Assembly: GCA_025355505.1 (NCBI GenBank)
Contig: JANXZM010000096.1
Location: 99,364-163,363, forward strand
Direction of reading: 5' to 3'
Source: Acidobacteriaceae bacterium
Lineage (GTDB): Bacteria; Acidobacteriota; Terriglobia; Terriglobales; Acidobacteriaceae
DNA length: 64,000 bases
Part shown: positions 1 through 64,000 of the stretch, one piece after another
Numbering within the stretch: the stretch's first letter is position 1
Layout: the number at the start of each line of letters is the position of its first letter
Translations under genes and position numbers: made by a program
Notes under the pieces: model-generated
Database searches by the model: none
Told to the model about the DNA's origin: nothing
The model's input: the letters and a program-made list of their open reading frames with translations, nothing else

Positions 1-444
1 GTAGCCATCGAGGAGGCGCTGTCGCAATCCGATCCAAAAGATGCAGAAAAGCGCGGCGATTTATCCGAAGACCAGATGAAGCTAAGCGACGTCTACCTTC
101 AACTCGGCGACGCGGAGCGCGCGCTCGCAGGCTATCGCAACGCTCTAGCCATCCGCGAAAGCCTGCTTGCGGCGAATCCAGACAATGCCGAAGGACTTAC
201 CCAACTGGCGCGGCTCTATGAAAAGCTGGGTGGATACTATGCCCTGCAAGCGGCGAAGCGGCTTCCACCTACCCAACGTGCGGGAAACTGGCGGGAAGCC
301 AGACGCTGGTTCCAGCAAAGCCTCGACGTCTGGAAAGCCTTGCAGCAACACAAGACGGTAGCGGCGGATTACGCGAAAAAGCCTGTCGAGATCTCGCAGC
401 AACTGGCAAAGTGTGACGCTGCGATCGCACAACTCCACGAATGA
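1..444 (+). CDS. C-terminal part of a TPR-containing protein (5' end outside window)
   Basis: Frame 1 is open from base 1; TPR-like DVYLQLGDAERALAGYRNALAIRESLLAANPDNAEGLTQLARLYEKLG. Confidence 0.75.
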   Translation, partial: VAIEEALSQSDPKDAEKRGDLSEDQMKLSDVYLQLGDAERALAGYRNALAIRESLLAANPDNAEGLTQLARLYEKLGGYYALQAAKRLPPTQRAGNWREARRWFQQSLDVWKALQQHKTVAADYAKKPVEISQQLAKCDAAIAQLHE

Positions 445-471
445 GCTTGAAGTTGATCTAAGTGTGCGAAA

Positions 472-495
472 GGGTGGGGCGCGGGTGCCCCACCC
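472..495. repeat. REP-like palindrome gggtggggcgcgggtgccccaccc
   Basis: Near-perfect inverted repeat, next to copy A of the ~350 bp dispersed element. Confidence 0.7.
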
Positions 496-515
496 AAAAA
501 AACTGAGGGTGGCCC

Positions 516-881
516 GCTCCGCAATTTGTCGCCGACTCTTTTTCATCACAAACACCCGGGCCATCCATCACAGACATTCACCCGAGAGTGCGCAACAATG
601 GGTCTGATAGGGCAGGGTATAAGTATGCCTGTCTTCCGAGACGGTTCCTGAACCGGACACAAAACGGTTTTTGAACGCTCTTTGACAAAGCAGGGGTTGA
701 GGCGAAAGTGGGAGATTGCTCGTAGCCAAAATTTGAGCGCAGCGAGAACCGAGCCAAGAATTGAGCTAAGTCCTTATTCCGGAATACTTTCCATATAAGT
801 CCTTTAAACTCAACGACCTTGCTGCGATTTCTTCCTAACCATATGATTCCAATAGACAGGGGGGAGGGGGAGGTAGTAAAC
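516..881 (-). repeat. ~350 bp dispersed element, copy A
   Basis: Reverse complement matches 29357..29690 and 48769..49155: C-rich tract, GGAATCATnnGGTTAG, aaaggacttatat..AAGTATTCCGGAATAAGGACTTAG, ending in GTTTGTGATGAAAAAG. Confidence 0.8.
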
Positions 882-936
882 GCGGGTTAATACCTTCGGA
901 GTTAACAGCAGCAAAAGTGGGACAAACCAGCGGATT

Positions 937-1818
937 TTAGCTCTTTAAGGAACTGGGCTGCGATTCTGGATACTCGAACACTCCCCGTCCCGACTTCCGG
1001 CCAAGCCGTCCAGCTTTCACGTATTGCGCCAGCAGCGGGCACGGGCGGAATTTCTCGCCCAGACTCTTGTGCAGGTATTCGAGGATATTAAGGCGAGTGT
1101 CGAGCCCGACCATATCCACCAGTTCGAACGGCCCCATCGGATGATTGAGACCGAGTTTGAGTGCTTTGTCGATATCTTCGGCGCTGGCGATGCCTTCCTG
1201 GAGCATGTAGAAAGCTTCATTGCCGATCATGGCATTGATGCGGCTGGTGATGAAACCAGGCGCCTCTTTAATCACGACAACTTCCTTGCGCATGCGCTTA
1301 CCGACTTCGACGACGGCGGCCAGCGTGTCGTCATCGGTTTCAAGCGCGCGCACGATTTCGAGCAGCTTCATCTTGTGCACAGGATTGAAAAAGTGCATGC
1401 CAACGCACTTCCTGGCGCGATAGGTAACGCTTGCGATCTCGGTGACGCTCAGCGAAGAGGTGTTCGAGGCGAGAATCGTGGTCGGACGGCAGATCTTGTC
1501 AAGCATGGTGAAGATTTCGATCTTCGATTCCATTTCCTCGGGAACGGCTTCGATAACAAGATCGGCCTCGCGCGCGGCTTGATCCACCGAACCGGCATAC
1601 TCCAGTCGGGAAAAAGCCGCGTTGGCGTCCGTAGCATTCACCTTGCCGAGTTCAACGGCTTTGTCGAGATTGGCGCGGATTTCCGTCTCGGCCTTGCGCA
1701 GGGCATTCGGAAGAAGATCTTCGAGAATGGTGCGATAGCCGCCAAGAGCGGCAGCATGCGCGATGCCACGGCCCATGATGCCGGCGCCGATCACCGCAAC
1801 CGTGCGGACCTCAGTCAC
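937..1818 (-). CDS. 3-hydroxyacyl-CoA (3-hydroxybutyryl-CoA) dehydrogenase
   Basis: N-terminal Rossmann [66 protein letters not shown]. Confidence 0.93.
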   Translation of the reverse strand: MTEVRTVAVIGAGIMGRGIAHAAALGGYRTILEDLLPNALRKAETEIRANLDKAVELGKVNATDANAAFSRLEYAGSVDQAAREADLVIEAVPEEMESKIEIFTMLDKICRPTTILASNTSSLSVTEIASVTYRARKCVGMHFFNPVHKMKLLEIVRALETDDDTLAAVVEVGKRMRKEVVVIKEAPGFITSRINAMIGNEAFYMLQEGIASAEDIDKALKLGLNHPMGPFELVDMVGLDTRLNILEYLHKSLGEKFRPCPLLAQYVKAGRLGRKSGRGVFEYPESQPSSLKS

Positions 1819-2006
1819 TCTTTGCCCGCCTGCTCGAGGTGCTGAAGCACGCTCTCATAGCTGGGTTCGGACTTGCGGATATATTCGCCAAGGCGGGCGG
1901 ACTCCTCCTTGGTCATCGCCGGGATGCTGGCGCTGATGCGGCGGAGGGTGGTGGCAATGTCGTCGATGTAATTCATCAGGCGAATAAGTTCTCCAGTTGC
2001 GGGCAT
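1815..2006 (-). CDS. small conserved-looking helical protein, translationally coupled to the dehydrogenase
   Basis: MPATGELIRLMNYIDDIATTLRRISASIPAMTKEESARLGEYIRKSEPSYESVLQHLEQAGKE; 4-bp overlap with downstream gene. Confidence 0.6.
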   Translation of the reverse strand: MPATGELIRLMNYIDDIATTLRRISASIPAMTKEESARLGEYIRKSEPSYESVLQHLEQAGKE

Positions 2007-2220
2007 GAAGGCTCCTTGCGTTATTTCTGGCGCGGACGCAATCGGAAGCGACCGCTGCGGCCAGGGACGACTATTCATTGTTCAACATGCGGGCGGATTT
2101 AGCAAAGGAGGTCTGGGATCGATTGGGCGCACTGGGAAAAATCCGCAGTGGGTTTGTCCTCGCCCAAACAAAGCCCGCAAGAATGCCATGTAAATCAAGG
2201 CCATCGACGATAATAGGTCC

Positions 2221-2718
2221 ATGCTGCGCGACCCGAGCCTGATCCCGCTTTCGCATCAACACCAGCACGCGCTGTCGATCTGTGTGCGACTGGAGCGGGC
2301 GCTGCAAGCCGGCGCCGCGGATCTGGTTGCGTGGCAACTGGAAGTGCACCAGCACTATGCGAACGAAGTTCAGTTCCATTTCGCGGCGGAAGAAAAGATC
2401 CTGTTTCCCGCCGCCCGCCGTTTTCCGGAACTCGTCGCGCTGCTCCAGGAACTCAGCGGCGAACACCAACGATTGCGCGAGCACTTCGTCCACGCCGAGC
2501 AGGGCACCATGAATCAAGGCGAACTCGAAACGCTCGTGAAGTTGCTCTCCGAGCACATCCGCAAGGAAGAGCGACAACTGCTCGAAGCCATGCAGAAACG
2601 GATGCGGCCGGAAGAATTAAAATCGCTGGGAGACGAGTTGGCGAGTGCGCTGGAGGATGCGGTGCAGGTATGCCGACTTGGCACCAAACCTGCGCTGACG
2701 AAAACCGGGGACTCGTAA
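2221..2718 (+). CDS. hemerythrin HHE-domain protein
   Basis: HQHQHALSICVRLERAL..HHYANEVQFHFAAEEKILFPAAR..EHQRLREHF..LLSEHIRKEERQLLE. Confidence 0.85.
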   Translation: MLRDPSLIPLSHQHQHALSICVRLERALQAGAADLVAWQLEVHQHYANEVQFHFAAEEKILFPAARRFPELVALLQELSGEHQRLREHFVHAEQGTMNQGELETLVKLLSEHIRKEERQLLEAMQKRMRPEELKSLGDELASALEDAVQVCRLGTKPALTKTGDS

Positions 2719-2747
2719 CGGTTCTTGCGGGGGCAGCGGAAGCCGCG

Positions 2748-2945
2748 CTAATCGAGCCTGTGGAAGCGGCGGAATCCGGGCGCTTCCAGCCGAAAGCCTT
2801 GCGGCGCCGAGCGCACGCGCTGATACAGTTCACGCGCCTGCTCCATGGAAATGAATTTTCCGGCAAACCCGGGGAGCCCCGCCAGAAGCGGCGGCTCGGT
2901 CAGCACACCTCGCGCTTCGTCACCAGCGATTGACAATTCAGGCAT
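2748..2945 (-). CDS. hypothetical small protein
   Basis: 65-aa ORF not antisense to an obvious gene; no recognised domain. Confidence 0.35.
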   Translation of the reverse strand: MPELSIAGDEARGVLTEPPLLAGLPGFAGKFISMEQARELYQRVRSAPQGFRLEAPGFRRFHRLD

Positions 2946-3165
2946 AGCTGATTTTGGCCTTGCCTTGTTTGCACCTTCATGAAGAGATGGTTAAAGATTC
3001 GTAAATAAGCATTCTCTAAGTAACCTCCTGAAGATATGAGAAACGTCCGGAAGCGCAGTAACAAAAGTTACTGGACGGTAGAAACCTGTTCTCGGTTTTC
3101 AGTTGCCAGTTCTCAGTCATCACCGCTCTTTCTGAGAACCGGGACCTGAGAACTTAAGGAAGGAG

Positions 3166-4908
3166 TTAGCCTTCGAGTTTGTAGCGTGTTTCGGCGAGAC
3201 GATAAAGACGCCGCCAGACCAAGCGGTTGGTGGTGACGACAACCGCGGCCAAAGCAATCGTGCTGGCGAGAAGAAGATCGAAATTCTTGGCATCTGTGGC
3301 CGCGGAAATCATGGCACCGACGCCCACGGTCGAATAGGTCTGGCCTTTGAAGTGGAAATATTCGGCGATGATGCTGGCGTTCCACGCGCCGCCCGAGGCG
3401 GTCACCATACCGGTAACGAGAAAGGGAAAGATTCCGGGCAGGATCAGTTTGCGCCAACGCTCCCAACCACGGATGCCGAAAACGCTGGCGGCTTCTTTCA
3501 AGTCCGTGGGAATGGCCATGGCACCGGCGATCACGTTGAACAGAATGTACCACTGCGTGCCTAGCAGCAACAGAATGATCGAGCCCAATCCCAAGCCTCC
3601 GCCCAGGCGAATCAGGACCAGCAGCACAACCGGAAACAGCGCCGTGGCCGGAACCGAGGCGGCAATCTGCGCCAGGGGCTGAGCGATGCGGGCCAAGCGC
3701 GGGTTGAATCCGATGGCTACACCAACGGGGATCGTCCACAGTGCGCCGAGCGCTAAAGTGAGATTCACGCGCAGGAAGGTCGCAAGCAGGCTGATTCCTA
3801 GTTGGTGAAATTCGAAGCCGTGCAAGCCGGTTAAGATCATGACGACACGCACCACGGCGTAGCCACTCGCACCAAGAGCCGCGATTCCCACCACTCGCCA
3901 GAGCCACAAAGCCGCGACGTTCTCACTCGCCGATTCAGCGCGAACCTCATCCTGGCGGGCGAAATAGTGCACCATCTGTTCGCGGAGAGGCCGAATTGCC
4001 CGCTTGCGAAACAGCGCAACGCCCCGCGAACGCTGAAGGAAAACGAGCACCCATGAAGTTGGGACGCTCGTGCTCTCAACTTGCTCCATCTTGAATTTTT
4101 CAGCCCAGGCGATCACGGGACGCCATACGAACTGGTCAATCAGCACAATCACAGCCACCATGGTGAGAATGCCGAGGAGAATCGAGCGAGTGTCGCCGTT
4201 GTCGGCAGCAGTCTGAAGATAAGAACCGAGGCCGGGCAGACGGAAGTCGCTAAACTGTTCGCAGGCCATCAGGAAGAACCAGGCCCCGGCGACCGACATC
4301 ATCGAATTCCAGACCAATCCGATGGTCGCGAAGGGCAATTCGACCTGAATGAGGCGCTGCCACCAGTTGAAACGGTAGATCGTGGCCGCTTCCCGCATCT
4401 CGCGTGGAATACTTTTCAGCGATGCATAAAAGCTGAAGGCCATGTTCCAGACCTGTCCGGTAAAAATGAGCAGGACCGCGCCCATCTCGACACCCAGTTG
4501 CCGTCCCGGAAAAAGCGCGGCCATGGCCAGCATCACGCCTGGAAGGAAGCTCAACACAGGAATGGATTGCAGAACGTCGAGCAGCGGGATCATGAAACGT
4601 TCAGCGCGCGGACGGTAGGCGGCAATGTATCCGTAGGTGATGGCAAAGAGCAGGCTCAGCACATAAGCGAGCGCAATGCGCAGCAGCGAGTATCCCGCAT
4701 ACACCGGGAGGGCGCCGAGGCTGCGGCTGATCTCTACATGCGGAGTGAAGGGGCCGAGCCAGTTGCGTCCGACTTCCACGATGCCATAGAAAAGCGCCAG
4801 CCCGCCGGAAAACATGATGAGGTCGGGCAGGCTCGCCGCGCTCGGACGCGGTAACACCGACCAGACACGAACCAGCGGACGGAAGGCGATTCGTTGCGGA
4901 CGCTTCAC
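3166..4908 (-). CDS. ABC transporter permease with two fused NitT/TauT-type transmembrane permease domains
   Basis: Two BPD_transp_1-like halves, each with an EAA-like loop (EMREAATIYRFNWWQRLIQVELPFA; DLKEAASVFGIRGWERWRKLILPGIFP). Confidence 0.88.
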   Translation of the reverse strand: MKRPQRIAFRPLVRVWSVLPRPSAASLPDLIMFSGGLALFYGIVEVGRNWLGPFTPHVEISRSLGALPVYAGYSLLRIALAYVLSLLFAITYGYIAAYRPRAERFMIPLLDVLQSIPVLSFLPGVMLAMAALFPGRQLGVEMGAVLLIFTGQVWNMAFSFYASLKSIPREMREAATIYRFNWWQRLIQVELPFATIGLVWNSMMSVAGAWFFLMACEQFSDFRLPGLGSYLQTAADNGDTRSILLGILTMVAVIVLIDQFVWRPVIAWAEKFKMEQVESTSVPTSWVLVFLQRSRGVALFRKRAIRPLREQMVHYFARQDEVRAESASENVAALWLWRVVGIAALGASGYAVVRVVMILTGLHGFEFHQLGISLLATFLRVNLTLALGALWTIPVGVAIGFNPRLARIAQPLAQIAASVPATALFPVVLLVLIRLGGGLGLGSIILLLLGTQWYILFNVIAGAMAIPTDLKEAASVFGIRGWERWRKLILPGIFPFLVTGMVTASGGAWNASIIAEYFHFKGQTYSTVGVGAMISAATDAKNFDLLLASTIALAAVVVTTNRLVWRRLYRLAETRYKLEG

Positions 4909-6245
4909 GACTGCACCGGAGTGGTGGTTGGCGGATGCGGCTCGGAGACGGGTTCGGCGAGAACCAGCCGGTGTGATTCGCGATCGAAGTCGAAAATCTC
5001 ACCGTAGCGGCCCCAGTTCATCGCGGTTTCAAATTGCCGTTCCACTTCATCCTGGCTGAAGTGTTCGTCGAGGATGTCGTAGAAAAATTCCTGCGAAATA
5101 GAGTGATCCGTCTTCGCGTGCAGGATGCTGTCGATCTGCTGCAGGATCACGATGTGTTCGAGGGCAGCCTGGCGAAAAAGCGTCTTACGGCTGAGAATGT
5201 CGGCTTCCGCAAAGCGGGTGCCCTCGGCGGAGATCTCGACGTCACCTTCGTTCAATGTAATGAAACCGAGCAGGACCGAAGCCTCGATGATTGGAAGCAG
5301 GTCTTCGGCATCCATGATGAGGACTTCGGCGAGACGATACAGGTCTTCCTTCCCGCCGCGATCCTGCAGCAGTTCAAGCAAACCAGTGACGCCCCCGACG
5401 CGCGCGTGCGGAACCATCTGATATTTCTGACGAGCCGGCTTTTGTGCAGCCGCGGTGGCGTCGGGCGCAGCGAGTGCGAGGTCGGGCTGCGTCATAATCT
5501 TGTAAATGTAATCCACCAGCTCGACAAAGCGCGGCGATTTGCGATCCCTAGGGTGAGATAGTTCGATGGGAAAATCGGCGCGCACCCGCGCTGGATTTCT
5601 TCCCAGCACAATCACGCGATCCGCCAGCAGCACCGCTTCTTCTATATTGTGGGTGACGATGAAAATTGCTTTGGTCGGCATCTTCTTGCTGAGCCAGAGC
5701 TCGAGCAATTCATTGCGCAGGCTTTCCGCCGTGAGCACGTCGAGCGCCGAGAAAGGCTCATCCATGAATAGTACTTCGGGCTCTACCACCAGAGCGCGCG
5801 CGAAGCCGACCCGTTGTTTCATGCCGCCGGAAAGCTCTTTCGGGTAGGCGCTCTCGAAGCCATCCAGCCCGACGGTATCCAGAATCCGCAAGGCACGTTT
5901 GTGACGCTCAAGAGTGGGCACTCCGCGAGCCTCGAGCGGGGCTTCGACATTGTCGAGTACGGTCAACCAGGGAAACAAAGCGAAACTCTGGAAAACGATA
6001 GCCACGCCCACGTTCTGCGACGTGATGGGCTGACCATGCCACAGAACCTCGCCTGACGAAGGCTTGCTGAGTCCGGTCAGAATCCGCAGCAGTGTGGACT
6101 TGCCGCAGCCGGACGGACCAAGTAGGGTAATAATTTTTCCGGGCTCTACATCGAGATTGACGGGCGCAATAACTTCAATGCGATTCCCGTCCGGCTGCAC
6201 ATAGAACTTTTCGACAGCCTGGGCGCGAATGATGGGCTCGGTCAC
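4905..6245 (-). CDS. ABC transporter ATP-binding protein with C-terminal AAA-associated domain
   Basis: Walker A LLGPSGCGKSTLLR, signature LSGGMKQRVGFARAL, Walker B VLFMDEPFSALD; ~190 aa C-terminal extension; overlaps permease by 4 bp. Confidence 0.9.
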   Translation of the reverse strand: MTEPIIRAQAVEKFYVQPDGNRIEVIAPVNLDVEPGKIITLLGPSGCGKSTLLRILTGLSKPSSGEVLWHGQPITSQNVGVAIVFQSFALFPWLTVLDNVEAPLEARGVPTLERHKRALRILDTVGLDGFESAYPKELSGGMKQRVGFARALVVEPEVLFMDEPFSALDVLTAESLRNELLELWLSKKMPTKAIFIVTHNIEEAVLLADRVIVLGRNPARVRADFPIELSHPRDRKSPRFVELVDYIYKIMTQPDLALAAPDATAAAQKPARQKYQMVPHARVGGVTGLLELLQDRGGKEDLYRLAEVLIMDAEDLLPIIEASVLLGFITLNEGDVEISAEGTRFAEADILSRKTLFRQAALEHIVILQQIDSILHAKTDHSISQEFFYDILDEHFSQDEVERQFETAMNWGRYGEIFDFDRESHRLVLAEPVSEPHPPTTTPVQS

Positions 6246-6300
6246 GGAATCGTACTCCAGAAAGTTTGATCAATTTGCTTCGAGAGCGAGAATACACTAC

Positions 6301-7839
6301 TCAGGCCGCCCACTCTTCGCCGTCGTTCGCGCTAGCGGTCGCCGGCTGCGGAAGCCGGTCGGAAACTTCGGCGAGTGCGGCCAGTTTCTTTGCCAACTCC
6401 GGACGAAGCAACTCCGCGGCAAAGCGCCAGCGCCAGTTCCCTTCTGCGCGGCTGGGCAAATTCATACGCGCATCACTTCCCAGTCCCAGCGCATCTTGCA
6501 GGGGCACCACGCAAAGGCTGGCGACGGAAGCGGAGGCGGCGCGAATCATCGCCCAGTGGACGCCATCCTCACATCGCCCCAAATACGCTTGCACTTGCTG
6601 GCGTTCGTATTCGGTGGCGCCCGATGCCCACCAGCCGAGTAACGTATCGTTGTCGTGTGTGCCGGTGTAAACCACCTTGTCGGTTGTGAAAGTATGCGGT
6701 AGATGGGCGTGCGCGCCGACATCGCCAAAACCAAATTGCAGCACGGCCATGCCGGGAATCTTGAGGCGTTCGCGAAGGGCATGCACATCGGGCGTAATGT
6801 ATCCAAGGTCTTCGGCGAAAAATGGCAGCCCGCCCAGAGCCTCGCGCAGCTTCACGAATAAATCGTCTTTGGGACCGTCAACCCAACGGCCATGAATCGC
6901 GGTTGGTTCACTCGCCTGAATCTCCCAGAACTGCGAAAACCCGCGGAAATGATCGAGGCGGATGTAGTCAAAGTTGTGCGTGACCCAACGCATTCGGTCA
7001 ATCCACCACGCGTATCCCTGCTCCTGCATCACGTCCCAGCGATAAAGAGGATTGCCCCAGCGCTGGCCGTCTTTGCTGAAAAAATCCGGGGGCACACCGG
7101 CAATAACTTCGGGATCGAGTTCGGAGTTCAAGCGAAACAGATCGGGGTGGGTCCAAACATCGGCGCTGTCAAAATTTACGAAGATCGCGATGTCGCCCAC
7201 GACGCGAATCGAATGTTGCGCGCAATAGGCTCGAAGCGCCTGCCACTGTTCGAAGAAAAAAAACTGCACGGCGCGGCGGACATCGAGTTCGTCGAGCATT
7301 TCCGCGCGTACCTTCTCGATCGCCACCGGATCGCGATGAATCAGTTCGCGGGGCCAGCGATTCCAGCTTTCCAGTTTGAAACGCGCACGCAAGCCATCGA
7401 AAAGAACGAAGTCATCGAGCCACCATTGGTTTTGCCGACAGAAGCTTTCATAACGCGAGCGGGCGTTCGGCGGAGCGGAGCGCACGAAATTGCGCGCCGC
7501 TTCAAACAGCAAAGGCAGCTTGTGGTGGAAAACCTCCGGGTAATCGACGGACTCGACTCCACCGGCTAGAGCGTCCACCCGGGCACGGTCAATCCAGCCC
7601 CGATCGGCAAGCCGCTCCAGGCTGATCAGCAGCGGGTTTCCAGCAAAGGCCGAAGTGGAGGAATAGGGCGAGTTCCCGTAACCGAGCGGGCCCAGAGGCA
7701 AAACCTGCCACAATCCCTGACACGCGGAGGCGAGAAAATCCGCGAACGCATACGCCGACGGACCAAAGTCGCCGATCCCGCTGCGCGAAGGCAACGAGGT
7801 GGGATGAAGCAAAATTCCGCTGGCGCGCGGGAATGACAT
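6301..7839 (-). CDS. malQ: 4-alpha-glucanotransferase (GH77)
   Basis: GILLHPTSLPSRSGIGDFG..; WQVLPLGPLGYGNSPYSSTSAFAGNPLLISLE; IRLDHFRGFSQFWEI; FFAEDLGYITPDV; YTGTHDNDT. Confidence 0.95.
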   Translation of the reverse strand: MSFPRASGILLHPTSLPSRSGIGDFGPSAYAFADFLASACQGLWQVLPLGPLGYGNSPYSSTSAFAGNPLLISLERLADRGWIDRARVDALAGGVESVDYPEVFHHKLPLLFEAARNFVRSAPPNARSRYESFCRQNQWWLDDFVLFDGLRARFKLESWNRWPRELIHRDPVAIEKVRAEMLDELDVRRAVQFFFFEQWQALRAYCAQHSIRVVGDIAIFVNFDSADVWTHPDLFRLNSELDPEVIAGVPPDFFSKDGQRWGNPLYRWDVMQEQGYAWWIDRMRWVTHNFDYIRLDHFRGFSQFWEIQASEPTAIHGRWVDGPKDDLFVKLREALGGLPFFAEDLGYITPDVHALRERLKIPGMAVLQFGFGDVGAHAHLPHTFTTDKVVYTGTHDNDTLLGWWASGATEYERQQVQAYLGRCEDGVHWAMIRAASASVASLCVVPLQDALGLGSDARMNLPSRAEGNWRWRFAAELLRPELAKKLAALAEVSDRLPQPATASANDGEEWAA

Positions 7840-7914
7840 TCAGGCTCAGTTCTCAGTTGTCAGTGGGTGGTTATCAGCTCGCAGCACAGACTCAGGACTG
7901 GGAACTGCATTTCG

Positions 7915-9894
7915 CTACGAGCCTTCCTGCCCACCTTGGCGAGTCAGGTTTTTCATCTCTTCCTGATTGACCTTGAGCCGGTTGGACTTTTCCATATCCT
8001 TGCGCAGGTTCGTAACAAACAGCCCGAACAAATCGTTCTGCTTGGCTTCGAGGAGCGACTGGCGAATCCCGTCCTTCTTCGCGGCAAATTCCTGATCCGT
8101 TGGCGCCTGTTTTTCTAGAAGTTGAGCGACCACGCCATTGCCGCCGGCTGTGATCGGCGCGCTAATCTCGCCGGGCTTCAATGAGAAGATCGCGCTCGCG
8201 CTGGCCATGGAACCAATGTCGGGGACCTGGCCATCGGGCGAAACCAGGTCGCTCGTCTTCACCGCCGCACGCAGATCTTTAGCAGCTTTTTTCAAATCGT
8301 GCCCAGACTTGGCACGATCGGAGAGTTCTTGCGTCTTCTGTTGCAGCAGAAAGCCAGCGCGCTCGTTCTTGAACTCGCTCTCAACCCGCGAACGAATCTC
8401 TTCAAACGTGGGCGTAGCCGGAGGCTTTACGCTCAGCAACTGGAAAACTACGTAGCCTTGTGGCACCTGCACCACATCGGGCGGAGCCTTGTCCGCTTCG
8501 TTGAAAACTGCATCCATAAACTGCGGATTCGCAGCCAGTCCAGGCAAGCTATCGGTTCGGCTGAAAAATTCAGTGGCGACCGCCGACTGACCTTTGGCGG
8601 CGGCGGCCTTGTCGAATCCGTCAGTACGCGCCTGGCTGAGCAAGGCATTCGCTGCGGTTTCGGTGGCGTGCGCCGTTTTCTGCTGCTTCACTTTCTCCTC
8701 GATCTCGCTCTTCACCTCGGCAAGCAGCTTGAGATGAGCTTCCTGCTTGTCTTCAACGTGGATGATATGGAAGCCATAACTGCTCTTTACAACGTCGCTG
8801 GTCTGTCCTTTGCCGAGTGAATAGGCAGCCTTCTCGAATTCAGGGACGGTGCGGCCGCGGCCGATCCAGCCGAGTTCGCCCCCGCTCTTGGCGGTGGTGT
8901 CATCAGAATATTTTTCCGCGAGCTTGGCAAAGTCCCCGCCCGCCTTGACTTCCTTCAACACCCCTTCAGCTTTCGCGCGCGCATCGGCGACCGCCTTCTC
9001 ATCTTCCTTCGCACCGGGCGCAGGCAGAGGAGTCTTGATCAGAATGTGGCTGACCTTTACCTGCTCGGGCACGCGGTACTCTTCGCGATGCTGATCGTAA
9101 TAAGCCTGCAGGTCCTGATCGGTAACCGTCGTCGCCCCCGCCATTTTCGCGCTATCAACGACAACATACTTAATCTGCCGCTTCTCCGGGATGGAGTTGT
9201 TGTAGGTCGCTTTGTTACGCTCATAAAAAGCCCTAAGTTCTTCATCGGCGGGGTGCAGGCCCTTCAGGATGTCGGCCTGCGTGATCACGGCATATTCGAA
9301 CTTCACCTTTGTGTTGCGGCGGTTGAATTCGTCGCGAACTTCGGTGTCCCCCACAAAGGCACTGGTCGAAACCAGAGCGCGCAATTTGCGGACAATAACA
9401 AAATCCTTCTCCAGCGCCTCAAACTGAGGAACCGTCATGTCGTTGCGTTGCACGAAGTTTTCGTACTCTTCCTGCCCCACGAACTTGCCGTCAGGAAAAA
9501 GCATCGACCCAAGCTGCCCGTGCTGGAGTTCCTCGCGAAGTTCGTCGTCGCTGACGCGCAGACCCATGCGATGGGCCTCGGCAACCAGCGCCTTCTCATT
9601 GATGAGTTGCTGGGCAGCCTGACTGGCAAAATAGGGCAGCAGCATACTGGCCTGCGGTCCGCCACGAGGAAACTGCTGCCGGATCATGGCCCTGGCCTCG
9701 CGCTGCACCTCGGGCACCGTCACGGTTTGGTCGCCAATCGTAGCGAGTACGCCAGCCGGAGGCGCGCCAATGCCGAGGCTGGAGCCGACCCCGCCGGGGA
9801 TAAGCGTGATCGCCATCGAGGCACAGATGAGGACGAGTAGTGCGCCCAGAACGATCTTCACGGTTGGCCCTGCATTTTGAAGCTGTCGAATCAT
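7915..9894 (-). CDS. SurA/PpiD-type peptidyl-prolyl isomerase (SurA_N plus parvulin domain)
   Basis: N-terminal TM; parvulin motif VKVSHILIKT..AKLAEKYSDDTTAKSGGELGWIGRGRTVPEFEKAAYSLGKGQTSDVVKSSYGFHIIHVEDK. Confidence 0.92.
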   Translation of the reverse strand: MIRQLQNAGPTVKIVLGALLVLICASMAITLIPGGVGSSLGIGAPPAGVLATIGDQTVTVPEVQREARAMIRQQFPRGGPQASMLLPYFASQAAQQLINEKALVAEAHRMGLRVSDDELREELQHGQLGSMLFPDGKFVGQEEYENFVQRNDMTVPQFEALEKDFVIVRKLRALVSTSAFVGDTEVRDEFNRRNTKVKFEYAVITQADILKGLHPADEELRAFYERNKATYNNSIPEKRQIKYVVVDSAKMAGATTVTDQDLQAYYDQHREEYRVPEQVKVSHILIKTPLPAPGAKEDEKAVADARAKAEGVLKEVKAGGDFAKLAEKYSDDTTAKSGGELGWIGRGRTVPEFEKAAYSLGKGQTSDVVKSSYGFHIIHVEDKQEAHLKLLAEVKSEIEEKVKQQKTAHATETAANALLSQARTDGFDKAAAAKGQSAVATEFFSRTDSLPGLAANPQFMDAVFNEADKAPPDVVQVPQGYVVFQLLSVKPPATPTFEEIRSRVESEFKNERAGFLLQQKTQELSDRAKSGHDLKKAAKDLRAAVKTSDLVSPDGQVPDIGSMASASAIFSLKPGEISAPITAGGNGVVAQLLEKQAPTDQEFAAKKDGIRQSLLEAKQNDLFGLFVTNLRKDMEKSNRLKVNQEEMKNLTRQGGQEGS

Positions 9895-10005
9895 ATTGGG
9901 ATGACTCCGTTAGTAACTCCGTCAGATTGCTTCCCGCTGGAAGCCAGAATTTATGATTATAAACTAGCGATGTCTCCGATAAATTCGTGGCATGGATAGA
10001 AATGC

Positions 10006-10075
10006 TTTGAAGGGGCGCGGCTTCAGCCGCGTCGCAACCCAAATTATTGAAGATGGGGCCTCGGCCCCTGAGGTA
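10006..10075 (+). repeat. two-hairpin repeat, family 1 (intergenic copy)
   Basis: GAAGGGGCGCGGCTTCAGCCGCG..~25 nt..GGGGCCTCGGCCCCTGAGG; shares layout and motifs with 18456..18519, 38971..39054(-), 45440..45511(-). Confidence 0.75.
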
Positions 10076-10172
10076 AATAGCGCAGAAATGCCCTATTGAA
10101 TCGAATTAACAAAGATGCTATGAACTTAAGGCGGCTCCGGCAGCATGGGTCGCGGCTTTCCATCTTTAATTT

Positions 10173-12902
10173 TTGAAGGACACTTTTGTGAAGATACTCC
10201 GGCTCTTCATCCCATTCTTTGCGCTTGCGGTCGCAGTCGCCCAGCCCAGCTTCCAGCCGGCTCCTGCCCTCACGCTCCCATTGCGCCAGGGGTGGGCCCT
10301 GCAGTCTTCCGCGAAAGTAACGGCAACGGGCGAAGCCATCTCCAGCCCGTCATTGAATGCCACATTCCAGACCAAGAACTGGATCCAGGCGGATGTTCCA
10401 ACGACGGTGGTGGCGGCGCAAATAAAGAGCGGGCTGCTGCCAGATCCTTTTTACGCCATGAATATGCGGCAGTACCCTGGCGTCAGCTATCCCGTTGGGT
10501 TCAATTTTTCAAATATTCCGATGCCGCCGGATAGTCCATACGCGGCTTCGTGGTGGTACCGCAAAGAGTTTACGCTGCCCAATGTGTACGCCGGAAGAAC
10601 TGTGTGGCTGAATTTCCGCGGCATCAACTACCGCGCCAACATTTTTCTCAACGGAAAGCAGATCGCCAACTCGAACGAAGTCGCGGGCGCATGGCGGACC
10701 TACGAATTCAACGTTACTTCCGCCGTCAAGCAAGGAGCCAACGTGCTTGCGGTGCAGGTATGGGCGCCGACCGAGAACAGCCTGGCAATCACTTTCGTGG
10801 ACTGGAATCCATCGCCCCCCGACAAGAACATGGGACTGTGGCATGAGGTTTATTTGACGACCAGTGGACCGGTCGCGCTGCGGAATCCGTCAGTGCTCTC
10901 CAAAGTGGATTTGCCCGCGGATACTACCAGTGCAGCCCACTTGACCGTAACCGCGCTGCTGAACAATGGCAGCGATCACCCGGTAAAAGGGACGCTGAAA
11001 GGCAGGATTGAGAACATCGAATTCGCGCAACCGGTGGAACTGGCGGCGGGCGAGTCGAAAGACGTGGTCTTCTCGCCGGATCGGTATCCGCAGCTCAACC
11101 TGAGCAATCCGCGGCTGTGGTGGCCGGCCCAGATGGGGACACCGAATCTGTACGATCTGCATCTTTCGTTCGAGATTGGAAGCGAGCTTTCCGATTTGTC
11201 CCGGACGAAGTTCGGCATTCGCGAGATCACATCCGAAGTCGCCGAGCACGCGCCGAATCGCTTCAAGCGCCTGTTCAAGGTCAACGGCAAGAACATTCTG
11301 ATTCGCGGCGGCGGCTGGACACCCGACATGATGATGCGCGAAACCCCGGAGCGGCTCGCCGATGAGTTTCGCTACGTGCGCGACCTGGGGCTAAATACGG
11401 TCCGGCTGGAAGGCAAACTTGAAACCGAGGAATTTTTCGAAATGGCGGACCAGCAGGGCATCCTGGTAATGGCCGGATGGTGCTGCTGCGACTTCTGGGA
11501 ACACTGGGGAAATTGGAAAGAGGAAGACTTCGACATCGCAAAATATTCTTTGCGCGACCAGATGTATCGGCTGAGGAGCCATCCGAGCCTGGTCATGTGG
11601 CTGAATGGCAGCGACAATCCTCCGCCACCTGACGTGGAGGAGATGTATCTGAAGGTTGAAGCCGACTTGCGCTGGCCGAATCCGGTAGTGTCTTCGGCCA
11701 CGGCCAAGCCGACCACGGTCACAGGCGAAAGCGGTGTGAAGATGAGCGGGCCTTATGAATACGTGGCGCCTTCGTACTGGGCAACGGATCCACATCTTCA
11801 GAAGGAAGAAAATTCCTGCAACCCGGGCGGGTGCGGCGGCGCCTACGGTTTCAACACTGAAACCAGCATGGGACCGGCGGTTCCGCCCATTGAGAGCGTT
11901 CAGCGCATGGTTCCCAGGAATCATCTCTGGCCAGTGGATGAGTACTGGAATTTCCATGCGGGCGGCGGGGCTTTCAAGACCATGCAAGTGTTTACCGATG
12001 CGCTGAATGCTCGCTACGGAAAGGCCAGCAGCGCGGAAGACTTCACCTACAAATCTCAGCTCATGACCTACGAAGGCGTGCGCGCCATGTACGAGGCCTA
12101 CAGTCGCAACAAGTACACTTCGACGGGCGTCGTCCAGTGGATGCTGAATAACGCGTGGCCTTCGATGATCTGGCATCTCTACGACTATTATTTGCGGCCG
12201 GGCGGCGGATATTTCGGCGCGAAGAAAGCCCTGCAGACGCTCGATCCGGTCTATGGCTACGACGATCGCTCCGTGTGGCTGGTGAGCAGCCAATATGTGG
12301 ATGCCAAGGGCCTGAAGCTGGCGGCGCGTGTGTTCAATGTGGATGGAACGCAGAAGTTTTCCAAAGAAACTTCGCTGGATGCGGCTGCCGATAGCACTGC
12401 GAAAGTGTTTGAGCTTCCGCAGATCGAGGGACTCTCGCCGGCATACTTCCTCGATCTTCGTATCACCGATGGCAGCGGCAAGCTGGTCGGGTCAAACTTC
12501 TACTGGCTCTCGACAAAACCGGAAACAGTCGACTGGGCAAAGTCGAACTGGTATACGACTCCGACCGCGTCGTATGCGGACTACACCGCGCTTGCTCAGT
12601 TGCCAAAGGTGAAGCTGAATGTATCGAGTCGCAGTGAGCGCACCGGCAATAGCACAAATGAAAATGAGATGACCCGCGTGACCGTGGAAAATCCCAGCAA
12701 GACTGTGGCGTTTTTTGTACGCCTGAAGCTCAACAAGGGTAAAGGTGGCGAGGAAATACTGCCGGTTGTCTGGCAAGACAATTACCTTTCGCTGCTGCCC
12801 GGTGAAAAGCGGGAGATCACCGCAACGTATCGCGCCGGTAGCATGGGAACGGCGAAACCAGAGATCGAAGTGGAGGGGTGGAACGTGGAGCAGTCTTGGT
12901 AA
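10173..12902 (+). CDS. secreted glycoside hydrolase family 2 protein (exo-beta-D-glucosaminidase / beta-mannosidase-like)
   Basis: Signal peptide; GH2 jelly-roll SWWYRKEFTLP..WLNFRGINYRANIFLNGKQIA; ILIRGGGWTPDMMMRE; LVMWLNGSDNPP; YEGVRAMYEAYSRNKYTSTGVVQWMLNNAWPSMIWHLYDY. Confidence 0.9.
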   Translation: MKDTFVKILRLFIPFFALAVAVAQPSFQPAPALTLPLRQGWALQSSAKVTATGEAISSPSLNATFQTKNWIQADVPTTVVAAQIKSGLLPDPFYAMNMRQYPGVSYPVGFNFSNIPMPPDSPYAASWWYRKEFTLPNVYAGRTVWLNFRGINYRANIFLNGKQIANSNEVAGAWRTYEFNVTSAVKQGANVLAVQVWAPTENSLAITFVDWNPSPPDKNMGLWHEVYLTTSGPVALRNPSVLSKVDLPADTTSAAHLTVTALLNNGSDHPVKGTLKGRIENIEFAQPVELAAGESKDVVFSPDRYPQLNLSNPRLWWPAQMGTPNLYDLHLSFEIGSELSDLSRTKFGIREITSEVAEHAPNRFKRLFKVNGKNILIRGGGWTPDMMMRETPERLADEFRYVRDLGLNTVRLEGKLETEEFFEMADQQGILVMAGWCCCDFWEHWGNWKEEDFDIAKYSLRDQMYRLRSHPSLVMWLNGSDNPPPPDVEEMYLKVEADLRWPNPVVSSATAKPTTVTGESGVKMSGPYEYVAPSYWATDPHLQKEENSCNPGGCGGAYGFNTETSMGPAVPPIESVQRMVPRNHLWPVDEYWNFHAGGGAFKTMQVFTDALNARYGKASSAEDFTYKSQLMTYEGVRAMYEAYSRNKYTSTGVVQWMLNNAWPSMIWHLYDYYLRPGGGYFGAKKALQTLDPVYGYDDRSVWLVSSQYVDAKGLKLAARVFNVDGTQKFSKETSLDAAADSTAKVFELPQIEGLSPAYFLDLRITDGSGKLVGSNFYWLSTKPETVDWAKSNWYTTPTASYADYTALAQLPKVKLNVSSRSERTGNSTNENEMTRVTVENPSKTVAFFVRLKLNKGKGGEEILPVVWQDNYLSLLPGEKREITATYRAGSMGTAKPEIEVEGWNVEQSW

Positions 12903-12947
12903 TTGCGTAAAAGAAGGTTTCAGGGTTTCAAATTACAAATTACAAGA

Positions 12948-14315
12948 TTACAACTTCTCCTCGGCCTCGTCCGCGGGCAGATCAAAGTTAACCAAGTCTC
13001 CGCGGAAGCCACGCGTCTTCCAGGCCCCGAAGGCGATGCCCACAACCATCCAGATGGCACCGGCGATCTTGGCCTTAGGACTGAGGCTGAGCCAGAGCAA
13101 CAAGCAGATCACAAAGCCTAAAACGGGTGGCACAACAAAAGACAGCGTCCTTTTTTGTTCGCGCACCACATAGCGCATGAACGCCGCGGCGTTCACGCCC
13201 ATGAAGGCAATGAGCGCGCCGAAATTGAGCATCTCCGCGCCCAGACCATAACTCATCACGAACGCGCCGATCAGCGCAATTGCGCCCACAAACAACACGT
13301 TATTCCGCGGCACTCGATGCTTCGCGTCCACCACTCCGAAAAAAGACTTCGGGAGCGCGTTGCTTCTTCCCATACCGTAGAGCAGGCGGGCAGCGCCGAT
13401 CTGCGAGCCCATGCCCGATCCGAAGTTCGCTACCAGCAGGGTAAATCCGATAATGCCAAACATCGGCTTCCAGGCTCGCCCAGCGACGTGAACAAAGGCC
13501 GTGTCAACGTCCGGAAAAGGCTGCGATGCGGGCCAGATCAACTGCGCGACGTACACCTCAACCGCAGATAAAATGCCGATCACCACGCAGGTCAGCACCG
13601 TTGCCAGCAGAATATTGCGGCGCGGGTTTTCCGCTTCTTCCGACAGCGTTGAGATGCCGTCGAAACCGATATAGGTGAGCACCGCGATCGATGTTCCACC
13701 AAGCACGGCCTTGGTGTTCCACAAACTCGGGTCGTAAAAGGGCCGTGTATAGAAGCCCGCGCTGTCGTGCGGGTTCCCCAGAATGTAGCGTGCCGCCACC
13801 ACAAAAAAAATAGCAATCACCACGCCCATCCCCGCAGCCAGCGCCGAGTTCACGCGAGCCGACGTTTTCACTCCCTGAATATTCAGGAGCGTAAACACCA
13901 GCGCAAAGAAAACAGCCCATGCCCAGTACGGCACGCCGGGAGCAAACACGTGCGCCTGCTGGCTGCACCAAATCGTGCAGATGATCGGATTGAGCATGTA
14001 ATCCATCACCATGCTCCAGCCAGTGACATAACCAAGAGCGGGATTGATTTCCTGGCCGACGTATGTGAAGGCCGAGCCGGCGCTGGGATATGCGCGCGCC
14101 ATGCGGCCATAGCTGATGGCGGTGAACAGCATCGCCACCAGGGCGATCAGGATGGTCGTAACCACGTGCCCATGTCCGCGATCGCTGAGCACCCCGAACA
14201 CGGACATCGGCGCGACCGGCTGAATCACGATGATGCCGTACAGAATCAGATCCCAAAGCGTAAGCGAGCGCCTGAGACGCGGAGCATCAGCGGGCGGGTT
14301 GGCGGTTGAGCTCAT
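12948..14315 (-). CDS. APC-superfamily amino acid permease
   Basis: 12 TM-like hydrophobic segments; YGRMARAYPSAGSAFTYVGQEINPALGYVTGWSMVMDYM; IGFDGISTLSEEAENPRRNI. Confidence 0.92.
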   Translation of the reverse strand: MSSTANPPADAPRLRRSLTLWDLILYGIIVIQPVAPMSVFGVLSDRGHGHVVTTILIALVAMLFTAISYGRMARAYPSAGSAFTYVGQEINPALGYVTGWSMVMDYMLNPIICTIWCSQQAHVFAPGVPYWAWAVFFALVFTLLNIQGVKTSARVNSALAAGMGVVIAIFFVVAARYILGNPHDSAGFYTRPFYDPSLWNTKAVLGGTSIAVLTYIGFDGISTLSEEAENPRRNILLATVLTCVVIGILSAVEVYVAQLIWPASQPFPDVDTAFVHVAGRAWKPMFGIIGFTLLVANFGSGMGSQIGAARLLYGMGRSNALPKSFFGVVDAKHRVPRNNVLFVGAIALIGAFVMSYGLGAEMLNFGALIAFMGVNAAAFMRYVVREQKRTLSFVVPPVLGFVICLLLWLSLSPKAKIAGAIWMVVGIAFGAWKTRGFRGDLVNFDLPADEAEEKL

Positions 14316-14499
14316 TGACGGCCTTAAAACAAATCCCCATTATCCCGGGCAGATAACGGGGTTCGAGAAACACCTGTGTGGCTAGCAAGGTCGCAAACAG
14401 CGCTGCTTGCCGCCTTTCTCAAAATCCACTCGAATTCTATACGGCAGGCACATTCTGTCAACGAAAAAACGCGCATATTAAAACGATTCTTGCCGAAGT

Positions 14500-16308
14500 T
14501 CAGAACACAAGTGCTTCCGGAGCCGGCAAAGCGGCCGTTTCCTTGATTCCCTGTCCTTCGGTGATCGAGTGAATCTTGTCCGCAGCCACGTCTTTGAAGC
14601 TCTCCACCTTGCCGTTTGGCCAGCGTACTTCCACCAAGTCAATTTTTGTCGCCGATCCCAGGCCGAAATGCAGACGCAGATCGTTCTGCGAAAGATAACT
14701 GCCGCCACCGCGCACTTCGTCGAACTGCGTCATTCCTCCGGCTTGAATGGTGACACGCGAACCGATCGCGGCGCGATTGCTTTTTGTTCCGGTCAGATGG
14801 AAGAGCACGCGATGGTTCGCGATCTTATTTGTATTGAGCAGCAGTGACGGCGGTTCACCGACGTTGAGCACGACGATATCGACATTGCCGTTGTTGGCGA
14901 TGTCGCCGAAAGCAGCGCCCCGCCGGGATTTCAGCGGCATGTCGGCGAACCCAGCCAGCTTCGAAACTTCTTCGAACGTTCCGTTGCGCAGATTACGATG
15001 CAACAGCATCGGTTCAGCGTAGGCGGCGCTTCCCTTCACTGTGTCCATCTGCGGATAGACGTGTCCGTTGGCTACGAACAGATCGAGCCAGCCATCATTG
15101 TCCATATCCAAAAATGTTGTCCCCCAGCCGACCAGCGGCAAGCTGGGCTGGCCGAGATGCGATGGCATGGCGACATCTTCGAATCCACGCGACCCCTGGT
15201 TGTGATAAAGCGTGTTGGGCTGGTCGGCAAATTCCGTCACGAACATCGAGAGGCGTCCGCTGTGATCGTAGTCGCCCCACGTCACGCCCATGGAGCCGAG
15301 CGCCTGACCTTCACCATTCAGCGCAATGCCGCCGACCATGGCCTCGTCGCTGAACTTGCCATTGTGATTGTTGTGATAGAGATGATTGGGAGTGGCGTCG
15401 TCGGCAACAAACAGATCGGGCCAGCCGTCGTTGTCGTAGTCGCCCCAGCTGGCACCCAGTCCATAGTATTTTTCGGGATCGTCTACACCGGCTTTTTTCG
15501 AGACTTCTTCAAACGTTCCGTCGCCACGGTTGCGGTAGAGCAGATCGGTTTCCCCCTCCATGCCCCACGGTCCGCACTGCACCGGAGCGCCTTTGAACTG
15601 GCAGAACTTGGTCGAGCCAAAAGCGGGCAGGTCGCTCATTTCCACGTGAACATACCGTGAGACAAACAAATCGACGTTTCCATCGCGGTCGTAATCTGCC
15701 CAAGCCGCGCCCGTAGAGAAACCGCCTCCGCGCACTCCTGCCTTGTCAGTCACGTCTTCGAAAATGCAATTGCCTTTGTTGCGATAAAGCGCATTCCCGC
15801 CGTAGCCGGTAACGAAAAAATCAAGGTTGCCATCGTTGTCGAAGTCGGCGACAGCAACGCCCATGCCCCAACCTTTGCGACTGAGTCCGGCCTTCTCGGT
15901 GATGTCGGTGAACTTGAGGCCGGCATCCTGATGCCAGAGCGTGACGAGGAGATCGCCGCCCTGCTTATAGCGATCGACAGTCGATCCATTCACCATCACG
16001 ATATCGAGTTTGCCGTCATTGTCGCAGTCGAACAGGCCCACGCCACCGCTCATGGATTCGATGACGTAGTATTTTTCTGCCGAGGAAAAGTGAGAGGCGG
16101 TAAGGCCGGCTTGGACTGCGATGTCGCGAAAGATGGGAACGGGGGCAGTGAGTTTGGGCGGAGGAGGTTTCTTCTCAATGCGGGCGGGGGGAATTTTCGC
16201 TGGCGGTCCCATTGGACTTTGGGGCGCGGTTTGCGCAGACAGCAGGCTGCCGAGAACCGCAAATAGAACTGCCATTCGGCCGCGCTTACAAGGCGCTTGT
16301 GAAGTCAT
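14500..16308 (-). CDS. FG-GAP/VCBS repeat + ASPIC/UnbV-domain protein (CRTAC1 family)
   Basis: Repeated DYDNDGWPDLFVADD-type motifs; C-terminal RAAIGSRVTIQAGGMTQFDEVRGGGSYLSQNDLRLHFGLGSATKIDLVEVRWPNGK. Confidence 0.9.
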   Translation of the reverse strand: MTSQAPCKRGRMAVLFAVLGSLLSAQTAPQSPMGPPAKIPPARIEKKPPPPKLTAPVPIFRDIAVQAGLTASHFSSAEKYYVIESMSGGVGLFDCDNDGKLDIVMVNGSTVDRYKQGGDLLVTLWHQDAGLKFTDITEKAGLSRKGWGMGVAVADFDNDGNLDFFVTGYGGNALYRNKGNCIFEDVTDKAGVRGGGFSTGAAWADYDRDGNVDLFVSRYVHVEMSDLPAFGSTKFCQFKGAPVQCGPWGMEGETDLLYRNRGDGTFEEVSKKAGVDDPEKYYGLGASWGDYDNDGWPDLFVADDATPNHLYHNNHNGKFSDEAMVGGIALNGEGQALGSMGVTWGDYDHSGRLSMFVTEFADQPNTLYHNQGSRGFEDVAMPSHLGQPSLPLVGWGTTFLDMDNDGWLDLFVANGHVYPQMDTVKGSAAYAEPMLLHRNLRNGTFEEVSKLAGFADMPLKSRRGAAFGDIANNGNVDIVVLNVGEPPSLLLNTNKIANHRVLFHLTGTKSNRAAIGSRVTIQAGGMTQFDEVRGGGSYLSQNDLRLHFGLGSATKIDLVEVRWPNGKVESFKDVAADKIHSITEGQGIKETAALPAPEALVF

Positions 16309-17150
16309 CGCAGACTTCTGCCTTTGTTCTCGATCTCCGGGCTAATCGGTATTACGTCTGGATTGTTGGTTTCCAAAATTACCTTCAGACCCTCATAGTT
16401 GAGCTTGTAAATACGCCAAACACGCTCTTTGAGCCTGGTCATTGCTCGCCGCTCAGGAAGGTGTGTGTCGTAGGTCCGAGTGATGAGCAACCGCCGACAC
16501 TCATAGGCAAGATTGTCGGCGGCTTGCAACATCAAATAGTCCTGCTCGTTCTCGTAGAGCAGCGGCAGTAAGGGTTTCGAGCAAATTGGATTCTTTTCCG
16601 CAAATTCATCAAACATCTGGCTGGCTCTGCCCTTGTATTGTTCTTGATAGTCGAATATTGGACGCACCAACCCTTGTTGCGATGGAGACAAAATGCTGTT
16701 CAGGCTATTCATTTGGAGGCCGGATTCCATCAGCACAAGCTGGGCACAGAAGAAATAGGGAGCGGGCACCGACCGATTGACTCTCTTATACTCCTTAACG
16801 ATCCGGTGATAATCCGGCAATAGCAACACCGCTCCGAAGCCAACCAGAAGATCAAAGCCAACAATTATGTCGATGGACTCAATTTTTATTTTGTCGAAAA
16901 GGGCCTTCTCCCTTGCGGAGAATAATCGTTTCGTCACATTCTTCGGGTCGTCGCGGAACTTAGCAAATTGTCCTTCCCCGGCATTCAGTTCCGACGCTTT
17001 GAAATACTCCAAGTCATACTTTTCTAACATCCGCTCTTTCCATGCTAGGTCAAAATGGACGCAATCATACTGATGACCCATGAATCCTGCGACTGCATAA
17101 GCACGTTCGTTATCGTCGCTCTCGTCATAATATGAGGCTGCATGCCACAT
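16305..17150 (-). CDS. DUF3800-like protein
   Basis: N-terminal YYDESDDNERAYAVAGFMG and C-terminal LQAADNLAYECRRLL resemble DUF3800 proteins; ATGA overlap with 14500..16308. Confidence 0.6.
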   Translation of the reverse strand: MWHAASYYDESDDNERAYAVAGFMGHQYDCVHFDLAWKERMLEKYDLEYFKASELNAGEGQFAKFRDDPKNVTKRLFSAREKALFDKIKIESIDIIVGFDLLVGFGAVLLLPDYHRIVKEYKRVNRSVPAPYFFCAQLVLMESGLQMNSLNSILSPSQQGLVRPIFDYQEQYKGRASQMFDEFAEKNPICSKPLLPLLYENEQDYLMLQAADNLAYECRRLLITRTYDTHLPERRAMTRLKERVWRIYKLNYEGLKVILETNNPDVIPISPEIENKGRSLR

Positions 17151-17190
17151 CGAGAATCTTCCTTCATGGTCAGTCAAGCATGTTGTAACC

Positions 17191-20100
17191 CTATTTGGGA
17201 TATTGAAACGAATACCCACCCGCCTCATTCCCCGACATGAACCTGGTGTTGTATTCAAGCAAGTAATTCAGGTGCTCGGCATCGGACGGAAACGACTTGC
17301 CCGGATACGGATAGGTGCGCATGTCGCGGAATGGCAGAGGGTCCACCGTATCACCGCGGTAGGCGTAGAAGTCCATATCTTTTTCATATCCGTTGGCGAT
17401 GAAGAAATAGTCGCGCACCCATCCGCGGGGCAAGGCGGGCAGTTTCGTCGGATCGAAGTCGAGCGCGACTTCATCGCCCGATCCGAAAACGGCAAATTCA
17501 TCGTCGATCGATTCAAGCAGCGGCCGCACATCGCCGTAACGCGTGTAAGCGCCGGCGGGCCGCGTGTAAGGGCCAGTGGCGCTGGCCTTTTCGTAAATGT
17601 ATTTCACGTTGCCCGGCGGCTGGTCTTCGATCTTCAGCGGGAAGCCGTGAAAATTCAGTTCAGCGCGCGCGAGCGGTACCGGCGTCAGGCGGGCGCTCTG
17701 ATCCTGGCTGGTGCGGCTGATCAGGATGTTGTCCCAGTAGATCTGCAGATTCGTGGTGATGCGAATGCGCCGCGTGCCCGGCGGAAGTTTGCCGGTGAGA
17801 TCGGCGGTCATGGTGCGCGCGCCGCCCGCGGGGAATCCCATGTCATCGACGACGCGGACCCATTTTGTTTTCGCGTCGCTTCCAGTCGAGTTGCCCGCCG
17901 CAACCTGCGCTTCGACATACGGCGCAAACGGCCGCAGGTGCGCTTGATCGGCGGCATACATGCTGGTCGCGGAGAAATATTCGATCTCGCCGTGCATCAG
18001 CAGCCACAACGGACCGCCGCGGTACGGCTCGCCGAGATCGAGCTCCAGGCTGTGGGGCTCGGTGAATCCCAAGAATGAAAGCACTTTGAAGTCGCCGAAA
18101 TAGCGATGCGCGAGCAAATCGGGAAGCACGTTGTGGCCATGCTCATCCCACGCACCGGCGGGCGGACGCGCGTCGCGGCTGAACACAACCTTGAACGGCG
18201 GGTAAGGCGGATTGCTGGCGAAATATTCGTTGGGATCGACTTCGACATCGGCGGGATGATCGACGGCGAGCAATTGCACCTGATCGAGGTAAACGGATTC
18301 TTCAAGCGGCTCCATGAAGCGGAAACTCAGCTTGCCATTTTTTTCGCGGAGCGAGGCGCGATCGAGCTTGATGGATTCGGTAGGACGAGCAATGTTACGC
18401 ACAACTTTAGAGCTGGCTTCATACTTAGAGCTGGTTTCAGAAATCGGCTTTGGGTAGAGCACGGCTTCAGCCGTGCCGTTCAGGGCTTGGAAGGAAACGG
18501 GCTTTAGCCCCTGAGGGACGGCGTTGCCATCGCCAGCCGCCATCCAGTGTCCAACCACGCCCGCGCCAAGCATGTCTCCAACAAGCTTGTATTCGTGGCC
18601 GTCCCATGCAAATAAAGTTGGGCAGGAACTGCCGCGGCGATCCATTTCGAGAAAATCCTGACGCTTGTTGGCGGCGACTTCAATCTCATCCTGCAAAACG
18701 CCCGTCGGCCACAACATGCGGACGACATCGGCTTCTTTCGCCTGTCCGAGACCGATGGTCAGGTAGGGTGAGTTCTGTCCCAGGTAGCCGGACGATCCGT
18801 ACACCTCAAACTTCTGCCGCAGCCCGGCGGAGAAGACTTCAACTTTCGTGCCGATGGCGCTCTTGTTATCGTTCAAGCCCTTGAGCGCGAGGCGCAGCGA
18901 GTTATTCTTGTTGCCACCTTCGTTGCGGAGCAGCACGGCGGGCCCGTGGTTTTGCGTGATCAGAAGATCGACGGCGCCGTCGTTGTCATAGTCGCCGACG
19001 ATGATGGCACGCGGCTCCTTAAGTTGAATTTTGTCGAGGCCCGTTTCGGCAGTGACATCTTTGAAGCCGTCGGGCCCGAGATTGCGGAAGATACGGACTT
19101 CGCCCTTGCCCTCTTTCGTCTCGCCGACTGCGACGAGATCGACCCATCCGTCGTTGTCGTAATCGATGGCAGCAACGCCAAAGCCCTTTACCCAATCTAC
19201 TTTGGGTAGCTGTACCTGCTCGAACGCCTTGCCTTGCTTGTTCTGCCAAAGCGTAATGCCGGGCGCAAGGACGTGTGTGAAGGCTATGTCCATCCAGTCG
19301 TCGTGATTAAAGTCGAGGATGGCAACGCCAAGGGTTTTCTCGGGTTTCAGTCCGGTCCAGGGCTGGCGCGCTGGGAATTTTCCTTCCCGGGGATTCTCAA
19401 AGATCGTAGCCACTTCGCCTGTAACAACGAGGTCAACGGCGCGATCGTTGTTGTAGTCGGTCCCAACAGCCGCCGTGTGGAAGCCACCAGTTAAAAGTCC
19501 AGTCTCTCGGCTGACGTCAGTGAAGGTACCGTTTCCATTGTTGCGCCAGACTTGGTCTTTCCACTCCGGTTCGCTTTTCGCAATATACAAGTCCAGATCG
19601 CCATCGTGGTCGTAATCAATGAAAGTAACACCGACATTAAAACCCTCGGCTTTGATTCCGGCAGCCTCAGTGACATCTTTGAATGTTCCGTTTTTCTCGT
19701 TGTGCAGCAACAGGACGCGGTGCCTAAAGCTCACAACCAAGTCCGTGGCGCCGTCGTTGTCATAGTCGCCCGCCGTGCACCCGATACCATGCAGGCTGGG
19801 ATCGAGTCCGGACGCTTTCGTGACATCCTCAAACTTGCCGTTGCCGAGGTTGTGGTAAAGGCCGAAACCGCCTTGCGGCCCATCATCCGCGACAAACAGA
19901 TCCACTCGCCCGTCCCCGTCGTAATCCAAGAAGCAGGCACCCGTACCAACGATGCCTTCCTCGAAGTGCCTTTGAACCTTGCCGCCCTCCATTGTCGCGG
20001 ATCCTATGGGGCTGGACTTGGTTACGATCCCCGCCTTCTCCGTCACATCCACAAACCTCACCGGAATCGCCGCCGCCACCTTCTCGACCGTCACCGGCGA

Positions 20101-20769
20101 TTCTTCCGCGCGCGAATACTTCCCCTGCTCGCCATAGGACAGGCTGATGGGCAAGCCCAACTTGTTCTGCGTGATGTACTGGAACTTCTTCATCGCTTCG
20201 TGAGCGGGATCGGCCTGGCCGGATTGCTGGTAGGCTCGCGCCAGTCCGAACTGAGCGGAGGCGTGGTGCGGGTCGAGCTTTAAGGCGTGCTCGAAGGCCG
20301 CGATCGCTTCGGGAAATTGCTTTAGCTGTGCATAGGTCGATCCGAGGAAGTACCAGGTGTCGGCGTCGTTCGGATCAATTTCAGTGACGTGGCGAAACGC
20401 GTCGACGGCCGAGCCCGCATCCGACGAGTTCTTGGAATAGAGGCCGAAGTTGTACCAGGCGTGGGCATCTTTAGAGTTTTTCGCGGTAGCTTTTTCAAGC
20501 AACACCTTCGCTTCGTCGCCGCGCTGCAGGTTGAGCAGCGCCACTCCGCGATTGACGGCCGCCACCTCTAACGCCGGATCATTGGCAGCCGCTTCTTCGA
20601 ACGCCTTCAAAGCTTTTTCAAAAAGCTGCTGGTTCATGTAAGCGACGCCGATGTTGTTGCGCCGGGCCGCTTCCTGCGGATTGGTAGCCGGACCGCTCGC
20701 GGCCAGTAGCGCGACGAGTAGTACAAGAAGAACGGTGGAGACGAGGGCGATGTTGAGCGTCTTGGTCAT
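17191..20769 (-). CDS. large TPR + FG-GAP + ASPIC/UnbV protein (1192 aa)
   Basis: N-terminal TPRs (NNIGVAYMNQQLFEKALKAFEEAA..); many DYDNDGAVDLLITQ-type repeats; ASPIC-like GTKVEVFSAGLRQKFEVYGSSGYLGQNSPYLTIGLG. Confidence 0.88.
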   Translation of the reverse strand: MTKTLNIALVSTVLLVLLVALLAASGPATNPQEAARRNNIGVAYMNQQLFEKALKAFEEAAANDPALEVAAVNRGVALLNLQRGDEAKVLLEKATAKNSKDAHAWYNFGLYSKNSSDAGSAVDAFRHVTEIDPNDADTWYFLGSTYAQLKQFPEAIAAFEHALKLDPHHASAQFGLARAYQQSGQADPAHEAMKKFQYITQNKLGLPISLSYGEQGKYSRAEESPVTVEKVAAAIPVRFVDVTEKAGIVTKSSPIGSATMEGGKVQRHFEEGIVGTGACFLDYDGDGRVDLFVADDGPQGGFGLYHNLGNGKFEDVTKASGLDPSLHGIGCTAGDYDNDGATDLVVSFRHRVLLLHNEKNGTFKDVTEAAGIKAEGFNVGVTFIDYDHDGDLDLYIAKSEPEWKDQVWRNNGNGTFTDVSRETGLLTGGFHTAAVGTDYNNDRAVDLVVTGEVATIFENPREGKFPARQPWTGLKPEKTLGVAILDFNHDDWMDIAFTHVLAPGITLWQNKQGKAFEQVQLPKVDWVKGFGVAAIDYDNDGWVDLVAVGETKEGKGEVRIFRNLGPDGFKDVTAETGLDKIQLKEPRAIIVGDYDNDGAVDLLITQNHGPAVLLRNEGGNKNNSLRLALKGLNDNKSAIGTKVEVFSAGLRQKFEVYGSSGYLGQNSPYLTIGLGQAKEADVVRMLWPTGVLQDEIEVAANKRQDFLEMDRRGSSCPTLFAWDGHEYKLVGDMLGAGVVGHWMAAGDGNAVPQGLKPVSFQALNGTAEAVLYPKPISETSSKYEASSKVVRNIARPTESIKLDRASLREKNGKLSFRFMEPLEESVYLDQVQLLAVDHPADVEVDPNEYFASNPPYPPFKVVFSRDARPPAGAWDEHGHNVLPDLLAHRYFGDFKVLSFLGFTEPHSLELDLGEPYRGGPLWLLMHGEIEYFSATSMYAADQAHLRPFAPYVEAQVAAGNSTGSDAKTKWVRVVDDMGFPAGGARTMTADLTGKLPPGTRRIRITTNLQIYWDNILISRTSQDQSARLTPVPLARAELNFHGFPLKIEDQPPGNVKYIYEKASATGPYTRPAGAYTRYGDVRPLLESIDDEFAVFGSGDEVALDFDPTKLPALPRGWVRDYFFIANGYEKDMDFYAYRGDTVDPLPFRDMRTYPYPGKSFPSDAEHLNYLLEYNTRFMSGNEAGGYSFQYPK
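18456..18519 (+). repeat. two-hairpin repeat, family 1, inside the coding sequence
   Basis: gcacggcttcagccgtgc..acgggctttagcccctgagg; same layout as 10006..10075; read in frame as VPQGLKPVSFQALNGTAEAV. Confidence 0.75.
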
Positions 20770-20823
20770 CGTGGGTTAAAAAATGATTTTATCCGAATGC
20801 CCGGATGGATAGAGAACTGCAAG

Positions 20824-22641
20824 TTATTTCTTCCCGTAAGGCCGCGACCCCATCACGCCTTTCGCTTCCTGGATCGTAACGGTCTGCCCGGTCGCAACGT
20901 TTGAGAGCTTGTCCACCTGCCCGCTGGGCCAGTCGATTTCGACCGTATCGGCTTTGGTTTTCGATCCCATGCCGAAGGTCAGCACCAGTTCGCTCTGCGA
21001 AAGATAGCTGGAGCCGGTCTTCATGGTAAGCCACTGCTTGTCGCTCCCGGCACTGATGCGGACGACTGCGCCGATTCCGTCGCGGTTGGATTTTGTCCCG
21101 ACGAGTTTTATGCGCAGGCTCTGGTTGGTGCCGCCCTGGTTGAGGTAGAGATGCGCGGGGCCACCGTTGGTCATGAGCAGGACATCGAGCGCCCCGTCAT
21201 TATTGATGTCGGCGTAGGCGGCGCCGCGCGCGACTTTCGGAGCGGCAAACGCGCTCCCGGCCTTATCCGTAACTTTGTTAGTGACTTCTTCGAATTTCCC
21301 GTTCCCGAGATTACGGAACAGGTGCGGCGGCTCAGCATAGCTGACGCGCTTCTGCACGATCTCGATCTGGTCTTCGATGTGGCCGTCGGCGATGAGAATG
21401 TCCTGCCAGCCGTCGTTGTCGTAGTCGAAAAAAAAGCAGCCGAAGCCGAGGGTTGTTAGAGTCGCGCGGCCGACTTCCGAGCGCGGAGCTTCATCCACGA
21501 ACAGGCCGTTGCCTTCGTTGTGGTAGAGCGAGAACATCTGGTTGGCAAAGTTTGTAATGATCAGGCTGGCGCTGCCGGAACGGTCATAGTCGGCGGCATC
21601 GACGCCCATGCCAGCGCGGGCCACGCCATCTTCGCTGAAGGCGATGCCGGCGGAAACTGCGCGCTCTTCGAAGGTGCCATTCTTTTTATTCAGGTAGAGC
21701 TTGTTGGGCTGCGTGTCGTTGGCGATCAGGATGTCGGGCCATCCGTCGTTGTTGTAGTCGACGATGGCGACGCCGAGACCCTTTGAGGTTGGATCGTAAA
21801 GTCCCGCTTTCTTCGTAGCGTCTTCGAACTTTCCGTTGCCGAGGTTGTGCCAGAGGCGGGCCGACGTTCCCTTATACGATTCGGGCATGCAGTAAGACTT
21901 GTGCGAGCCATCGAGCGTGCAGTAAAGGTCGGTCCGCTCGGACCACTGCACATAGTTCGCAACAACGAGATCGAGTCTGCCGTCGCGATCGTAATCGACC
22001 CATGCCGCACCCGTGGAGAATTCGTTTGGGCCCCAGAGTCCCGCGGATTTCGTCACATCGGTGAAAGTTCCATTGCCATTGTTGTGGAAGAGATGGCTCT
22101 GGCCTACCGCGGTAATGAAAATGTCGTCGAAGCCGTCGTTATCGTAGTCGCCAACAGTTGCGCCAAGTCCGAACAGCGAAATACCGAGGCCAGACGTGCG
22201 AGTCACGTCGGTGAAAGTTCCGTCATGGTTGTTGTGGTAGAGCTTCAACGTGGTCGTACCGCTTTTGGCGTGGCCGGGCCAGTCCTGACCGTTGACAAGC
22301 AGGATGTCGGGAAAGCCATCGTTGTCGTAATCGATGAAAGCGCAGCCGGGGCCCATGGTTTCCGGGAGCCATTTCTTCCCGAAGGCTCCGTTGTTATGGG
22401 TGAAGTGAATGCCGGCCTGGGCGGTGATGTCGCGGAAGGTGATGGTCTGTGCCTGCGCGACGCTTACCATAACTAGCAGAAAAGGCAACATCCACCACAG
22501 AGACACGGAGGCACGGAGAAAAGCGCTCTTGGCTTTTAGCTCTAGGCTTTTAGCTAAAGGCCAAAAGCTAAGAGCTAAAAGCGGTTTGGCTATGTGTCTC
22601 TGTGACTCTGTGATGGATTTTCTTTTGAACGTGCGCATCAC
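20824..22641 (-). CDS. FG-GAP/VCBS + ASPIC/UnbV-domain protein (CRTAC1 family); true start possibly at 22491
   Basis: Repeated DYDNDGFPDILLVNG motifs; C-terminal SNRDGIGAVVRISAGSDKQWLTMKTGSSYLSQSELVLTFGMGSKTKADTVEIDWPSG. Confidence 0.9.
   Translation of the reverse strand: MMRTFKRKSITESQRHIAKPLLALSFWPLAKSLELKAKSAFLRASVSLWWMLPFLLVMVSVAQAQTITFRDITAQAGIHFTHNNGAFGKKWLPETMGPGCAFIDYDNDGFPDILLVNGQDWPGHAKSGTTTLKLYHNNHDGTFTDVTRTSGLGISLFGLGATVGDYDNDGFDDIFITAVGQSHLFHNNGNGTFTDVTKSAGLWGPNEFSTGAAWVDYDRDGRLDLVVANYVQWSERTDLYCTLDGSHKSYCMPESYKGTSARLWHNLGNGKFEDATKKAGLYDPTSKGLGVAIVDYNNDGWPDILIANDTQPNKLYLNKKNGTFEERAVSAGIAFSEDGVARAGMGVDAADYDRSGSASLIITNFANQMFSLYHNEGNGLFVDEAPRSEVGRATLTTLGFGCFFFDYDNDGWQDILIADGHIEDQIEIVQKRVSYAEPPHLFRNLGNGKFEEVTNKVTDKAGSAFAAPKVARGAAYADINNDGALDVLLMTNGGPAHLYLNQGGTNQSLRIKLVGTKSNRDGIGAVVRISAGSDKQWLTMKTGSSYLSQSELVLTFGMGSKTKADTVEIDWPSGQVDKLSNVATGQTVTIQEAKGVMGSRPYGKK
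22486..22616. repeat. imperfect inverted repeat of cacagagacacggag / agctaaaagc units
   Basis: ccaccacagagacacggaggcac...tgtgtctctgtgactctgtgatgg with central agctctaggcttttagctaaaggccaaaagctaagagct. Confidence 0.75.
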
Positions 22642-25607
22642 CTTTGGGCCCCGGGAGTTGTGGTAGCGCGGGTTACTGCCCGGCTTTGCCCGGCTCGACG
22701 GCCGAGAGCGTCCGTCCCTACGCGGGTTGTGGGGACGGCGTGCGGCGTAGTCGTGGCGCGAATTGTGGTTGCGCCATGGGTCGCGGTGACTGGCAGCGGG
22801 ACTGACGTGTGCTCGTGGATACTCTGGCGTTCATTGTTGTCTTCGGGATTGAGCTGGCGGTAGGGACCGGTGATCGCTTGCGAGGCTTCGTCGGCTTTGA
22901 AGCGCAGGTAGCGAGCCTGATGCTCCTGGGACATCTTTTCGTCACCGAGACCGTTGTAGCAGAGCATGAGGTTGTAGTGCGCCTGCAAATCCTCGGGATC
23001 GACGGCGAGCACCTGCTGCAGTACTTTCACGGCGTCGGAATACTTGCGCTCGAGAAAAAGAACGCGGCCAAGATTGTTCAGCGCCACGCGGTCGCGGGGA
23101 TACTGCGCGAGCACGATTTGCAAATGCGCGGCGGCCTGATCGTAGTTTCCCGCGGCCTTCATCAGCGATCCGTAAAAGAAATTGGCTCGCGCCAGCTTCG
23201 AGTCGATCGCCAGCGCTTTCTTAAGAACGGTGCGGGCGCGAGCGAGGTCGCCTTCCTGCAGGGCGGCGCGTCCGATGTTCACCCAGCCATCGGGATTCTG
23301 CGGATCGGCCTCGGTGACTTTTTCGAAGGCAGCCTGCGCGGCTTTCAGATCGCCTTGCAGCAACAGACCGATGCCGTAATCGTTCCAGCGCTGCCAGTCT
23401 TCTTTCGCAAGCTGGGTTTTGGGCTGCGGCGCGGGCGCGTTCGCCGGCAAAACGTCGATGGCTACTTCGTTCTGCGCAACCACCACGATTGGGACATCGG
23501 GAATTTTCTCCGACTTTGCGGAAACTCCGTCGAGCGATTGGGTGAACGTATATTTTGTATCGTCGTAGTCGGGCGTAACCGAGGCGGGCGCGACCCCGGG
23601 CTTCGATTGACTGCTGTCGCGCTCGTTGTCGCGCTTGTTGTCGCGCTTACCGGCAAACGCAAACTGCGTGTTCCACCACGCGAACTTGCGATAGCAGAGC
23701 CGCGCGGTCAAGGTGATTTTTCTGCCCGTCTTCTTGGGGACTTTCATGCGGAAGTGCACCGTATCGGCGGCGCCGGGCGGGATCAGACGCACGTATACGA
23801 CGGCCCGCGTGGACCAGGCATTGCGCTTGTTAATCGGGTTGCCGTGCGCATCCACTTGGAGCGAGCGATAGAAATGCGCGCCTTTTTCGACCGGGCCCTT
23901 GCCCTCGTCTGCAACCATGCCGCTCCAAAAAATCGTCTGCCCTTTGTCATCGACACCTTTGAGTTCGAGCCATGTATCGTAGGCATCCACCGTGCCGCCC
24001 GGAAAGAAATGTCCGATGCGCTTGGTGCGGACCACGACATCGACGCGCACGGTGTCGCCGCGACGCACCGCCGGCTGCACGCGGTTGAGAGGCGCGGTGA
24101 CGGGAGCGGCCTCACCGGCGGAGCCGGGTGTGATCTTCGCTTCCGCTTCTTCTCCCACGGCAAAGGTGGTTGCCAGTTCGTGTTGCGCGATCGCTCCTGT
24201 TTTTAGTGAGGCACTCGCCGGCGAAACCGCAAAGATATCCACCGTAAGAGCACCGCTGGTCAGGAAATCTTCGGTGGCCTTCAACTGCGCCGTATCTTCG
24301 TTGGCCGTGGGCAGTGCGGTGTTGGCAGCGGGGAAACGGTGGGAGTGGACCTTGCCGGCAATGTTGCCCATGTCGTTGGAGCGTTCGAGCGGCATGTGGC
24401 AATCCGCGCATTGCTGCGGTTTCGCCGGGTAGTAGAACGACCGCGCGCCCTCTCCGGAAACACCGCTGGCCTGCCAGTTGTCGTATTCATTGAAACCGCG
24501 AATCCAGCGGTAGTGATTGACCGGCATGTCGAGGTGCACCTTGTGGCAGGAGGAGCAGAACTCCGCCGTCTGATACTTCATGAATGGCTTGAGGAACACG
24601 CGGCGGTGCGGCTCCGGATTCAGCTTGATCATGAAGTCGTGCAGGGTGCGAACCACCGGATTCTTGCTGGCCGCGAGTTCGTGCAGCTTGGGATACTCAA
24701 GGTAGAAATCGCCCTGCCCCATCGTACTTTTTACGCTTGCGATGGAATGGCACATCATGCAGCCGAGTCCGGCCTGGGCTTCGGGCGTATGCACGATCTG
24801 CTTGATGGGCGTGTCCATCTTGCCGGCGTAGAGCACGGCCGGGTCATGGCATCCGCCACACCATTTTGAAGGCTGCGTGCCGATCGTGTCCTGCATGTAC
24901 TCGATCGACTTGCGATACCACTGATTGTTGAACGACGAAAAATGGTGGGCCGAGCTGTTCCACTGGTTGTAAATATCCTCGTGACAGCGCTTGCAGGATT
25001 CCGATTCCATGAAAAACTTGCTGGGAATTGTTTCTCCGCCATACACCTGCGCGGAACTGGGAAAAAATGGGCCGGTGGGGCCGTCGCCCTCGCCATTCAT
25101 AGTGAGGGGCGGGAGGGCGGGATTTACAATGCGCCCACGCTGGCTCCAGCGAGCTTCGCGGAGATAGCGAGCCACGGGTGCCAAAACCGCTAACACGGCG
25201 AGCACGGCGGCAATGCGAAGAACAGTATGACCACGCAGCCATCCTTGATTGCCAACTCGGGCCGCAGCGATTAGGCCGGCGCCAAGAAAGCTCAAGCCGA
25301 GGTGAACGTAGACCAGAGGCCATTCTGTACGCAGCGTTCCGGTGTAAATCAGAACCAGTCCCAGGATCGCGCCGACAAACAGAAAATCCATTCCCACGCG
25401 GACGAGGAACTCACCCTGACGCCGCCAACGCGCGAGCCGGAGCAGCAGCAAGACTGAAGCCCCGACGCCGGCAACGGCATGCAGCAACACCACTCCGGCA
25501 TACAGAACATTCGCTTGCGGGAACGCATAAAGATAAATCGCGGACACAACAAGGAACCCGATCAGGAGCCGCAGCACTCGATTCACAGAAATTCCACCAG
25601 GAGACAT
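22638..25607 (-). CDS. membrane-anchored multiheme (5 CxxCH) cytochrome c with C-terminal TPRs
   Basis: CKRCH, CGGCH, CMMCH, CSSCH, CADCH motifs; N-terminal TM helices; C-terminal TPRs (GLLLQGDLKAAQAAFEKVTEADPQNPDGWVNIGRAALQEGD). Confidence 0.9.
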   Translation of the reverse strand: MSPGGISVNRVLRLLIGFLVVSAIYLYAFPQANVLYAGVVLLHAVAGVGASVLLLLRLARWRRQGEFLVRVGMDFLFVGAILGLVLIYTGTLRTEWPLVYVHLGLSFLGAGLIAAARVGNQGWLRGHTVLRIAAVLAVLAVLAPVARYLREARWSQRGRIVNPALPPLTMNGEGDGPTGPFFPSSAQVYGGETIPSKFFMESESCKRCHEDIYNQWNSSAHHFSSFNNQWYRKSIEYMQDTIGTQPSKWCGGCHDPAVLYAGKMDTPIKQIVHTPEAQAGLGCMMCHSIASVKSTMGQGDFYLEYPKLHELAASKNPVVRTLHDFMIKLNPEPHRRVFLKPFMKYQTAEFCSSCHKVHLDMPVNHYRWIRGFNEYDNWQASGVSGEGARSFYYPAKPQQCADCHMPLERSNDMGNIAGKVHSHRFPAANTALPTANEDTAQLKATEDFLTSGALTVDIFAVSPASASLKTGAIAQHELATTFAVGEEAEAKITPGSAGEAAPVTAPLNRVQPAVRRGDTVRVDVVVRTKRIGHFFPGGTVDAYDTWLELKGVDDKGQTIFWSGMVADEGKGPVEKGAHFYRSLQVDAHGNPINKRNAWSTRAVVYVRLIPPGAADTVHFRMKVPKKTGRKITLTARLCYRKFAWWNTQFAFAGKRDNKRDNERDSSQSKPGVAPASVTPDYDDTKYTFTQSLDGVSAKSEKIPDVPIVVVAQNEVAIDVLPANAPAPQPKTQLAKEDWQRWNDYGIGLLLQGDLKAAQAAFEKVTEADPQNPDGWVNIGRAALQEGDLARARTVLKKALAIDSKLARANFFYGSLMKAAGNYDQAAAHLQIVLAQYPRDRVALNNLGRVLFLERKYSDAVKVLQQVLAVDPEDLQAHYNLMLCYNGLGDEKMSQEHQARYLRFKADEASQAITGPYRQLNPEDNNERQSIHEHTSVPLPVTATHGATTIRATTTPHAVPTTRVGTDALGRRAGQSRAVTRATTTPGAQR
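22678..22725 (+). repeat. two-hairpin repeat, family 3, over the 3' end of the cytochrome gene
   Basis: GCCCGGCTTTGCCCGGCTCGACGGCCGAGAGCGTCCGTCCCTACGCGGG; compare 30688..30735. Confidence 0.7.
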
Positions 25608-25882
25608 GATAGATGCCAGCGATGCACATAAGAGGCTGCAGCGGTGGGAGGCAACAGATTATCGCTTTGCGGGAAGCGGTGTCGAGAGTGATTGCAAAAA
25701 AGGGCGCTGCTTTTCTTTTGGAGTAGTTCTTTTTAATTAGTTCTTCGCAAGCATTTGGTGGCGCCCTAATGGAAACAGATTAGGTCGCCAAAATATTTCC
25801 TCGCATTGCTGACTTCCCTGCCACTCTGCTACTTTGAATAGTTTCCCGTTCGCTGTCTGCTGACTTTGTGGGGTAAGACGTA

Positions 25883-27070
25883 ATGCCGGCCATCAAATTT
25901 CGTGGTGTGGACTTCATCGACTTCGACACGTTGCTGAACGACGACGAGCGCCTGGTGCGCGATACCGCGCGCAAGTTCATCGAAGACAACCTCGTCCCGA
26001 TCATCGAGGAGTGCAACCGCGCCGGCCGCTTCCCGCGCGAATTGGTGAAGCCCATGGCCGATCTCGGATTCTTCGGCGCCTCGCTGAACGGCTACGGCTG
26101 CGCCGGCATGTCGAACGTCGAATATGGCCTGGTCACGCAGGAACTGGAACGCGGAGATTCCGGCGTGCGCTCGTTTGTCAGCGTGCAGTCGGCGCTGGTG
26201 ATGTATCCGATTTATACCTTTGGCACTGACGAGCAGAAAAACACCTGGCTGCCCGCGATGCAGAAAGGCGAAAAACTAGGCTGCTTCGGATTGACCGAGC
26301 CCGACTTCGGGTCGAATCCCGGCGGCATGAGGACGCGCGCTCGTAAAGTTGGAAAAGAATATGTGTTGAACGGCGAAAAGATGTGGATCACCTCGGGCAC
26401 GATCGCCGATGTGGCGGTGATCTGGGCCAAGGTCAGTTCCGAAGATGACGAAGATGTCGTTCGCGGTTTTCTGGTGGAGACCGACCGTCCTGGATTCAAG
26501 GCCGATGACATTCACGGGAAATGGTCGCTGCGCGCTTCGGTGACATCAGGCTTGTCGCTCCAGGATGTGCGGATCCCCGAATCGAACCTGTTGCCGGGAA
26601 CGGGCGGATTGAAGTCTCCGCTAATGTGCCTGAACCAGGCACGCTATGGAATCTCCTGGGGCGCGGTAGGCGCGGCGATGGCGTGTTACGACTGCGCACT
26701 GCAGTATTCGTTATTGCGGAAACAATTCCGCGATCAGCCCATCGCTTCCCATCAACTCGTGCAGGAGAAGCTCGCCTGGATGATCAGCGAGATCACAAAG
26801 GCGCAGTTGCTCGTGCTGCAAGTCGGCCGCTTGAAAGACGCTGGAAAAGTGCAGCACCAGCACATTTCGATGGCAAAGAGAAATAACGTCTGGATGGCGC
26901 TGGAGTGTGCGCGCCTGTCGCGAGATATTCTCGGCGCGAACGGCGTGGCCGACGACTACCCCATCATGCGCCACCTAATGAACCTTGAAAGCGTGAAGAC
27001 CTATGAGGGCACGCATGATATCCACACGCTGATTATCGGGGCGAGCGTGACCGGGATTGAAGCGTTCTAG
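25883..27070 (+). CDS. acyl-CoA dehydrogenase (glutaryl-CoA dehydrogenase-like)
   Basis: GCFGLTEPDFGSNPGGMRTRA; YVLNGEKMWITSGTIADVAVIWAK; ARYGISWGAVGAAMACYDCALQYSLLRKQF; NLESVKTYEGTHDIHTLIIG. Confidence 0.93.
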   Translation: MPAIKFRGVDFIDFDTLLNDDERLVRDTARKFIEDNLVPIIEECNRAGRFPRELVKPMADLGFFGASLNGYGCAGMSNVEYGLVTQELERGDSGVRSFVSVQSALVMYPIYTFGTDEQKNTWLPAMQKGEKLGCFGLTEPDFGSNPGGMRTRARKVGKEYVLNGEKMWITSGTIADVAVIWAKVSSEDDEDVVRGFLVETDRPGFKADDIHGKWSLRASVTSGLSLQDVRIPESNLLPGTGGLKSPLMCLNQARYGISWGAVGAAMACYDCALQYSLLRKQFRDQPIASHQLVQEKLAWMISEITKAQLLVLQVGRLKDAGKVQHQHISMAKRNNVWMALECARLSRDILGANGVADDYPIMRHLMNLESVKTYEGTHDIHTLIIGASVTGIEAF

Positions 27071-27075
27071 AGGTC

Positions 27076-27624
27076 TTACGCGCGTAGTTTCCTGTCGCTA
27101 ACCACGATCGTCTCCGCTATCCGGTCGTGCACGCAGCAGCGGTTGGGGGTGGTGAAGTACTGAACAAGGCCGAAACCTCCTTCCAGCATGGAAGCGCCGT
27201 ATCCCAAAGCGCGCTCCATCGACTGCCAGAAGGTGATGCGCTTGTGGACCAGCGACACAACGCGGATTCCGACGATGCGCTTGCCTAGAGTGCGTCCGTT
27301 GCCCCAAAACAGGGTCAAGCCGAAGTAGAGAACCAGGAAGATTACGTTGGACAGTTCGTGGAAGTCCCCGTGAAGGTCAATGGGAATATTGGAGTCTCGG
27401 CCGTGAGCCAGCCATTGAATAAGAAACATTGCCGGGATGTACGCGATCAGGACCGCGACCATATCGACGAGGAATGCCGCCGCGCCGGCCTTAAAAGACG
27501 CCAGTGGCAGACCAGCTAAAGATTCCATTCTCTCTGTGGCGTGCGGTGCATAGCTGCGCGGGGCTGACGTTTTCCGCTCGGTTGCGGCCAGTGACATAAG
27601 TTCCTCGTTTCGTGTGGGATTCAT
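27076..27624 (-). CDS. RDD-family membrane protein
   Basis: AAFLVDMVAVLIAYIPAMFL..LFWGNGRTLGKRIVGIRVV. Confidence 0.82.
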   Translation of the reverse strand: MNPTRNEELMSLAATERKTSAPRSYAPHATERMESLAGLPLASFKAGAAAFLVDMVAVLIAYIPAMFLIQWLAHGRDSNIPIDLHGDFHELSNVIFLVLYFGLTLFWGNGRTLGKRIVGIRVVSLVHKRITFWQSMERALGYGASMLEGGFGLVQYFTTPNRCCVHDRIAETIVVSDRKLRA

Positions 27625-27642
27625 ACGCAGCGCGCCAGCAAC

Positions 27643-28056
27643 TCATCCGTATAGCTCGCCCAGCAGTTCATACGCTCTCCGCATATGCGGAATCACGATG
27701 CTGCCGCCTACCACCAGCGCCACGTTGATGGCTTCTTCCTGCTCGGCGCGCGTCGCGCCCAGGCGATAGGACTGAATCACGTGGTAGCTGATGCAGTCGT
27801 CGCAACGCAGACAGGCGGAGGCGACCAGCCCCATCAATTCTTTGTGTTTCGCAGGCAGAGCGCCTTCCATGTAGGTGTTGTGATCCAGGTTGTAGAAGCG
27901 TTTGACGAGGAAGTTGTCCGCTTTCTCGACGTTTTCATTCAGACGGTTGCGGTTGTCCAGAAAATGCCGGGCGAGTTCGCTTTTTTCAGCAACCTGCTTC
28001 TCGGAGAATAGATAGGTAGGTTCTTTGCGGTCGGTGGTCGTCGGTTCGGTGGTCAT
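27643..28056 (-). CDS. carboxymuconolactone decarboxylase / AhpD-like protein
   Basis: [62 protein letters not shown]; start trimmed to [11 protein letters not shown]. Confidence 0.88.
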
Positions 28057-28255
28057 GAGGAAAAGATTAGCAGACGGTTCGCCGTCGGGGTGTTGGCGGA
28101 CGCTCGGCACAAATCGGAGCTTGTGGACGCCCCTGCGGTCCTTCTCGCTGCACACGTTACGCGGACAGAAGTGTCCGCGCCACACGAACTTGCACTTCCA
28201 TCTACGCTCCGAAGGGGCTATATTCCAAAGTCGCATTTATATTCAGGAGGCACTG

Positions 28256-29290
28256 ATGCCAACCCAATCCCGCCCCGAACCGCACGCGAGAAACTTTGGT
28301 GAAAATATTGAAAGCGATCTGGCCCTGGAATTCTTGCGTGTGGTGGAGAACGCGGCCATCGAGTCGGCGCGCACCATGGGCCAGGGGGATCGCCCGCTAA
28401 GCGACCAGGCGGCCACCGAGGCCATGCGCAAGACGATGGACACGGTCCCCATGCACGGCACCATTGTGATCGGAGAAGGCGAGCGCGACGACGCGCCCAT
28501 GCTTTATATCGGGGAGCAGGTGGGCGGCCCGTATCCGGACGGCCGCGATGTTCCGCATGTCGACATCGCGGTCGATCCGCTGGAAGGTACAAACCTCTGC
28601 GCCACCGGCGCGCCGGGGGCGATCACGGTGCTGGCGGCTTCGGAAAAAGGCGGGTTGCTGCATGCTCCCGACTGCTACATGGAAAAAATCGTGGTGGGGC
28701 CATCGTGCAAGAACGCGGTGGAACTGGACGCTCCGGTGGCCGTCAACCTGAAAAATATCGCGCGGCGTCTGCATCGCGGCGTGGAGGATCTGGTGGTGGT
28801 CGTGCTCGACCGACCGCGGCACGAGAAGCTGATCGCCGATATTCGGAAGGCGGGCGCGCGCATCAAGCTGATAGGCGACGGCGATCTCTCGGCGGGAATT
28901 GCCGCGGCGGTGATCGGAACCGGAGTGCACGCGGTCATGGGATCGGGCGGCGCACCGGAAGGCGTGATTACAGCAGCCGCGATCCGCTGCCTGAACGGAT
29001 ACATGCAGGGAAGGCTGATCATCGACAAGCCGGAAATGGAAGAACGCATAGCAAAGATGGGGATTAAAGATAAGAACAAAATTTACGAGGCGGAAGACCT
29101 CGCCCCAGGGAAACAGATGGTCTTCGCCGCGACTGGCGTAACCGAAGGCGCGCTGCTGAAAGGCGTCCGCTTCTTCGGCGAAGGGACGCGGACGTCTTCG
29201 GTGATTTTGACTTTGAAGACCGGACGGGTGCGATTTATTGAGAGCATCCATTTGGATAAGGGGCCGGATGTGAAGGTGAGGTTTTCTTAG
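28256..29290 (+). CDS. glpX: class II fructose-1,6-bisphosphatase
   Basis: [63 protein letters not shown]-rich RBS before ATG. Confidence 0.95.
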
Positions 29291-29356
29291 GGGAGCTGAG
29301 CGTTCGCTTTTGGCTCTTAGCTCTTAGCGAAGCCAGCTTGTGGGGTCGCCCGGTGG

Positions 29357-29690
29357 TGTTTACTGACTAGTACCCCCTCCCCCCTGGTCTATAGGAATCA
29401 TAGGGTTAGCGGGAATTTTTCGGTTCGGTCTTTGAATCGAAAGGACTTATATCAAAGTATTCCGAAATAAGGACTTAGCGGATTTCTTGCACTGCCTCGG
29501 TCTTTATCGGCCTCCGAAGTGGGGCAAATCGTGTCAAGTATCAATTTTCAAAGAACGACGAGAGGGCTTTGGGGAGCGCGCGAACCGTCTCTGAAAACGG
29601 GCACACTGCCCCCTTGGCAATCCGATCTCTATTGTCGCGCATGGCGGGTTGGAAGTCTGTGAGATGGGTCACGGACGATTGTGATGAAAG
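29357..29690 (+). repeat. ~350 bp dispersed element, copy B
   Basis: Long collinear match to 48769..49155, including agtaccccctcccccc, ATCA-AAGTATTCCGAAATAAGGACTTAG, caaatcgtgtcaag, ttttcaaagaacg, agcgcgcgaaccgtc, attgtcgcgc..ggcgggttgga. Confidence 0.85.
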
Positions 29691-29774
29691 TCAGTAACCA
29701 GTGCCTAATACCAGCAAGGCCCGAAGGCATCCCCGCCGCTTGCCCATATTAAGGGTTTCACGTATTATGGGTCT

Positions 29775-30014
29775 GTGAATATCACGCTCTCCATTGATGA
29801 GGACCTGGTGAAGGAAGTCCGCAAAATTGCGATTGAACGGGATACGACGCTCACTGGTCTGGTGCGGTCCTACCTGCAAGAACTCGCCACTGAACATGCG
29901 AAATCTGGGCGCAAGCGGAGAGAACTAGAAGGGCTCGAACGGAGCTTTGAGCAGTTCCAGTTCAACGTGGGAAAGCGCACTTGGAAGCGGGAAGACTTGC
30001 ATGAGCGGCGCTGA
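29775..30014 (+). CDS. putative antitoxin (ribbon-helix-helix-like) of a VapBC-type pair
   Basis: MNITLSIDEDLVKEVRKIAIERDTTLTGLVRSYLQEL; overlaps PIN gene by 14 nt. Confidence 0.72.
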   Translation: MNITLSIDEDLVKEVRKIAIERDTTLTGLVRSYLQELATEHAKSGRKRRELEGLERSFEQFQFNVGKRTWKREDLHERR

Positions 30015-30423
30015 CTTTCTCGACACGAACGTGCTCGTGTATGCCTATCAGTTCAATGATCGAGAGAAACAGCGAGTCGCTCATGAGCTGTTAAGAAAAG
30101 CGCTGACGGGAAAGTTCATAATCTCGACACAGGTCTTGTCCGAATTCGCCACCACGTTGCTTCATAAAGCTACGCCACCAGCAACTCCTGAGGCCATGAT
30201 CGACATCCTGGACAGGCTCTCGGGGATCAGGCTCGTTACGCCCGATGGCGACCTCATACGGCGTGCCGTGGAGGCCAAGGCCTCTTATGGACTACATTTC
30301 TATGATGGCTTGATTGTGGCCGCTGCCGAGCGCGCAGCTTGCGAACGAATCTGGTCGGAGGACTTCAACGCCGGGCAGAAATATTTTGGCGTCGTTGTGA
30401 CCAATCCCTTCCATAGGATCTAG
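30001..30423 (+). CDS. vapC: PIN-domain toxin (VapC-like)
   Basis: FLDTNVLVYAYQ..VLSEFATTLLHKA..YDGLIVAAAERAACERIWSEDFNAGQKYFGVVVTNPF. Confidence 0.85.
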   Translation: MSGADFLDTNVLVYAYQFNDREKQRVAHELLRKALTGKFIISTQVLSEFATTLLHKATPPATPEAMIDILDRLSGIRLVTPDGDLIRRAVEAKASYGLHFYDGLIVAAAERAACERIWSEDFNAGQKYFGVVVTNPFHRI

Positions 30424-30550
30424 CCCTGCTCACGGGCACGTTCAGTTCTCCTGCTACAATCGCTAGCTTTATGATTCAAGGGAACTTCTTCGTCTACAGA
30501 AACGTACTTGTGGTGTGCTGTTAGAGTGGACCGCCGGCGACGTTGATGCT

Positions 30551-30668
30551 CGGCCCCTAAAGGGGCGTCTGATTTCGGAGAAGTAGCGGTATCGCGAAAG
30601 CTAAAGCGATGCCCCTTTCAAAGCTCGGAAACTTGCGGTATCACTCAGGCGATACCCTGATACAAAAC
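30551..30668 (+). repeat. composite two-hairpin repeat, family 2 (with half a family-1 unit inside)
   Basis: gcccctaaaggggcg ... cttgcggtatcactcaggcgataccctgataca; compare 35413..35538, 43967..44036, 47327..47452. Confidence 0.75.
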
Positions 30669-30687
30669 ATGTTGGTGTCGGCGGCAC

Positions 30688-30735
30688 GGCCGAGCTTTGC
30701 TCGGCTTGGACGGGCGAGGGCGCCCGTCCCCACAC
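30688..30735 (+). repeat. two-hairpin repeat, family 3
   Basis: GCCGAGCTTTGCTCGGC + GGACGGGCGAGGGCGCCCGTCC. Confidence 0.75.
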
Positions 30736-30758
30736 GAGCTAATTTACGGAGTCCAGTT

Positions 30759-31358
30759 TTGGAAGAAACCCAGGTTGTCGGATTGCTCGTCCGTCGCTGC
30801 GTTGGCGGCGATGCCTCGGCCTGGGAAGAAATCGTTCAGCGCTATCACCGGCGGATTTACAACGTCTGCTACCGCTTTGCCGGCGATTCCGACAACGCGC
30901 AGGACCTCACCCAAGAGGTCTTTATCAAGATGTATCGCACCCTGAACACCTATGACGCGGGTAAGGGCGCGTTCATGACCTGGGTCACAACGATCACGCG
31001 CAATCTGCTGGTGGATCACTTCCGCAAAAGTAAAGGAGACCGGATCACGGATTCGCTGGATTCCACGTCCTCCGAGCACGAAGATGCGCAGCCGCTTAGC
31101 GAGCAGATCGCCGACCGGGGACTGCCTCCGGATGCCGCGGTGCAGAGCCGGGAAACTCGGGAAATGGTGCATTCGGCGCTGCAAAAACTGTCTCCGGAGC
31201 TGCGGGAGGCGGTGATTTTGAGGGATTTACAGGATATGGACTATCGCGAAATTGCCACGGCTCTGAGGATCCCGGAGGGGACCGTCAAGTCGAGAATTAA
31301 CCGGGGACGAGCGGAACTTGCACGCCTCCTACAACGTACATATAGGCAGGTGATGTGA
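30759..31358 (+). CDS. ECF-type RNA polymerase sigma factor
   Basis: Sigma70 r2 RYHRRIYNVCYRFAGDSDNAQDLTQEVFIKMYRTLNTYD; r4 LQKLSPELREAVILRDLQDMDYREIATALRIPEGTVKSRINRGR. TTG start at 30759 proposed because the ATG-based extension lies in a repeat. Confidence 0.88.
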   Translation: MEETQVVGLLVRRCVGGDASAWEEIVQRYHRRIYNVCYRFAGDSDNAQDLTQEVFIKMYRTLNTYDAGKGAFMTWVTTITRNLLVDHFRKSKGDRITDSLDSTSSEHEDAQPLSEQIADRGLPPDAAVQSRETREMVHSALQKLSPELREAVILRDLQDMDYREIATALRIPEGTVKSRINRGRAELARLLQRTYRQVM

Positions 31359-32146
31359 TGCCAGGTGAAACAAAACACGGGATGGAGTGCACCGAGTTCG
31401 AAGCCCTCGTCAGCGACGCCATGGACGGTGACGGGCAGTTGAGCGCGGCGTGCAAGGAGAGCTTCGAGGCTCATCGGCGCGTCTGCGGAATTTGCGGTCC
31501 GCTGTTCGCGGACGTGCAGGCGGGGCAGCAGTGGCTGCGGTCATTAGCATTGGAGGCGGTCGAGCCTCCGGTGCACCTGGTACACAACATTCTGGCGGCC
31601 ACCAGCGGAGTCGCGAGCACTCGTCTGCACACAGCGACGCCCGACGGCAGGACGACTCGGTTCGGCCAGCGGTGGCGCGAGCGGTGGGATTCCTACTCCG
31701 CTTCCTACTTCAGACCGGTGGCGGGCTTTGTGCGTCAGCCGCGGTTTGTGATGTCGTTCGGGATGATCTTCTTCTCATTTTCGCTGGCTCTGAACGCGGC
31801 GGGCGTCAAGCCGGCGGACGTGGCGAAGGTCGATCTGCGGCCATCGGCGTTGCGGCATGCGTACAACAACGCGCAGATCAAGGTTGTGAAGTACTACGAC
31901 AATATTCGCTTCGTGTACGAGATCGAATCGAAGGTGCGCGAGCTGAAGCGGGCCAACACTCCCGCCGAGCCTGGCCCCGAAGAACAGAAAGAAAATCGCA
32001 AGAACAATACCAGTGGACCACCAGAGCAGCGACAGGATCGTAACTACTCCCAGGAATACAACCAGCCGGTGTTAGCCGCGCTGCGGGATGGGGTGGTGGA
32101 TGCTTCACCTGCCGTGACGATGACCACAAATCGGAGGTTCGTATGA
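31355..32146 (+). CDS. putative anti-sigma factor with N-terminal Cys-rich domain and central hydrophobic segment
   Basis: ATGA overlap with sigma gene; ECTEFEALVSDAMDGD..FEAHRRVCGICGPLFADV zinc-finger-like region; hydrophobic FVMSFGMIFFSFSLALNAA. Confidence 0.7.
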   Translation: MMPGETKHGMECTEFEALVSDAMDGDGQLSAACKESFEAHRRVCGICGPLFADVQAGQQWLRSLALEAVEPPVHLVHNILAATSGVASTRLHTATPDGRTTRFGQRWRERWDSYSASYFRPVAGFVRQPRFVMSFGMIFFSFSLALNAAGVKPADVAKVDLRPSALRHAYNNAQIKVVKYYDNIRFVYEIESKVRELKRANTPAEPGPEEQKENRKNNTSGPPEQRQDRNYSQEYNQPVLAALRDGVVDASPAVTMTTNRRFV

Positions 32147-33147
32147 ACTGCGCCAATCATGCTGATGCGTCCGCAGTGGCCTATTGCCGCACTTGCGGAA
32201 AGGCACTGTGCGCCAACTGTACACGTCCCGTGCGGGGCGTGATCTATTGCGAGGACTGCCTGGGAGCCAAGATGGAAGGCATTCCAGCGGGAGCAGCCGC
32301 ATTTGCTCCGGTCACGTTTTCCCCGTCAGCGTCCGGGCAGATTCCTCCACCACCTCCTCCGGGAAGCGGCAGCGGCCCCAATCCAACCGTGGCCGGAATT
32401 CTTGCTGGAATCTGTCCCTTCGGCGTGGGTGCCGTATACACCGGGCAGTACGCCAAGGGACTGGCGCATCTGGCCATCTTCGGATTGCTCATCGCCGGGG
32501 CCAACGCCAGCGACCACGGGCACAGCGAAGCTCTCGGTGTTTTCTGCGGCCTCGGCATTGCGTTCTTCATCGTCTACCAGATCTTCGATGCGGTGCGCTC
32601 GGCGAAAGCGATCCAGATGTCGCAACCGATACCGGATCCCTTCGGCCTGGCGGCAACGTTTGGCGGCGGGGGCAAGGTTGAGGCGAGCAAAGTCCCAATT
32701 GGCGCGGTCGTGCTTATTCTGGTGGGCGCGCTCTTCTTGCTGAACACGGCTGGTCTGTTTGAGCTGAACTTCCACCGTTTCTGGGGAGTGATTCTCATTG
32801 CGATCGGCGGTTGGCTATTCGCAACCCGATGGGGATTGATCGGTGCCCAGAGAGGCTGCTCTTGCCAACAGTGTCGGGCTCAATGCCTGATGGGGCCCGC
32901 ATTCCTGGTGACGATCGGTGTAATCGGGCTGATCGACAGTTTCCGTAACGTTGGTTTTTTCGGCTACGTGGGCGGCATCCTGCTGGTTGTGGGCGGCGTC
33001 AAGTTGCTGCAGGGAACCTCGTCGGCCGAGGGACACATCCCTTCACTGGCTTCGTGCTCAACACCGGCGGGATTTCCGATTCCTCCATCACCGCCGGTTC
33101 CATCCGTTCCACCCGTTCCGCCAACCAGTGAGGTGAACCGTGGCTAG
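32143..33147 (+). CDS. B-box-type zinc finger + multi-TM (LiaF-like TM region) protein
   Basis: CANHADASAVAYCRTCGKALCANCTRPVRGVIYCEDC; repeated LFLLNTAGLFELNFHRFWGVILIAIGGWLF-type segments. Confidence 0.75.
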   Translation: MNCANHADASAVAYCRTCGKALCANCTRPVRGVIYCEDCLGAKMEGIPAGAAAFAPVTFSPSASGQIPPPPPPGSGSGPNPTVAGILAGICPFGVGAVYTGQYAKGLAHLAIFGLLIAGANASDHGHSEALGVFCGLGIAFFIVYQIFDAVRSAKAIQMSQPIPDPFGLAATFGGGGKVEASKVPIGAVVLILVGALFLLNTAGLFELNFHRFWGVILIAIGGWLFATRWGLIGAQRGCSCQQCRAQCLMGPAFLVTIGVIGLIDSFRNVGFFGYVGGILLVVGGVKLLQGTSSAEGHIPSLASCSTPAGFPIPPSPPVPSVPPVPPTSEVNRG

Positions 33148-34621
33148 CCCAATTACTCCGACTCCGCATCGTTCGATCGCCGGGCCCGTCGTGCTGATCC
33201 TGCTGGGAGTAGTGTTCCTGATGGGAGCCATGGGCATACTGAACTGGGATTTTCTCTTCCATTTGTTCGGACGCTACTGGGGTGCCCTGCTGATCCTATG
33301 GGGCGTGCTCAAGCTGATTGAATACGAACAGGCCAAGCGCTCCGGCCAACCGGCGCGCGGCATTGGGGTCGGCGGCGTTTTCCTGATGCTGTTCCTGATC
33401 GGGGCCGGACTGATTGCCACCCAGGCGGCGCGTTTGAACTGGAAGAGCATCGGGGAGCACATCCAGATTGGCGATTGGGATGCGGCCGAGATTTTTGGCG
33501 GCTCCACATTCAACTACAGCGACGAACTAAGCCAGGAAATCCCGGCGGGCGGCACGCTGCACGTGAATGACGACCGCGGCACGATTACGATCAATGTGGC
33601 GGATGGCAAAACGATGAAAGTTTTGGTGCGCAAAAAAGTCCGCGCGGAGAAAGAGCAGGACGCCGAAAACTACAACAGCAAAACTAAGCCCCAGATCATC
33701 GTCGGCGAGAAGGTCGTGACGCTGAACGCCAACACTCAGGGCGCGGGCGACAAGGGCGTGACCACCGACATGGATATTTATGTGCCCCTCAATACCGCGC
33801 TGGTGATTACCTCGGGTAGAGGCGATGTGACCATCGCGGGCATGGCCAGCAATGTTGAGGTCAACCACCATCGCGGCGAAGTCAACATCAACGACCACAC
33901 CGGCAACATCTCGCTGAACCTGGACGGCAGCTCCGCCCGGCTGGGACATGTGAAGGGCGACGTGACCATTCAGGGCAAGGCGAACGAAGTGGCGGTGGAA
34001 GATGTGGATGGCGCGGTTCACCTCAATGGAGAGTTTCAGGAAAGCGTGCGCATGGCTCGAGTCAGCAAGACAGTGAGCTTCCGCTCGTCGCGCACGGAAA
34101 TGGAATTTGCGCGCCTGGATGGCCGGCTGGATCTGGATTCCGGCGACTTGCGCGCCGATTCGCTATCAGGACCGATGCGCCTGACGACACATTCGAAGGA
34201 TATCGCGCTCAAAGGCTTGTCGGGCGATCTGCGACTGGAAGACGAAAACGGCACAGTCGAAGTCGGGCTGCACCATCCTGGGAATATCCAGATTGATAAC
34301 CATAAGGGCGACGTGCAGGTTTCGATTCCGCCGAATACGGCGATCAAGGTTGAGGCGCGCACCCGCCAGGGAGAGATTGAGAGCGACTTCGACGAGATCA
34401 AAGTCGACAATCGTGACAAGCAATCGAGCGCCAGCGGTTCGATTGGAACCAACGGCCCGCGGCTGGTAATAAACTGCGAAAAGGGAGCGATCGAGATCCG
34501 CAAAGGAACGGTTGCAGTGGTTCCTCAGGCGCCGCCGATTCCGCCAGCCACGCCGAACCTGGGCGAGCCGGCAAAAGCTCTGCCTGCTCCGAAAGCGAAG
34601 CCGGTGGAGAGCGAGAACTAG
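33140..34621 (+). CDS. LiaF TM-region + DUF4097-type adhesin-like repeat protein
   Basis: GPVVLILLGVVFLMGAMGILNWDFLFHLFGRYWGALLILWGVLKL; C-terminal beta-repeats LVITSGRGDVTIAGMASNVEVNHHRGEVNINDHTGNISLNL. Confidence 0.8.
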   Translation: MASPITPTPHRSIAGPVVLILLGVVFLMGAMGILNWDFLFHLFGRYWGALLILWGVLKLIEYEQAKRSGQPARGIGVGGVFLMLFLIGAGLIATQAARLNWKSIGEHIQIGDWDAAEIFGGSTFNYSDELSQEIPAGGTLHVNDDRGTITINVADGKTMKVLVRKKVRAEKEQDAENYNSKTKPQIIVGEKVVTLNANTQGAGDKGVTTDMDIYVPLNTALVITSGRGDVTIAGMASNVEVNHHRGEVNINDHTGNISLNLDGSSARLGHVKGDVTIQGKANEVAVEDVDGAVHLNGEFQESVRMARVSKTVSFRSSRTEMEFARLDGRLDLDSGDLRADSLSGPMRLTTHSKDIALKGLSGDLRLEDENGTVEVGLHHPGNIQIDNHKGDVQVSIPPNTAIKVEARTRQGEIESDFDEIKVDNRDKQSSASGSIGTNGPRLVINCEKGAIEIRKGTVAVVPQAPPIPPATPNLGEPAKALPAPKAKPVESEN

Positions 34622-34816
34622 CTCCTTTTCGGCCTGGCACCACTGGCCTGCGCGATCTTCACCGTCAATCTTCTCGCAAATGTGCCGTTCACCGCGGACT
34701 TCTCAGCCTGTATCTGGGAATATCGGTGTTGCGCTGCTCAGTGTCGTCGCTCGGGCCGTGTGGGGGTTTTATCATTCATTCGGCGACGAGCCCATGTGGC
34801 AGGTCAGTAAATATGA

Positions 34817-35242
34817 TCAGTTAGACTCCGCACGCGGCGCTCGTGGAGAATACAGCAGCAGCAGCAGGAAGCCACCCCGATAAAAGCCCCAGACGTTGCC
34901 CAGCGTAAATCCCATTATCCGCAGAATAAGGCCGAACAAACCCAACGATTCGCACATCGCGTACAAACACAGGTAGCCCGTTCTCCAACGCGCCACCGCT
35001 ACACTGTCGTCGGACCTTTCTTTCAGCAACGCTTCGGACGGCAAGACCAGCGTCCGGCGCACCACGACAGTCGCGCCCACCAGACTGATCGAAATCAAAG
35101 AGAGGGCGTAGAACAAAGTATTCGGCGGATTGTGAGCCAGTATCCGAGCGAGCGTTTCTCCCACCACCGCATACAGCGCGATGCTCACCAGCATGGCGAT
35201 CTGAAACAGTCGCACCAGCCGCACTGCAAGGTCCATTGCCAT
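34817..35242 (-). CDS. hypothetical 4-TM membrane protein
   Basis: Hydrophobic segments; MAMDLAVRLVRLFQIAMLVSIALYAVVG. Confidence 0.6.
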   Translation of the reverse strand: MAMDLAVRLVRLFQIAMLVSIALYAVVGETLARILAHNPPNTLFYALSLISISLVGATVVVRRTLVLPSEALLKERSDDSVAVARWRTGYLCLYAMCESLGLFGLILRIMGFTLGNVWGFYRGGFLLLLLYSPRAPRAESN

Positions 35243-35412
35243 AAATTCTCCGCTGATAGATTTTGCCCCTAAACGCGAGCCCCGTCATGCTCTATCTTCC
35301 CCTGAGAACCACTCTGGGCAATGTCGCAAGCGTCCACGTGCGCAAACATTCAGTCAATACTTCCCTACGGCGTTGGTGGGAACCTGCCCAGCCCCGGCAG
35401 GGGCGACCAAGC

Positions 35413-35538
35413 TTAGCAGCCTGTGGTGAAAGTAAGATTCGTATCAGAGCACCGCTTCAGCGGTGCCGCAAGTGCTTTGTTTTGAGTGCGCCTTTAGGCG
35501 CTGGATTTTGAAATTTGAGTTCTACCACGGGCTGTTAG
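35413..35538 (-). repeat. 126 bp MITE-like element (family 2), copy 1
   Basis: Two apparent mismatches to 47327..47452; ends TTAGCAGCCTGTGGT / ACCACGGGCTGTTAG are inverted repeats. Confidence 0.85.
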
Positions 35539-35539
35539 C

Positions 35540-35630
35540 CCAGCGCTTCAGAGTGTGGGTAAAAACTTGTTTTTGGGTAATCCGTGAAACGAAACGCTCG
35601 AAAATCAAGTCCCGGAGGGACGACCCAAGC
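35540..35630 (-). repeat. repeat, family 4 (GTCCCTCCGGGACTT ... CTGAAGCGCTGGGCTAA)
   Basis: Shared motifs with 41113..41204. Confidence 0.6.
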
Positions 35631-35685
35631 CTTGGCTGCGGAGGGAGACTAAATCCGCAGCGGTGTTGCGCCAACCCAGCCGCCG

Positions 35686-36126
35686 TCACGACCCCGTGAT
35701 CTTCGCCCGTATCTCTTCCGGCAGCCGCTCGCGGATCTCCGCCGGCAACCGGTCATGCACGTGTCGCGCCCCAAGCTTCGCCGCATCCACCATCACCATG
35801 GGCGCGGGAGTAGCCACGGCCACAACCAGCCAGATCAGCGCCGACAGCGCAAATCCCGCCAGCGCCCCCACCTCGAGCCAGAAAGCGTGGCGCGGCCCGA
35901 AATATCGGATCACCGCAAACGCCAGCAGAAACACCGCAGCCGATACCGACGCCAGCACAATCAGCGAAATATCGATGATGCGGTGCAGTTTCTGACGGCT
36001 GCGGCAGTGCTCGCAGCCGGCGAAATGCAGCTCGTAGTCCCCACGCATCTCCGGAGCCAGGCCGGAAATATCGTACCGCCATCCCGCAAGGATTTTCCCT
36101 ACGATCGGTTCTACACACTCGCTCAT
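35686..36126 (-). CDS. hypothetical membrane protein with N-terminal Cys/His motif
   Basis: YELHFAGCEHCRSRQKLHR followed by two TM segments. Confidence 0.6.
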   Translation of the reverse strand: MSECVEPIVGKILAGWRYDISGLAPEMRGDYELHFAGCEHCRSRQKLHRIIDISLIVLASVSAAVFLLAFAVIRYFGPRHAFWLEVGALAGFALSALIWLVVAVATPAPMVMVDAAKLGARHVHDRLPAEIRERLPEEIRAKITGS

Positions 36127-36132
36127 AAAAGG

Positions 36133-36936
36133 CTACAGCCGGATGGGTTCCAGAGCTTCCGTCTGGGTTGCCAGCAGCACACGGTTGTGCCACAGCCCCT
36201 TACGGCCGCCGAGCGCCTGTTCTGCCGCCGCTCGCGCGATTTCGGGATGATTGTTCTGTTCAGACAAATGGGCCAAAATTAAGTATTCGGCTCCCCCATC
36301 ATAGTCGCTGGAAAAGAATTCCGCGAGCGCGTCATTCGACAGATGCCCCACCCGGCTCATCACCCTCTGCTTCACCGACCAAGGATACGGCCCCGAGCGC
36401 AGCATCTCCACATCGTGATTCGATTCCATCACCAGCACGCTGCACCCTCGCAGATGGTCGCGCACGCTCGCCGGCATGTAGCCCAGGTCGGTGGCAAAAC
36501 CAATCTTGACGCCCTCCGCGCGAAACGTGAAGCCGACCGGATCGGCGGCGTCGTGCGGAATCGTAAACGGCATCACCTCAATATCGCCCACGCGAAAACC
36601 GCGCCCCACCGAGAAATATTCCGATTTAGGCAGCTCAGGAATCGCGCCCTTTTCGTCGCGCACCGCCCGGCTCCAGGCATGATGCGTCGGCGCCGTCAAA
36701 AAGACCGGCACGTTCAACTTTGTCGCCAGACGCTGCAACCCCGCAACATGGTCGGAGTGCTCGTGAGTAATCACGATCGCGGAAATTTCCTCGGTGCGTT
36801 CACCAAGCCCGCGCAGCCGCTTGAAAGTTTCGCGTCCCGACAGCCCCGCATCCACCAAAATCCGCGTTGAACTCGTCGCCACCAGCGCACAGTTCCCACG
36901 ACTGCCGCTAGCCAGCACCGACACCGACACTCCCAT
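36133..36936 (-). CDS. MBL-fold metallo-hydrolase (YycJ/WalJ-like)
   Basis: SVLASGSRGNCALVATSSTRILVDAGLSGRETFKRL; ITHEHSDHVAGL; FATDLGYMPASVRDHLRGCSVLVMESNHD. Confidence 0.92.
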   Translation of the reverse strand: MGVSVSVLASGSRGNCALVATSSTRILVDAGLSGRETFKRLRGLGERTEEISAIVITHEHSDHVAGLQRLATKLNVPVFLTAPTHHAWSRAVRDEKGAIPELPKSEYFSVGRGFRVGDIEVMPFTIPHDAADPVGFTFRAEGVKIGFATDLGYMPASVRDHLRGCSVLVMESNHDVEMLRSGPYPWSVKQRVMSRVGHLSNDALAEFFSSDYDGGAEYLILAHLSEQNNHPEIARAAAEQALGGRKGLWHNRVLLATQTEALEPIRL

Positions 36937-37134
36937 AGCCGTAGCTTACCCCTACCGCCTGTGGAAACGGGAACAGTTTTTCAGGGGTCGGTACCTTTGG
37001 CGGATATGCCCAGTGCGCAAAAAAGCGCAACCCACAGGGGGCCACAGAGAAGGACCAAAAAAGGTTTCCCCCTGTGTTCCTCTGTGGTTAAGAATTTCAG
37101 GTCGTATGCGAAAAAGGTCTCGCCGCCAATCCGC

Positions 37135-37512
37135 TCACTTCTTCCCAAACAGGTTGTCCACCACGCCCCGCCCCATTGCTCCACCGTACGCGCCCGCAAT
37201 TCCAGGCAGGAACGCCAGAAACGATTCGTAGATCTGCGCCCGCTCCGGCTTCTGCGTAAGATAGAAATACGCCAGCCACTCCACCGTGGGCACAAACGCT
37301 CCGACCAGCAGCACCCAGCGCCACGGCCTGCGCGGGCTCAGAAATCCCAGCAGCATGTTCGCCGCCAGCACCACCATCGCCGTCAGCAGTAAATCGCCGA
37401 CTTTGATATCCAGCCACCCCGTCAGCGCTCCCGACATCGCCGCCAGCAAATAATAAAAGCCGTCGCCGCCAGATTTTCCCTTGGGAAGAATTCCGCTCCA
37501 CGCTGTCGTCAT
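37135..37512 (-). CDS. hypothetical membrane protein
   Basis: MTTAWSGILPKGKSGGDGFYYLLAAMSGALTGWLDIKVGDLLLTAMVVLAANMLLGF; start trimmed. Confidence 0.65.
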   Translation of the reverse strand: MTTAWSGILPKGKSGGDGFYYLLAAMSGALTGWLDIKVGDLLLTAMVVLAANMLLGFLSPRRPWRWVLLVGAFVPTVEWLAYFYLTQKPERAQIYESFLAFLPGIAGAYGGAMGRGVVDNLFGKK

Positions 37513-37537
37513 ATCTCTATCTTGCGAATTTCCTGTC

Positions 37538-38395
37538 TTACGAGTACGTGTAAAACCCGCGCCCGCTCTTGCGTCCCAGCCAGCCCGCATCCACCATCTT
37601 AATCAGCAGCGGACAAGGCCGGTACTTTGGATCCCCCAGCCCATCCTGCAGCACTCGCATAATATCCAAACACACGTCGAGCCCGATAAAATCCGCCAGC
37701 GTCAGCGGCCCCATCGGATGCGCCATCCCCAGCTTGAACACTTCATCCACCGCCTCCGCCGTGGCCACGCCCTCCATCACAGCGAACATCGCCTCATTCA
37801 GCAGCGGCATCAGCACCCGGTTCGAAACAAATCCGGGAGCGTCATTCACCTCCACCGGCGTTTTCTCGAGTTTCACCGCCAGTTCGCGCACCGTCTCAAA
37901 CGTAGCCTGCGAAGTCGCAAGACCCCGAATCACTTCCACCAGTTTCATCACTGGCACAGGGTTGAAGAAGTGCATCCCGATTACTTTGTCCGCGCGGCCG
38001 GTCATCGCCCCAATCTTCGTGATCGAAATCGAAGAGGTATTCGAAGCCAGAATCACCTCCGGCTTCAGCTTCATCAAGCGATCCAGCTCGCGAAAAATCT
38101 CCGCCTTAATCTCAAACTTTTCCGTCGCCGCCTCAATCACCAGATCGCAATCCCCAAGCTTCGCGCGATCGACCACCGCCGTAATTCGCCCCAGCGTGGA
38201 CACCTTGTCCCCCGCCGTAATTTTGCTCTTGGCCACTTCCCGATCCAGGTTCTTCGCAATCGTCGCCAGCCCGCGATCCAGAAATCGCTGCTCCACATCG
38301 CACAGCACCACGCTGAACCCGCAGCGCGCAAACACGTGGGCAATCCCATTGCCCATCGTGCCCGCCCCCATCACTCCCACCCGCTGTATCGCCAT
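37538..38395 (-). CDS. 3-hydroxybutyryl-CoA dehydrogenase
   Basis: [84 protein letters not shown]. Confidence 0.94.
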
Positions 38396-38764
38396 GATTA
38401 CCTCGCTTGATGAAGAAAAAAAGTGCCTTTTCACTGTGAGCCGGGCGTTAGCCAAATCGGGAGTTGGTCCGTTAAACACCCCGACATCGAACTAGGCAGG
38501 ATTCCCGACTAACGTTTGGGTTTGCCCGTTGACGTTTCCGTACTAGACACCCTTGCCTTCGCAGAGATTATTAGCGCCGACCAGATCGTCGAAGAAGGTA
38601 TGCGGGCACGGATCGAAAAGGCAATAGACACCCGCACAGCTGCTGTTGCTACCGCACTCGAAGCCTTGCAACCTCTCGGCATAACGGAATGTCAATTGCA
38701 ATGCGTGGTCAATGCTCACGTCAAAAATGCGGCCGAACGCCTTCGCAAACCCCTTAGAGTTGCT

Positions 38765-38927
38765 GAGTACTCCACTGTTACAAACTTGTATCTTGCTGAC
38801 AATGAGCCGCCTGTTAGCGCCAGATCAATCGCCCGTTTGCCAGGGCGGATTTCTAAATCGCCCAATTCTCCGGGGAGATTTTGTGGACACCCACAAATCC
38901 ACTCGTGTTTGTAACACTGTCGTATTC
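38765..38927. mobile_element. 163 bp MITE-like element with ~21 bp imperfect terminal inverted repeats
   Basis: GAGTACTCCACTGTTACAAAC vs reverse complement of the 3' end GAATACGACAGTGTTACAAAC (17/21); internal hairpins. Confidence 0.6.
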
Positions 38928-38970
38928 GGGATTATCTGATTCAGTCAGGTTGGCAAGACTGGATGCTCGG

Positions 38971-39054
38971 AAGGGGCGACCCTCGGCGGCTAAAGCCGCT
39001 TGTGTGGCGGGTTCTAACGGCATGTCTAAAGCTAAAGCCATGCCCCCTTCAAAA
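38971..39054 (-). repeat. two-hairpin repeat, family 1
   Basis: Reverse complement: TTTTGAAGGGGGCATGGCTTTAGC..ATGCCG..GCGGCTTTAGCCGCCGAGG. Confidence 0.7.
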
Positions 39055-39095
39055 CTGTCCGGAAACCAACTGGATCAGAGTTTCCTTAGAGCCGG

Positions 39096-39500
39096 CTACT
39101 TATCTTTCGCCACATTCAACCGCGTTTCCGCGCGCTGCAACGCGTCTTCTGCCCGCCTGTAGTCCACCTGAGGATCGTTGCTCTTCAGCCGCTGTTCGGC
39201 CCGGTCTTTGGCTTTTTGCGCGCGCTCTACATCAATTTCCTGCGGACGCTCCGCCGCCTCCGCCAAGATCGTTACCTTGTCCGGCAGCACTTCCATAAAT
39301 CCCCAAGCCACTGCCAGCGTATGCGTCGCATCATTCGCCTTGTAAGTAATCACACCGACGGCAAGCTCGGTAATCAGCGGGGCGTGCCCGGGAAGAATCC
39401 CCAGATACCCGTTCAACCCCGGGATCTGCGCTTCCTCCGCCGCCGCCTTCACCAGAAGCCTGGAGGGAGTGACGATTTCGAGTTGGAAAGTATTATCCAC
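39096..39500 (-). CDS. atpC: ATP synthase epsilon subunit
   Basis: FQLEIVTPSRLLVKAAAEEAQIPGLNGYLGILPGHAPLITELAVGVI. Confidence 0.95.
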   Translation of the reverse strand: MDNTFQLEIVTPSRLLVKAAAEEAQIPGLNGYLGILPGHAPLITELAVGVITYKANDATHTLAVAWGFMEVLPDKVTILAEAAERPQEIDVERAQKAKDRAEQRLKSNDPQVDYRRAEDALQRAETRLNVAKDK

Positions 39501-39611
39501 GGTTGTCTATTCTCGGTTCTCCGTAGGCCCAGCGTTCAGCGGCTCGCACTCACCTCGCAAGGGGCCTGCGGATTCAAGCTAAAAGCGAAAGGCTAAGTGC
39601 TAATGGCTGCC

Positions 39612-42322
<2,711 letters not shown>

Positions 42323-42388
42323 AAGTCACTTGCCAGTACCCAGTTGCCAGTCTCGCGTCCCTGGGTACTGGACACCGGTTGCTGGGCG

Positions 42389-43936
<1,548 letters not shown>

Positions 43937-43966
43937 TTAGCTCTTCCGTGCTGCTGCTGCGTTTTT

Positions 43967-44036
43967 TTAGCCCCTAAAAGGGCGCTCTAATTCTCAGAAC
44001 TTGCGGCATCGCTAAAGCGATGCCCTGATACGAATC
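43967..44036 (+). repeat. two-hairpin repeat, family 2, between atpH and atpA
   Basis: gcccctaaaagggcgctctaattctcagaaCTTGCGGCATCGCTAAAGCGATGCCCTGATACGAATCT. Confidence 0.75.
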
Positions 44037-44104
44037 TCTATATATTCCGCGGCCTGCCATTCCTTTTGGGTTCAAGCCAAAAGTTAAAGGCTAAGAGCCG
44101 CTGG

Positions 44105-44650
44105 CTAGCTTTCCACCAACTGCTCCCGAATTTTCTCCAACTGGCCTTTTACTGAACCGTCGTAAATCGTGCTGCCTACTTGTACTACCGCTCCACCTAA
44201 TAATGAGGCGTCTTGTTCGTATCTTGCCCGGATTTTTTTGCCGGTTAATTTTGCAATCTCAGCTTCCAACATCGCCTTTTCCGGGTCGCTTAGTTGGCGC
44301 GCGGTGCTTACTTGCGCTTCGGCGAAGCCCTGCCGGTTGTTCAATTCCTGTTTCAGATGTTTCAGAATTTCGCTGAACAGCGGCAGCCTGCGATGATCGG
44401 TGAGCACCGCAATAAAATTTCGCACTTGCCTGGTCGTGCCCATGCGCTTGGTGATGGCATCGAGCACGGCGCGTTTCCGGTCGCCGGGTATGGAGGGGTT
44501 CTCCAGCACGCGGCGCAACGGATCGCTTTCCTTGAGCAGGGCCTCGATGCCGCGCAATTCCTGCAGGGCGCGCGCGGAATCCAGCTGGTTTTTCGTCGCC
44601 ATTACTACATCGGCGAAGGCGCGAGCGTAGGTACCGACGACGGAAGCCAT
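44105..44650 (-). CDS. atpH: ATP synthase delta subunit
   Basis: YARAFADVVMATKNQLDSARALQELRGIEALLKESDPLRRVLENPSIPGDRKRAVLDAI. Confidence 0.93.
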   Translation of the reverse strand: MASVVGTYARAFADVVMATKNQLDSARALQELRGIEALLKESDPLRRVLENPSIPGDRKRAVLDAITKRMGTTRQVRNFIAVLTDHRRLPLFSEILKHLKQELNNRQGFAEAQVSTARQLSDPEKAMLEAEIAKLTGKKIRARYEQDASLLGGAVVQVGSTIYDGSVKGQLEKIREQLVES

Positions 44651-44652
44651 GG

Positions 44653-45540
44653 CTACTTGCGCTCCTTCCCGCCGTCGTTTTGCGACGCGAGCTTGGAGGC
44701 AAAGGTACGGACCAGAACCTGGTCGGTATTGGAATCGACGTTAATCTGTTGGCGAGCCAGGGCGATGGCGAGACTGGCGGTATGTGTGCTCAATTCGCGG
44801 CGGACCTGCTTGGCGGCGCTGGCGATTTCCTGCTCGGCCGCCAGCACCACTTTACGAATATCTTCTTCGGCGGCTTTCTGTATCCGCCCTTCCTCGGCGT
44901 CGGCTTCCTTTTCGGCGGTGGCCTGCATCCGTCCGATTTCTACGTCTAACTGGCGGAGACGATTCTCGATGTCGGCTAAGCGGCGATTGGCATCCTGGCT
45001 GGCGGCGCGCGCTTCTTCCAATGCTCGCTGGATGGATGCGCTGCGGTTGCGCAGCATGCCAGGCACAAACTTGCGCACCACCCAAAACACAATGACCACA
45101 ATAATCGCGAAGTTCAGGCCGAGCGCCAGCAGATGCGCGTGGTGCACGCTCAGACCCGTTTTACGCGCCAGCCATTGGACCGACGAGGCGTGCTTGAGTT
45201 CTGCGTGCTCTTCTTCGTCTGCTCCGGTGGATTCGCGGGTCTCTTCGGCGAGTTGTCCGCCGATCGTCTTTTGCTCGGGGGCGGACTGGCTGGCTTTTTT
45301 TGCGGGCTCGGCGGAAATTTGCGCCGGAGGCTGGGCCGCGGGTTGTTCCTGCGCATAGCCGAAAGTTCGTGCGGGAACTAACGACACAAATGCGAGAAGG
45401 ACTAGCGCCAGCAGCGCACCGGCGATAGCGGGCGACGTTCGGCCCGCAGCGGCTAAAGCCGGATTTTGTTCCATCGAGTCACGGCTCGGCTGATGCCGCG
45501 CCCCTTCTAAACAAAGCAATTTCAGTGGCCACCGATTCAT
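44653..45540 (-). CDS. atpF: ATP synthase b subunit with long N-terminal extension
   Basis: TM ALGLNFAIIVVIVFWVVRKFVPGMLRNRSASIQRALEEARAASQDANRRLADIENRLRQLDVEI; extra hydrophobic N-terminal segment. Confidence 0.85.
   Translation of the reverse strand: MNRWPLKLLCLEGARHQPSRDSMEQNPALAAAGRTSPAIAGALLALVLLAFVSLVPARTFGYAQEQPAAQPPAQISAEPAKKASQSAPEQKTIGGQLAEETRESTGADEEEHAELKHASSVQWLARKTGLSVHHAHLLALGLNFAIIVVIVFWVVRKFVPGMLRNRSASIQRALEEARAASQDANRRLADIENRLRQLDVEIGRMQATAEKEADAEEGRIQKAAEEDIRKVVLAAEQEIASAAKQVRRELSTHTASLAIALARQQINVDSNTDQVLVRTFASKLASQNDGGKERK
45440..45511 (-). repeat. two-hairpin repeat, family 1, over the 5' end of atpF
   Basis: Reverse complement: GAAGGGGCGCGGCATCAGCCGAGCCGTG..CCGGCTTTAGCCGCTGCGGG. 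Confidence 0.7.
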
Positions 45541-46007
45541 TGGCCACCGACCTGGGTGGGGGATGCCATGGGGCGAAGCACGGTGCGCACGATATCGGTG
45601 GCGAGTCTGGCCGCATCCGATTGCAGCTTCGACATGGCTTGCTGCTTATCTTCTTCCATGCCGGCGCGCGCGTATTTGACCTGTTCCTGGGCTCGGGTGC
45701 GGGCTAGATTCACAGCCTGACTGCGGGACTGGGCGGCCTGCTGGCGGCGGCCTTCCTGGTTCTTGAAAATTTTCTGGCGTGCTTCCCGGAGGCGCTGCTC
45801 GTAGTCGGCGGTGCGGGCCTCGGCGGCGGCGATGTCGGCACGCGCTTTTTCCATGGCACCCTGGGTGCGGCTGCGACGCTCGGCAAGCACGGCGGTGAGC
45901 GGGCGATGGACGAGGAACGTGTAGAGGGTGTAAAGCGTTGCCAGAAGGATTACGGTGGGCACGGCTCCGAGCAGTAATTCGCCTAGTTGTCGGAGTGTCC
46001 GGTCCAT
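45537..46007 (-). CDS. ATP synthase b' (second b-type) subunit
   Basis: TVILLATLYTLYTFLVHRPLTAVLAERRSRTQGAMEKARADIAAAEARTADYEQRLREAR; 4-bp overlap with atpF. Confidence 0.88.
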   Translation of the reverse strand: MDRTLRQLGELLLGAVPTVILLATLYTLYTFLVHRPLTAVLAERRSRTQGAMEKARADIAAAEARTADYEQRLREARQKIFKNQEGRRQQAAQSRSQAVNLARTRAQEQVKYARAGMEEDKQQAMSKLQSDAARLATDIVRTVLRPMASPTQVGGQ

Positions 46008-46217
46008 TTTGTGATGATCGAACTGACGATCAAATCCTTGATGATGCTGATCTTACCGGCTAAATATGCCGGCTGATTCCGCTGGAAGAAACACAACTCT
46101 AAGACCAATAAAACTATCATTGTAACTTGGCGAGTGTCAATGATTGGAGCTGGTTTTGGCGGGAAATTTCTCAAATTGAAACAGGTTAAATTTTTTAGAA
46201 AACACGGAAGTTGATCC

Positions 46218-46245
46218 TTGACAATCGAGGCGATGGGCCTACGAT
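46218..46245 (+). promoter_or_regulatory. sigma70-like promoter TTGACA-N16-TACGAT
   Basis: TTGACA 46218-46223 and TACGAT 46240-46245. Confidence 0.5.
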
Positions 46246-46251
46246 ATAGCT

Positions 46252-46330
46252 ATTACCTCCGATCCTAGTCCGGATCGAATGGGCCAATAGCCAAGGAAGA
46301 GTCACCGCTTCTTGGCTGGCGGCCCATTTT
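46252..46330 (+). ncRNA. candidate small RNA with terminal hairpin ending in a T-run
   Basis: Hairpin CGATCC-tagtcc-GGATCG (46260-46277); nested stem ATGGGCC/GGCCCAT (46279-46327) enclosing AGCCAAG/CTTGGCT, followed by TTTT; no ORF. Confidence 0.4.
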
Positions 46331-46542
46331 AAATTCAGCGCTTCCCGCCGCGCAAGAATCAAAAGCGTGAACCACTAAGGGCACTTAAGGTACACCAAGG
46401 AAAAGACGCGGCAGAAAACATGACTGCAAATTGACACTGGGTTGACAACTGCTGGTGCTGGGACGGGAAGAATGGTGGCTGTTTCAGGCTGGAAGTGTCT
46501 GGCGGGGTGCGGCTCTCTCCCACCCTCGCCAGACCTTTTTTG

Positions 46543-46935
46543 TTACGCGGTCTCGCGTACGGCGACGGGCTGAAGCAGGACTGCGATGCGTTCGAGGATT
46601 CGCTGCATGCTCATGTTGGAGTCGACGGCGTCGTCGACTTCGTGATGGTGGGTGCCGGCGTGCATGACCAGAATCCTGGTTCCCTCGTGGGCCTTCTTGA
46701 CCATATAGGGCAGGTGATGGCGATCGTCCTTGGACAAGGTCGCGCCAAGAATGACGAGATCAAAAGCATCGCGGCGCAGGGCTTCCTGAACGCCCTGGCG
46801 GTTAAGGGCTGTGGTGACGTGATGACCGGCTTTGGTCATTTCGGCGGCTTGGGCGGAGAGTGTGTGTTGGTCCGACTCGCCGTAAAGAACCTTGGTGGTA
46901 GATTTCTCAGCGGATTTCTGCGCGGTTGCGGGCAC
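46543..46935 (-). CDS. response-regulator receiver-like protein, phospho-Asp apparently missing
   Basis: KVLYGESDQHTLSAQAAEMTKAGHHVTTALNRQGVQEALRRDAFDLVILGATL..RILVMHAG. Confidence 0.65.
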   Translation of the reverse strand: MPATAQKSAEKSTTKVLYGESDQHTLSAQAAEMTKAGHHVTTALNRQGVQEALRRDAFDLVILGATLSKDDRHHLPYMVKKAHEGTRILVMHAGTHHHEVDDAVDSNMSMQRILERIAVLLQPVAVRETA

Positions 46936-47326
46936 GGGCCCTCCTGGAACTCAATGGGAGCTTAGCAATTGGCGAGGATACTTCCGAGATCACGGAAGAT
47001 CAGGGCCGTATGGGGCGACTACATCTGCCCATTGAGCTGCTCGCTGCTGGGGCTTGGGCTGGGTCGATGGGATGGAATGATCTTAGGGCGTCGTGGTGGG
47101 CCGAGTTGGCATCGTCGGAGCGGCCAGCCTTCAGAGTTGGGATGGACCCGAAGGCCGGGCCACCGGGCTGAGATTTTAATCTGCAAATTTTAATCTGCGG
47201 CTCACACCCCTGTTACGAGTGCGGAACATGCAAGCTGTACCTCTCAATGCAGGTCTCTTCGATGCGCGGAAGATCCACGGGGAGGGTGCCGTCATGTTTT
47301 CCAGAGTCTTCATAAATTCCTTGCGG

Positions 47327-47452
47327 TTAGCAGCCTGTGGTGAAAGTAAGATTCGTATCAGGGCACCGCTTCAGCGGTGCCGCAAGTGCTTTGTTTTGAG
47401 TGCGCCTTTAGGCGCTGGATTTTGAAATTTGAGTTCTACCACGGGCGGTTAG
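47327..47452 (-). repeat. 126 bp MITE-like element (family 2), copy 2
   Basis: Two apparent mismatches to 35413..35538; terminal inverted repeats. Confidence 0.85.
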
Positions 47453-47516
47453 GGCAAGAAAATAGGATCTTGGACTTCTTCCGTCCGTTGACCGCCATTG
47501 TGCTCTGTACCGGGAT

Positions 47517-47777
47517 GGCGCTTGGATTCAGCTCCATCAGTTCGCGATGCAATCGTTCCAGCGCACGCTTGGCATCGGCGTATTCGGTCATGGCGTAGGC
47601 GTTCTGCAGTTTCTTTTTGACTGCCGACTTATGTTCTTCGGGCAAGGGGTCCACCACATTGCGCCGCTTGTGCACCTGGCAACGTTGGATAAAAGCAGCC
47701 TCGCCGGCATGACGCCGCAACGCCGCCAGCGCCTTGCCACCGTCGACCCCATAGGGTCGCGTGAGACGACTCACGAC
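47517..47777 (-). pseudogene. IS256-family (mutator-type) transposase remnant
   Basis: ALRRHAGEAAFIQRCQVHKRRNVVDPLPEEHKSAVKKKLQNAYAMTEYADAKRALERLHRELMELNPSA; no N- or C-terminal transposase domains. Confidence 0.8.
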
Positions 47778-47809
47778 CTGAAAGGAAGGAGGTAAGTAAT
47801 AGAAAATTT

Positions 47810-47885
47810 TGGTGGACCTGACCGGGATCGAACCGGTGACCTCTTCCATGCCATGGAAGCGCGCTCCCAGCTGCGCCACAGGCCC
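47810..47885 (-). tRNA. tRNA-Ala (anticodon GGC)
   Basis: Reverse complement GGGCCTGTGGCGCAGCTGGGAGCGCGCTTCCATGGCATGGAAGAGGTCACCGGTTCGATCCCGGTCAGGTCCACCA; 7-bp acceptor stem, loop ATGGCAT, encoded CCA. Confidence 0.95.
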
Positions 47886-47991
47886 ACTGGTTTAATTCTC
47901 GCTTAGGTTGGCTGCGGCGTCAAACTCGACTCGGGGGGCCGACCTCAACTAGGATAGGGGGGCAAAAAAACAAGGACACAATCGGAGCCCC

Positions 47992-48684
47992 ATGTTGAAC
48001 TCGCGGAACATCCCCGTTCGGTCACTTTTGTTGGTCATTGCTTTACTTGCGTCAGCGACGGCGGGCGCGCAGGACGCTCCTGGCGGGGGGCAGCCTCCGG
48101 TGGCTTATGCTTCGGTGAGCGAATTGAACGGTATCCTTTCAGAATTGCAGCAGACGGCGCAGAGCATGCAATCCGATCTGGAGAAGACGCGCATCGAGAA
48201 ATGGAAGACGGGCGCTTCGACCAAGCAACAGACGCTGGCGACGGTGGAGTCCATCCAGCGCAACCTGCAATCGGCGCTGCCGGAAACCATTGCGCACCTG
48301 AATGGCTCGCCGGAAGATCTGGGAGCGAGTTTCAAGCTCTACCGCAACCTGGTTGTGCTGTATGACTTTTTTGGTGCGGTGGTGGAATCGGCGGGAGCAT
48401 TCGGATCGAAAGATGAGTTTCAGAGCCTGAGCAACGACATGAACGGACTGGAGAGCGCGCGTCGTGCGTTTGGCGAGCGCATGCAGAAATTGGCGGCGAG
48501 TAAAGAAGATGAGTTGACGCGATTGCGCGCGCAGGTGAAGACGCTGTCCGCGGCGCCGCCTCCGCCACCGAAGAAGATTGTGGTGGATGATACCGAGCCT
48601 GCGAAGAAGCCGGTGAAGAAGGTGGCCAAGCCGAAGACACCGGCTGCGACGGGCGCTTCGCCGAACGCTGCGCCTGCGAAGTGA
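47992..48684 (+). CDS. hypothetical exported protein (coiled-coil, Lys/Pro-rich tail)
   Basis: Signal peptide NIPVRSLLLVIALLASATAGAQ; KKPVKKVAKPKTPAATG tail. Confidence 0.7.
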   Translation: MLNSRNIPVRSLLLVIALLASATAGAQDAPGGGQPPVAYASVSELNGILSELQQTAQSMQSDLEKTRIEKWKTGASTKQQTLATVESIQRNLQSALPETIAHLNGSPEDLGASFKLYRNLVVLYDFFGAVVESAGAFGSKDEFQSLSNDMNGLESARRAFGERMQKLAASKEDELTRLRAQVKTLSAAPPPPPKKIVVDDTEPAKKPVKKVAKPKTPAATGASPNAAPAK

Positions 48685-48768
48685 TCGGAGCGGCAAGGTC
48701 GGGCCCCCCAACTTTTTTTTGTGGGGACCGTACTCCTCATTTGGGGTTTTTCGCTCATTTTCCGAGGA

Positions 48769-49155
48769 TGTTTACTGGTTAGTACCCCTACCCCCCCTCC
48801 CCCCGGTCTAGTGGAATCATGGGGTTAGCGGGAATTTTTCCACTTGGTCTTTGAATCTAAAGGGCTTATATCAAAGTATTCCGGAATAAGGACTTAGGGG
48901 ATTTCTTGTCCTGCTTCGGGGTTTGTGGGCCTTCGTAGTGGGGTAAATCGTGTCAAGCCCCCTTTTTCGGGTCGAATCTCGGTTTTCAAAGAACGCTGAG
49001 GTGGTTCTGGACAGCGCGCGAACCGTCGGTGGAGACGGGCCGCACTTCTGCCTGGCCACAGGTCAGTCATCATTGTCGCGCAGGGCGGGTTGGATGTCTG
49101 TGATGAGGGTACAGAAAATTTGTGATGAAAAAGGTATGGCGTCAGATTGCGGAAG
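48769..49155 (+). repeat. ~350 bp dispersed element, copy C, running into a RAYT remnant
   Basis: Collinear match to copies A and B; ends TTTGTGATGAAAAAG..CGTCAGATTGCGGA, shared with copy A. Confidence 0.85.
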
Positions 49156-49172
49156 TGGGAAAGCTCGCGGCC

Positions 49173-49207
49173 TCACACGTCTCGAAAACCGCGAGACATG
49201 TGGCACC
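49173..49207. repeat. REP-like palindrome
   Basis: cacacgtctcgaaaaccgcgagacatgtggcaccc; matches 49414..49452. Confidence 0.75.
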
Positions 49208-49208
49208 C

Positions 49209-49382
49209 GGCATCGAAAAACTGCGCTACATGCATCGCAATCCGGTGAAGCGCGGATTGGTGGAGTCCCCCGACCTTTGGCAGTGGAGCAGTTTTCGAGC
49301 TTACGCTCTTGGGGAAACTGGGCCGGTGAAAATCAATGACTGGGAAGTGCTGAAGATGAAGATTCGACCGCCGGCTGCGTAG
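49209..49382 (+). pseudogene. C-terminal remnant of a REP-associated tyrosine (Y1/IS200-like) transposase
   Basis: IEKLRYMHRNPVKRGLVESPDLWQWSSFRAYALGETGPVKINDW; catalytic N-terminal part absent. Confidence 0.8.
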
Positions 49383-49413
49383 AACGAAAACCATAATGGC
49401 GTCGGCTCCGCTG

Positions 49414-49452
49414 CGGCCCACTTCTCGAAAAGCGCGAGAAGTGGGGCACCCC
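49414..49452. repeat. REP-like palindrome
   Basis: gcggcccacttctcgaaaagcgcgagaagtggggcaccc. Confidence 0.75.
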
Positions 49453-49560
49453 CTTTTGGTTTCGGTCAACGTTTAGAGTCAGACCCGCATTGTACTTTCC
49501 CCCGGTGACGCGGCCCACCCGCCGCGGGAGTGTAAAGGATGTCATGAGACTGAACACTTG

Positions 49561-49596
49561 CCAGTGGACGGGCGGGGACGCCCGTCGCTCCACTGG
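49561..49596. repeat. hairpin repeat, family 3-like
   Basis: ccagtggacgggcggggacgcccgtcgctccactgg. Confidence 0.7.
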
Positions 49597-49741
49597 TTGT
49601 TGCAAAGGCTGGACTTGCTGGGCTGGAACTCTTTGGGCTGAGGTGGAGTCTAAGTCAATAAGCGGGAAGGGTCGTTTGTTGCAGTACTAAAGATTCCCGC
49701 CGCCGGGGCTCTTGTGACTTTATAATTGGGGCAACGCCATC

Positions 49742-50527
49742 ATGGCGGGAGCTACTACATTGGGCGATTTTGCCAGCGCTATCGGGGCCCGGAGTGAGGA
49801 ATCCGCCGTCATTGCTGAACTGAAGGCGGGTTCGGAACAGGCCTACTCGTGGCTGATTGGCGAATTTCATCAGCCGATCTACGGGCTGATCTACCGCATT
49901 GTGAATGATCCTTCGGATGCGGCGGACACTACTCAGGATGTGTTTCTGAAAGTCTTCCGCGGGATGAAGCATTTCCATGGCGAGTCCAGCTTGAAGACCT
50001 GGATTTACCGCATCGCTTTGCATGAGGCGGCGAATCGGCGGCGGTGGTGGTTCCGGCACAAGGCGCAGGAAACGCCGATTGATCCCATCGCAGCGGGTCA
50101 ATACGAATATTCCGGAGAAAATCGGCTGGTGGATCCGGGCGAGTCTCCGTTTGAAAAGTTTGCGCATACCGAGGTGCGCGCGGCGGTGGCGCAGGCTTTG
50201 CAACAGGTGCCAGAGCCTTATCGGACGGCGTTGATCCTGCGCGATTTGGAAGACATGTCGTATGAGGAGATTGCGGAAGTTCTGGCGATTTCGCTGGGGA
50301 CGGTGAAGTCGCGCATTACCCGCGGGCGCGATGCGCTGCGCAAGAAGTTGACGGGCTATGTCCGGGAAGTGGGTCCGGAGTTGGGGCTGATTGCTCCTGC
50401 CGATGTTGCGGCCAGCTTTCCTGCCGGCGCACGGAAGAAGGGCGCCAGCCAAAGTTCGCGAGAAGGTTCGCGAGAAAGTTCACGGGAAGGTTCGCGTGGT
50501 GGCAGAGAGGTTGAGGTGACGCCATGA
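49742..50527 (+). CDS. ECF-type RNA polymerase sigma factor with SREG-type repeat tail
   Basis: FHQPIYGLIYRIVNDPSDAADTTQDVFLKVFRGMKHFHGESSLKTWIYRIALHEAANRRRW; DLEDMSYEEIAEVLAISLGTVKSRITRGRDALRKKL. Confidence 0.92.
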   Translation: MAGATTLGDFASAIGARSEESAVIAELKAGSEQAYSWLIGEFHQPIYGLIYRIVNDPSDAADTTQDVFLKVFRGMKHFHGESSLKTWIYRIALHEAANRRRWWFRHKAQETPIDPIAAGQYEYSGENRLVDPGESPFEKFAHTEVRAAVAQALQQVPEPYRTALILRDLEDMSYEEIAEVLAISLGTVKSRITRGRDALRKKLTGYVREVGPELGLIAPADVAASFPAGARKKGASQSSREGSRESSREGSRGGREVEVTP

Positions 50528-51195
50528 AGTGCGCTGACATCAAGAAGTTGTTCTCGCCGTATCTTGACGGCCGGGTGAGCGGGTCGGAGATGCGCTTGCT
50601 CACGCGCCATGTGGAACAGTGCTCTGGGTGCGCGCGGGAATATGCGGCGATGCAGCGCACCCAACAGTTGCTTGCCAGTTTGGGTCCGAAGAAGGCACCG
50701 GCAGATCTGGCGTTGAAGTTGCGGGTGGCGATTTCGCGCGAGGCGGCGCAGGCGCGGCGTCCGCGGTTTGAAGGGGTGCTGGTCCGGCTGGAAAATACGC
50801 TGAACGCTTTCATGGTTCCGGCTACGGCGGGGATGGTCAGCGCCGTATTGTTTTTCGGACTGCTGCTGGGCTTCTTTGCTTTGCCGGCGGAACTGCGAGC
50901 CGGCAGCGGAGACGTTCCGCTCATGCTGTACACCGGACCTCAACTCTTGCAGTCGGCGTTCGGCACGTCGCTCGGCAATCTCGGCGACGATGCGTTGGTG
51001 ATTGAAGCCTACGTGGATGCCAACGGGCGGGTAGAGGACTATCGCATCTTGTCGCAGCCCGACGATGCGCAGGCGGTGCTGCCGCAGTTGAAGAACCTGC
51101 TAATTTTCACTACGTTCCATCCAGCGCTTTCGATGGGGCGCCCTACGACGGGGACGGCGGTGCTGTCGTTTTCGAAGATTAGCGTGAAGGGGTAG
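50524..51195 (+). CDS. anti-sigma factor (zf-HC2-like) with TM and C-terminal domain
   Basis: MKCADIKKLFSPYLDGRVSGSEMRLLTRHVEQCSGCAREYAAMQRTQQLL; ATGA overlap with sigma gene. Confidence 0.85.
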   Translation: MKCADIKKLFSPYLDGRVSGSEMRLLTRHVEQCSGCAREYAAMQRTQQLLASLGPKKAPADLALKLRVAISREAAQARRPRFEGVLVRLENTLNAFMVPATAGMVSAVLFFGLLLGFFALPAELRAGSGDVPLMLYTGPQLLQSAFGTSLGNLGDDALVIEAYVDANGRVEDYRILSQPDDAQAVLPQLKNLLIFTTFHPALSMGRPTTGTAVLSFSKISVKG

Positions 51196-51232
51196 CGGGC
51201 GCCGATTCGGAAATTCCAGCAACGTCGGCAAT

Positions 51233-51642
51233 TCACGGACGCGCGATCCATAAAACCGGAAACTGGCGTCCGAGTTTCTCGAAATCACGGTCCGAAGTGA
51301 CTAAGGTGGCTTGGTGCAGCACGGCCAGAGCAGCCGCTACGCAATCTACATAAGGGATTTTGTGCACCGCCTTGATCTCGCTGGCTTTGAGAGCCTGGGA
51401 AAAATCGACGGGGACAATCCGCAGCGGAAGTCGCGAGAGGCTGGCGAGCGTACGCCGTGCCGTTTTTTCGCCGCGGCGCTGCCCTAGTAGGTAGAAAACC
51501 TCACCCCAATTCAGAACGGAGATGAGTAGAGAACTCTGGCGCTGGAGAGCCGCCTGGAGCAGACGCTCCACCTTCCGGAACCCTGGTCCGCCTCGATGAG
51601 ATCCAACACTGCGCTGGCGTCGAGGACGTAAGTTCCTGTCAC
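51233..51642 (-). pseudogene. PIN-domain toxin with an apparent 1-nt frameshift
   Basis: GTG start gives VTGTYVLDASAVLDLIEADQGSG, then the PIN-like sequence continues in another frame as KVERLLQAALQRQSSLLISVLNWGEVFYLLG..PYVDCVAAALAVLHQATLVTSDRDFEKL. Confidence 0.7.
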
Positions 51643-51746
51643 TTCTCCATCCTATGTTGGCGCTCGCGGGCTTCCACCAGCGAGTCCTCGCCCTTGCAGC
51701 AACCGTCAAGGCTGCTGATAAATTCCTTATAGCATGTGTAAGGCAC
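51639..51746 (-). CDS. very short ORF (35 aa) overlapping the PIN gene start; possible antitoxin or remnant
   Basis: GTG-start VPYTCYKEFISSLDGCCKGEDSLVEARERQHRMEK; stop overlaps PIN start (GTGA). Confidence 0.3.
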   Translation of the reverse strand: MPYTCYKEFISSLDGCCKGEDSLVEARERQHRMEK

Positions 51747-51819
51747 TTATGAGCCGGCTTACAGTTTCTTGCCATTCTTTCCCAGCTTTTAATTCCGTCT
51801 CACGCCAGCCTGGGTTGGA

Positions 51820-51955
51820 GGTAGTGGGTCAGTTTCACGATGCAACCCACAAAACCCTGAACCACCAAGGCCACGAAGTATCACAAAGGCTTTGCTCTCA
51901 GGGCGTTTCTTTCGTGGCCTTTGTGGTTAACGGTTTCGCAAATTGACCCACTACC
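51820..51955. mobile_element. 136 bp MITE-like element with 12-bp perfect terminal inverted repeats and nested palindrome
   Basis: GGTAGTGGGTCA ... TGACCCACTACC; internal aaccaccaaggccacgaag ... ctttcgtggcctttgtggtt. Confidence 0.6.
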
Positions 51956-52007
51956 GGGTTTGACCGCGAATTGACCAGTTCGTACACTATTTTCTAGCTC
52001 TCCATCT

Positions 52008-53543
52008 ATGCCTGAGATCAGAAGCGGTTCCCTGGGACAATGCGTTCGACTGGCGTTCGGCCTGAGCATGGCGGTTGTGCTGGCAGTGGCGTCCGGGTTT
52101 GCACAGAACCGGCCGCAGGTGTCTCTGGAAACCAGCGAGACGCTTTTCACGGTGTTGACCGCCATCAACACCTGCGGCTATGACCAGGAGCTGAATTTTT
52201 CCGACCCGCTGCGCGCCCAGATCCGGTCCGAAGTTGCCAAGGCGGTGGCGAATACGGCCGGGGCCCAGGATGTGGTCGCTCCAATGTGCGGGTTCTACCG
52301 TCAACACCAGGCGTCGGATTCCTCGCGCGACTTGTCACAGTATGTATCGTTGGCGCTGTATCTGGAGGAGGCGCCGGCTTTCACGCTGAAAGTGAAGCAG
52401 GCGGAATTGCCTCCCGATGCCGGAGCAGTGGCGGACATCGTGCCGCTGATGTCGGCCTTCTATCAGAAGATAGGGTTGCACTCGATCTGGGAGCGCCACC
52501 GGGCGCGCTATACGGAATTGACAGAAATATTTCACGATCCGCTGGCGAAGATGACGTTCGACACCGAAATCTATCTTAAGCTGCCATCGACGGGCTATCT
52601 GGGACGCCAGTTCACCGTCTATCTGGATGCGATGGGCGCGCCGGGGCAGACCAATGCGCGCAACTATGCGGCGGATTACTACGTCGTGATTTCACCGACC
52701 TCGAGCACGGCGATCAAGATGCAGCAGATCCGGCATACGTATTTGCATTATCTTCTGGATCCGCTGGCGATGAAAAACGGCAGCTCGTTCAAGCGCCTCG
52801 AACCGTTGCTTGACGATGTGAAGCTGGCTCCCATGGATGCAGCTTTCAAGAGCAACATTTCGTTGCTGGTGACGGAATGCCTGGTGCGGGCGATTGAAGA
52901 GCGATTGACGAAGATTTCGGAGGCGGAGCGCGCCCGAAGCATCGACGAAGCCGACAAGGAAGGGTACGTGCTGACGCGCTATTTCTATGACGCGCTGGTC
53001 AAGTTCGAAAAAGATCCCGCGAGCATGCGCAATGCGTATGCGGACCTGGTCGGCCCGATTGACGCCGGCAAGGAAATGAAGCGGGCATCGCTGATCCAGT
53101 TCTCGGGCGAGGCGGCGCCGGAACTTCTGCACCTGGCTGGCCGCCGGAACGAACACCTGCTGCTGAACGCGGAGCGCCGGCTGGCGGCTGGCGACCCGGA
53201 AACCGCGGAGAAACTGGCGCAGCAGGCGCTCGATGAGCAGGAAGAAGATTCGGGACGCGCGCTATTTATTTTGGCGGAAGTTGCTACCGCGAATCGGGAC
53301 TTGGATGGGGCGCGCACCTATTTTGAACGAGCGCTGAAAAACGCTCATGAACCAAAGGTGATCGCGTGGTCGCATATTTACCTGGGGCGGATTTTTGATT
53401 TAAAAGAGGATCGCTTCGCCGCTATGGACCAGTATCGGGCGGCGCTGACTGCGGCCGGCGGAGCGCTTCCGGAAGCGAAGCTGGCGGCGCAAAAAGGCCT
53501 GGACCAGCCGTACGAGCCTCCGGTGGCAAAGCAGCCGGAGTAG
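52008..53543 (+). CDS. exported TPR-containing hypothetical protein
   Basis: N-terminal hydrophobic region; C-terminal TPR RLAAGDPETAEKLAQQALDEQEEDSGRALFILAEVATANRDLDGARTYFERAL. Confidence 0.8.
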   Translation: MPEIRSGSLGQCVRLAFGLSMAVVLAVASGFAQNRPQVSLETSETLFTVLTAINTCGYDQELNFSDPLRAQIRSEVAKAVANTAGAQDVVAPMCGFYRQHQASDSSRDLSQYVSLALYLEEAPAFTLKVKQAELPPDAGAVADIVPLMSAFYQKIGLHSIWERHRARYTELTEIFHDPLAKMTFDTEIYLKLPSTGYLGRQFTVYLDAMGAPGQTNARNYAADYYVVISPTSSTAIKMQQIRHTYLHYLLDPLAMKNGSSFKRLEPLLDDVKLAPMDAAFKSNISLLVTECLVRAIEERLTKISEAERARSIDEADKEGYVLTRYFYDALVKFEKDPASMRNAYADLVGPIDAGKEMKRASLIQFSGEAAPELLHLAGRRNEHLLLNAERRLAAGDPETAEKLAQQALDEQEEDSGRALFILAEVATANRDLDGARTYFERALKNAHEPKVIAWSHIYLGRIFDLKEDRFAAMDQYRAALTAAGGALPEAKLAAQKGLDQPYEPPVAKQPE

Positions 53544-53621
53544 GACAGAGGCAAGGTTTCAAGGTTTCAGTGCTGTGCGAGCTGCGGTTTCGCTTACGCG
53601 ACGCGATTGATACGAAACTTT

Positions 53622-53666
53622 GCTAGCTACGCTCGCCGGACAGCCGAGGGCGGCTGTCGCTACGTG
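53622..53666 (+). repeat. two-hairpin repeat, family 3-like
   Basis: tagctacgctcgccggacagccgagggcggctgtcgctacgtg. Confidence 0.6.
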
Positions 53667-53707
53667 AAAAGATTTGACGTCTAAAACTTTGCATTATGGG
53701 AGACAGC

Positions 53708-54574
53708 ATGAAGCGAACAGCAGTCATTCTCGGGATACTTAGTGTCGCGGTTTGGGCGGGGGCGCAACAGAACCCGCCGGCAGCGAGTCAAGCGGCGCCG
53801 GCGCAGGGTACAACTCCGGGTGCCACGGCGGCGCCAGCGGCAAAGCGTCCACCGCAAGCCAAGACGCAGCCGGAGTTCGATGCCTGGAAGGTGGCGGCAG
53901 CCAATACCGACGCTGCCGGGCTGGAGAAAGCATCTGACGATTTTGCCACCAAATTCCCGGACAGCGAACTACGCGTGCTGCTCTATAAGAATGTGATGCG
54001 TCTCTACCAGAATGCCAACAACTTCGAGAAAACCGAGGCCATGGGCCGCAAGGTGCTCAGCTTTGACGGGGACGATCCCGAGGCTCTGGTAATCGTCGCC
54101 GAGGTGATCGCCGAGCGAACGCGCGAGTCGGATATCGACAAGGATCAGCGCTACGGCGAAGCGACCGCAATGGCGCAGAAGGCCACGCAGACCGTGGACA
54201 CCGACGTCCAAGTGCCAGCGGGCACGCCGCAGGACAAGGTTGACTCTTACAAGTCGCTGCTGCGCTCGAACGCGTATTCGATTATGGGCACCATCGATTT
54301 CAAGAAAGAGAATTACCCGGCCGCGCAGCAGAATCTGCAGAAGTCCATCGACGCGTTCCCCAGCAACCCGGATCCAGTGGTCATTCTCCGTCTGGCGTTG
54401 GCGCTGGATAAGCAGGGAAAATATCCGGATGCGCTTAAGGTGGCGAACCGCGCCGTGGAAATGACGCAGGACAACACCGTGATTGGAACCCCGGCGCGCC
54501 GGGAACGCGACCGCTTGCAACTGCTCACCGGAGGCGCGGCCCCGGCCCAACCACAGAGTCCGCCCAAGAACTAA
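53708..54574 (+). CDS. exported TPR protein
   Basis: MKRTAVILGILSVAVWAGAQQ signal; TIDFKKENYPAAQQNLQKSIDAFPSNPDPVVILRLALALDKQGKYPDALKVANRAVEM. Confidence 0.8.
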   Translation: MKRTAVILGILSVAVWAGAQQNPPAASQAAPAQGTTPGATAAPAAKRPPQAKTQPEFDAWKVAAANTDAAGLEKASDDFATKFPDSELRVLLYKNVMRLYQNANNFEKTEAMGRKVLSFDGDDPEALVIVAEVIAERTRESDIDKDQRYGEATAMAQKATQTVDTDVQVPAGTPQDKVDSYKSLLRSNAYSIMGTIDFKKENYPAAQQNLQKSIDAFPSNPDPVVILRLALALDKQGKYPDALKVANRAVEMTQDNTVIGTPARRERDRLQLLTGGAAPAQPQSPPKN

Positions 54575-54588
54575 CCGCCAGGGGCCGA

Positions 54589-55371
54589 ATGACAGGGCCC
54601 CGCTTTGTGATGAAGTCACGCGAAATCATGGCGCTGGAAGAAAGCCTGGGTCACCACTTCCAGCGTCGGGAACTCCTCGATCAGGCGCTTACCCACAGCT
54701 CGCAAGCACGCGAGGTGGAGGCGCTGGGCGCGGGCAGCGGTTCGTCCAGCGGTGATAACGAGATGCTCGAGTTTCTGGGTGACGCCGTGCTCGGGCTGGT
54801 CACCAGTGAAGCGCTTTTCCATCGCTTCCCGGAATTCCAGGAAGGGCAGCTTTCGAAGCTGCGCGCGCATCTGGTTGGGCAACGGCATCTGCTGCGGGTA
54901 GCCGAGCAGCTTCAGATTGGCGATTACATGCGTCTCGGCCGCGGCGAAGAAAAAAGCGGTGGCCGCCACAAGGCAAGCCTGCTGGTGGATGCACTGGAAG
55001 CGATCCTGGCGGCGCTCTATCTCGACGGCGGGTGGCCGGTGGCGCAAGACTTTATCGTGCGCGTGATCGTGGAGCCGGAACTGGCGCACATGAAACTGGA
55101 AACCAGCGTCATGCCGGTGATGGATTTCAAGTCCGCCTTGCAGGAAGCACTGCAGGCCAGAGGCGGACCGCAGCCGGTTTACGCCCTCGTCAAAGAGGAT
55201 GGCCCAGAACACAAGAAGACGTTTACTGTCGAAGTGAGATTGCCGGCGCCTGAGATGGAGCAATTCGTGGGGCGCGCACAGGGTGCGACTAAGAAGCGGG
55301 CTGAGCAGGAAGCGGCGCGGCAAGTTCTAGAGCACCTGGCTGCGATGCCAGGGGCATCGAATCTCCCGTAG
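54589..55371 (+). CDS. rnc: ribonuclease III
   Basis: LEESLGHHFQRRELLDQALTHSS; NEMLEFLGDAVLGLVTSEALF; C-terminal dsRBD ALQEALQARGGPQPVYALVKEDGPEHKKTFTVEVRL. Confidence 0.95.
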   Translation: MTGPRFVMKSREIMALEESLGHHFQRRELLDQALTHSSQAREVEALGAGSGSSSGDNEMLEFLGDAVLGLVTSEALFHRFPEFQEGQLSKLRAHLVGQRHLLRVAEQLQIGDYMRLGRGEEKSGGRHKASLLVDALEAILAALYLDGGWPVAQDFIVRVIVEPELAHMKLETSVMPVMDFKSALQEALQARGGPQPVYALVKEDGPEHKKTFTVEVRLPAPEMEQFVGRAQGATKKRAEQEAARQVLEHLAAMPGASNLP

Positions 55372-55404
55372 AGACGCGGCAAGCCCCGTCTCTACATAAG
55401 AATC

Positions 55405-56154
55405 ATGTCTTGGACCGAGAAGATTTCCGCCGGAGATTGGCCCGCGACTATTCAGTCGGTCGTGGGAACGATCGTCATCGCCGTTTTTGTGGTCACCTTC
55501 CTCGAGCAGCCGTTCACCATCCCTTCGGGATCGATGGAGCAAACGCTGCTCATCGGCGACTACCTGCTGGTGGATAAGTTTTGCTACGGCAACCCCGAAG
55601 GCTGGAGCCGTCTCATGCCCTACCGCAAGATCCGGCGCGGTGACATCATCGTCTTCCATTACCCGGTGAATCCTGAGAAGGACTTCGTGAAGCGAGTGGT
55701 GGCCTTGCCCGGAGATCGCCTGCGCCTTATCAACAAGCGCGTCTACATCAACGGCGTCCTCGTGCAGGAGCCCTACGTGCAATACCTCACAACACTGCGC
55801 AATTATTATCGCGACGACTTCCCGCGTACCGATTCTCCCGACTACGGCGTGGATGCAAAGTGGTGGAAGGAAATGCCGAAACTGGTGGAAGACCACCAGT
55901 TGATTATTCCCGAGGGCCACTATTTTGTTCTCGGCGACAATCGCGACGACAGCCAGGACAGCCGGTATTGGGGTTTCGTGCCGCGCGAAAATATCATCGG
56001 ACGCCCGCTTTTGATCTATTGGTCGTCGGGCAATTTGAACAATGATCTTTCCGGATCGCCAACCGTCGGTGATAGGATTTATCATCTTGCCTACGCGGTA
56101 ACTCACTTGTTCCAGATAACGCGCTGGGAACGTACTCTCAGGCTGGTGCGCTGA
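55405..56154 (+). CDS. lepB: signal peptidase I, copy 1
   Basis: IPSGSMEQTLLIGDYLLVDKF; FVKRVVALPGDRLRLINKRVYING; YFVLGDNRDDSQDSRYWGFVPRENIIGR. Confidence 0.93.
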   Translation: MSWTEKISAGDWPATIQSVVGTIVIAVFVVTFLEQPFTIPSGSMEQTLLIGDYLLVDKFCYGNPEGWSRLMPYRKIRRGDIIVFHYPVNPEKDFVKRVVALPGDRLRLINKRVYINGVLVQEPYVQYLTTLRNYYRDDFPRTDSPDYGVDAKWWKEMPKLVEDHQLIIPEGHYFVLGDNRDDSQDSRYWGFVPRENIIGRPLLIYWSSGNLNNDLSGSPTVGDRIYHLAYAVTHLFQITRWERTLRLVR

Positions 56155-56183
56155 GACAAAATCCTCTGAAACGGATACCGAAA

Positions 56184-56975
56184 GTGCCAAAAAAAGAAAA
56201 ACAAGAAGTCATACGTAACGAAAAGACGGTCGACGAAAAGCCGCGCGAGACTACGGTGGAATTCCTGGCCTCGCTGGCCGGAGTGCTGGTCACCGGCCTG
56301 TTCATCATCACCTTTGTGCTGCAGGCGTTTGAGATTCCCTCCAGTTCCATGGAGGACACTCTCCTCATCGGCGACCACGTGTTCGTGAACCGGGAGCAGT
56401 TCGCGCCGCCGACGCATTGGCTGGGACCGCTGCTGCCCTATCGCGACATCCATCGCAACGACATTGTGGTGTTCCTGTCGCCGGAGGAACAGGGTCTGTT
56501 TGTCGTGAAACGGATCATGGGCATCCCCGGCGATCATATCCACTTGCGCGATGACCTTGTCTATCGCAACGGCGAGAAACTGGTTGAGCCGTACGTGCGG
56601 CACAAGGTGGCGAATTACGATCCCTACCGGGACAATTTTCCGGCCGTGCCACCTTCGGAAATGTACAACGTGCGAAACGAAAAATGGACGCTGGAATTGC
56701 CCTCGCATCTGGAGGGCGGCGACATCGTTGTGCCTCCGGACAGCTATTTTGCCATGGGCGACAACCGCGACGTGAGTTACGACAGCCGTTACTGGGGCTT
56801 TATTCCTCGGAAGAACGTAATTGGCCGTCCTATGTTCGTTTACTGGTCGTTTGTTACACCAGCGGACCAGTACCAGATGCGCAGCGCGGGCGACCGGCTG
56901 GGGTTCCTGGCGCACATCATCATTCATTTCTTTGATGAAACGCGCTGGTCGCGAACCTTCAGGCTGGTGCGCTGA
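56184..56975 (+). CDS. lepB: signal peptidase I, copy 2
   Basis: IPSSSMEDTLLIGDHVFVNREQ; VVKRIMGIPGDHIHLRDDLVYRNG; YFAMGDNRDVSYDSRYWGFIPRKNVIGR. Confidence 0.93.
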   Translation: MPKKEKQEVIRNEKTVDEKPRETTVEFLASLAGVLVTGLFIITFVLQAFEIPSSSMEDTLLIGDHVFVNREQFAPPTHWLGPLLPYRDIHRNDIVVFLSPEEQGLFVVKRIMGIPGDHIHLRDDLVYRNGEKLVEPYVRHKVANYDPYRDNFPAVPPSEMYNVRNEKWTLELPSHLEGGDIVVPPDSYFAMGDNRDVSYDSRYWGFIPRKNVIGRPMFVYWSFVTPADQYQMRSAGDRLGFLAHIIIHFFDETRWSRTFRLVR

Positions 56976-57004
56976 GAAGAAAGTTTCTGAAACGGGTACC
57001 GAAC

Positions 57005-57775
57005 GTGTCGAACCAAGAAGAAGTTATTGTGGACGAAAAACCGCCCGAGACGATGGTGGAATTCCTGGCCTCTCTACCAGGATTGCTGGTCGTCGTCCTG
57101 TTCATCATGACGTTTGTTCTCCAGAATTTTGAGATTCCATCGAGTTCGATGGAGGACACGCTGCTCATCGGGGACCATCTATTCGTGAACCGGGAGCAGT
57201 TCGCGCCACCGACGCGCTGGATGGGGCCACTAATGCCCTATCGCGATATTCGCCGCAACGACGTTGCTGTGTTCTTGTCGTCAGAACAACCGGGCCTGTT
57301 CCTGGTGAAGCGCATCATCGGCATTCCCGGCGACCACATCCGCCTGCGCGATGGTGTCGTGTACCGGAACCGCGAGAAGCTCGATGAGCCGTACGCGCGC
57401 CACAAACTCGGGGATTACAACCCCTATCGCGACAACTTCCCTGCGGTGCCACCTTCGGAAATGTACGGGGTACGAAACAAACAATGGCAGCAGGAAATGC
57501 CTTTGCATCTGGAGGGCGATGACATCGTGGTGCCGCCGGACAACTACTTTGCCATGGGCGACAACCGCGACGTGAGTTACGACAGCCGTTTCTGGGGCTT
57601 TGTTCCACGGAAAAACGTCATCGGGCGCCCCCTGTTCATCTACTGGTCGTTTGTTACACCAGAGGACCAGTACCAGATGCGCAGCGCGGGCGATCGGATG
57701 GGATTTCTGGCGCACATCGTCATTCACTTCCTTGATGAAACGCGCTGGTCGCGCACCCTCAGGATCGTGCGGTGA
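57005..57775 (+). CDS. lepB: signal peptidase I, copy 3
   Basis: IPSSSMEDTLLIGDHLFVNREQ; LVKRIIGIPGDHIRLRDGVVYRN; YFAMGDNRDVSYDSRFWGFVPRKNVIGR. Confidence 0.93.
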   Translation: MSNQEEVIVDEKPPETMVEFLASLPGLLVVVLFIMTFVLQNFEIPSSSMEDTLLIGDHLFVNREQFAPPTRWMGPLMPYRDIRRNDVAVFLSSEQPGLFLVKRIIGIPGDHIRLRDGVVYRNREKLDEPYARHKLGDYNPYRDNFPAVPPSEMYGVRNKQWQQEMPLHLEGDDIVVPPDNYFAMGDNRDVSYDSRFWGFVPRKNVIGRPLFIYWSFVTPEDQYQMRSAGDRMGFLAHIVIHFLDETRWSRTLRIVR

Positions 57776-60399
57776 AATTTCTGCGTTCCAAATTTCTGCG
57801 TTCCAAATTTCTTCGTTCCAGGCGCGGGGTGGCTGCGGTCGTGGCTCTCCTGCTGATTCTGTTTCTGTTCCGGCCGGTCGTATACACATTGCGCAATCGG
57901 ATTGCAAATTCCATCGCAAGCGCTCTCGGCCGTAGGGTCGCACTCGACAACGTGCGATTGCATCTTTTGCCGCGGCCGGGCTTTGATCTGGAAGGGCTCG
58001 TCATCTTCGACGATCCCGCATTTAGCGCGGAACCGATGATCCGCGCGCAGGAAGTTTCCGCCGCAATACGGTTTCGTTCCCTGCTTCGCGGACGACTCGA
58101 GATCGCCACCCTGAGCGCAAGCGAGCCCAGCATCAATCTGGTGCGCAATAATGAAGGGCGCTGGAACCTGTCGAGCCTCGTCGAGCGCAACGCCCAAATT
58201 CCCGCGGCTCCGACAGCTAAGGCTGCTTCCGAGCGGCGTCCGGCATTCCCCTACCTCGAAGCGAGCCATGCCCGCATCAATTTCAAGATTGGACAGACGA
58301 AGAAGTCGTACGCGCTGATGGATGCGGACGTGGCGCTTTGGCAGGATTCAGAAAATTCCTGGGGCGCGCGCATGAAGGCGGCGCCCGTGCGCACCGATTT
58401 TAATCTCACCGACACCGGGCTGCTTCAGATCAACGCAACGTGGCAACGCGCTTCCAGTTTGCGTTTGACGCCGATGCAGGTCGCCGTGCTATGGCAGAAC
58501 GGGCAGCTCGGACAGATCACGAAGTTGCTGAGTGGAAAAGACCGGGGATGGCGTGGTGGAGTGAATTTCACGGCGAAGATGTCGGGCACTCCGGAAACGC
58601 TGCGCATCGAGAGTGAGACCGTGGTCGAAGATTTCCATCGTTACGATATTGTTGGCAGCGAGAGCGTGCGCCTGGCAACCGGTTGCTCGGGACAGTACAA
58701 CGCGGTCACGAGCACACTTGCCGGCCTGCTGTGCGAATCGCCGGTGAGCAGCGGGTCGCTTCGGCTGCGCGGCACGTTGTCCCTTGCCTCACCACTGCCA
58801 ACCTATGATCTAACGGTCGAGGCTAAGAAGGTGCCTCTAACCTCGGTGCTTCGGTTGCTGCGGCAGGCGAAGAAGCAGGTTCCCGGCGATCTCACCGCGA
58901 GTGGGTTGCTGAATGCGGAGTTCCGCGCGACGCGCAACCGGCCTTCCGCTCCCGAGGACGCTCGGCTCCGGTTGTTAACGCAATGGAGCGGTACGGGATC
59001 GGCGTCCGATGTGCGTTTGCTGTCGAATGCAGGGAAAGATGAAGTCGCCTTCGGCACGATTCCTCTGGCGCTGGTGGGCGCCAATTCGCAGGGGACGTCG
59101 CCAAAAGACAGGCTTGGTGATCCGAAGAAGCAGGGATTTGAGCAGGAGCCTGCGGAACCGCACGTGCGCGTTGGGCCGATTGCACTGGCGATGAACGCTT
59201 CCGTCCCGGTGGACTCCGGCGGGTGGATTTCCTTTGACGGTTATCGTTTGTTTCTGCGCGGCGATATGGAACTGAAAGACCTTTTTCGACTGGAGGACGT
59301 TCTGGGCTTGCCGGTGGGGCGCCCGGCGGCGGAAGGTTCGGCCAAGTTGGATGTGAGTGTCTCCGGGCTGTGGCAGGGGTTTGCGCCTCCCGCGACGCTT
59401 GGGACCGCTCAACTGCGAAACGTGCGCGCCGAGATGCACGGGCTGAACACTCCGATTGAGATTGGCTCGGCAACTGTGACGCTCGCTCCGGACGCGGTAT
59501 CGATACAGAAGATTTCCGCTCGCACCGGTAGCACACATTGGAGCGGCGGCGTTACCGCGTCTCGTCATTGCGCGGCTCCGGGCTGCACCTTTCACTTCGA
59601 TCTCACGGCCGACCAGCTTTCGACGGGAGATTTCGCGGAATGGTTCACGCCGCATCCGGCCAAACGCCCTTGGTACCGCATTTTGAATTCCAGCGAACGG
59701 CAGGACAGTTCGCCACTGCTCGCGATTCAAGCGCGTGGCAACTTGCATGTCGGCCGGTTTGGATTGCAGAAGCTGCTTGCCACCCAGATTGCGACCCAGG
59801 TCGACCTCGATCGAGGCAAGATCACACTGACGGGTTTGCGCGGACAACTGCTGCAGGGCACTCATCGGGGTAACTGGACGATTGATGTCTCGAATCGTGA
59901 TGCGTCGTCTCGTGATGCGCCATCTCAGCTCGTGCGCTACCACGGCAGCGGCACCTTGCAGAACATTTCGCTGGCTCAGGTGGGCACCTTGATGAACGAT
60001 GGATGGATTACCGGAACGGCGGACGGGAATTTCAATCTGGATGGATCGGCAGACAGCTTTCACAAGCTGCTGGCGCGCTCCGATGGCAGGTTGCAGTTCA
60101 CGATGCGAAACGGCGGCCTGACTCATGTTGAGATTCCCGGCTTGGCGGGGCCTTTGCCGGCGCATCGGTTCGCGGGAGACCTGCACTTGAAAAAAGGTGC
60201 CTGGGAACTTTCCGCGGGGAGACTGGAATCGCGAGACGGCATTTATCAGGTGAGCGGAACGGCTTCTCCGGGCGGCGGTTTTGACTTTGTGTTGACGCGC
60301 GGCGACCAGCGATCGTGGACGGTTACGGGAACGCTGGCAAAGCCACTCGTCGCGCCGGTGCGCCGGACCGAAACTGACGCGCAAAGCCTCCAACCGTAG
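57772..60399 (+). CDS. AsmA-like membrane-anchored protein
   Basis: N-terminal TM; RVALDNVRLHLLPRPGFDLEGLVIFDDPAFSAEPMIRAQEVSAAIRFRSLLRGRLEIATLSASEPSINLVRNNEGRWNLSSL; overlaps lepB copy 3 (GTGA). Confidence 0.85.
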   Translation: MKFLRSKFLRSKFLRSRRGVAAVVALLLILFLFRPVVYTLRNRIANSIASALGRRVALDNVRLHLLPRPGFDLEGLVIFDDPAFSAEPMIRAQEVSAAIRFRSLLRGRLEIATLSASEPSINLVRNNEGRWNLSSLVERNAQIPAAPTAKAASERRPAFPYLEASHARINFKIGQTKKSYALMDADVALWQDSENSWGARMKAAPVRTDFNLTDTGLLQINATWQRASSLRLTPMQVAVLWQNGQLGQITKLLSGKDRGWRGGVNFTAKMSGTPETLRIESETVVEDFHRYDIVGSESVRLATGCSGQYNAVTSTLAGLLCESPVSSGSLRLRGTLSLASPLPTYDLTVEAKKVPLTSVLRLLRQAKKQVPGDLTASGLLNAEFRATRNRPSAPEDARLRLLTQWSGTGSASDVRLLSNAGKDEVAFGTIPLALVGANSQGTSPKDRLGDPKKQGFEQEPAEPHVRVGPIALAMNASVPVDSGGWISFDGYRLFLRGDMELKDLFRLEDVLGLPVGRPAAEGSAKLDVSVSGLWQGFAPPATLGTAQLRNVRAEMHGLNTPIEIGSATVTLAPDAVSIQKISARTGSTHWSGGVTASRHCAAPGCTFHFDLTADQLSTGDFAEWFTPHPAKRPWYRILNSSERQDSSPLLAIQARGNLHVGRFGLQKLLATQIATQVDLDRGKITLTGLRGQLLQGTHRGNWTIDVSNRDASSRDAPSQLVRYHGSGTLQNISLAQVGTLMNDGWITGTADGNFNLDGSADSFHKLLARSDGRLQFTMRNGGLTHVEIPGLAGPLPAHRFAGDLHLKKGAWELSAGRLESRDGIYQVSGTASPGGGFDFVLTRGDQRSWTVTGTLAKPLVAPVRRTETDAQSLQP

Positions 60400-60452
60400 G
60401 CCTGGCGTTTGAATCCCGGTAGAGACGCGGCTTGCCGCGTCTCTACAAGCGG

Positions 60453-62135
60453 CTACGGCGTATAGCCCGCTCCTCGCAACACTTTTCCTGGCAACGCGTT
60501 CGTCATTTTTCCGTTTTCAATGACGGCGACCCCGTTGATCAGCACGTAGTCCATGCCTTCCGACAGCCGGTTCGGATCGTCGAAAGTTGCCACATCGCGC
60601 ACCGTCTCCGGATCGAACACAACCACGTCGGCCCACATTCCCTGTTTGAGTACGCCGCGATCTGTCAGTCTCATGCGCTGAGCGGGCAGCGACGAGAACT
60701 TCCGGATTGCCTCTTCGAGCGTCAGCCTTTTCTCTTCTCTAACGTATTTTCGCAAGATGCGCGGGAAGGTACCGTAGGCTCTGGGGTGCGGGTGCTCTTC
60801 GCCGAGAATGCCTTCGGGCGAAGTGCCGGAAGAGTCGTTGTCCACGGAAACCCACGGCTGCTGCAGGGCAAGCGCGACGTCGGGCTCTGACATACCGAAG
60901 ACCGCGCAATCGGTAAAGGCATTGTCTTCGATCAGCAGATCGAAGAGCGTGTCCATCGGATCTTTGTTCAGGATTTTCGCGACTTCGGTGAGGCGCTTGC
61001 CCTGAAATTTTTTCAATGCTGGATTCTGCACGACGCTGATCATTACATCCTGCGGGCCGCTGATCTCGTCCCACTCGTTGTCCCAGTCTTTGGAAGGTGT
61101 CTCCAGATCTTTGCGAATGCGGGCGCGGGTTGCGGGATCTTTGAGCCGCTCTATCAACTTGGCATCGCCGCCGTCATGCGCCCATGCGGGGATGAAGGCC
61201 GACATGCTGTTAAACCATGCGGTGTAGGCGTAGGTATCGGCCTCGACATCAACGCCTTCGGCGCGCGCTTGGTTGACCCGCGCCACTAGTTCTGGCATTT
61301 TCCCGAAGTTAGCCTTCCCCGCAATTTTGAAATGCCAGATCTCCACCGGAATGTGCGCCTCGCGCCCGATGCGGACTGCTTCGTCGATCGCTTCGAGAGC
61401 GCTGTCACCTTCGTTGCGCAGGTGCGAGGCGTAGATTCCACCAAATTTCGAGGCTTCGGAGGCGAGCGCGATTAGCTCTTCGGTTTTCGCGTAGGGGGCG
61501 GGCGCATACATCAGCGAAGTCGAGACTCCGACGGCGCCGTCGTGCATGGCGTCGCGCACCAGAGCTTTCATTTTTTCCAGTTGCTCGGGTGTAGGCTGTA
61601 CATCCGCGTCACCCAGCACCATGCGCCGCACTTGAGTCGCTCCAACGTAGCTGGCGAGGTTGATGCCCATGCCTTGCTTTTCGAGACGCGAGAAATATTG
61701 ACGGAACGTGCGCCAATCGGGATTGATCTTGTAATGTTCGAAGCCGGGACGATCGTTGGCGATGATGGCATCGTTTAAGGGAGCAGCGGATCCGCCCTCT
61801 CCGGTGATCTCGGTGGTAATGCCCTGATAGATCTTCGAAGGCAAGCGCGGATCGACAAGGATGGTCGTCTCCGACTGGCCGAGCATGTCCACAAAGCCGG
61901 GAGCAACGATTTTACCCTTGGCGTCAACGGTGCGCTTGCGCGCGGCGGCAGAAAGATTGCCGATGGCGGCGATGCGTCCGTTGCGGATTCCGATGTCGCC
62001 TGAGTACCATGGAGAGCCGGTACCGTCAACGATATGTCCATTGCTGATGACGAGGTCGAACGGCAGGTCGGCGGCCAAGGCGAAGGTCGAGAGGATCAGC
62101 AGGAATGCGAGTGCGAGACGGCTAGTTAAGGTCAT
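60453..62135 (-). CDS. exported N-acyl-D-amino-acid deacylase / D-aminoacylase-type amidohydrolase
   Basis: DLVISNGHIVDGTGSPWYSGDIGIRNGRIAAIGNLS; GKIVAPGFVDMLGQSE; GIYASHLRNEGDSALEAIDEAVRIGREAHIPVEIWHFK. Confidence 0.92.
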   Translation of the reverse strand: MTLTSRLALAFLLILSTFALAADLPFDLVISNGHIVDGTGSPWYSGDIGIRNGRIAAIGNLSAAARKRTVDAKGKIVAPGFVDMLGQSETTILVDPRLPSKIYQGITTEITGEGGSAAPLNDAIIANDRPGFEHYKINPDWRTFRQYFSRLEKQGMGINLASYVGATQVRRMVLGDADVQPTPEQLEKMKALVRDAMHDGAVGVSTSLMYAPAPYAKTEELIALASEASKFGGIYASHLRNEGDSALEAIDEAVRIGREAHIPVEIWHFKIAGKANFGKMPELVARVNQARAEGVDVEADTYAYTAWFNSMSAFIPAWAHDGGDAKLIERLKDPATRARIRKDLETPSKDWDNEWDEISGPQDVMISVVQNPALKKFQGKRLTEVAKILNKDPMDTLFDLLIEDNAFTDCAVFGMSEPDVALALQQPWVSVDNDSSGTSPEGILGEEHPHPRAYGTFPRILRKYVREEKRLTLEEAIRKFSSLPAQRMRLTDRGVLKQGMWADVVVFDPETVRDVATFDDPNRLSEGMDYVLINGVAVIENGKMTNALPGKVLRGAGYTP

Positions 62136-62346
62136 GAGTTTTTTCCTGGTCAGTTTTTCCCATCGCAAGCTGCGAGGTCCGTGGGCGTTCAATCAACGTG
62201 CCAAGGATAATCCAGATCCCGAGCACGAGCCACTCCCAGCCGGAAAAGTGTCCCGGGACAAACGGAGCAAACTTCATCAGCACCATCGCCAACCCAACCA
62301 GCGCGCCCAAAAGCGCGATCCGGCGGTCGGCGATTTGGGGCTTCAC
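62122..62346 (-). CDS. hypothetical small membrane protein (start uncertain)
   Basis: RRIALLGALVGLAMVLMKFAPFVPGHFSGWEWLVLGIWIILGTLI; frame open upstream to the STAS gene stop. Confidence 0.6.
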   Translation of the reverse strand: MKPQIADRRIALLGALVGLAMVLMKFAPFVPGHFSGWEWLVLGIWIILGTLIERPRTSQLAMGKTDQEKTHDLN

Positions 62347-62409
62347 CCACAGATAGGCGGCGCACGCCGCGAACCATCCGGTAGCAGCGCGCCCGTGTCG
62401 CAGCCTTGC

Positions 62410-62793
62410 TTAGGCGACCGCGAAGCGCGTGGGCGGACATTCCTTAGACCGCAAGATGCCGATTGCTTCTTTCAGCGAAGAAATCTCAAACACCGATGTG
62501 AGATGGGTGGCATCCAGCACTCGGCGGAAGAAAACCGGCGGGTTCACCAGCTTCAACTTCGCAGACTTCTGCGTCGCCCAACGACGCACCAGCAGCAGCG
62601 TTCCCAAGCCACCCGCATCCAGTTGCTCGACTTCGGAAAGATCGAGCACCAGCACGCGGACACGTTCCAGTTGCTCGATCCGGCGCCGAAACTGATCGAG
62701 CGCCGCTCCGCGCACCATACGTCCAGAGCAGTTCACGACCGCCACATCCTGCAAGCATTCGACTTGAAATTGGAGTTCCATAGGTCTATTCAT
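62410..62793 (-). CDS. STAS-domain protein (anti-sigma factor antagonist type)
   Basis: LQDVAVVNCSGRMVRGAALDQFRRRIEQLERVRVLVLDLSEVEQLDAGGLGTLLLVRRWA. Confidence 0.88.
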   Translation of the reverse strand: MNRPMELQFQVECLQDVAVVNCSGRMVRGAALDQFRRRIEQLERVRVLVLDLSEVEQLDAGGLGTLLLVRRWATQKSAKLKLVNPPVFFRRVLDATHLTSVFEISSLKEAIGILRSKECPPTRFAVA

Positions 62794-62949
62794 ACAAACC
62801 TGCTTTGATGTCTATTGATACGGACCAGCCCTGGAAAAAGTTCCGTGATCTGTGGTCACTCCATTGGACGTTGGAAAAGGGGAAAAGTCATCATAAGGGT
62901 TGTCATCCTTGGCTTCGCTCAGGATGACACGATGGGTCCATGCCACCAA

Positions 62950-63807
62950 CTACAACCCGGCCTCGATCCGGGATCTTGGGTCGAGAAGGTCGCGCAAGGC
63001 GTCGCCGATGAAGTTGAAGGCCAGGACGGCAAACATCACGGTCACCGCCGGAAAAAGGACGAGATGAGGAGCATCGAAGAGGTGCGAGCGGGCGTCGTTG
63101 AGCATCGATCCCCAACTCGCGGTTGGCGGCGGGACGCCGAGTCCCAAGAAACTCATCGTGGCCTCGGCAAGAACCGCGCCAGCCATGCCGATCGCCGCCT
63201 GCACAATCACCGGCTGAATAATGTTGGGCAGAATGTGCCTGGTAATAATGTGGAGATCTCCGGCGCCGAGTGCGCGCGCGGCTTCGACAAATTCGCGTTC
63301 GCGCACGGCCAGCACCTGCGCGCGCACCAGGCGGGCGTAGCCGACCCATCCTCCAAGCGACAGGGCTAGAACAAGATTGAAAATTCCGGGGCCGCGGAAT
63401 GCGACGAAAGCGATCGCGATGAGGATGCCGGGGAACGAAAGAAACGCATTCATGAGCACGATGTTGACGAAGCGGTCGATGCCTCCGCCATAGTATCCGG
63501 CAAAGCTGCCGATGATGAGGCCGAGCAGCAGCGAACACGTCACCACGCTGCTGCCGACGAACAGGGAAATTCGCGCTCCCCAGATGAGGCGGGAAAGAAT
63601 GTCGCGTCCGAGTTCGTCAGTTCCGCACCAATGCTGAGCCGAGGGCGTTTGCAAGCGGTTCGGCAGATCGATGTGCGCGGGATCATGCGGAGCGATCCAG
63701 GGCGCGAAAATCGCGGAGAAGACGAAGATGGACACCAGTACAACTCCGACAGCCGCTAGTGGATTGTGGCGGGCGATGCGGGGGAGCGAGATGGCTACAG
63801 TGGACAT
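62950..63807 (-). CDS. peptide/nickel-type ABC transporter permease (DppC/OppC-like)
   Basis: AIFAPWIAPHDPAHIDLPNRLQTPSAQHWCGTDELGRDILSRLIWGARISLFVG; EFVEAARALGAGDLHIITRHILPNIIQPVIV. Confidence 0.93.
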   Translation of the reverse strand: MSTVAISLPRIARHNPLAAVGVVLVSIFVFSAIFAPWIAPHDPAHIDLPNRLQTPSAQHWCGTDELGRDILSRLIWGARISLFVGSSVVTCSLLLGLIIGSFAGYYGGGIDRFVNIVLMNAFLSFPGILIAIAFVAFRGPGIFNLVLALSLGGWVGYARLVRAQVLAVREREFVEAARALGAGDLHIITRHILPNIIQPVIVQAAIGMAGAVLAEATMSFLGLGVPPPTASWGSMLNDARSHLFDAPHLVLFPAVTVMFAVLAFNFIGDALRDLLDPRSRIEAGL

Positions 63808-63906
63808 AGTCGGCGACGACTTGGCTTCACTTATATCGAAAATGCAGGTAAGGAACAATGTTGAGTTGGCGACTGCGGTGCGCGCCTGATCGATCATTCA
63901 TGGCGG

Positions 63907-64000
63907 GAAGACGAAGATGGACACCAGTACAACTCCGACAGCCGCTAGTGGATTGTGGCGGGCGATGCGGGGGAGCGAGATGGCTACAGTGGACATAGTC
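63907..64000 (-). repeat. direct duplication of the 5' end of the DppC-like gene (copy of 63718..63811)
   Basis: gaagacgaagatggacaccag...gctacagtggacatagtc identical by eye in both copies, 189 bp apart; second copy runs to window end. Confidence 0.9.

Follow-up and report, generated by a model that had tools for sequence, protein, structure and literature searches.

REP, REPIN and BIME sequences are many-copy extragenic hairpin repeats that are tied to a resident low-copy gene, RAYT (TnpA_REP), and that persist in place over species splits; RAYTs are known from Acidobacteria (PMC3733652; PMC6006769). MITEs and PATEs are dispersed, non-coding and present or absent between species, and intergenic structured RNAs listed in Rfam, such as Acido-Lenti-1 and HEARO, combine covarying hairpins with a multi-copy distribution in one lineage, some of them being tied to mobile elements. 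The element analyzed here, found in a 64,000-nt stretch of DNA from an Acidobacteriaceae bacterium (hereafter, the window), shares these traits but differs from each group. Whereas REPs are palindromes of 20–40 bp whose partner gene encodes a Y1 transposase, the element is ~300 nt long, consists of two separate domains, numbers ~50 copies and has a partner gene of another kind. Unlike for MITEs and PATEs, no terminal inverted repeats, target duplication or parent IS were seen, and, unlike the Rfam RNAs, its right half is confined to one genus in our sample. On the features tested, the element is not a REP, a MITE or an Rfam member; it belongs to a sizeable, previously unlisted family of dispersed non-coding sequences that operates as a repeat population in the manner of REPs or SINEs.

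Results

Anatomy of the element

The initial annotation of the window, made from its sequence alone, had described three collinear copies, and these exist essentially where it placed them, at 900..540 on the minus strand (copy A), 29351..29689 on the plus strand (copy B) and 48762..49132 on the plus strand (copy C), with the blocks that it listed conserved in the same order in all three. Copy A (540..900, minus strand; 5′ domain at 900-766, 3′ domain at 688-540) adjoins a 3-hydroxyacyl-CoA dehydrogenase gene, copy B (5′ domain at 29351-29478, 3′ domain at 29545-29689) lies between a glpX-type fructose-bisphosphatase gene and a DUF6364/PIN gene pair, and copy C stands before a sigma-70-type factor gene. 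The pair just downstream of copy B, a small DUF6364 gene overlapping a PIN-domain gene at 29775-30423, is likely a toxin-antitoxin pair. The window also holds, at 41156-41202, an Acido-Lenti-1 RNA (Rfam RF01687, 39.1 bits), next to which a gene of the ATP synthase alpha/beta type lies on the minus strand (39612-41138).

The element is laid out as a 5′ domain of ~130 nt, a variable insert of 0-170 nt and a 3′ domain of ~150 nt. The left half can be described as a G/C-rich palindrome, GGAATCAT and two dyads: its C-tract, often preceded by a GGTACC-type palindrome, is followed by GGAATCAT..GGTTAG and then by the dyads. The 3′ domain starts with TTGTCAAAGAGC and ends with GTGATGAAAAA. In compact copies of ~290 nt the two domains touch directly, the stretch between them being an optional insert. 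In copy C, on the plus strand, the 5′ domain with its C-tract, GGAATCAT and two dyads spans 48762..48897 (nhmmer E 1.6e-42), with dyad 1 (GGTCTTTGAATCTAAAGGGCTTA) at 48846..48868, assigned from its sequence and the motif spacing of 28-29 bp in the family, and dyad 2 (AAAGTATTCCGGAATAAGGACTTAG), assigned from its sequence, at 48873..48897. The insert that compact copies lack (48898..48982) separates it from the folded 3′ domain at 48983..49131 (covariance model R1, 96 bits, E 9e-18), where sequence and covariation structure place the hairpins CCGTC..GACGG at 49023..49038 and CTGT..ACAG at 49098..49114.

The ends of the core element (GTACCCC...GTGATGAAAAA; 48782..49132, plus strand, in copy C) were taken from another copy, L018, because its sequence departs from that of its close relatives immediately outside the C-tract and immediately after GATGAAAAA. 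No terminal inverted repeat, target duplication or transposase of the element was found. At the sites examined for empty-site ends and target duplications, other repeats crowd the same spacers and blur the ends, so that no clean empty site gave exact ends.

Two details of the core required correction. The perfect palindrome TATTCCGGAATA that the annotation had seen is present in copies A and C, whereas copy B reads TATTCCGAAATA, and a variable 4-nt loop forms the centre of this palindrome across the family. The two GGACTTA units that it had placed about 31 bp apart are better described as GACTTA-like motifs whose starts are separated by 28-29 bp in 91 of 97 copies, the first unit of copy C itself reading GGGCTTA. 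A sigma-70 promoter in the dyads was rejected, as spacings judged by eye vary between copies.

Family size and distribution

Instead of three copies, the source genome carries at least 51 loci, clustered from BLAST matches with copy C (63 pieces in its own assembly) and later matches. Profiles of the left and right parts were built from source-genome copies, copies A, B and C included, which match them with E values between 1e-31 and 1e-42 in the 5′ part and between 1e-29 and 1e-31 in the 3′ part. When these profiles were run on other genomes, many copies that lay outside the profile were found in other species; since these independent copies match as strongly as those of the window, chance is excluded. 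When 23 further species of the genus were searched, 21 had matches; outside the genus there were few. In the genus, the joint two-domain element occupies ~50 sites, mostly near a gene end. Among left neighbours within 130 bp, 39 of 60 read towards the element (hand count, one-sided p ~0.014); as a cis-regulator of downstream genes the element was rejected, its orientation and distance not fitting such a role.

No match to the element was obtained among the plasmids and phages searched or in Rfam, in the latter case neither at the gathering score nor even at E 5, and on that ground a known RNA family was rejected. A literature search found no description of the element or of CQH, the partner gene described below. 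Thus, none of the outcomes that would have undone the initial proposal (a known IS, intron or Rfam family, or a restriction to three loci) arose.

Gain and persistence of copies

Some copies differ in presence between species. Copy C is absent from the orthologous site in the seven related species examined, and the site of the L029 insertion is empty in G008, G018, G020, G001 and G011 and nearly empty in G019. Other copies are shared: copy B occurs at the same site in G018, G002, G021 and G009, L011 in G003 and G008, and L018 in G008, among further examples. Of the proposal of a non-autonomous mobile element, mobility is supported for some copies, those with species-specific presence or absence; others occupy fixed sites in several species.

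Of 11 pairs of copies at orthologous sites, 8 share 82-87% identity in the 3′ domain and the remaining pairs 74-80%, compared with mostly 40-60% for the flanks, 46% for random DNA and 67% for within-genome paralogs; the 5′ domain often diverges more than the 3′ domain. This conservation suggests that the 3′ domain may be under constraint, a conclusion that gene conversion weakens. The reason for the greater divergence of the 5′ domain is seen when L018 is compared with its ortholog L179: the outer flanks are orthologous, whereas the interior of L018, up to the element ends, belongs to the subfamily of its own genome (G000), a pattern that likely reflects gene conversion.

Fold of the 3′ domain

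Covariation in the 3′ domain follows a pattern of nested hairpins. Scored against a structure taken from selected copies, covariation in an ordinary, unfitted alignment was 0.159, against 0.048-0.093 for slid pairings. In a model-fitted alignment of 82 copies, which leans to the structure, it was 0.210 against 0.031-0.077, and double-changed cells numbered 111 against 26-46 in this same structure-leaning alignment. G-U pairs exceeded A-C appositions by 189:77 in the fitted set and by 46:14 in the unfitted set, and the plus strand is therefore favoured. The compensatory changes thus go beyond the controls, as expected of a structured RNA, although single-stranded DNA could give the same pattern. 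To judge from these alignments, the right half appears to behave as would a conserved folded RNA, one that Rfam does not list. The earlier suggestion of a regulatory RNA is borne out in so far as the RNA-type covariation is strong.

A zinc-finger-like partner gene

The genes flanking the element revealed CQH, a small zinc-finger-like protein (RCQHIKVNGTQCGSPALR..CYFH..LEDANSIQ..LYALQTAS). The start of the CQH gene adjoins the left end of the element, and the gene reads away from it. CQH was present in 27 of the 61 genomes searched, and for 19 of the 30 CQH loci fetched, 5′ or 3′ element profiles matched the upstream sequence; further CQH loci with such a match are L191 and L205, from a wider search, and L206, a second CQH gene of the source genome. 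The matches include four genera outside the home genus, where scores are lower (L163, L171 and L175); in these other genera of the family, as in the home genus, it is the 5′ domain that stands before CQH. Many of the other leaders show a C-tract by eye, and it was found in 18 of 27 CQH leaders that lacked a profile match, as against 16% of random windows. At L164:2311-2179, the 5′ domain upstream of CQH has the orientation opposite to all others.

Only some of the CQH loci were found to have the 3′ domain, which was not found in any of the other genera sampled. CQH itself occurred in 16 of the 199 genomes of a phylum-wide sample, all within this bacterial family, and the 3′ domain in the home genome only, under stricter filters and with one genome of the genus sampled.

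CQH and the element occur together in six gene contexts in eight species. One CQH clade (~63-85% identical) adjoins DUF2127, DAHP synthase, ETF, RNase PH, HAD or acyl-CoA dehydrogenase genes, depending on the species (context gene names largely read from the sequences), and relatives carry those genes without CQH. The differing contexts could partly represent old paralogs with differential loss. Two CQH genes, L157 and L177, have a tRNA-Pro-like sequence just past the stop codon, and a third, L161, has a tmRNA-like sequence there and an integrase-like ORF nearby. A separate dispersed repeat of ~65 bp, seen at L149:826-892, recurs with 85-92% identity in dozens of places across the genus.

CQH matched no family above the curated cut-off in Pfam, NCBIfam or PHROGs. 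Its structure model, of low overall confidence, comprises a zinc knuckle and a two-helix hairpin only, and a fold search with this low-confidence model gave no match with E below 1. CQH has a short N-terminal C..C..P..C..H knuckle in common with the HGGxSTG/DUF5763-type small zinc proteins, but it falls below every curated cut-off and has a helical hairpin of its own (LEDANSIQ...LYALQTAS).

Discussion

On balance, we favour an origin of the family from the CQH leader: the copies would be genus-specific, mostly solo, partly mobile non-coding elements descended from it, with CQH as the likely acting protein. In several genera the left half constitutes the CQH leader, and in the home genus it is joined to the folded right half of ~150 nt. 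From the sequences we infer binding by CQH, transcription and a course of transposition as follows. CQH, the candidate binder, would recognize the paired dyads, so that solo copies would in effect be copies of its own control region. These would spread by occasional transposition, and gene conversion would make them partly uniform. The right half may work either as RNA or in the form of single-stranded DNA hairpins, and such a function would account for its retention.

Two alternatives carry some weight, although we consider neither of them likely. The element might be a structured regulatory RNA family, itself immobile, that was duplicated together with CQH genes and through ordinary rearrangements and kept for a cellular role. 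The strong plus-strand covariation and the conservation of the right half at orthologous sites would suit such a family, but the folded half points away from CQH and so cannot be its sense leader, the copies have no fixed relation to a downstream gene, and some of them are species-specific.

It is comparably doubtful that the element is related to REPs, as a longer, non-autonomous form moved as single-stranded DNA by a resident Y1 transposase of the RAYT type with the hairpins as recognition ends. RAYTs are on record in Acidobacteria (PMC3733652), and copy C is followed on the plus strand by a REP-like hairpin (49172..49209), by the remnant of the C-terminal part of a RAYT (Y1_Tnp) gene (49211..49382), whose residues are almost identical to the C-terminus of the intact RAYT of L062 (Pfam Y1_Tnp E 8e-11), and by a second REP-like hairpin (49417..49453), the hairpins being recognized from their sequence and the first also from the bias of REPs to lie downstream of elements. 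Within 500 nt downstream, REP-like hairpins share the orientation of the element in 29 cases and are reversed in 1, and some element subfamilies have a spacer and REP in common. Yet most copies have no GGGGCACCC-type REP nearby, the element has a conserved unit of ~290 nt in two domains and no GTAG-tagged short palindrome at its ends, and its regular gene partner is CQH rather than RAYT. In L062 the intact RAYT lies between REPs, with the nearest element copy ~1.5 kb away, and the element was accordingly rejected as a RAYT gene leader. Since the RAYT gene itself lacks the element, we treat the REP adjacency as an association and not as proof of mobilisation. The transposase leader proposed initially thus came close but was not right, IS1595-type transposases being no regular partner either.

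A miniature derivative of an IS1595-family transposon is very improbable and was rejected. An IS1595-type transposase gene begins 16-191 nt to the left of the element in each of L096, L098 and L120, and in L021 such a gene comes after a truncated 5′ domain. These neighbours, however, occur at just ~4 of 100 copies and are only ~35% identical to each other, and at none of the four loci does an inverted repeat common to element and IS match the element to the opposite side of the transposase gene.

Descent from the CQH leader also admits a bolder version, which we regard as a long shot: CQH and the element could form a new type of autonomous mobile unit, in which a small zinc-finger protein that lacks any known recombinase fold would act with a structured RNA or single-strand hairpin to move its own leader and seed ~50 solo copies per genome.

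If the family did descend from the CQH leader, an unannotated, lineage-specific zinc-finger gene family would be linked to a large number of sites at which binding or processing may take place. The family would then represent a bacterial repeat population whose resident partner gene is unlike any recognisable transposase, and it would also explain a recurrent class of intergenic DNA in the genus.
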